Below the pieces are notes generated by a model, which saw only the letters and a program-made list of their open reading frames with translations, was not told the DNA's origin and searched no databases. The position numbers and the translations under genes are program-made. From Campylobacteraceae bacterium (GTDB lineage Bacteria > Campylobacterota > Campylobacteria > Campylobacterales > Sulfurovaceae), in NCBI GenBank assembly GCA_027038275.1, contig JALVXC010000131.1, positions 1 through 32,089 of the forward strand: a stretch of DNA of 32,089 nt. The letters are read 5' to 3'. This document shows positions 1-32,089 of this stretch, one piece after another. Position 1 is the first letter of the stretch; every line of letters starts with the position of its first letter.

Positions 1-600
1 TTTTTGTTTAAAAACTCCATTATGGAGGAGCTAAATAGTGAAGAGTCAAAAAAGATTTTTAAGAATCTAAAACAGGCTATTAAGAGGCGAGAGTATCGAG
101 ATATTGTCTACTACTATGATGAGTTAGTTGTCTATAAAGGTGTTAAGTGTCTAAAGTTGGTTTTTATGAATAACAATTGGTACTTAGCAGTTATAGACCA
201 AGATAGGCTGTTGAAGTTTCTTCGTTTAAGTTTTATTAGAGAGGTTAACTACGCTTCAAAAAACTCTTTTAGTCACAGTGATGTTGAGTCCTATATGGAG
301 TTTTTTAAGCGTTTACAAAATGCCATGACTCTCTATGGGGTTGAGCCAAAGGTGGCAACTCTAAAGGCTCGTCCAAAGATTGCCAAATATTTTAAAGCAG
401 ATATGAAAAAGTACTTCCCCTCTCAGAGGTTTGTAGAGAAGTTAGATGATGGAAGTGTTCTCTTTACGGTAGAGTATACACAAGAGTTAGAGATTTTGCC
501 TTTTGTGCAGAGGTGGTTGCCTGACATTGTAGTAGTTGAGCCACAAGAGTTGCGAGATGCTTTTAGAAAGAAATTGCAAGATGCGTTGGAAGAATTGTAG
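1..600 (+). CDS. WYL-domain transcriptional regulator, C-terminal part (5' end outside window)
   Basis: The frame is open from the first base, so the start and the expected N-terminal winged-helix DNA-binding domain probably lie outside the window. The visible 199 codons contain the family's signature: residues NNWYLAVID near the middle, then a basic strand (LLKFLRLSFIREV), followed by a C-terminal WCX-like segment ending in a helix rich in Lys and Glu. WYL proteins sense a ligand, often nucleic acid or a nucleotide, and repress or activate neighbouring genes. An internal ATG at 22 could in principle start a short protein, but it would lack any DNA-binding domain. The stop codon TAG is part of the downstream paired-hairpin repeat. 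The family call is firm; the regulated target is unknown because the upstream side is missing. Confidence 0.75.
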   Translation, partial: FLFKNSIMEELNSEESKKIFKNLKQAIKRREYRDIVYYYDELVVYKGVKCLKLVFMNNNWYLAVIDQDRLLKFLRLSFIREVNYASKNSFSHSDVESYMEFFKRLQNAMTLYGVEPKVATLKARPKIAKYFKADMKKYFPSQRFVEKLDDGSVLFTVEYTQELEILPFVQRWLPDIVVVEPQELRDAFRKKLQDALEEL

Positions 601-735
601 GGGTAGACCAATGTGTCTACCCGTGTTTGTGATGCCAACAAGTTTGAATTTTTAAAATAATGGTTTTGATGTTGTTTTAAAAAATAGATATATTTGTGTG
701 TCGATTTTTGGGCAGACACATTGGTCTGCCCCTAC
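597..735. repeat. REPIN-like pair of inverted REP hairpins
   Basis: Two 26-bp arms (597-622 and 710-735) are reverse complements of each other except at two positions. Each arm is itself a hairpin with an 8-bp stem: GGGTAGAC/GTCTACCC on the left and GGGCAGAC/GTCTGCCC on the right. The two differences are a compensatory T-A to C-G change that keeps both stems paired. The arms are separated by 87 bp with no convincing gene. This is the architecture of a REPIN, a non-autonomous element mobilised by REP-associated tyrosine transposases. One such transposase lies at 27294-27827, but its flanking palindromes have a different sequence, so it is not clearly the mobiliser. The WYL gene's stop codon lies in the left arm. 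Confidence 0.7.
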
Positions 736-799
736 GGATGTTTCTATGTTTTTCAAATTTGATTTTTTGATGATTACCTACCATTTATTAACTTTTAGA

Positions 800-805
800 T
801 AAAAT
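800..805 (+). promoter_or_regulatory. -10 promoter box of glyS
   Basis: TAAAAT sits in the context TTTTAGATAAAATCGC, 34 bp before the glyS start. The same 16-base context recurs before bpt (16286-16301), which supports it as an RpoD-type promoter. No clear -35 box is visible, as is usual in Campylobacterota. Confidence 0.6.
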
Positions 806-838
806 CGCGTCAATAAATAGATTAGGACATAAAAAATT

Positions 839-2890
839 ATGACAAAACCACTTCTAATAGAGATAGGTGTAGAAGAGCTACCTGCTATACCACTACTTAA
901 AATTGTAAAAAATATTGAAAAATCATGGAAAGAACTACTTACAGAGTATCGTTTAGAGAGTGCTTTTGAGTTTGTCTATACTCCACGTCGTTTGGTACTT
1001 AGACATGAGGCAATGCCACTAAAACAAGCAGACAAAACTGTTGAACTTGTAGGTCCTCCTATGATGGTTGCTCTTCGTGATGGTGAGGTTACAAAAGCAG
1101 GTGAGGGGTTTGCTCGTAAGTGTGGTGTTAGTTTTGAAGAGCTTGGACGCATAGAGAACAAAGGGAAAGAGTGCCTCTACTTTAAGCAAGAGCAAAAGGG
1201 TTTAGAGAGTGTTACACTTCTTCAAGAGATGTTAGAAAAATGGCTAGGCTCAATGGCATTTGGAAAGATGATGCGTTGGGGGAGTAGAAAAGATGAGTTT
1301 ATTCGTCCTATTCGTTGGGTTCAGGTTCGTTTAGAAAATGATGTAGTAGATGTTGAACTATTTGGTGTAAAATCAGATAGTAAAACTTATGTGCATAGAA
1401 TGGTTAACTTTGATGCTGTAGAGGTAGCTAATATTGATGAGTACGATACTACTATCTTAGCAGAGGGTGAAGTGATGCTCTACCCTAAAGATAGAGAGGC
1501 AAAGATTTTAGCAGAGTTTGAAGCATTGGAGCAAGAGCATAATATCTCAATAGAGAGAGATAAATCTCTTTTAGATGAGGTAGTAGCTATTACTGAAAAT
1601 CCAAAGGCTCTTTTGGGTAGTTTTGATGAGATGTTTTTAGAGTTACCACCAGAGGCTATTATTGCCTCTATGAAAGAACACCAACGTTACTTTCCTGTCT
1701 TTGAAGATGGGAAACTCTTTAACAAATTTATAGTAGTCTCAAATGCAGTAACCGATGACTATAGTAAAGTGGTAGCAGGAAATGAGAGAGTTCTAAAACC
1801 ACGTCTAGCCGATGGACTCTTTTTCTATAGAAATGACCTAAAACGAGGACTTGTAACTGATGGTTTAGAGAAGATTACCTTTATGGACGGTTTAGGTTCA
1901 TTGACCGATAAAATTGAGCGTGAAAAGAAGATAGCTTTAAGATTGCTTGAACTCTATATGGAGCAGGTCAGAAGAGAGACAAACAAGAGTGAAGATGAAT
2001 TAAGAGAGCTAATGAGTGAAGCTATCTCTTTAGCAAAAGCTGACCTTACCTCTGAGATGGTCTATGAGTTTACAGAGCTTCAAGGGCTTATGGGTTACTA
2101 CTATGCTAAAGCGTTAGGTAAAGATGAGGTGGTCTACCAAGCAATTAAAGAGCAGTATTTTCCACTAGGTGAGGGTGCAGAGCTTCCTAGCTCTACATTT
2201 TCTGCTATTGTTGCCATGGCGATTAAGCTCGACACACTTATTGGACTCTTCTCTGTTGGAAAGATTCCTACAGGTTCAAAAGACCCATTTGCCTTGCGTC
2301 GTGCTGTTAATGGTATTGTTAGAATTGTTATTGAGTACAACTTACCATTTAAAACTAAAGAGATTATAGAGATGTTAAATGAGCTTTATGCAGATTATGA
2401 TGTTGAAAAGTTGATTTCATTTATAGTTGAGCGTATTAAGAAGTCTTTAGATGCTAATCCGTCAGTAATTACAGCTGTTTTAGAGTCAGGTGAGCAAGAT
2501 GTAAATGAGATTGCTAAAAAGGTATCGGCACTAAATAGTATTGTAGCCACTAATGACTTTAAAGAGCAGTTTTCTACCTTTAAACGTGTGGCAAATATCT
2601 CTAAAGAGGTTAATTTGGACAATGAACTAACTGTAGATAAATCACTCTTTGTTGAGCCTATTGAGGGAGAGTTATATAATGAGTATATCTCAACTATATC
2701 TAAAGAGTATGACTCTTATGAAGAGAAGCTCTCGGCTATGTTTGCACTTAAACCAAAGCTAGATAACTATTTTGATGATGTTTTAGTAAATGCAGAAGAT
2801 GAGGCTTTGAAAAATAATCGTAAAAATATGATAGGCTCTATCTATAAATCTTTTAAGGAGATTGCAGATATTAAAGAGATAACAATATAG
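839..2890 (+). CDS. glyS: Glycine--tRNA ligase beta subunit
   Basis: This 683-residue protein is the beta subunit of the bacterial alpha2-beta2 glycyl-tRNA synthetase. In that enzyme the alpha subunit (GlyQ) carries the catalytic core and the beta subunit handles tRNA recognition and body contacts. The N-terminus MTKPLLIEIGVEELPA is the family's opening motif. The central segment with EHQRYFPVFEDGKL and the later PLGEGAELPSS and DPFALRRA stretches are also characteristic. Length is normal for the family. The ATG at 839 is preceded by AGGA about 12 bases upstream and by a good -10 box. glyQ is not adjacent, consistent with the unlinked arrangement common in Campylobacterota. The gene appears monocistronic and is followed by about 140 bp of very AT-rich sequence. 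Confidence 0.95.
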   Translation: MTKPLLIEIGVEELPAIPLLKIVKNIEKSWKELLTEYRLESAFEFVYTPRRLVLRHEAMPLKQADKTVELVGPPMMVALRDGEVTKAGEGFARKCGVSFEELGRIENKGKECLYFKQEQKGLESVTLLQEMLEKWLGSMAFGKMMRWGSRKDEFIRPIRWVQVRLENDVVDVELFGVKSDSKTYVHRMVNFDAVEVANIDEYDTTILAEGEVMLYPKDREAKILAEFEALEQEHNISIERDKSLLDEVVAITENPKALLGSFDEMFLELPPEAIIASMKEHQRYFPVFEDGKLFNKFIVVSNAVTDDYSKVVAGNERVLKPRLADGLFFYRNDLKRGLVTDGLEKITFMDGLGSLTDKIEREKKIALRLLELYMEQVRRETNKSEDELRELMSEAISLAKADLTSEMVYEFTELQGLMGYYYAKALGKDEVVYQAIKEQYFPLGEGAELPSSTFSAIVAMAIKLDTLIGLFSVGKIPTGSKDPFALRRAVNGIVRIVIEYNLPFKTKEIIEMLNELYADYDVEKLISFIVERIKKSLDANPSVITAVLESGEQDVNEIAKKVSALNSIVATNDFKEQFSTFKRVANISKEVNLDNELTVDKSLFVEPIEGELYNEYISTISKEYDSYEEKLSAMFALKPKLDNYFDDVLVNAEDEALKNNRKNMIGSIYKSFKEIADIKEITI

Positions 2891-2974
2891 AACAAGTTAT
2901 AATTTTTATATTAAAAATATAAGTTAAAAATATAAATTTATTTAAAATTAAGTTTCAACTAGGTAACTTTATAT

Positions 2975-2980
2975 TATAAT
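2975..2980 (+). promoter_or_regulatory. -10 promoter box for the 38-codon mini-gene
   Basis: A perfect TATAAT lies 55 bp upstream of the small ORF at 3035, within an AT-rich spacer after glyS (2891-3034). A TTTCAA at 2953-2958 is a weak -35 candidate at 16 bp spacing. The rest of the spacer holds only short A/T repeats. Confidence 0.45.
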
Positions 2981-3034
2981 AAATTAAATAATTAAATATA
3001 CTAATTTATTTAATTTTAATATAAGGAAGTCACA

Positions 3035-3151
3035 ATGAGAAACTTTGACGGTAACATATTAAAAGTAGCGATTGAGCATGGTTGTAAAACAGTTAGAGAC
3101 TTAGCAGAGTTTATCCGAATCTACAATGCTCAACCAATGATGGTAGCGTAG
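3035..3151 (+). CDS. Small protein of 38 residues, unknown function
   Basis: The ORF begins with ATG at 3035 after a good Shine-Dalgarno (ATAAGGAAG, spacing about 6) and has its own TATAAT upstream. It ends at TAG just before a strong hairpin terminator. The protein begins MRNFDGNILKVAIEHGC and continues with a charged segment (KTVRDLAEFIRIYN) that would form an amphipathic helix; there is no signal peptide or membrane segment. Promoter, ribosome binding site, uninterrupted frame and terminator together make a real mini-gene likely. I do not recognise the family. One caution is that a structured small RNA could occupy the same interval. Confidence 0.55.
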   Translation: MRNFDGNILKVAIEHGCKTVRDLAEFIRIYNAQPMMVA

Positions 3152-3155
3152 CGTA

Positions 3156-4336
<1,181 letters not shown>

Positions 4337-4374
4337 TTAAAAATTTTATCTCTAAAACCTTTTAGAACTTATGT

Positions 4375-4406
4375 TATAATTCCATATAAAAATTAATTAT
4401 GGAATT
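4375..4406 (+). promoter_or_regulatory. Promoter and leader hairpin of the TrkA-C gene
   Basis: TATAAT (4375-4380) is the -10 box. It overlaps an 8-bp inverted repeat, AATTCCAT (4378-4385) and ATGGAATT (4399-4406), which ends three bases before the start codon at 4410. The only Shine-Dalgarno-like bases (GGA) lie in the right arm. The repeat could be an operator or could mask the ribosome binding site if transcribed; the sequence cannot decide. Confidence 0.45.
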
Positions 4407-4409
4407 TTA

Positions 4410-5828
4410 ATGAAAAATGTATTGATTTTGGCAAATGGCGATATGGCTAAACATTTTGTAAAGTGGCTAGGTAAAAGTCGTATCTCTTCTAATCAATACT
4501 ATATTAATTGTTGTCAGGAAAATAGAGAGTGTCTTGCTACTACAATAGATAATATTACTTATATTGATATAGACCCTACATCTTATCTTCGAGTAAAGAT
4601 ATTGATGGAAGATATAGAGTTTTCAACTATATTTATTGTTCTTGAAGATAAGTTAGAAGCTAAATTTACCTATAAAAATATTCGTTTTATAGATGATAAG
4701 GTATTTATTGTCTTTGTCTCTAAGTGGGATGATTTAATCTTTGATGATGAGAATTTAAATCTTTTAAACATTAATGAAGTTATAGCTTCAAGTTTATATG
4801 AAAAACTTCCAAACGTTCCGATAATTGGTAAAAATATTGGTTTGGGCAAGGGTGAGATTATGGATATACTTATTCCTCTTGGAAGTAGTTTTGCTTTTCG
4901 TCATGTGGGAGCAATTTCGCATAGAAAATGGAAAATTGTAGCTATCTATAGACAAGAGAAACAGATATTTCCTACAAATAGTACAATGATAAAGCCCCAT
5001 GATAGAATTATAGTAATTGGAAATCCATTGGTGTTAGAAGAGGTATACAAACGAGTAAATCGTCGACAAGGTGTCTTCCCTGAACCTTTTGGTAAAAATT
5101 TATATCTTTTGGTTAATATGGAACAGAGTAGAGAAGATATTCTATCTCAAGTAAATGAAGCAATATTTTTAAGTAATAAATTAATAAGAACAAAACTCTT
5201 TATTCGGTTGATAAATCTCATAGATATTGAAAATATAAAAGAGATTAAAAATTTACAAAATGATAATATTGAAGTTTTTGTAACCTATAGAGATAGTGAT
5301 ATGTTTCAAGATATAGATTTTGATATGAGTCAAGATGAGATTGGACTCTTTTTGTTAACACCACATCTTTTTAAAAAATCAAAATTAAAAGAGTATATAG
5401 GCTCTTTTAATCGTCCTATATATCTTTTTGGAGAGGAGAGAATTTTTAATATTAATAAAGCTGTTATTTTGATGGGTGAAGAGACAGAGATGGAGTCACT
5501 CTCTACTTCTGTTTTTGATATATCTGAGAGTTTGAGGTTAGAGTTGAACTTATATGACTATAATCCTGAAGGTGATTTTGAAGAGACAAAAAAGGTTATT
5601 GACCACTATGAAACTCTATCTCGTCTCTATAGTTTTAATATTAATATTGAGAAGAAGAGAGCTAATCCTGTTAAAGAGCTACTTGCACACGATGCTGTTT
5701 TGCATATTGCCCCATATAACAAAGAGGTTATGAGTAACTCTTGGTTAAACTTTTTCTCAACACGATTTAGTAGACATATTCTCTCTATAAAAAAGCACCC
5801 TCTGCTTTTGATTCCTGTAGAGGGGTAG
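4410..5828 (+). CDS. TrkA C-terminal (RCK_C) domain protein, COG3400-like
   Basis: This 472-residue protein opens with a Rossmann-like segment (MKNVLILANGDMAKHFVKWLG), as in TrkA/RCK nucleotide-binding proteins. Around residues 140-220 it has an RCK_C-like module with IPLGSSFAFRHVGAI, KWKIVAIYRQ and MIKPHDRIIVIGNP, matching the ligand-binding half of potassium-transport regulators. The C-terminal half is less familiar and resembles a degenerate nucleotide-binding or UspA-like fold. There are no membrane segments, so it is presumably cytoplasmic. Campylobacterota carry a protein of this kind annotated COG3400 and assumed, without much direct evidence, to act in K+ uptake. No Trk/Ktr channel gene adjoins it. 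Confidence 0.6.
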   Translation: MKNVLILANGDMAKHFVKWLGKSRISSNQYYINCCQENRECLATTIDNITYIDIDPTSYLRVKILMEDIEFSTIFIVLEDKLEAKFTYKNIRFIDDKVFIVFVSKWDDLIFDDENLNLLNINEVIASSLYEKLPNVPIIGKNIGLGKGEIMDILIPLGSSFAFRHVGAISHRKWKIVAIYRQEKQIFPTNSTMIKPHDRIIVIGNPLVLEEVYKRVNRRQGVFPEPFGKNLYLLVNMEQSREDILSQVNEAIFLSNKLIRTKLFIRLINLIDIENIKEIKNLQNDNIEVFVTYRDSDMFQDIDFDMSQDEIGLFLLTPHLFKKSKLKEYIGSFNRPIYLFGEERIFNINKAVILMGEETEMESLSTSVFDISESLRLELNLYDYNPEGDFEETKKVIDHYETLSRLYSFNINIEKKRANPVKELLAHDAVLHIAPYNKEVMSNSWLNFFSTRFSRHILSIKKHPLLLIPVEG

Positions 5829-5863
5829 AATTAGAACATTTGGTATACTAACCTTATATGCTT

Positions 5864-5891
5864 AGAGATATTAAGCCCATTAAATATCTCT
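5864..5891 (+). terminator. Hairpin after the TrkA-C gene
   Basis: AGAGATATT (5864-5872) and AATATCTCT (5883-5891) form a perfect 9-bp stem with a 10-base loop, followed by only a short TTT. It lies 36 bp past the TrkA-C stop and just upstream of the aroB -10 box. It could be a weak terminator or an operator for aroB. Confidence 0.45.
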
Positions 5892-5897
5892 TTAAGA

Positions 5898-5903
5898 TAA
5901 AAT
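5898..5903 (+). promoter_or_regulatory. -10 promoter box of the aroB operon
   Basis: TAAAAT in the context TTTAAGATAAAATATTGCC lies about 37 bp before the aroB ATG and resembles the glyS and bpt promoters (TTTTAGATAAAATCGC). Confidence 0.55.
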
Positions 5904-5939
5904 ATTGCCAATAATTCATATATTAGGTCTTAAAAAATC

Positions 5940-6986
5940 ATGATAGTTCCCATTCATTTAGAAAATAGTTCAGATATAAAATATAATGTTGTTATAGATA
6001 CTCTTCCAGAGCTTACCTTTAATAGAAAGGTGGCTATTGTTACAAATACAACAGTATCAGAGTTGCACCTAGAACATTTAAAATCTAAAATAAGTGCTGA
6101 TGAACTATATGTTGTTACTGTTGAAGATGGTGAAGAGTTTAAAACTTTAGCAACAGTAGAGGCTATTTTAAATAAGCTTTTTGAAGCTAAACTCGATAGA
6201 AAGTCTCTTTTGATCGCTCTTGGTGGTGGAGTAGTTGGTGATATGACTGGGTTTACTGCCTCTATATATCAAAGAGGAATTGGATTTGTACAAGTTCCTA
6301 CAACACTTTTATCACAAGTGGATGCCTCTGTAGGAGGAAAGACTGGGGTCAATAGTGCTTATGGTAAAAATCTTATAGGAGCATTCTATCAACCTGAAGC
6401 AGTCTATATAGATACTAATTTTTTAAAGACACTTCCAAAAAGAGAGTTTGCTGCTGGTATAGCTGAAATTATTAAGATGGCTGTAATGTTTGACAGAGAC
6501 TATTTTGACTTTTTGGTAGATGCTGATTTTTCAGATAGAAAAAGTTTAGAGAAGGTTATTCGACGTTCAGTTGAACTAAAAGCAGAGGTTGTTAACTTAG
6601 ATGAGAAAGAGTCAGGAATACGAGCTGTACTTAACTATGGACACACATTTGGACATGTAATTGAGAATGAGACAAACTACACTACCTATCTTCATGGAGA
6701 AGCTGTTGCCATAGGAATGATGATGGCAAATGCTTTGGCTGTAGAGTTAGGATTAATGGAGCAGAATCAGATGGATGAGGTAGAGAAGTTTTTAAAGAAA
6801 CATCAACTTCCTACATCTTATAATATATCCAATGTAGACTCCTTTTATGATAAATTCTTTTTAGATAAAAAAGCATCGAACAATAGGCTTAAGTTTATTT
6901 TACCTAAAGGGCTTGGTGGGCATACTATTAGAGATGATATTGACGAAGAGACACTTAAAAGAGTTCTTTATAAGTTTGTTAAATGA
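5940..6986 (+). CDS. aroB: 3-dehydroquinate synthase
   Basis: AroB converts DAHP to 3-dehydroquinate, the second step of the shikimate pathway to aromatic amino acids, using NAD and a divalent metal. The 348-residue length is normal. The NAD-binding segment ALGGGVVGDMTGFTAS (about residues 94-109) is present, as are QVPTTLLSQVDASVGGKTGVN, the metal-site region AGIAEIIKMA, and the histidine motifs NYGHTFGHVIE and LHGEAVAIGM. It is the first gene of an operon, and its TGA overlaps the start codon of the mechanosensitive channel gene (ATGA), suggesting translational coupling. The trpC at 12991-13794 belongs to a downstream branch of the same metabolism but sits in a different operon. Confidence 0.96.
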   Translation: MIVPIHLENSSDIKYNVVIDTLPELTFNRKVAIVTNTTVSELHLEHLKSKISADELYVVTVEDGEEFKTLATVEAILNKLFEAKLDRKSLLIALGGGVVGDMTGFTASIYQRGIGFVQVPTTLLSQVDASVGGKTGVNSAYGKNLIGAFYQPEAVYIDTNFLKTLPKREFAAGIAEIIKMAVMFDRDYFDFLVDADFSDRKSLEKVIRRSVELKAEVVNLDEKESGIRAVLNYGHTFGHVIENETNYTTYLHGEAVAIGMMMANALAVELGLMEQNQMDEVEKFLKKHQLPTSYNISNVDSFYDKFFLDKKASNNRLKFILPKGLGGHTIRDDIDEETLKRVLYKFVK

Positions 6987-8785
6987 GACTAATAATGAAA
7001 ATAGTTTTTATTTTTGTTCTACTTTTTTTCTCTGCTTTTGCAGATAGTAATATAACACAAAAGAGTGATAAGACACTATTAGAGACTATAACTCCTGAAA
7101 ATAGTGAAAAAAATGCTAAGAGTATAGCTATTATTGCAAAGGCAATAGACAAAAAGAAGAGAGAAGAGGAAGAGAAGAAAAAAGAAGAGTTAGAGGCTAA
7201 AAAACGAGCAGAAGAGGAGAAACGTCTTTTAAAAAAAGCAGAGCGTATTAAAGAAGAGAAACTTCTCCAAACTAGAATTGATGAACTTGAAGAGAAGAAA
7301 AGAAATATAGACAAAGAGTTAAGTAAAGATAATATTTGGGCAAATCAGTATCTACCTTATGAGACCTATCAAGAGTTAGAGATTAAGCATAAAAAGTATG
7401 CTGATGAGATAGAGGAGTACAATAAAGAAGAGAGCTTATCCAATAAAGAAAAATTAGAACTTAAGCGTTTAAAAGATGAGTATAAGATTATTGAGGGGAA
7501 ACTCTCTCAACTTAGTGATTATAAAAAAGACCCATTTTCCAATATGGTTAAGATTAAAGAGTTAGATCCTGAACCAAAGATTACAAATCCTATTAGTATT
7601 CTTGATGGAATCTCTTATCAGAAGCAGTTAAAGAGTATTAAAGAGGAGAATGAAGAGAAGTATAACTCTCTTAGTGAAGCTGTAATAAAATTACAAGAGA
7701 AGGTAGCACTTTTAAAAAAGTTAACACTTCTTTCTAAACAGAAGAAGTATGTTAGAGAGCTAAAAGCAACTCAACAGAAGTTAAAAGATTTTGAAGATAC
7801 TTTACGAATATATAAAACCTCTATTGAGACATTTTCACAGCATATTTCTCAAATTAGTTTACGTATTGATGAGGGAATTGATAAAGAGATAAAAAAATTA
7901 GTAGTAATTGGTGCAACCATTGGCTCACTGTTACTATTTTTATTTCTAATCAAATTTTTAATCAATAAATATATGTCAGAGAATGACTTCTTTTATGGAA
8001 TAAACAAGATTGTTAATGGTTCGTTTATTGTTATAATTGTTATGATTTTACTCTTCTCTTATATTGAAAATGTTAAAAATCTAATGACTATTTTGAGCTT
8101 TGCATCTGCTGGTATAGCTATTGCTCTAAAAGATTGGTTTATGAGTATTTTAGGTTGGGTGGTCATTTGGGTTTCAGGCTCTGTTCATGTTGGTGACCGT
8201 ATGAAGTTTGTAAAAGATGGTACAGAGTATGTTGGAGATGTTGTTGATATATCTATTTTGCGTATGACACTACATGAAGATGTTACATTTACCTCTGTAT
8301 ATAAAAATAGACGTACAGGGCGTATTATCTTTATTCCAAACAACTATATATTTACAGGCATGATTGCAAACTATTCTCATGCAGGTCTTAAGACTGTTTG
8401 GGACGGGATTGACTTCTATATTACCTTTGATTCCAATGCTTCAAAAGCACAATATATCTCTAAAGATGTAGCACGGAAGTTTTCAAAAGGTTATACGGAG
8501 ATGACAAGAAAACAGTTAAATCGTCTACGAAGTAAATATAGTGTACGAAATACAGCTGTTGAACCTCGTATTTTTGCTTTTTTAGATAACTATGGTATAC
8601 GTATATCTGTTTGGTATTTGACTAACTCCTATGCAACTTTGACATTAAGAAGTACTATATCTATGGAGATATTATCAAGGATACAAAAAGAGGATGATAT
8701 AGAGTTGGCACTGCCAAGTCAATCACTCTATATGGATAAATCAGCACCAAGACCTCCATTGCATGAAAATAGTGAAATTATATAG
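6983..8785 (+). CDS. MscS-family mechanosensitive ion channel with periplasmic coiled coil
   Basis: The 600-residue protein starts with a signal peptide (KIVFIFVLLFFSAFA). It is followed by a long Lys/Glu-rich coiled-coil domain, roughly residues 45-300, presumably periplasmic. Two hydrophobic helices (about 305-330 and 345-365) precede the MscS pore helix LMTILSFASAGIAIALKDWF and the beta domain with VGDRMKF and IFIPNNYIFTGMIANYSH. Such channels open when turgor rises. Two in-frame starts are possible: 6983, overlapping the aroB stop, and 6995, which begins MKIVFIF and gives a cleaner signal peptide. The extended coiled-coil front end recalls MscK-type proteins rather than the small E. coli MscS. 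The AAG/GAG-rich coding of the coiled coil produces a long meaningless antisense frame. Confidence 0.85.
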   Translation: MRLIMKIVFIFVLLFFSAFADSNITQKSDKTLLETITPENSEKNAKSIAIIAKAIDKKKREEEEKKKEELEAKKRAEEEKRLLKKAERIKEEKLLQTRIDELEEKKRNIDKELSKDNIWANQYLPYETYQELEIKHKKYADEIEEYNKEESLSNKEKLELKRLKDEYKIIEGKLSQLSDYKKDPFSNMVKIKELDPEPKITNPISILDGISYQKQLKSIKEENEEKYNSLSEAVIKLQEKVALLKKLTLLSKQKKYVRELKATQQKLKDFEDTLRIYKTSIETFSQHISQISLRIDEGIDKEIKKLVVIGATIGSLLLFLFLIKFLINKYMSENDFFYGINKIVNGSFIVIIVMILLFSYIENVKNLMTILSFASAGIAIALKDWFMSILGWVVIWVSGSVHVGDRMKFVKDGTEYVGDVVDISILRMTLHEDVTFTSVYKNRRTGRIIFIPNNYIFTGMIANYSHAGLKTVWDGIDFYITFDSNASKAQYISKDVARKFSKGYTEMTRKQLNRLRSKYSVRNTAVEPRIFAFLDNYGIRISVWYLTNSYATLTLRSTISMEILSRIQKEDDIELALPSQSLYMDKSAPRPPLHENSEII

Positions 8786-8805
8786 AATTAAAAAAGAAGA
8801 TAAGA

Positions 8806-10056
8806 ATGAAAAAAGTATATTTTAAAACCTTTGGGTGTAGGACAAATCAGTTCGATACCCAAGTAATGATGTCAAAACTAAAAGATTTTGAGTTGACGCA
8901 AAATGAAGATGAGGCTGATGTAATTATGGTCAACTCTTGTACTGTAACCAATGGAGCAGACTCCTCTGTTAGAGCCTATATAAATGGTCGAGGACGTTCA
9001 AATCCCAATGCTAAAATTGTTTTAGCTGGTTGTGGTTCTCACTCTAAAGGTCAATCACTCTTTGATAACAAAAAGGTTTTTGGGGTCATTGGACACTCTG
9101 AAAAAGAGAAGATTAACGATATTTTAAAGTATGAAAAACCATTTTATCAGATTGGTGATTTGGAGCATATTGACTCTACTATTGTAGAGGAGTTTGTTGG
9201 AAAGAGCCGAGCCTTTATTAAGATACAAGAGGGGTGTGACTTTAGGTGCTCTTACTGTATTATCCCCTCTGTTCGTGGAGATGCACGAAGTCATAGAGAA
9301 GAGGATATTTTAAAGCAAATTGAGAAGTTGGCAACTAATGGTTTTGGAGAGTTTATCTTAACTGGAACAAATGTAGGTAGCTATGGACAAAAAGAGGGAA
9401 CTTCTATGGCTAAACTACTTAAAAAGATGAGTATGATTCGTGGTGTAAGACGCATTCGTATAGGTAGTTTAGAGCCAATTCAGATTGATGATGAGTTTAA
9501 AGAGATTTTGAGTGAACCTTGGATGGCAAAACAGTTGCATATTGCTCTACAACACACCTCTGATAAGATGTTAAAGTTAATGAACCGACGTAATAACTTT
9601 AAGAGTGATTTGGAGCTTTTAAATGAGATAGCCAATAAAGGTTATGCTATTGGAACAGATTTTATTGTTGGTCACCCAGGAGAAGATGAGAAAGAGTGGA
9701 AAGAGGCAATAGAGCGTATTGGGCTTCTACCTTTAACACACATTCATGCCTTTTCTTACTCTAAACGTAACAATACTCCATCTGCAACTATGAAGCCTGA
9801 GATAAAAGGCAATATTGCAAAAGAGAGACATAGAGAGTTAACATCACTTATTAAAGCTAAAAATTATGACTTTAGAGTAGCAAATTGTAAAAATCTTGAA
9901 GTTTTAGTAGAGCAGGAAAGAGATGGACTCTACTATGGATATGACCAATATTACAATAGAGTTGAGGTAAGCTCTAATGAGGATTTAACTTCAAATTGGA
10001 TTTTTATAGAGAATGCAAAAGTAGAAGGGGACAAAAATGTGGCAATCTATAAGTAA
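8806..10056 (+). CDS. mtaB: tRNA t6A37 methylthiotransferase MtaB
   Basis: MtaB is a radical-SAM enzyme that adds a methylthio group to N6-threonylcarbamoyladenosine-37 of ANN-decoding tRNAs. The 416-residue protein shows the order of a MiaB-type methylthiotransferase. The N-terminal UPF0004 domain supplies three cluster cysteines in FKTFGCRT, VNSCTVT and LAGCGSH. The radical-SAM motif CxxxCxxC follows in GCDFRCSYC near residue 145. The GFGEFILTGTNVGSYG and ALQHTSDKMLKLMNRR strands are typical. A TRAM-like end is short. The opening KKVYFKTFGCRTNQ favours MtaB over MiaB. It starts 20 bp after the channel gene and overlaps the next gene by 20 bp. Confidence 0.88.
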   Translation: MKKVYFKTFGCRTNQFDTQVMMSKLKDFELTQNEDEADVIMVNSCTVTNGADSSVRAYINGRGRSNPNAKIVLAGCGSHSKGQSLFDNKKVFGVIGHSEKEKINDILKYEKPFYQIGDLEHIDSTIVEEFVGKSRAFIKIQEGCDFRCSYCIIPSVRGDARSHREEDILKQIEKLATNGFGEFILTGTNVGSYGQKEGTSMAKLLKKMSMIRGVRRIRIGSLEPIQIDDEFKEILSEPWMAKQLHIALQHTSDKMLKLMNRRNNFKSDLELLNEIANKGYAIGTDFIVGHPGEDEKEWKEAIERIGLLPLTHIHAFSYSKRNNTPSATMKPEIKGNIAKERHRELTSLIKAKNYDFRVANCKNLEVLVEQERDGLYYGYDQYYNRVEVSSNEDLTSNWIFIENAKVEGDKNVAIYK

Positions 10057-11692
10057 AAATACAAAGATTATTCTTATCTCCTTAGTGGCTCTTTTTTCTA
10101 TTTTAATATTTTCTAATTTAGAGAAATCTCCTGAACTTATTGGGCAGAGTGAGGCTTTAAAACTTATAGATAGCTCTCCTGTAGAGAGAGTATTAGTTAA
10201 AGAGCCCTATGTCTATTTGTACTTCAAAGATAAGAGTATTAAAGTTCCTAAAGAGGCTATAGATACAAAAAAGCTATTCTCTTTAGGTAAGGTGGAGTAT
10301 TATGAAGAGTCTACAGAGATGATGGATACTATTATTTTTGTAATACTTTTAACAATGATGTTTTATATATTCTATGTTATGAGAGCAAGTCGTAAAACTC
10401 AAGAGAGAATGATACAAAATCAACAAATGGAGATGGCAGATAATAATCTTGGAAAACTCAATATTCAAGCACAACACTCCAATGTAAACTTTTCAGATGT
10501 TGCAGGAGTAGAGGGAGCAAAAGAGGAGCTTGAAGAGATAATTGACTTCTTAAAAAATCCTACTAAGTATAGAGAGTTTGATATATCATTACCAAAAGGG
10601 GTTCTGTTGGTAGGTCCTCCTGGTGTTGGAAAGACACTAATTGCTAAAGCTGTAGCTGGAGAGGCAAATGTTCCATTTTTCTACCAAAGTGCCGCATCAT
10701 TTGTTCAGATATATGTAGGAATGGGTGCTAAACGTGTTAGTGAACTCTTTGCGAAAGCCAAGGAGATGGCCCCAAGTATTATCTTTATAGATGAGATAGA
10801 TGCAGTAGGAAAGAGCCGTGGAGTACACAACAATGAGGAGCGAGAGGCAACTCTAAACCAACTATTAACGGAGATGGACGGTTTTGAGGAGAGTTCAGGG
10901 GTTATGGTGATTGCGGCAACAAATAAGATAGAGGTGTTAGATGAGGCACTATTACGCTCTGGTCGCTTTGATAGACGAGTGCATATTCCTCTTCCTGATT
11001 ATGAGGAGAGAAAATCAATTATAGCTCTTAATTTAAAATCTAAAAAACATAATATAGATATTGAAAAAGTAGCTAAGATGACTATTGGATTTAACTCTGC
11101 AGCACTTGCTACACTTATTAATGAGGCAGCACTCTATGCATTGCGTTATGGAAACTTTACTATTACAAATGAAGATATAGAGGCAGTAAAAGACAAAGTT
11201 CTACTAGGAAAACATAAGATTCAAAGCTTTACAGATGAAGAGAGACATATTCAAGCACTCTATCAAGCGGCTAAAGCTGTAACTGCTACATGGTTAGAGG
11301 TAAACTATGAGAAGATAGGAATTATCTCCTCTAATTTTATCCCTCATCACAATGAAATTCTCTCTAAGACAATGTTAGAGAATGAGTTAAAGGTGCTTTT
11401 AGCAGGGCGTATTGCTACACAGACAAAGTATGGTGAACTCTTTACCAATGCCAAAGAGGATATTAAAACTGCTAAAATTTTAGCTCAAACTATTGTAGAG
11501 GAGTATGCCATGAGTGAAGAGTACTTCTCTACAGCTCTACATGCCCAAAGATTACTCTCTTATTCAGAAGAGGAGGTAGCATCTTTACTATCTAAAATGG
11601 AGCGTGTTGTAGAAAAAGTGAGAGAGTATCTTTTAGAGAATGAATCCATTACTCCTACAGAGACAAAAGGTATTTTAGATGAGGTATTTTAA
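10037..11692 (+). CDS. FtsH-like membrane AAA+ protein lacking the HEXXH protease site
   Basis: The 551-residue protein follows the FtsH plan: a transmembrane helix (about 9-26), a short periplasmic domain, a second helix (about 97-117), then an AAA+ module. Walker A is GPPGVGKT (193-200), Walker B is IIFIDEID (248-255), and the second region of homology contains RSGRFDRRV. Where FtsH has its zinc-protease motif HEAGH, this protein reads YQAAK (409-413) inside [11 protein letters not shown], so both metal-binding histidines and the catalytic glutamate are gone. The C-terminal helical region is otherwise retained. It is therefore likely an ATP-driven unfoldase, translocase or membrane chaperone rather than a protease. 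It starts inside mtaB with a strong AAGGGG ribosome binding site and overlaps bioV. The cell presumably has a separate, active ftsH. Confidence 0.8.
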
Positions 11693-12200
11693 CGGTTTTT
11701 CACTCTGTAATGAAGAGGAGTTTTTTAAAGAGCAACTCATAGAGAGTGAGTATACTGTAGCAGGGTTCTCTTATGGAGCTCAAAAGGCTTTTGAGTATGT
11801 TTACAATACTACAGATAGGGTCGATAGGTTAGTGCTTATCTCTCCTGCTTTTTTTCAGAACCATAAAAAATCTTTTATTAAAACGCAACTTCGTTACTTT
11901 AAAGCTGACAAAAAGGCATATACTAAACAGTTTTTAAAAAATGTAGCCTATCCATCATCTGTAGATTTGAGTAGTTTTTTGTGTGCTGGAACTTATGAGG
12001 AGTTAGAGTCACTTCTTAGTTATATTTGGGTAAAAGAGAAAATTATTGAGCTTTTAGAAAGTGGTGTAACTATAGAGGTTTTTATGGGAGATAGCGATAA
12101 GATAGTAGATACAAAGATGAGTTATGAATTTTTTTTAGAGTTAGTTCCTGTTTATCTTTTTAAGGATAGGGGGCATCTATTGCTACCCAACCTTAAGTAA
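11679..12200 (+). CDS. bioV: Pimeloyl-ACP methyl ester esterase, BioV type
   Basis: This compact 173-residue alpha/beta hydrolase matches the BioV group of Campylobacterota. BioV releases pimeloyl-ACP from its methyl ester, the last step of pimelate synthesis for biotin. The start [13 protein letters not shown] is typical. The nucleophile elbow GFSYGA (Ser about residue 31), an acid in MGDSDKIVD and a histidine in DRGHLL provide a plausible Ser-Asp-His triad. It lacks the lid domain of BioH, which explains its shortness. The ATG overlaps the 3' end of the FtsH-like gene by 14 bp, so it is probably co-transcribed with it. Its stop overlaps the convergent dehydrogenase gene by 18 bp, leaving no room for a terminator. 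Confidence 0.75.
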   Translation: MRYFNGFSLCNEEEFFKEQLIESEYTVAGFSYGAQKAFEYVYNTTDRVDRLVLISPAFFQNHKKSFIKTQLRYFKADKKAYTKQFLKNVAYPSSVDLSSFLCAGTYEELESLLSYIWVKEKIIELLESGVTIEVFMGDSDKIVDTKMSYEFFLELVPVYLFKDRGHLLLPNLK

Positions 12201-12998
12201 AATCTTATCTAGAGCCAAAGTACTCAAAATTCGTTTCAAATACCCTAAAAGATATGTCGCTTTTGTAATGTAGTAGCGAGGTTTTGGTCTTGAGGTTAAG
12301 ATAATCTTCTCAACTACCTTTGCAACAGCAATAGGCTCTTGGTTAAAGGGTACAGAGCTCTTCTCTTTAGAAAGATTTCTAAGATAGTTCTCTTTAAAAA
12401 TAGAGTTCTCTATGTCTACGTTCTCTTGAAGCTTCTTCATAGCAGTTTCTCTAAATGAGCTAGTAATTGGACCTGTATTTAGTAAAACTGGGTGAATGTT
12501 GGTATCTTTAAGCTCTAATCTTAATGTATCAGTTAGCCCCTCTATGGCATATTTACTAGCATTGTAAGCACCACGTCCAAATAGTGAGACTAAGCCTAAA
12601 ACAGAGGAGTGTTGTATAATCTTTCCATGCCCCTGTCTTCTCATAACAGGAATAATCTGCTTTGTGCACTCATGTAGACCAAAAACATTGGTCTCAAACT
12701 GCTCTCTTAAGATATGTGTCTCTATATCTTCAATAGCTCCTGCTTGTCCAAAACCTGCATTGTTAAACCAAACATCTATCTTGCCATCTTTTACTAAAAC
12801 AGAGGCAATTACATCTGCAATTTCAAAAGAGTTTCTTACATCTAGTTTCATAACATTTTCAAATCCCATCTTTTGTAAGGCAGGAATATGAGCTTCATTT
12901 TTAACTGTAGGGTAGACTTTATAGCCTTGCGATTTCAAATATTTGGCTGTCTCTAGTCCAATACCACTAGAGCAACCTGTAATGACAATATTAACCAT
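12183..12998 (-). CDS. Short-chain dehydrogenase/reductase (classical SDR)
   Basis: The 271-residue protein has the classical SDR pattern: cofactor motif TGCSSGIG at residues 7-14, NNAG near 85, a catalytic Ser in QHSSVLG, and YNASK near residue 160. After the Rossmann core comes a region with NTGPITSSF, the substrate-loop position. Substrate cannot be told from sequence; similar proteins are annotated as generic SDR oxidoreductases. The start ATGGTTAA overlaps the end of trpC by 8 bp, making it the last gene of the minus-strand operon that begins at 16232. Its 3' end overlaps the convergent bioV. Confidence 0.85.
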
Positions 12999-13794
12999 TT
13001 GCTGTTCCGTATTTTAGCTCTTTAATGGCAGATGTTATGTCATCTTGACGCATAAAGTGTTCACCTACTAAGAAGGCATCAGCTCCCACTTTAGATAGCT
13101 CCTTTACCGTCTCATAACTATTAATTCCACTCTCTGCTACAATAATTTTGTTTTTAGGAATAAGAGGAATAAGTCGTTCACTTAGAGTCATATCCATCTC
13201 AAATGTTTCAAGATTACGGTGATTAATTCCAATAATATCTGCTCCTGCAAAGATAGCTTTGGTTAAGTCCATTTTATTGTGTATCTCAACTAAAGCCTCC
13301 ATTCCTAAGTGTCTAGTGTAGTCTATTAGCTCTTTTAACTCTTTACGACTAAGTGCAGTAGCGATAAGTAAAATATAGTCAGCACCATAAGCTAAAGCCT
13401 CAACAACTTGGTACTTATCTACAATAAAGTCTTTACGAAGTAGGGGAATAGAAGTATAACGTCTAACCATACCTAAGTACTCTTTGTCCCCTTGAAAAAA
13501 ATGAGGTTCTGTTAATATAGAGAGTGAGTCTGCTCCACCCTTTTCATAGGCTTGTCCAATAGCCATTGGGTCAAAGTCTTCTCTAATAACTCCTTTGCTA
13601 GGACTTGCCTTTTTAATCTCTGCAATAATCCTGTAAGGATTCTCCTCTGTAGATTTAAGTACAGAGTAGATATCTCTAGGAGGAAATGGATTTAAAGACA
13701 AAGAACGACCAAGCCACTCTAAAGGGTATTCTACTTTTCTCTTCTCTAAATCTGCTTTTGTCTTTTTTATAATCTCATCTAAAATTTTTGCCAC
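12991..13794 (-). CDS. trpC: Indole-3-glycerol phosphate synthase
   Basis: TrpC closes the ring of carboxyphenylamino-deoxyribulose phosphate to give indole-3-glycerol phosphate in tryptophan synthesis. It is a single TIM barrel of 267 residues, the normal monofunctional length. Signature segments are [11 protein letters not shown] near residue 60, [35 protein letters not shown] and [10 protein letters not shown]. It lies away from other trp genes, between a TPR lipoprotein (12 bp upstream) and the SDR (8-bp overlap), as often happens in Campylobacterota where the pathway is scattered. No leader-peptide attenuator is visible. Confidence 0.95.
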
Positions 13795-13806
13795 TTGTTT
13801 ACCTTT

Positions 13807-15150
13807 TTATTTATCTGCATTACATTTATTATTGATTGCATTCCAATGCTCAATAATCTCTTTCTCTTTAAGTCCTTCAACTTTAACCACTTTTTTCATT
13901 GTTTTATAGGCTTTTTTACACTCTCCTAGTTTATACTCACCCCATGCCAAAGAGTCTAAAAAATAGCTATTTTCAGGCTCTTGTTTTAATGCTTTTTTAA
14001 TAATACTTATACCTTTTTTAACATCTATATCTTTATCTATAAGAGTATATCCATAGTAGTTTAGATATACAGGATTCTTAACACCAGATTCAAATGCTTT
14101 TTCAAACTCTTTAACAACTTGATTTAGTACTGTTTTATCACTATTGTTAGAGAGTGATTCATAAAGAGATATAGCTGATTCTGCATACCATTTGGGGTTC
14201 TTAGTTGTTTTAAGAAGTTTTTGTGCTAATTTATGAGCTTTATGGTACTCTTTATTCTCCATATATAAAGAGTAGAGTAGGGTATCATTATGATACTCAT
14301 TCTCTAAAAAATCAATAGCACCTTTTAGGTCTTTATTGTATAGATAACTCTCAATAAGCTTCTCAATATAAATCTCTTTTTTAGTAGCAATAGCTAATGA
14401 TTTATAGATAGGAATAAGTTTGTCAGTACGGTTTTGTTGTATATATATACCAATGAGCTGTTGACAAATTTTTTCGCTACAGCCCTCTTTTTGTCTATGC
14501 TGTTCCAATCTTTCAATAGCTTTATCTATCTGATGTAGATAGTTAATCTCAATGGCAACTATTTTTAATAAAATATCTTCATTTTTACTGAGTTGATAAG
14601 CTTTTTCAAGTAATGAAATGGCTTTTGGATAGTCAGATGTAAAGATATATGCATTTGCAGATAGTTCATAGTCAATAGCATGATTTGATTTTTTGAGTAA
14701 CTTTTCTGATATTGTTTTAGCTTTATTAAATTTTTTACTTTGAATATTAAAAGATAGTAGAAGTCTTTTAGCTAGTAAATTATTAGGATGCTTGGCAATA
14801 TATGCTTCTAATTGAGGTAGATTTTTTGAAACAATATTTGCATAGTTAGCTGTAGTAAGCTCTTTTAGTAGATACTCCTCTTTATGAGTTTTATCATAGA
14901 GTTCAGCATATAATCTATTACTCTCTTTATAGTTATGTTGCTCTTCTAGCCAAATTGCTTTTATTATTAGCTCATCTTCATTAGGTATTGATTGACTCTT
15001 TTTCTCTTTTGAGAAGTTTTTAGGGTTATATACTGGAAGTTGCTCTTTACTAATAACCACTTTACTACTCTTTGGTACATGGTATGTAGTGCTACAACCA
15101 GTAATATATAGGGCTGTAAATCCTGCTAAACTAATTATAATTCTATTCAT
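13807..15150 (-). CDS. TPR-repeat lipoprotein
   Basis: The best start is the ATG at 15150, overlapping the previous gene's stop as TAATG. It gives a 447-residue protein beginning MNRIIISLAGFTALYITGCS, a lipoprotein signal with the lipobox YITGC. A longer frame to 15171 would spoil the signal. The rest is helical, with repeated 34-residue-like units in which Ala/Leu pairs and Tyr residues recur, for example KAISLLEKAYQLSKNEDILL and GISIIKKALKQEPENSYFLDSLAWGEYKLG. This fits tetratricopeptide repeats, a scaffold for protein-protein contacts at the inner face of the outer membrane. Its partner is unknown. The position in an operon with a methyltransferase and trpC gives no functional hint. Confidence 0.8.
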   Translation of the reverse strand: MNRIIISLAGFTALYITGCSTTYHVPKSSKVVISKEQLPVYNPKNFSKEKKSQSIPNEDELIIKAIWLEEQHNYKESNRLYAELYDKTHKEEYLLKELTTANYANIVSKNLPQLEAYIAKHPNNLLAKRLLLSFNIQSKKFNKAKTISEKLLKKSNHAIDYELSANAYIFTSDYPKAISLLEKAYQLSKNEDILLKIVAIEINYLHQIDKAIERLEQHRQKEGCSEKICQQLIGIYIQQNRTDKLIPIYKSLAIATKKEIYIEKLIESYLYNKDLKGAIDFLENEYHNDTLLYSLYMENKEYHKAHKLAQKLLKTTKNPKWYAESAISLYESLSNNSDKTVLNQVVKEFEKAFESGVKNPVYLNYYGYTLIDKDIDVKKGISIIKKALKQEPENSYFLDSLAWGEYKLGECKKAYKTMKKVVKVEGLKEKEIIEHWNAINNKCNADK

Positions 15151-15533
15151 TATACTAATATTCCTGGGCATTCGTTTTTTACCTCTTCTTTACTGTTTTT
15201 AAATGTTTCCCAAAATGGAAAGGTTCGACACTGATTTGGTCTGACAGAGTATATACTACACTGTTTTAACTCATTATTAAAAAAGATACAAGCAAAGTTA
15301 TTGTCATCTAGCCTCTTTTCAATTAAAGAGTAACGATGTTTTACTTTTTTAAGATAGTTTATAGCAAACTCTTCTATTGTTAGGTTTAAAAAAAATGCCA
15401 TCTTCTCTATCTCTGTATATTTTGCCCAAATATAGCCACTCTCTCCTGTACAACATGCACCTCCACAGGTTTCACATGCAGATGGATTAAACTGGTAATC
15501 ATAACCCTCTTGTGAGATTATACTGCTTTTCAT
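15150..15533 (-). CDS. YkgJ-family cysteine cluster protein
   Basis: The 127-residue protein contains CETCGGACC near residues 20-28, then CSIYSVRPNQCRTFPFW and a final Cys in ECPGIL. This is the pattern of the YkgJ/UPF0153 family, thought to bind Zn or an Fe-S cluster. The molecular function is not established. It starts 3 bp after the methyltransferase stop and its TAA shares its last base with the next gene's ATG, so the three genes are tightly coupled. Confidence 0.8.
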   Translation of the reverse strand: MKSSIISQEGYDYQFNPSACETCGGACCTGESGYIWAKYTEIEKMAFFLNLTIEEFAINYLKKVKHRYSLIEKRLDDNNFACIFFNNELKQCSIYSVRPNQCRTFPFWETFKNSKEEVKNECPGILV

Positions 15534-15536
15534 ATA

Positions 15537-16232
15537 CTAATAGTCCCCCTTAATACTTTGCGTCTTTGCTTTCTCAAAAGCTTTTTTTGCTTCTCTATTA
15601 TAGACACTTTTTTCATTAAAAACAATAAATGGAGGTAAAATTTTTGTTAAAGATTTAGAATTTAGTCTAGCTGCAATCATTACAAGCTTTGATTCTCTAT
15701 CTATCTTTGAGTGAACAAAACGTATCTTTTCAGGGTTGATTTTTTCACTATTTAATGTATAGAGTAATTTATCAATCTGTTTTGCATCATAACAAAATAT
15801 AAAATATCCTCTAGGTTTAAGAAGTTTCTTTACCTTTTTAATAAAGTTATCAATAGGTAGATGGTGAGCATATCTAGCAATATTTAAGTGTTCATTTTTA
15901 GACTGAATAACATTACTATCATAGAAAGGAGGATTAGAGACAATAAAGTCATACTTTGTATCCTCTTGAAAATCTTGAAAATCACCTAAATGAGAATTAA
16001 CTTCTAAATTATTGAGAGCAAAGTTATGTTTTGCATACTTTAGCATAAGCTCTTGTTTATCAATAATGTCAGTTTTAACAGGAAAATCTCTTGTTAAGAG
16101 CAGAGATATAATACCTACACCACACCCAACATCAAGAAGTTTGCCTTTTGGTTTAAATTGACCAATAAAATCGTAAAGAAAGATAGAGTCACTATTGTAA
16201 GCATATCCACTAGATGGCTGATATAGATACAA
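15537..16232 (-). CDS. tRNA1(Val) (adenine-N6)-methyltransferase-like protein
   Basis: The 231-residue protein is a class I SAM methyltransferase. LLDVGCGVGIISLLL (about 34-48) is the SAM-binding loop and VSNPPFYDS (about 105-113) is the NPPF/Y motif of enzymes that methylate adenine N6. The N-terminus YQPSSGYAYNSDSIFLYDF matches the TrmN6/YfiC group, which modifies A37 of tRNA1(Val). The start is TTG at 16232, chosen because AAAGGAG lies five bases upstream and no ATG is available. It is the first gene of the minus-strand operon down to 12183. Substrate is inferred from family only. Confidence 0.75.
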   Translation of the reverse strand: MYLYQPSSGYAYNSDSIFLYDFIGQFKPKGKLLDVGCGVGIISLLLTRDFPVKTDIIDKQELMLKYAKHNFALNNLEVNSHLGDFQDFQEDTKYDFIVSNPPFYDSNVIQSKNEHLNIARYAHHLPIDNFIKKVKKLLKPRGYFIFCYDAKQIDKLLYTLNSEKINPEKIRFVHSKIDRESKLVMIAARLNSKSLTKILPPFIVFNEKSVYNREAKKAFEKAKTQSIKGDY

Positions 16233-16291
16233 ATTGACTCCTTTAAAAATAAAAATAGATGTAATTTTACTATAATTTGAAATTTTTTAGA

Positions 16292-16297
16292 TAAAAT
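16292..16297 (+). promoter_or_regulatory. -10 promoter box of bpt
   Basis: TAAAAT in TTTTAGATAAAATCGC sits only 8 bp before the bpt ATG, so the mRNA would have almost no leader. The 16-base context is identical to the one before glyS. The divergent operon starting at 16232 must have its promoter in the same roughly 70-bp gap. Confidence 0.55.
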
Positions 16298-16304
16298 CGC
16301 ATTT

Positions 16305-17072
16305 ATGAATGGAAAAAGATTTACAGAAGAACCACCAGAGTCAACAGATTTTTCAATGTTAGATTACGAATGTGCTTACCTAGATGGTAGAAGTGTACGT
16401 ATGAGTTATAAATATATAGAACATGCAACTCAAGCTTATAATACAGCTCTTATTAATCGTGGGTGGCGACGTTTTGGTTGTTACTATTTTCATCCAATTT
16501 GTAATGGCTGTAACGAGTGTAAATCAGTTCGTATTAGCGTAAAAGATTTTAAATTGCGAAAATCTCAGAAAAAAGCGATTAAACGTAATCGTGAAACAGA
16601 GATTATTATTCAAAAGCCTACTATCTCTGGAGCACATATTGAACTCTATAATAAGTATCATGCTTTTAAACATCAAAAAGATGATTGGTCTCATAGAAAT
16701 ATCTCTCCAAGAGAGTATAGAGAAAACTTTGTAGAGGGAGCTCATGATTTTGGTAAAGAGGTTCTTTACATAAAAGATGGAAAATTAATAGGTGTAGATT
16801 TAATAGATATTTTAGATGATGGTATCTCCTCTATCTACTTCTATTATGACCCAGACTATCCATCTCTATCTTTAGGAACTTATTCTCTGCTATATCAAGT
16901 TGAATTAGCAAAAGTACTAGATTTACCTTGGATTTATCTTGGATATTGGGTAGATGGATGTAAAGCTTTTGCCTATAAAACAAAATTTCAACCTCAAGAA
17001 ATCCTCGATGGCTTCCCAAAATTAGCTGAAATAAGCCAATGGAAACCTTTTTTGCTTCCCAAAAACCACTAG
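16305..17072 (+). CDS. bpt: Aspartate/glutamate leucyltransferase (N-degron pathway)
   Basis: Bpt transfers leucine from Leu-tRNA to proteins with N-terminal Asp or Glu, marking them for ClpS-ClpAP degradation. It belongs to the arginyltransferase (ATE) fold, so older annotation calls it arginyl-tRNA-protein transferase. The 255-residue length fits the bacterial group. Visible features are the GWRRFGCYYFHPICNGCNEC segment near residues 50-70, holding conserved cysteines; the basic strand KSQKKAIKRNRE; the GNAT-like SIYFYYDPDYPSLSLGTYSLL; and YLGYWVDGCKAFAYKTKFQP near the end. The start is almost leaderless behind a promoter shared in form with glyS. No clp gene is nearby. Confidence 0.88.
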   Translation: MNGKRFTEEPPESTDFSMLDYECAYLDGRSVRMSYKYIEHATQAYNTALINRGWRRFGCYYFHPICNGCNECKSVRISVKDFKLRKSQKKAIKRNRETEIIIQKPTISGAHIELYNKYHAFKHQKDDWSHRNISPREYRENFVEGAHDFGKEVLYIKDGKLIGVDLIDILDDGISSIYFYYDPDYPSLSLGTYSLLYQVELAKVLDLPWIYLGYWVDGCKAFAYKTKFQPQEILDGFPKLAEISQWKPFLLPKNH

Positions 17073-17223
17073 TTTTAAATATAAAGTAACATTCAATTAG
17101 ATTTTAATTTTTATATTGTTTTTTTTTGTTGTTATTTTTTATTGTTATACGCAAATTATGACTTTTTTTTCCATTTTTCACAAAAAACTCACTCTTTGTA
17201 TTTGTTATTTTCATTTTTTTTGT

Positions 17224-17229
17224 CATAAT
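17224..17229 (+). promoter_or_regulatory. -10 promoter box of the exported-protein gene
   Basis: CATAAT in GTCATAATAGT lies 42 bp before the preferred ATG at 17272, after a very T-rich stretch (17100-17225) that holds nothing else recognisable. Confidence 0.45.
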
Positions 17230-17271
17230 AGTACTAGGAAAAGAAAATTATCTAAATATAAGGAGAATAAA

Positions 17272-17736
17272 ATGATGAATCACAAAAGATTAATTACTGG
17301 AACTCTATCGGCTTTATTGGTTATTTCAACTTTATCTGCTAATGAACATTGTACAGGTACTGCATGTTTTATAAATCTAGATAACTTAAAACCAACAAGA
17401 GAAGTAGTTCATGAAAAAAGTGAGCATAAAACTCACTCTTTTGTAGTTGCTAATAATTCTCAAGATATTATAGTTGATGGAGAAGATACTATTGTCTTAC
17501 CATCTTATGTTATGACACCTGAAGAGAAAGCAGCTTACTATAGAGAACAAAGAGCAATAGCTCTTAATCAAAAAGCAAACGAAGAGGCAAATAGAGAGTT
17601 AGAAAGCGTAATTCAACCAATAGAAAAAGTTGAAGATAGAATTTTAAATGAAAATTTACCAACATCAGACTATTTTTGTGATAATGACAAAAAACCAATT
17701 CGTGTAAATAATTCTGATATTTATGAGTGTGTGTAG
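17272..17736 (+). CDS. Small exported protein, unknown function
   Basis: I start the gene at the ATG at 17272 because AAGGAG lies seven bases upstream and it gives a clean signal peptide: MMNHKRLITGTLSALLVIST ending near LSA/NEH. A longer frame from 17116 runs through T-rich non-coding-like sequence and is unlikely. The mature protein, about 130 residues, has two cysteine pairs: CTGTAC just after the cleavage site and a C-terminal pair in YFCDND and IYECV, suggesting disulfides in the periplasm. The middle is charged and contains an AAYYREQRAIALNQKANEEA helix. I do not recognise a family. It stands alone between bpt and the convergent purL and is followed by a terminator-like hairpin. Confidence 0.65.
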   Translation: MMNHKRLITGTLSALLVISTLSANEHCTGTACFINLDNLKPTREVVHEKSEHKTHSFVVANNSQDIIVDGEDTIVLPSYVMTPEEKAAYYREQRAIALNQKANEEANRELESVIQPIEKVEDRILNENLPTSDYFCDNDKKPIRVNNSDIYECV

Positions 17737-17772
17737 TCTATCATAAGTGATTCTTTTTGATAGATAGTTTTT
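17737..17772 (+). terminator. Terminator of the exported-protein gene
   Basis: TCTATCA (17737-17743) pairs with TGATAGA (17758-17764), followed within three bases by TTTTT (17768-17772). It begins directly after the stop codon. Confidence 0.55.
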
Positions 17773-17777
17773 AGGTA

Positions 17778-17804
17778 AGAGGAGAGTTATCTATACTCTC
17801 TTCT
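17778..17804 (-). terminator. Hairpin at the 3' end of purL
   Basis: AGAGGAGAGT (17778-17787) pairs with ACTCTCTTCT (17795-17804) with one G-U. On the minus strand it follows the purL stop directly. There is no T tract on that strand, so it may stabilise the mRNA end rather than terminate. Confidence 0.35.
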
Positions 17805-20031
17805 ATATATCTTGTTCAACAACCTCTTTAAATTTACCAAAGTAAATCTTTTGAAGGCTCTCTACATCTATCTCAACATCATTAATCTTAACTAAATCAC
17901 CTGTAATCTTGCCAATAATATCTGTAGTAAGTCCAAGCTCCTTAGCCATATCCAATACAGTTTGCATATTCTCTTTTGAACTTACTTCTAAGATGGCTCT
18001 ACTTTGAGATTCATCGAAAATATATCGTTTATCATCAAGTCTTATTCCTGCAACTACTCCAAGACCTGAAACAGCAGCCATTTTCGCTAGGGCAATAGCA
18101 ATACCACCCGAACTTAAATCTTTGGCAGAAGCAAGAAGACCTTTTGCATTAGCATCAATAACTAATTTCCAAAGAGCTAACTCCTTTTTATAATCAATAT
18201 CACCTAAGCTTCCTACTGTTTCCCCAAAAAGCTCTTTTATGTAGAGAGAACCACCAAATTCACCAGTTGTTTCACCAACTAATATTAGATGATTCTCCTC
18301 CTCTTGAAAGTAAGATGGAAGTACTTTTTTCTTATCTTCATTTAGTCCAACCATAGCAATAGCAGGAGTAGGGAAGACAGAAGTTCCATTTGTCTCATTA
18401 TAAAGAGATACATTTCCTGAAACAACAGGAGTGTTAAGCTCTAAACATGCCTCTTTAATACCTTCACAAGCCTTGGCAAATTGCCACATTACCTCTGGGT
18501 TCTCTGGATTACCAAAGTTCAAACAGTCAGTAATAGAGAGAGGTCTAGCACCAGACATGGCAACATTTCGACCAGACTCAACAACAGCTAAAGCTCCACC
18601 CTTTTTAGGGTCAATGTAGCAGTAACGAGGGTTACAGTCTGATGACATAGCCAAAGCTTTTCCTGTCTCTTTAACTCTGATACATGAAGCATCTAAGCTT
18701 CCAGGTGCTTTAGTAGTATTTGTTTGTACCATAGAGTCATATTGGTCATAAATCCATGCTTTATCAACAACTTCCATAGAAGCAATAAGTTTTTCAAATG
18801 CCTCTTGGTTTTCAACTTTTTCATAAGAGTCAAGAGATTTTTTAGAAATCTCATCAAGATAAGCAGGACGAGCTGTAGGACGGTTTAAGATAGGAGCTTC
18901 TTCACTTACAGGAGCAATAGGCATGTCACAAACTCTTTCACCATGCCACATAAGCTCCATACGACCAGTATCGGTCACTTCACCAATAACAGCTACATCT
19001 AAATCCCATTTTTCAAAAATGTCAATAACCTCTTGCTCTTTTCCTTTTTTGACACAGACTAACATACGCTCTTGAGATTCAGATAGCATAAAGTCGTAAG
19101 GGGTCATTCCCTCTTCACGAGCAGGAACTTTATCTAAATACATCACCATTCCAGCCCCTGATTTACCTGCCATCTCAAAAGCAGATGAGGTTAGCCCAGC
19201 TGCACCCATATCTTGAATACCTACAACAACATCTTTAGTTTTAAAGAGTTCTAAACAAGCCTCTAAAAGAAGCTTTTCAATAAATGGGTCACCCACTTGA
19301 ACTGTAGGACGAAGAGATTTTGACTCTTCTGTAAAGCTATCTGAACTCATAACAGCTCCACCTAGACCATCACGTCCTGTTTTAGAGCCTACATACATAA
19401 CTGTATTCCCAATTCCCTCTGCAATTCCCAAGAAGATTTCATCTGCCTTACATAGACCAAGTGCAAAAGCATTAACTAAAATATTTCCATTGTAAGACTC
19501 GTCAAATGAACACTCACCACCAATAGTAGGAACACCCATACAGTTTCCATAGCCACCAATTCCCTCGGTAACCCCTTTAACTAAGTGTCTTTGATACTTT
19601 GAAGTATTATCTTTATTGGTAATATTTCCAAAACGTAAAGCATTAAGATTTGCTACAGGTCTAGCACCCATAGTAAAGACATCTCTTAAGATTCCTCCAA
19701 CACCTGTAGCGGCACCTTGGTAAGGTTCAATGAATGATGGGTGATTATGTGATTCCATCTTAAAGACAGCAGCCATGCCACCACCAATATCAATAACACC
19801 TGCATTTTCACCAGGTCCTTGAATGACCCATGGAGCTTTGGTAGGAAAACCGTTAAGGTACTTTTTACTTGATTTATAAGAGCAGTGTTCTGACCACATA
19901 GCTGAAAAGATTCCAAGTTCTACAATATTTGGGTGTCGCCCCTCTAAAATCTCTAAAATATGGCTATACTCTTCTTTTGAAAGTTTATGGTTTTTAAGTA
20001 TCTCATCTAAGTTTTCTAATGGTTTTGACAT
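17803..20031 (-). CDS. purL: Phosphoribosylformylglycinamidine synthase subunit PurL
   Basis: PurL uses ATP and ammonia from PurQ to convert FGAR to FGAM in purine synthesis, working with PurS and PurQ. The 742-residue length is that of the small, multi-subunit PurL, not the fused proteobacterial type. Recognisable segments are [19 protein letters not shown] near residue 43, [33 protein letters not shown], the duplicated AIRS-like half beginning DCLNFGNPE, and [13 protein letters not shown]. purS and purQ are not next to it. It is divergent from gdhA with a 100-bp intergenic region. Confidence 0.96.
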
Positions 20032-20072
20032 TCTATAAGTTTCCTATTTGCAAGGGGGATTTTTTCTGCGTT

Positions 20073-20096
20073 ATTTTAGTGAAAAAGTGCTAAGAT
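20073..20096. promoter_or_regulatory. Divergent -10 boxes for purL and gdhA
   Basis: On the minus strand TAAAAT (20078 to 20073) is a candidate -10 for purL. On the plus strand TAAGAT (20091-20096, before GGCG) is a candidate -10 for gdhA, 36 bp before its ATG. A CAAGGGGGA run (20051-20059) lies in the purL leader. Confidence 0.4.
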
Positions 20097-20131
20097 GGCG
20101 ATGAAAATTAAATTAAAGAGTAGGATATTGA

Positions 20132-21493
20132 ATGCCAAGTAGTCAAAAAATAGAAGAGATTTTAACATGTATTAAAGATTGTTCACCTGGACAAGATGAA
20201 TTTTATCAAGCAGCACAAGAGGTTTTAGCTTCACTAAAGCCACTTTTAGACAGCGATAAAAGATACCTTGAAGAGAATATTTTAGAGAGAATTATAGTTC
20301 CAGAGCGTACAATTATCTTTCGTGTAAATTGGGTAGATGATGCAGGAAAAATTCAGACAAATTTAGGATACAGAGTACAGTTTAACTCGGCTATTGGCCC
20401 CTATAAAGGTGGTCTTCGTTTTCACCCAACTGTAACACTAGGAACTATGAAATTTCTAGCTTTTGAGCAAATTTTTAAAAATTCATTAACTGGTTTACCA
20501 ATAGGTGGAGCAAAAGGTGGTTCTAATTTTAATCCAAAAGGAAAATCAGATAATGAAATTATGAGATTTTGTCAAGCCCTTATGTCAGAACTATATAAAC
20601 ATATTGGTAAACATAGAGATATTCCAGCAGGAGATATTGGAGTAGGGGCAAGAGAGATAGGGTATCTCTTTGGGCAATATAAAAAGCTAACAGGTGAATT
20701 TGAAGGAATTTTAACAGGAAAAGGGCTAAATTGGGGTGGTTCAAGAGCTAGAAAAGAGGCAACAGGTTACGGCTCTGTATATTTTGCAGAGAATTTTTTA
20801 AATAAATATGGCAAGAGTTTAAAAGGTAAAAAATGTGCAGTTTCAGGCTCTGGAAATGTGGCTATCTATACTATTGAAAAGCTCTATGAGATGGGGGCTA
20901 TTCCTATTTCATGCTCTGATAGTAAGGGGACTATTTATCAAGAAGATGGTATTGATTTAAAGGCACTAAAAGTCATAAAAGAGATTCATCACGAATCGCT
21001 TGAAAAGTATGCAACAGTTGATTGTAAATGTGAATATATTCCTGTGAGTAAATATCCTGAGGGGGGTCATGCTGTTTGGCATATTCCATGTGATGTTGCT
21101 TTTCCTTCTGCAACACAAAATGAGCTAACATTAATGGATGCCAAGAAACTTAAAGAGAATGGTTGTATCTTGGTCAATGAGGGGGCAAATATGCCTACAA
21201 CACCTGAGGCGTTAAAATTTATTAGAGAAAATGGAATTCTCTTCTCTCCTGGAAAAGCAGCCAATGCAGGTGGTGTAGCTACTTCACAACTAGAGATGAG
21301 CCAAAATGCAAGTATGGCACAGTGGTCATTTGAGGAGGTAGATATTAAGCTTCGTACAATTATGCAAAATATTTTTAAAACAGCTTATGATACCTCTGTA
21401 GAGTTTGATTGTGAGGGTGACTTAGTTACAGGAGCTAATATTGCAGGTTTTAGAAAAGTAGCTGACTCCATGATAGACCAAGGTTCGATTTAG
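20132..21493 (+). CDS. gdhA: Glutamate dehydrogenase (NADP-type)
   Basis: GdhA reductively aminates 2-oxoglutarate with ammonia to glutamate. At 453 residues it is a hexameric-type enzyme of the NADP-dependent bacterial group. The substrate site is in YKGGLRFHPTV and FEQIFKNSLTGLPIGGAKGG; the DIPAGDIGVGAREIGYLFG segment and the second-domain dinucleotide motif SGSGNVAIYTIEKL (about residue 239) are intact. The C-terminal ANAGGVATSQLEMSQNA is typical. The start has AGGAT upstream. The gene appears to stand alone. Its stop codon lies within a perfect 12-bp inverted repeat. Confidence 0.95.
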   Translation: MPSSQKIEEILTCIKDCSPGQDEFYQAAQEVLASLKPLLDSDKRYLEENILERIIVPERTIIFRVNWVDDAGKIQTNLGYRVQFNSAIGPYKGGLRFHPTVTLGTMKFLAFEQIFKNSLTGLPIGGAKGGSNFNPKGKSDNEIMRFCQALMSELYKHIGKHRDIPAGDIGVGAREIGYLFGQYKKLTGEFEGILTGKGLNWGGSRARKEATGYGSVYFAENFLNKYGKSLKGKKCAVSGSGNVAIYTIEKLYEMGAIPISCSDSKGTIYQEDGIDLKALKVIKEIHHESLEKYATVDCKCEYIPVSKYPEGGHAVWHIPCDVAFPSATQNELTLMDAKKLKENGCILVNEGANMPTTPEALKFIRENGILFSPGKAANAGGVATSQLEMSQNASMAQWSFEEVDIKLRTIMQNIFKTAYDTSVEFDCEGDLVTGANIAGFRKVADSMIDQGSI

Positions 21494-21513
21494 GAGTTTT
21501 TTCCTAAATCGAA
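21484..21513 (+). terminator. Perfect 12-bp hairpin spanning the gdhA stop
   Basis: TTCGATTTAGGA (21484-21495) and TCCTAAATCGAA (21502-21513) form an uninterrupted stem with loop GTTTTT. The gdhA TAG (21491-21493) is inside the left arm. No T tract follows, so rho-independent termination is uncertain; it could protect the mRNA 3' end. Confidence 0.5.
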
Positions 21514-21535
21514 ACAATTAAAAACATCTATAGAC

Positions 21536-21564
21536 TTGTTTTTTTAAACTAAAAATGTTATAAT
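21536..21564 (+). promoter_or_regulatory. Promoter of the 49-residue mini-gene
   Basis: TTGTTT (21536-21541) and TATAAT (21559-21564) are spaced by 17 bp. This is the most canonical -35/-10 pair in the window and lies 45 bp before the small ORF. Confidence 0.6.
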
Positions 21565-21609
21565 ATATTAATATTTATTTAAATATATTATAATTAAAAG
21601 GAGTTTAAA

Positions 21610-21759
21610 ATGAGAGCAGGAATCATTGGTATAATGGCAGGATTGACAATGGCAACAGCTTTAAAAAATGGTGATGATTTGAGTTCTCAAGTAGTTAGAG
21701 CCTCTTTAGCTACTGAAATACTCTTTATTATTATCTTTGGATTGATAGAGTTGCATTAA
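21610..21759 (+). CDS. Small membrane protein of 49 residues
   Basis: ATG at 21610 follows AAAAGGAG with seven bases of spacing and a canonical promoter. The protein begins MRAGIIGIMAGLTMATAL, a hydrophobic Gly/Ala-rich helix. It then has a short polar loop (KNGDDLSSQVVRAS) and a second hydrophobic helix (EILFIIIFGLIELH). This predicts a two-helix membrane mini-protein. I do not recognise the family. Strong expression signals and clean helices argue for a genuine gene. The next gene, a lipoprotein, has its own -10 box. Confidence 0.65.
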   Translation: MRAGIIGIMAGLTMATALKNGDDLSSQVVRASLATEILFIIIFGLIELH

Positions 21760-21771
21760 GTTAAAAAAGTT

Positions 21772-21777
21772 TATAAT
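21772..21777 (+). promoter_or_regulatory. -10 promoter box of the small lipoprotein gene
   Basis: TATAAT in GTTTATAATAGT, 33 bp before the ATG at 21811. Confidence 0.5.
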
Positions 21778-21810
21778 AGTCTCTATTACTTTGTATTATT
21801 AGGAAAAGAG

Positions 21811-22017
21811 ATGTATAAAAAAATAGTATTACTTATATTTTTGGCACTAGTAACTTCTTGTAGTCAAACAAAAGTTAAAAAAGAGGTTAAAGTTAAAAGA
21901 GTAGTTGAACACAATAAAACAGCTGTTCCTGTAGCAACTCATGTAGAGAATACAATATCAGAAGATTTTGTACCAGAGCATATACGCCTTTCACACATAG
22001 AAGTTGTACCACATTAA
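21811..22017 (+). CDS. Small lipoprotein, unknown function
   Basis: The 68-residue protein has a lipoprotein signal, MYKKIVLLIFLALVTSCS, with lipobox LVTSC. The mature part is about 51 residues, with a Lys/Val-rich stretch (KVKKEVKVKRVVEHN) followed by an acidic segment. The ribosome binding site AGGAAAAG and the TATAAT at 21772 support the start. No family recognised. It precedes the NAD salvage genes, but a stem-loop separates them, so a shared function is not implied. Confidence 0.65.
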   Translation: MYKKIVLLIFLALVTSCSQTKVKKEVKVKRVVEHNKTAVPVATHVENTISEDFVPEHIRLSHIEVVPH

Positions 22018-22037
22018 GAAAACTATGCTACACTTCT

Positions 22038-22067
22038 AACAGCTCAAAAGGATTTTTTGACGCTGTT
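22038..22067 (+). promoter_or_regulatory. Stem-loop between the lipoprotein gene and nadM
   Basis: AACAGC-TCAAAA (22038-22049) pairs with TTTTGA (22055-22060) and, after one bulged C, GCTGTT (22062-22067). The 12-pair stem with a 5-base loop has no T tract after it. It may end the lipoprotein transcript or be a leader element of nadM. I cannot match it to a known riboswitch. Confidence 0.4.
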
Positions 22068-22123
22068 CTACTCTAGGGATAGACCCACAAAGAGTAAATT
22101 TAATTTCGCTAAGGAGCTTAGTG

Positions 22124-23131
22124 ATGAAGTATGATTACCTCATTTTTATAGGCAGATTTCAGCCATTTCACTTAGGACACGAGAGTGTTATTCGCAAAGC
22201 ATTAGAGTTGTCAGACAAAGTTATTGTCTTAGTTGGTTCAGCATATCAGCCAAGAACCGTTCGTAATCCTTGGGATTTTAATGAACGAGAGATGTTTATG
22301 CGTTCAGTCTTTTCAGAAGAGGAGAATAGACGAATTTTAGCCTTTCCTCTACTTGACTATACCTACAACAATCAACTATGGATAAAGTCAGTTCAACAGT
22401 TAGTAGCAGGTGTAGTTCACAACAAAATAGCCTCTAAACCCAAAATTGGACTTATTGGTCATCAAAAAGATAACACATCAGACTACCTAACACAGTTTCC
22501 ACAATGGGAAAGAGAAGAGGTAGCCAACTACAAAAACATCTCCTCTACAGAGATACGAGAACTCTACTTTAATAATCAGGAGTTTTCAAATTCACTGAAT
22601 AGTAATATATCAATTTTGCTAGAGAAGTTTAAAACTACTAAAGCCTATGAACAAGTAGCCAATGAGTTCCACTTTGTCAAAAAATATAAAAGTGCATGGG
22701 ACAATGCCCCTTATGCTCCAATGTTCATTACAGTAGATGCTGTAGTAGTTCAGAGTGGGCATATTTTGCTCATAGAGCGAAAGGCACAACCAGGTCGAGG
22801 CTTAATGGCTCTTCCAGGGGGATTTTTAGATGCAAATGAGACTCTTAAATCAGCAGTCATCAGAGAGCTAAGAGAAGAGACAAGAATCAAAGTACCAGCC
22901 CCAGTTTTAGCAGGAAGCATTACCAAAACCCAAGTTTTTGACGACCCCTATCGTTCGGCACGAGGAAGAACAGTAACTCATGCTTACCTCATAGAACTAA
23001 AAGGCGACAAATTGCCAAAAGTAAAAGGTGGTGACGATGCTTCAAAAGCCTTTTGGATACCTTTTGCCGAGGTCAAGCCAGAGTTGATGTTTGAAGACCA
23101 TTTTCATATTATTCAGGCTATGGTGGGGTAA
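22124..23131 (+). CDS. nadM: Bifunctional NMN adenylyltransferase / Nudix hydrolase
   Basis: The first about 175 residues are a NadM-type nucleotidyltransferase with GRFQPFHLGHE near residue 12 (the HxGH motif) and the SSTEIR motif near residue 145. It joins NMN to AMP to make NAD. The C-terminal half is a Nudix domain, with GGFLDANETLKSAVIRELRE followed by ET at about residues 243-264. It matches the Nudix box except that the last Gly is Arg; such domains often cleave ADP-ribose or related dinucleotides. I prefer the ATG at 22124, seven bases after AAGGAG, over the GTG at 22121. The fusion is known from bacteria and from phages such as KVP40. With nadV downstream it forms a two-step nicotinamide-to-NAD route. 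Confidence 0.88.
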   Translation: MKYDYLIFIGRFQPFHLGHESVIRKALELSDKVIVLVGSAYQPRTVRNPWDFNEREMFMRSVFSEEENRRILAFPLLDYTYNNQLWIKSVQQLVAGVVHNKIASKPKIGLIGHQKDNTSDYLTQFPQWEREEVANYKNISSTEIRELYFNNQEFSNSLNSNISILLEKFKTTKAYEQVANEFHFVKKYKSAWDNAPYAPMFITVDAVVVQSGHILLIERKAQPGRGLMALPGGFLDANETLKSAVIRELREETRIKVPAPVLAGSITKTQVFDDPYRSARGRTVTHAYLIELKGDKLPKVKGGDDASKAFWIPFAEVKPELMFEDHFHIIQAMVG

Positions 23132-23132
23132 T

Positions 23133-23390
23133 ATGTTTGAAATCTATTTTCTAATCGGAGCAATTATAGGTTTAAATCTATATACCCACAATGAAATAAA
23201 CAAAGATGGAGCTTATTTCTTAGATGAAGAGAAACCCAAATATATTTCATTAGTTTGGTTAGTACCTATAATAGGTGCAGTAATTGCCCAATACAGATTA
23301 CACGCAGACAAAACATTTTACATGACCGTAATGGGAATTTTTTTCCTCTTACGGTATGGGATTTATTATATTGTTTATGTTTGGTTGTAA
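23133..23390 (+). CDS. Small membrane protein, unknown function
   Basis: ATG at 23133 begins one base after the nadM stop and follows GGTGGGG. An upstream in-frame start at 23091 would lie inside nadM and is unlikely. The 85-residue protein has three hydrophobic stretches: FEIYFLIGAIIGLNLY, ISLVWLVPIIGAVIAQY and TVMGIFFLLRYGIYYIVYVW. A polar loop with DEEKPKY separates the first two. It looks like a three-helix inner-membrane protein translated together with nadM. I do not recognise it as PnuC or another nicotinamide transporter, being far shorter, so a transport role is only a guess from position. Confidence 0.65.
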   Translation: MFEIYFLIGAIIGLNLYTHNEINKDGAYFLDEEKPKYISLVWLVPIIGAVIAQYRLHADKTFYMTVMGIFFLLRYGIYYIVYVWL

Positions 23391-23401
23391 CAACCGTAGG
23401 T

Positions 23402-23565
23402 CGGGATGTCCCAATGCCAATGACTTAAGGAATTAATCCAAAAATATAGCGAGGCTAAAGCCGTCGATTCCCTATATGCAATCTGCATTTTCGGAATCGG
23501 CGTGTTTACACCCGAACTATAAATGAGTCAAAAAATCCTTAGGTCATTGGCATTGCGGGATGTCC
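23402..23565. mobile_element. MITE-like element, 144 bp with 19-bp TIRs and 10-bp target duplication
   Basis: The 19-bp ends CAATGCCAATGACTTAAGG (23412-23430) and CCTTAGGTCATTGGCATTG (23537-23555) are inverted repeats with one mismatch. The perfect 10-mer CGGGATGTCC flanks the element in direct orientation on both sides (23402-23411 and 23556-23565), as expected for a target-site duplication. The interior is non-coding and full of nested palindromes: GGCTAAAGCC (23453-23462), CGATTCC/GGAATCG (23465-23471 and 23493-23499) enclosing ATGCA/TGCAT, and GTGTTTACAC (23502-23511). There is no transposase. It separates the small membrane gene from nadV and accounts for most of the 355-bp gene-free stretch there. 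Confidence 0.7.
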
Positions 23566-23667
23566 TCTTCCCTACAAAAACAGGCAAAAAACAGAAGCCC
23601 AATAAAACAAAAATTATTGGCAGATAGACAACATGAAATAAAGGATATTTATTTTATGCAAACAGGT

Positions 23668-23714
23668 GGTGCGTTAGAAAACAGCACCCAACACGTTCAA
23701 AACCGAAAGACGGT
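23668..23714 (+). promoter_or_regulatory. Leader hairpins upstream of nadV
   Basis: Two small stem-loops lie 30-80 bases before the nadV ATG: GGTGC/GCACC (23668-23672 and 23684-23688, loop 11) and ACCG/CGGT (23702-23705 and 23711-23714, loop AAAGA). They could be part of a leader structure, but the stems are short and no known riboswitch consensus is recognisable. Confidence 0.25.
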
Positions 23715-23745
23715 AAAGAACTTTTTCAACATAAAAGGATTTTTT

Positions 23746-25104
23746 ATGAAAAACATTATTTTAAACACAGACAGCTACAAATCAAGTCACTATTTACAGT
23801 ACCCACCAAAGAGTGAGTATGTCTCTTCATATATCGAAGCACGTGGTGGTGAGTATGACAAAACACTATTTTTTGGATTACAAGCATTCATTAAAGAGTA
23901 CCTCTTAACACCAATCACACAAGAGGATATAGACGAAGCCAAAGCAATTATAACAGCTCATGGTCTACCATTTAACGAAGAGGGTTGGCAATATATTTTA
24001 GAAAAATACAACGGATTTTTACCCATTGAAATATCTGCTGTAGCCGAGGGAATGTTAATCCCTCTAAGATGCCCCTTGGTTCAAGTAATCAACACCGACC
24101 CAAAACTGCCTTGGTTAACCTCATATATGGAGACAGCCTTGCTCAGAGCCGTTTGGTTTCCTACCACCGTAGCCACTCTTTCGTACTCTATCAAAGAGAT
24201 TATAAGAGGCTATTTAGAAGCCACAAGCGACAATGTAGAAGCACAACTACCCTTTAAACTACACGACTTTGGAGCAAGAGGAACATCAAGCGAAGAGTCG
24301 GCAATGTTGGGTGGTATGGCTCATTTAGTGAACTTTCAAGGTACAGATACCATGTCAGGGATTATCGGTGCAAGAGCTTACTATGGGGCAGATATGGCAG
24401 GTTTTTCAATCCCTGCTAGTGAACACTCCACCATGACAAGTTGGCAAAGAGAGGGCGAAAGAGATGCTTATGCAAACATGATAAAACAGTTTGGAGGCAA
24501 AGGCAAAATCTTTGCTGTAGTCTCCGACTCTTACGACATCTACAACGCTGTAAGCAACATTTGGGGCAAAGAGCTAAAAGAGCAAGTAAAGAAAAGTGGT
24601 GCAACCTTGGTCATTCGCCCAGATTCAGGAGAACCAAAAGAGATAGTATTGGAGGTTATGAAACGAGTTTACACCGAGTTTGGAGGCTACAAAAACTCAA
24701 AAGGCTACATTGTTTTAGACGACTCTGTACGCATTATCCAAGGTGATGGAGTAGACAAACAAGCTATCAAAGAGATATTGGAAATATTGAAAAATGAAGG
24801 CTTCTCTGCTGACAACATCGCCTTTGGAATGGGTGGAGGACTACTACAAGCCGTAGGAAGAGATGACTTTAAATTTGCTATGAAAGCGTCGGCTATCTGT
24901 GTGGGTGGTGAGTGGAGAGATGTTTACAAAGACCCCATTACCGATAGTGGCAAGAGGTCTAAGAGGGGGAGATTGGCTTTGAGTTGTGATTTTGAGACTG
25001 TTAGAGTTGAGGAGTTGGAGGGGCGAGAGGATTTGTTGAAGGTTGTGTTTAGAGATGGTAGGCTTTTGAGGGATTATGGGTTTTGGGAGGTTAGGAATAT
25101 TTGA
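23746..25104 (+). CDS. nadV: Nicotinamide phosphoribosyltransferase
   Basis: NadV (NAMPT) condenses nicotinamide with PRPP to give NMN, the substrate of the nadM product upstream. From the ATG at 23746, after AAAAGGA, the protein is 452 residues. Upstream in-frame codons to 23560 enter the MITE and are not credible. Characteristic parts are NTDSYKSSHYLQYPP at the N-terminus, FGARGTSSEESAMLGG near residue 178, ASEHSTMTSW near 225, LVIRPDSGEP near 290, QGDGVD, and FGMGGGLLQAVGRDDFKFAMK near 362. The body is rich in A and C on the plus strand, but from about 24,955 the coding strand becomes G/T-rich with many AGG codons, unlike the rest. Confidence 0.92.
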   Translation: MKNIILNTDSYKSSHYLQYPPKSEYVSSYIEARGGEYDKTLFFGLQAFIKEYLLTPITQEDIDEAKAIITAHGLPFNEEGWQYILEKYNGFLPIEISAVAEGMLIPLRCPLVQVINTDPKLPWLTSYMETALLRAVWFPTTVATLSYSIKEIIRGYLEATSDNVEAQLPFKLHDFGARGTSSEESAMLGGMAHLVNFQGTDTMSGIIGARAYYGADMAGFSIPASEHSTMTSWQREGERDAYANMIKQFGGKGKIFAVVSDSYDIYNAVSNIWGKELKEQVKKSGATLVIRPDSGEPKEIVLEVMKRVYTEFGGYKNSKGYIVLDDSVRIIQGDGVDKQAIKEILEILKNEGFSADNIAFGMGGGLLQAVGRDDFKFAMKASAICVGGEWRDVYKDPITDSGKRSKRGRLALSCDFETVRVEELEGREDLLKVVFRDGRLLRDYGFWEVRNI

Positions 25105-25187
25105 TTTAAACTTTCTTATTATGAAATTTACAGAATTTATATATTTTACATTTATTACAGAAAATATAAATTTAATAATTATTATGA

Positions 25188-25193
25188 TATAAT
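25188..25193 (+). promoter_or_regulatory. -10 promoter box of the two small genes
   Basis: TATAAT in GATATAATTGC, 30 bp before the ATG at 25223, in AT-rich sequence following nadV. Confidence 0.5.
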
Positions 25194-25222
25194 TGCTTAG
25201 AATATAAAAATAAAGGTTTTTT

Positions 25223-25528
25223 ATGAAAGATTACAGTAAAATATTTATAGAAGAAATGGTAAGCACGGCAAGAACTGTTGATAAAAAGGAAAGGCATAGT
25301 AATGGTTCATTAGAAATAAAAATATCTGATGAAGATATAAAAGATATTTTAGGAAGAAAGAGGCTGAGACAAGGCTTAAAGAAGAATCTTATTAAAGATT
25401 TAGCAAGTGCCAATGTTAAAGCTTCTGAATGTGATACTAATTCACTTTGCATTATTATTCCTAAAGAAAAATTAGATAAAAAAATTCTTAAGTATAGTGA
25501 TATAAAAAATAAAAACAAGGAACAATAG
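25223..25528 (+). CDS. Hypothetical protein, 101 residues
   Basis: The protein is charged and soluble, with alternating helix-like and strand-like segments. It has MKDYSKIFIEEMVSTARTV, then SLEIKISDEDIKDIL, a basic helix (GRKRLRQGLKKNLIKDL), and a beta-like end with TNSLCIIIPKEKL. There is no signal peptide or membrane helix. The basic middle could touch nucleic acid, but that is a guess. I recognise no family. It is followed one base later by the next ORF, so the two are co-transcribed, and the AlbA_2 gene lies 160 bp further on. A 102-codon antisense frame covers the same region but has no comparable start signals. Confidence 0.6.
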   Translation: MKDYSKIFIEEMVSTARTVDKKERHSNGSLEIKISDEDIKDILGRKRLRQGLKKNLIKDLASANVKASECDTNSLCIIIPKEKLDKKILKYSDIKNKNKEQ

Positions 25529-25529
25529 G

Positions 25530-25799
25530 ATGAATACAAATACTATAATTAATATCTCTGTTAGGATATCAAAATTAGAAGAAGAAGTTAAAAAATGTGA
25601 GAATAGAGCTGATACAACAGGTGAAGAATTTTATGAAAGTAAAAGGGAACTCTTGCAAGAATCTATCTACACATTAAAATTGGACTTAAATACACTTATT
25701 TTAAATACTCAGAATGAAAACCTAAAAAAAGAAATAGAAAAACTTAATCAAAAAATCGTTGAGATTTCTCAAAAACTATTAGAATTAGAATTACATTAA
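25530..25799 (+). CDS. Hypothetical coiled-coil protein, 89 residues
   Basis: The ATG lies one base after the preceding stop, with AAGGA about nine bases upstream, so translation is probably coupled. Nearly the whole protein is predicted coiled coil, with heptads visible in VRISKLEEEVKKCENRA and NLKKEIEKLNQKIVEISQKL. No known domain is recognised. Small coiled-coil proteins beside a nuclease-like or membrane effector are often oligomerisation partners or antidotes. Here that is inference from position only. Confidence 0.6.
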   Translation: MNTNTIINISVRISKLEEEVKKCENRADTTGEEFYESKRELLQESIYTLKLDLNTLILNTQNENLKKEIEKLNQKIVEISQKLLELELH

Positions 25800-25822
25800 C
25801 TTAATTACAACTATGATATTGG

Positions 25823-25846
25823 GCAATGAAGCAGTAGCTTCATTGC
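25823..25846. terminator. Perfect 10-bp hairpin between the coiled-coil gene and the AlbA_2 gene
   Basis: GCAATGAAGC (25823-25832) and GCTTCATTGC (25837-25846) with loop AGTA. It follows the coiled-coil stop by 23 bp. No T tract follows directly, so it is a candidate terminator or mRNA-end structure; the AlbA_2 gene has its own -10 box after it. Confidence 0.45.
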
Positions 25847-25928
25847 TAGTCTAAATTACTCCCTAATAATAATAAAAAAGATGACTAGCTATTAAAAAAA
25901 ATTATTTTAGAATCAAAAATGATTTTGG

Positions 25929-25934
25929 TATAAT
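25929..25934 (+). promoter_or_regulatory. -10 promoter box of the AlbA_2 gene
   Basis: TATAAT in TTGGTATAATTCT, 28 bp before the ATG at 25962. Confidence 0.5.
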
Positions 25935-25961
25935 TCTAAACTAAAAATAGGGTAAGTTAAA

Positions 25962-27020
25962 ATGACAAGCAAAGAACTAAAAGAGATTATAGCACAAGGT
26001 GAAAACGCAAAGGTTGATTTTAAGCGTGAGTGGTATAAAAGTGCGTCTAAAAATGAGTTAAATTCTGAATTTATAAAAGATATATTTGCTCTGACTAATG
26101 GAGATAAATTTAGCATAAATAAAACAGCTTATCTAATTATTGGTATTACTAATAATAGTAAAAGTTTTTATAATTTTGATACATCAAAAATACCTCACTC
26201 TTTGGAACGACTAAAAAAAGATTTACTAGATATTTTAAATAATCATGCTCAACCTGAATTTTTAGCTTTAGATGTGGAGTGGGTAGAGCTAGACGAGGGG
26301 CAAAATATTTTAGTATTGTCTGTTCCTCCTCATGGTCGATTGATTTCATTGTCCAAAGATTTACATGGACTAGATAAAAAAGGAACAATTTATTATAGGC
26401 AAGGAGAGAGTATAAGAGTTGCTTCTTTGGAGGTTATTAAAGATTTTGAAAAGGCTTTTGAGAAAGATAAAAAAACTAAAAACTTTTATAAAATAGCTTT
26501 GTTTATTAGTATAGGATTACTTATTTTTCTTTTCTCATATCAGGAGTATTCTAATTCTAATACAAATACATATTTAAAAGATGTTGATAATCTCGCACTT
26601 GTTGAATATATAAATAACTTACCTAAAGAGATGGAAAATATAGACAAACAATTACAGCAAGAATTAGCTAATAATGAATTAAAACGAAATCCTGATTTAG
26701 CAAGAGACCAAGAAGTGTCAGATGACGCTTTTTACTTAATGACATTGGAATATGAAACATCAGAATTTACAAAAGAAGCTTATTTAAAACTTGCTAAATT
26801 TTATAAAAAAGAATATTTTGGAGGTAAAAGTTCTTCTGAATTTCTTGAAGATTATATAGAAAATATTAGGACAAATCGTCAAATTGCTTATAAGCTATCT
26901 AAGCTTATTGAGAATTTTGTTAAAGATATTTCTGATAAAAATAAAAAAATAGATTATTCAAATTGGAAAAGTAGATGGGAAAAAGCAGTAAAAATGAAAG
27001 ATTTAAAAGATGAGTATTAA
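25962..27020 (+). CDS. Schlafen AlbA_2-domain membrane protein
   Basis: The first about 165 residues form an AlbA_2/Schlafen-like putative nucleic-acid-binding domain: GENAKVDFKREWY near residue 13, FIKDIFALTNGDKF near 38, AYLIIGITNN near 53, and GTIYYRQGESIRVAS near 145. One transmembrane helix follows at about 175-194 (FYKIALFISIGLLIFLFSYQ). The remaining 155 residues are a charged helical domain without a recognised family, containing several Tyr-rich helices. AlbA_2 proteins are known as regulators with attached HTH domains and from defence islands. An AlbA_2 domain tethered to the membrane is less usual. The gene has its own promoter, and two small genes lie just upstream. Its stop overlaps the stop of a minus-strand gene fragment. 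Confidence 0.75.
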   Translation: MTSKELKEIIAQGENAKVDFKREWYKSASKNELNSEFIKDIFALTNGDKFSINKTAYLIIGITNNSKSFYNFDTSKIPHSLERLKKDLLDILNNHAQPEFLALDVEWVELDEGQNILVLSVPPHGRLISLSKDLHGLDKKGTIYYRQGESIRVASLEVIKDFEKAFEKDKKTKNFYKIALFISIGLLIFLFSYQEYSNSNTNTYLKDVDNLALVEYINNLPKEMENIDKQLQQELANNELKRNPDLARDQEVSDDAFYLMTLEYETSEFTKEAYLKLAKFYKKEYFGGKSSSEFLEDYIENIRTNRQIAYKLSKLIENFVKDISDKNKKIDYSNWKSRWEKAVKMKDLKDEY

Positions 27021-27206
27021 TTAATTTTTACGCCATTGGCAATAACATTCCTATACCCCAAATGCCCATCAAGAAAAAGAGACAACTCAATAAAGTCATC
27101 CTTAAACTCCTCAGATAATTTAATCTTCATTAGGTTATTTTGAGGATACCAACTCTCTTTAGTTAGACTTTTTGTCATTCCAGAAGAAGTATTTTTAACA
27201 GAAATT
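27017..27206 (-). pseudogene. C-terminal fragment of an unknown gene cut by the RAYT element
   Basis: Reading leftward from the transposon edge, one frame gives about 62 codons of protein-like sequence. It includes SVKNTSSGMTKSLTKESWYP, MKIKLSEEFKDDFIELSLFL and a final ANGVKIN before TAA. To the right the frame runs into the palindrome and antisense of the transposase, so the original 5' part is missing. Its stop overlaps the AlbA_2 stop in the opposite direction. I do not recognise the family. It may be the distal half of the gene beginning at 27952, but the frames do not join exactly. Confidence 0.5.
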
Positions 27207-27874
27207 AGCTCGTTCCCACCATCTTGGTGGGAATACATACGAGAGTAACAACAACAAAACCAATCTCTAAAAACAAATAAGCTACAATACCCAATGGGAA
27301 GAAGTAGATACAAAATATATGAACCAACACATCCACATTTCGTAACCTGTACTATACTCAATTGGCTACCAATATTTACAAGAAAAGAGAGTGTAGATAT
27401 ATTAATTCAAAGTCTAAAACATCTACAAAAAGAAGAGAACTTAAAACTCTATGCTTATGTAATTCTCGAAAACCATATACACCTAATAGTCCAAAGAGAT
27501 GATATAGGTAGAAGTATGAGACATTTTAAATCATTTACAGCAAAAGAGCTTTTAAAACTCTTACAAAAAGAGAATGCAGAGACACTATTAAAACAATTTA
27601 GATTTTACAAAAAAGCTCATAAAAAAGATAGAACCTATCAAATATGGCAAGAGGGCTATCAACCAAAACTTATCCAAACTGATGGAATGATGATAAATAA
27701 GATAAACTATATTCATCACAATCCAGTAAAGAGAGGTTATGTAGATGAAGCTATTCATTGGAGATACTCTAGTGCTAGAGATTATGAGGGGATAGATGGG
27801 CTTATTGAGGTGGAGAGATTTTGGTAGTTTTAGTTCTCGTATGCGTTCCCACCGAGGACGGATGGGAACGAGCT
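27207..27874 (+). mobile_element. RAYT transposase unit bounded by inverted REP-like palindromes
   Basis: The left boundary (27207-27245) and right boundary (27836-27874) are inverted copies of about 37-39 bp with a 2-bp length difference. Each starts from AGCTCGTTCCCA at the outer edge and contains an internal palindrome: TTCCCACC/GGTGGGAA (27213-27220 and 27226-27233) on the left, and CGTTCCCA/TGGGAACG (27844-27851 and 27863-27870) on the right. GTTCCCA-type palindromes flanking a Y1 transposase are typical of the REP/RAYT system. The unit is 668 bp and appears to interrupt a minus-strand gene. Confidence 0.7.
27294..27827 (+). CDS. REP-associated tyrosine transposase (RAYT, Y1/HUH family)
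   Basis: The 177-residue protein is a single-domain HUH nuclease of the IS200/IS605 TnpA relatives that move REP sequences. It has THPHFVTCTILNWLPIF near the N-terminus and the metal-binding HUH motif in ENHIHLIV near residue 61. The C-terminal INYIHHNPVKRGYV near residue 138 carries a conserved tyrosine likely to be the nucleophile, followed by WRYSSARDY. The length is normal and the frame is uninterrupted, so it may be active. Inverted palindromes on both sides are the probable substrates. The start at 27294 has only a weak ribosome binding site. Confidence 0.88.
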   Translation: MGRSRYKIYEPTHPHFVTCTILNWLPIFTRKESVDILIQSLKHLQKEENLKLYAYVILENHIHLIVQRDDIGRSMRHFKSFTAKELLKLLQKENAETLLKQFRFYKKAHKKDRTYQIWQEGYQPKLIQTDGMMINKINYIHHNPVKRGYVDEAIHWRYSSARDYEGIDGLIEVERFW

Positions 27875-27952
27875 AAAGATTTGAGTTAAACTTTTTTCGG
27901 TTTCATTGATGCCAAAAAAGATATTGTCAGGAATGTTTATAGAAAGTTGCAT
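27830..27952 (-). pseudogene. N-terminal fragment of a gene interrupted by the RAYT unit
   Basis: ATG at 27952 begins MQLSINIPDNIFFGINETEK and continues to SLTQIF. The frame then enters the right palindrome of the transposon and stops. The opening resembles the first strand of small antitoxins that start with a beta strand and IPD, such as UPF0175, but too little remains to be sure. It overlaps the 3' end of the antitoxin-like gene upstream by 16 bases. The same first 14 codons occur again at 29940-29899. Confidence 0.5.
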
Positions 27953-27956
27953 TTTT
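27910..27956 (-). repeat. 47-bp dispersed repeat, copy 1
   Basis: Matches 29898-29944 at 45 of 47 positions in the same orientation. On the minus strand it encodes the start codon and the first 14 residues of the interrupted small gene. Confidence 0.8.
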
Positions 27957-28164
27957 GATTCCTATGATTTTCAATATTATTAATAGCTTTTAAGAGCCTA
28001 GAAGCATTTGCAGGAGTTGAGAGAAGATAGTCGGTATCGTTCTCTTTTTCTTTTGGGGCTAGTGAAATATTGATATGAATAGTTTTTTCTTGAAAAAGCT
28101 TTTTAATAGATTCTAAAAAGTTCATATCTAATTCATTGGCATTGAGTTGATAGGCTACTTGCAT
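27937..28164 (-). CDS. Antitoxin-like small protein
   Basis: The 75-residue protein begins MQVAYQLNANELDMNFLESI and contains KKLFQEKTIHINISL. This ANELD...F..SIK.LF..K.I.I pattern is characteristic of a family of small antitoxins found beside RelE/ParE-type toxins. The end SRLLKAINNIENHRNQK would be the toxin-binding tail. AAGGAG six bases upstream and a TATAAT at 28199-28194 support the start. No toxin follows: the next frame is the fragment broken by the RAYT unit. It is therefore an orphan or the remnant of a pair. The family match is from memory of sequence pattern, not a search. Confidence 0.6.
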   Translation of the reverse strand: MQVAYQLNANELDMNFLESIKKLFQEKTIHINISLAPKEKENDTDYLLSTPANASRLLKAINNIENHRNQKCNFL

Positions 28165-28193
28165 AGAAAACTCCTTTTTGTTTAATTGGTTTT

Positions 28194-28199
28194 ATTATA
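28194..28199 (-). promoter_or_regulatory. -10 promoter box of the antitoxin-like gene
   Basis: TATAAT on the minus strand, 30 bp before its ATG at 28164, with AAGGAG between. Confidence 0.5.
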
Positions 28200-28265
28200 G
28201 CATACATTGATTAAGAAGATTCTCTTAAAACTTTTGCCACATTACACACTTCAACAAAAACACGA

Positions 28266-28287
28266 TATAATAAACAAAAAAGAGGAG
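28266..28287 (+). promoter_or_regulatory. -10 box and ribosome binding site of the cyclotransferase gene
   Basis: TATAAT (28266-28271) and GAGGAG (28282-28287) precede the ATG at 28293 with normal spacing for translation. The leader would be very short. Confidence 0.55.
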
Positions 28288-28292
28288 CTAAA

Positions 28293-28727
28293 ATGCAAAA
28301 ACAAAACAATCATAAAAAACTCCTTTTTGTCTATGGTTCACTAAAAAGAGGATTTGATAATCACTCTTTGCTCAAAGGTGCAACTTATATGGGAGAAGCC
28401 AAGACGCTACAACCCTATGCGATGTTTGTTGAGACTCATGGACACTATCCTTATTTGATTGATAAACCTTTTTATCAGATAGAGGGAGAGCTTTATGAGA
28501 TTGATAACAAGGAGCTTTGGGACAAGCTAGATGTGTTTGAGGGTGTACCTGATTATTATGGTCGTCAGACTATTATGGTGGTTGCAAATGAGCAGACATA
28601 TCAAGCCCAAGTCTACTTTTTGGTAGAAGAGAAGATTCCCCAAAAGCAAGAACCTTTAAAAGTTTGGACGATGAATAATGACTATTTTTTGAATGCTTTT
28701 GAGGAGTATTATAAAAAATCTGTATAG
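28293..28727 (+). CDS. Gamma-glutamylcyclotransferase (AIG2-like) family protein
   Basis: The 144-residue protein has the family's first motif, LLFVYGSLKRGFDNHSLL, at residues 9-26 and a second block PYLIDKPFYQIEGELYEID. The conserved acidic LDVFEGVPDYYGRQ near residues 87-100 holds the catalytic-type Glu, and VYFLVEE ends the barrel. Members release gamma-linked amino acids as 5-oxoproline or cleave other gamma-glutamyl amines. It precedes an amidoligase by 8 bp. This pairing has been described for the amidoligase superfamily and suggests one enzyme forms, and the other removes, an isopeptide-like amide on the same molecule. Confidence 0.82.
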   Translation: MQKQNNHKKLLFVYGSLKRGFDNHSLLKGATYMGEAKTLQPYAMFVETHGHYPYLIDKPFYQIEGELYEIDNKELWDKLDVFEGVPDYYGRQTIMVVANEQTYQAQVYFLVEEKIPQKQEPLKVWTMNNDYFLNAFEEYYKKSV

Positions 28728-28735
28728 GATTGAGT

Positions 28736-29533
28736 GTGAATTATATTGTAGAGAGTGATGGCTCTAAGCGTTATTTGGTGGCTAAAGATAGTGAGTCATT
28801 GGATGAGGAAGAGTATCTTTTTGGGTGTGAATTTGAGTTTTATCCTAGCCAAGCGTATGAACAAGAGGCTTTTTTAGAAGAGCTTTGTTCTTTGTCTTAT
28901 AGTGATGTAGTGGTCAATGAGATTTTTGTTCCTCACTTTAAAGACTCAAAATCATGTATGCAACTCAAACCTGATATATCTTTAGATTCTAACGGATTGG
29001 AGATTTCAGTACCTATCTGCTCTTATGAAAGATTGAAATTTTATATTGTAAAAATTAATGGCTTAATCGCCAAATATGCTTATACCAATAATGATACAGG
29101 ATTACATATTCATATCTCAAAAGTTCAAAGAGATGGCACAAACTTTGACTTTTATAAATTTGCTTTACTCTGTAATCATAGAGGATTGCTTGACAGATGG
29201 GATACTCGAAATGGTTACTGTGTCAATGTGATGAATGTTATCAACTATAATAGCAAAAGAGACTCTAAAGTTTTAAAAAATAAAAAAGGCAGAGTTTGGA
29301 ATTTGGAGTTAGTCTCAAAAAATCGTGTTGAGATTAGAACCATGGGTGGGGTTGATTATCACCTAAAAAGTGACCAAATATTAAAAGAGTTAGCTGAGTA
29401 TAAAGCTGTTTTTGAAGAGACACTTAGAAGAGATAGTGAACACTTTAAATTGCTTAAAAAAGAACATTTAGAGATGGTTAAAAATGCTTCTGATGAAGAG
29501 AAGATAGGGTTTATGAAGTTGTTTTTTGGTTAA
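28736..29533 (+). CDS. Putative amidoligase (COOH-NH2 ligase, Amidoligase_2 type)
   Basis: I favour GTG at 28736, six bases after AGGA, giving MNYIVESDGSKRYL and 265 residues. A TTG at 28730 is also in frame but badly spaced. The sequence shows glutamine-synthetase-like metal and substrate motifs of amidoligases: FGCEFEFYP near residue 28, TGLHIHIS near 121 and RVEIRTMGGVDYHLKSD near 201. Such enzymes join a carboxylate to an amine using ATP, modifying peptides or small metabolites. The gene follows an AIG2-like cyclotransferase. Directly after its stop, the -1 frame continues into a helix-turn-helix-like segment, with a T6 run before the stop. Confidence 0.75.
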   Translation: MNYIVESDGSKRYLVAKDSESLDEEEYLFGCEFEFYPSQAYEQEAFLEELCSLSYSDVVVNEIFVPHFKDSKSCMQLKPDISLDSNGLEISVPICSYERLKFYIVKINGLIAKYAYTNNDTGLHIHISKVQRDGTNFDFYKFALLCNHRGLLDRWDTRNGYCVNVMNVINYNSKRDSKVLKNKKGRVWNLELVSKNRVEIRTMGGVDYHLKSDQILKELAEYKAVFEETLRRDSEHFKLLKKEHLEMVKNASDEEKIGFMKLFFG

Positions 29534-29544
29534 GGGATTTTAAG

Positions 29545-29802
29545 GTTGAATTTAATGCCAATCCTACAGAGTTTTTAGAGAAGATAAAAAAAATTTTTAC
29601 CGAAGACAAAAAGAGAGAAAAAAGAATAGTCGAGCTACTAAAACAGTATGAAAATTCAGAAATATCTGTGGGAAAGATTGCTGAAAATCTCAATATTGAC
29701 AGAGATGATGTTTTGAAATTGATGGAGAAGCACAATATCTATTTGGTGGACTATAATTTTGCAGAAGATGAACAGACTATTGCTAAATATTTGAAAAGAT
29801 AG
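29545..29802 (+). pseudogene. UPF0175-like antitoxin, no start codon visible
   Basis: This frame encodes 85 protein-like residues, including NANPTEFLEKIKKIF, the helical RIVELLKQYENSEISVGKIA and ENLNIDRDDVLKLMEKHNIY. The second half resembles the helix-turn-helix of UPF0175-type antitoxins (ISVGKIAE.L.I....VL.L....I). No ATG, GTG or TTG precedes it in frame after the upstream TGA. It could be a 5'-damaged gene, or a -1 frameshift extension of the amidoligase through the T6 run at 29522-29527. The start of a PIN-type toxin follows six bases later, as expected for an antitoxin-toxin pair. Confidence 0.5.
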
Positions 29803-29808
29803 TTTTAA

Positions 29809-29900
29809 ATGGCACTTATTATTAGCGATACCACCACTTAGTCAATGGCTTTATCTCCTATGTAGAGCTTCTTTATATGCTTGAAGAGTTTAAAGAGTGC
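29809..29900 (+). pseudogene. PIN-type toxin remnant
   Basis: ATG at 29809 begins MALIISDTTT and then stops. The S-D-T-T start is the first active-site strand of PIN/DUF3368 toxins, which act as RNases and pair with UPF0175-type antitoxins. Shifting frame after the Thr codons gives LVNGFISYVELLYMLEEFKE, possibly further toxin-derived sequence with an internal deletion. The remnant cannot be functional. It ends where the 47-bp repeat begins. Confidence 0.45.
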
Positions 29901-29940
29901 CAAAAAAGATATTGTCAGGAATATTTATAGATAGTTGCAT
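29890..29940 (-). pseudogene. Truncated N-terminus of a small gene (second copy)
   Basis: ATG at 29940 (minus strand) reads MQLSINIPDNIFFG, the same as the fragment at 27952, then two different codons and a stop. The homology ends abruptly at the joint with the PIN remnant, which indicates a recombination or deletion junction. Confidence 0.5.
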
Positions 29941-29944
29941 TTTT
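29898..29944 (-). repeat. 47-bp dispersed repeat, copy 2
   Basis: 45 of 47 bases match 27910-27956. Both ends of the match coincide with changes in gene content. It contains the start of the truncated small gene. Confidence 0.8.
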
Positions 29945-29951
29945 TACTCGT

Positions 29952-29971
29952 CCCCAAACTCCAGTTTGGGG
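29952..29971. repeat. Single REP-like hairpin
   Basis: CCCCAAAC (29952-29959) and GTTTGGGG (29964-29971) form a perfect 8-bp stem with loop TCCA, preceded by CTCGT. The CTCGT-CCC layout is like the palindromes bordering the RAYT gene (CTCGTTCCCA), so it may be a solitary REP of the same system. From here to the valS promoter (about 29980-30179) I see no gene. Confidence 0.5.
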
Positions 29972-30179
29972 AAGCCTATTTGAGAAACAACAACAAAACA
30001 AAGCTATTGCAACTCTAATGTTAGGCAACAAAGTAGCATTTTAGTTATTCTCCAACACTAAGTAAAACCCTATTTATCAAACTCTTAGAAATAAAAATAT
30101 TAAGTAGAAAATCATAATCAAGCTATTTATACAGAGCCTTAGCCTCTAATTTTAAAACACCCTACAAGCACATTTCAGC

Positions 30180-30185
30180 TATAAT
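30180..30185 (+). promoter_or_regulatory. -10 promoter box of valS
   Basis: TATAAT followed by CGCGACAAT, 39 bp before the preferred valS start. The TCGCG tail also follows the glyS -10 box. Confidence 0.6.
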
Positions 30186-30224
30186 CGCGACAATAAAAAA
30201 TCACTATAATTAATGGAACAACAG

Positions 30225-32089
30225 ATGAGCGAAACCAAAAAAAATGTATATAACCCAAAAGAGATAGAAGAGAGCTACTACAAACTTTGGGAAGAGAGAG
30301 GTTACTTTGAGATAGATGGAAATATATCTATTCAAAAGCCAAACAAGCACTTTACCATAATGATGCCTCCACCAAATGTTACAGGTAGATTACATATTGG
30401 TCACTCTTTGACCTTTACACTTCAAGATATTATTGTACGTTACAAGAGAATGGACGGCTATAAAACTCTTTGGCAACCAGGGGTTGACCATGCAGGGATT
30501 GCTACTCAAAATGTGGTTGAAAAACAGCTCTTAGCAGAGGGAACAACCAAAGAGGAGATAGGACGTAAAGCCTTTTTAGAACGTGCTTGGCAACAAAAAG
30601 AGAACTCAAAAGATGCTATTACCTCACAACTTAGAAAACTTGGAGTCTCTCCAACATGGAATCGTGAGCGTTTTACAATGGACGAGGGGTTAGCTAACTC
30701 TGTAAAAAAAGCATTTAAACAGATGTACGACAACGGTTTTATTGTTCGTGATAACTACATGATTAACTGGTGTACTCATGATGGTGCATTGAGTGATATA
30801 GAAGTAGAACATGAAGACCATATAGGAAAGATGTATCATATTAACTATCCACTTGCTGATGGTTCTGGAAATATTACAGTAGCAACAACTAGACCAGAGA
30901 CATACTTTGGAGATACAGCTGTTATGGTTCACCCCAATGATGAACGACACAACCACCTTATTGGAAAAAAGGTTAAACTTCCATTGATTGAGCGTGAGGT
31001 AGAGATTATTGCTGATGAGCATGTAGATATGGAGTTTGGAACAGGATTTGTAAAGGTTACTCCTGCACACGATACCAATGACTACGAAGTTGGAAAACGA
31101 CATGATTTAGAGTTTATTACTATCTTTGATGAGAAAGGTATTTTAAATGAGCATTGTGGAGAGTTTCAAGGTTTGGAGAGACTAGAGGCTCGTGATGTTA
31201 TTGTTAAGAAGCTTGAAGATAAAGGGTTTATGGTTAAAATAGAGGAACACCCTCACCAAGTTGGTCACTGCTATAGATGTAAAAATATTGTAGAGCCATA
31301 TATCTCAAAACAGTGGTTTGTTAAAAAAGAGTTTGCACAAAAAGCAATTGAGAAAGTAAACAAGGGTGAAGCAGAGTTCTTCCCTAGCCATTGGATTAAT
31401 AGTTATAATGCGTGGATGAGTGAGTTAAGAGATTGGTGTATCTCTCGTCAGTTGTGGTGGGGTCATCAGATTCCTGTTTTTTACTGTAGAGATTGTGCTC
31501 ATGAGTGGGTAGAAGAGGGTGATGCTCCAACATGTTGCCAAAAGTGTAACTCTGAAAATATCTATCAAGACCCAGATGTGTTAGATACTTGGTTTAGTTC
31601 TGGTTTATGGCCATTTTCAACGCTTGGTTGGGGTAATGGAGAGTTTGGAAAAGGTACACTTTGGAATGAAGATGATATGAAAAACTTCTACCCAAATAAT
31701 CTGCTTATTACAGGATTTGATATTCTCTTCTTTTGGGTTGCTAGAATGTTAATGATGGGAGAGAACATTACAGGAGAGTTACCATTTAAAGACATCTATC
31801 TACATGCCTTAGTAAAAGATGAAAAGGGCGAAAAGATGAGTAAATCTAAAGGGAATGTTATAGACCCTTTAGAGACTATAGAAAAATACTCTACCGATGC
31901 TTTACGTTTTACTTTAGCTGTTTTAGCTGTTCAAGGGCGAGATATTAAACTTAGTGAAGATAAATTAGAACAGAGCCGTAACTTTACAAATAAACTCTTT
32001 AATGCAACTAATTTCTTACAACTTAACCAAGAACATTTTGAAGACCTTGACCCTACAAATATTAAAACACCTCTTGGGCGTTATATGTT
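30225..32089 (+). CDS. valS: Valine--tRNA ligase, N-terminal about 620 residues (cut by window edge)
   Basis: ValS charges tRNA-Val and edits misactivated threonine. The class I signature HIGH occurs in GRLHIGHS and the second signature KMSKS in GEKMSKSKGN. The editing domain shows TTRPETYFGDTAV and TPAHDTNDYEVGKRH. Other conserved parts are WQPGVDHAGIATQ, ISRQLWWGHQIPV and DVLDTWFSSGLWPFSTLGW. CysxxCys pairs lie in GHCYRCKN and in the insert YCRDC. I prefer ATG 30225 (MSETKKNVYNPKEIE), seven bases after GGA, over the ATG at 30213, which lacks a ribosome binding site. The frame is open at the right edge, so the anticodon-binding and coiled-coil C-terminal parts are outside the window. Confidence 0.95.
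   Translation, partial: MSETKKNVYNPKEIEESYYKLWEERGYFEIDGNISIQKPNKHFTIMMPPPNVTGRLHIGHSLTFTLQDIIVRYKRMDGYKTLWQPGVDHAGIATQNVVEKQLLAEGTTKEEIGRKAFLERAWQQKENSKDAITSQLRKLGVSPTWNRERFTMDEGLANSVKKAFKQMYDNGFIVRDNYMINWCTHDGALSDIEVEHEDHIGKMYHINYPLADGSGNITVATTRPETYFGDTAVMVHPNDERHNHLIGKKVKLPLIEREVEIIADEHVDMEFGTGFVKVTPAHDTNDYEVGKRHDLEFITIFDEKGILNEHCGEFQGLERLEARDVIVKKLEDKGFMVKIEEHPHQVGHCYRCKNIVEPYISKQWFVKKEFAQKAIEKVNKGEAEFFPSHWINSYNAWMSELRDWCISRQLWWGHQIPVFYCRDCAHEWVEEGDAPTCCQKCNSENIYQDPDVLDTWFSSGLWPFSTLGWGNGEFGKGTLWNEDDMKNFYPNNLLITGFDILFFWVARMLMMGENITGELPFKDIYLHALVKDEKGEKMSKSKGNVIDPLETIEKYSTDALRFTLAVLAVQGRDIKLSEDKLEQSRNFTNKLFNATNFLQLNQEHFEDLDPTNIKTPLGRYM

Follow-up and report, generated by a model that had tools for sequence, protein, structure and literature searches.

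The window, by which we mean the whole stretch of DNA analysed here (32,089 nucleotides), carries two NAD genes on the same strand, a short insert in the gap between them and a gene for a REP-associated tyrosine transposase (RAYT). The features are listed by position:

22121..23131, + strand: bifunctional NMN adenylyltransferase/Nudix gene (nadM/Nudix; NCBIfam NF003786, 496 bits, cut-off 397)
23396..23401, + strand: left remainder of the target REP, GTAGGT with GTAG tag (intact in L226, diverged in L220)
23402..23411, + strand: left copy of the target site duplication (TSD), CGGGATGTCC, a direct repeat 100% identical to the right copy
23412-23555: the whole miniature transposon (MITE), 144 bp, no gene inside
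23412..23434, + strand: left terminal inverted repeat, IS4-like, CAATGCCAATGACTTAAGGAATT; complementarity with the right end 91%
23448..23471, + strand: internal REP-type hairpin 1, AGCGAGGCTAAAGCCGTCGATTCC, inverted pair with hairpin 2
23493..23520, - strand: internal REP-type hairpin 2, GGAATCGGCGTGTTTACACCCGAACTAT (+ strand letters), inverted partner of hairpin 1
23533..23555, - strand: right terminal inverted repeat, pairing with the left end
23556..23565, + strand: right copy of the TSD, CGGGATGTCC, direct repeat
23566..23575, + strand: right remainder of the target REP, TCTTCCCTAC; the empty site L226 reads TCTTCCCGAC here
23746..25104, + strand: nadV-type (nicotinamide/nicotinate phosphoribosyltransferase) gene (NCBIfam NF006629, 635 bits)
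27205-27218 / 27863-27876: inverted GTTCCCA-type REP arms flanking the RAYT gene, 100%
27294..27827, + strand: RAYT gene (NCBIfam NF047646, 104.9 bits, cut-off 80)

The 144-bp insert and its empty site

The insert near nadV is a genuine MITE: the segment at 23412-23555 is short and non-coding, is bounded by terminal inverted repeats and a TSD, and has both an empty site and dispersed copies. A preliminary description of this DNA had presented it as an intact-looking 144-bp element with a 10-bp target duplication, and both points are borne out, with CGGGATGTCC perfect on either flank. The 19-bp terminal repeats with one mismatch given there stand as the core of longer arms, which span 23 nt with two mismatches (21/23 complementary, 91%). 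As single-stranded DNA, the element has a predicted end-to-end fold of -30.9 kcal/mol (z = -7.1), matched by 0/200 shuffles. Its nested palindromes, correctly assigned to the REP type from the outset, form an inverted pair at 23448-23471 and 23493-23520. With tagged palindromes, inverted arrangement and a short spacer, this core (23448-23520) is REPIN-like; the element as a whole, instead of being bounded by REP tags without a TSD, has CAATG ends and a 10-bp TSD. Both repeats also occur singly in the host genome, that of hairpin 1 at G000:C170, C163 and C101, and that of hairpin 2 at C168 and C36.

The empty site predicted earlier was found in G032, which belongs to the same genus and has an orthologous nadV gap; its locus L226 reads GTAGGTCGGGATGTCC-TCTTCCCGAC with a single CGGGATGTCC and no element. 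The alternative that the flanking 10-mers are a native direct repeat fails, because this element-free genome has just one of them (L226, GTAGGTCGGGATGTCCTCTTCCCGAC). Sequence to the right of the insert aligns with G032 at ~91% identity, and a more distant relative (L220) has a diverged version of the empty site. The insertion target was a GTAG-tagged REP hairpin. When joined, this hairpin is weak in the window (-2.6 kcal/mol vs -7.6 for the G032 version) and among the weaker ones in the family, with the TSD lying off its symmetry axis. The insertion had been called recent, for which the perfect duplication speaks; against it, the nearest copies, from other species, are just 93-95% identical and the host assembly has no such transposase. 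The term therefore holds only relatively.

The element lies 190 bp upstream of nadV, within the gap between the two same-strand NAD genes, a position that would favour the earlier suggestion of changed nadV expression, or the splitting of a NAD operon. Neither a terminator nor a + strand promoter was found in it, however, and the nadM-nadV gap contains different REP pairs or additional small ORFs in nearly all relatives. Because of this variability and the lack of both signals, an effect on nadV expression is unsupported, though not disproved, and we consider it very unlikely.

The GTAG-tagged inverted REP pair in this gap varies among the relatives (L220, L222, L223, L225 and L228), which gives the gap the look of an insertion hotspot. 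A leader just upstream of nadV, GTTCMAAACCGAWAGACGGTAAAGAAC (23694-23746), is nearly invariant in ~10 relatives, and its predicted fold is a hairpin in two parts. In L224 it reads ACTTTGAACCGATAGACGGTTTTAAAGT, where the modelled outer stem may have changed in a compensatory manner. The leader may act as an RNA regulator of NAD salvage. An Rfam search of the window, leader included, returned no match at gathering scores, and two sub-threshold matches near the MITE (E 0.39, 0.49) were dismissed as chance.

Copies, sub-families and target sites

The search for further copies proposed in the preliminary description returned near-complete ones, 86-95% identical, in genomes of the same genus, probably Sulfurovum to judge from named contigs. 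In the host assembly itself, a single intact copy represents this type, next to which there are a shorter relative at C66 and a small number of decayed ends. Fetched regions yielded 74 paired copies. At 38 distinct sites, the two 10-bp flanks differ by no more than one base (30 of these TSDs are perfect), and dropping sites with similar flanks left 24 independent ones. Since the duplicated sequences vary between sites, most of the 38 are separate insertions. About half of the 74 paired copies have no matching duplications, a pattern compatible with recombination between copies and equally with mis-assembly of contigs built from short reads. At L013, L049 and L165, the flanking 10-mers are inverted rather than direct, exactly or nearly so, and recombination or mis-assembly may account for this. 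Four copies in G003 (L109, L173, L174, L182) have flanks that are alike beyond the REP, which suggests duplication of the MITE and the REP pair around it as one unit.

At least three sub-families have common ends and unrelated inverted REP pairs inside. The type A core is that of the window element (28 copies), type B has the core GTAGGTTCGAT...ATCGAACCTAC (41 copies) and type C is built of GTAGGGACAAGGC-type repeats (4 copies), each core being an inverted pair of REP-like hairpins. Judged by eye, types A and B have ~35 bp of left subterminal sequence in common.

A REP hairpin as target is a rule of the family, a point absent from the preliminary description. As far as sequences can tell, the family prefers REPs or other palindromes, usually near the dyad axis. 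At 21 of the 24 independent sites, the TSD centre lies within a predicted stem-loop, enclosed by at least 4 bp of stem, compared with 41% of control positions taken from the same loci at a distance of 40-150 bp (p = 5e-6). Median DNA folding energy is -5.2 kcal/mol at these sites vs -1.3 kcal/mol in controls (p = 1e-11). Simply counting dyads separated sites from controls less clearly than folding energy did (p = 1e-4), since REP stems with bulges obtain low scores by that measure. At 29/37 sites, counted without de-duplication, the best inverted repeat has its axis no more than 1 bp from the TSD centre, and unique termini abut REP halves in 123/172 cases vs ~3% of random positions, with REP patterns defined post hoc. 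Stem-loops reappeared time after time when flanks were joined at sites whose duplications match well. Stems of unrelated sequence are among the targets (GTTCCCA-type, GGCTNNAGCC-type, GTAG-type and GGAGTAAGGTTACTCC), and in one case a copy is nested in the REP of another copy (L070 in G030). TSD position 4 favours T (24/38) and position 7 favours A (27/38), with symmetric flanks.

Behind this preference there would be a transposase that recognises dyads or hairpins in DNA, rather than the survival of insertions where they do no harm. Intergenic REPs are plentiful in these genomes and the examined copies lie mostly in intergenic DNA, so that random insertion followed by survival in harmless REPs might mimic a preference. 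Controls 40-150 bp from the same insertions nevertheless fold far less, and survival alone does not predict a TSD that is usually centred on the symmetry axis; we regard this explanation as unlikely. A stronger competitor, to which we give somewhat less than an even chance, is that the transposase reads a short symmetric sequence motif that REP stems contain by chance, not the hairpin structure. IS10, for instance, prefers a symmetric core as target. The T and A bias at TSD positions 4 and 7 with symmetric flanks fits motif reading, whereas the occurrence of unrelated stems among the targets counts against it.

IS4-type ends and the candidate transposase

The MITE ends, CAATGCCAATGAMTTAAG, resemble those of E. 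coli IS4. The K-12 copy of IS4 has the ends TAATGCCAGTCAGTTAAG / TAATGCCGATCAGTTAAG, which follow the same pattern at ~14/18 positions by eye, and its TSD is similarly long (12 bp vs 10 bp in the MITE). Unlike E. coli IS4, the MITE measures 144 bp, is geneless and carries REPs. The family end CAATGCCAATGAATTAAG, identical in many sister MITEs and one base from the CAATGCCAATGACTTAAG of the window copy, is also found in Sulfurovum sp. UBA1140 and bin170, where it adjoins an IS4-like transposase gene that is decayed, at the 3' part of that gene. All four of these remnant ends (4/4) lie at a REP-type palindrome, and the largest transposase remnant scores just below the Pfam cut-off (22.7 vs 23). 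The search for a transposase with matching ends, called for in the preliminary description, has accordingly turned up a candidate type, IS4-like, with one matching end. Among intact relatives, that of G386 has the ends CAACCCCATTGACTTAAG, an 11-bp TSD and a protein matching the NCBIfam IS4 model, and that of G030, a 460-aa transposase, adjoins a related end.

The searches gave no intact IS bearing precisely these ends, a scan of contigs for the parent returning decayed fragments only. In a scan of 397 genomes of the phylum, the intact relatives were all distant, and intact relatives have ends that are related but different. In a plasmid collection, the transposase matched IS4-family elements at <40% identity. 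The host assembly has no gene for DDE_Tnp_1 or a relative, so the window copy is probably immobile now, or came with a partner since lost; in short, it is probably stranded. The assembly may be incomplete, in which case a transposase gene could be missing from it.

We consider it highly probable that the insert is a non-autonomous IS4-type MITE, moved in trans by an IS4-like transposase into a GTAG-tagged REP, and that it belongs to a Sulfurovum family preferring REPs and palindromes. An IS4-like DDE transposase supplied in trans would recognise the CAATGCCAATGAMTTAAG ends, mobilise the MITE and insert it, with a 10-bp duplication of the target, into the stem-loop of the REP that lies in the gap from nadM/Nudix to nadV. 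At the level of sequence, the ends, duplications, copies, empty site and target preference are documented, as is the end in common with a decayed IS4-like gene; that an IS4-like transposase did move the MITE is what we infer.

The RAYT gene and its flanking REPs (27205-27876) constitute a probable REPtron. GTTCCCA-type REPs, as found around this gene, are among the targets that the MITE family favours elsewhere, in other genomes. RAYTs are the type of enzyme thought to spread REPs, including GTAG REPs and REPINs/BIMEs (PMC3116915, PMC3733652). With a RAYT gene 3.7 kb from the element, a core that is an inverted REP pair, and cores and single REPs found without the ends, the insert might be read as a REPIN/BIME-type repeat spread by RAYT, its terminal repeats being merely an outer palindrome. 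Against this speak the perfect 10-bp duplications exactly at the CAATG ends, a mark of DDE transposases, the presence of the same ends on three unrelated REP cores, and the same kind of end on IS4-like remnants; we consider this reading very unlikely. A further reading, which we put forward as doubtful, describes a shell-and-core element, in which an IS4-type MITE shell would hold a REP-pair core exchanged between unrelated REP families. Two transposase types could each spread such an element, which would re-enter REPs, those of its own relatives included, by recognising hairpin shape.

Relation to known systems

The preferred reading, an IS4-type MITE inserted into a REP, has a precedent in ISRm22 of Sinorhizobium meliloti, an IS4-family element with all its copies in REPs, inserted at the axis of palindromy; some copies have hybrid duplications, ascribed by Tobes and Pareja to recombination between copies (PMC1525189). 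ISRm22 is autonomous, makes 6-bp duplications and has a single REP consensus, whereas the Sulfurovum MITE has 10-bp duplications and several unrelated REP families. REPINs/BIMEs resemble the MITE region in their internal inverted pairs of tagged palindromes, and the window also offers a GTAG-tagged target and a RAYT; in the MITE, however, the REP pair is enclosed by IS4-type terminal repeats with a TSD. REP dimers within longer palindromes have been seen in other bacteria, with no transposase assigned (PMC3733652). Compared by length, coding capacity and presence of terminal repeats, NEMIS, Nezha and ERIC (named in PMC3733652) are, like the MITE, non-coding elements of 70-300 bp with terminal inverted repeats; the MITE differs by putatively hairpin-directed targeting and REP cores. 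REP targeting by the IS4 family is thus already known from ISRm22. The open-licence literature searched contains no description of a family combining IS4-type ends, a 10-bp TSD, exchangeable REP cores and several unrelated REP targets.

As a caution, REP 'families' in such genomes can travel as passengers. One nested system here joins two classes of small repeats, IS-derived MITEs and RAYT-linked REPs, and its dozens of natural insertion sites offer a test of whether an IS4-type transposase reads palindrome structure or sequence.
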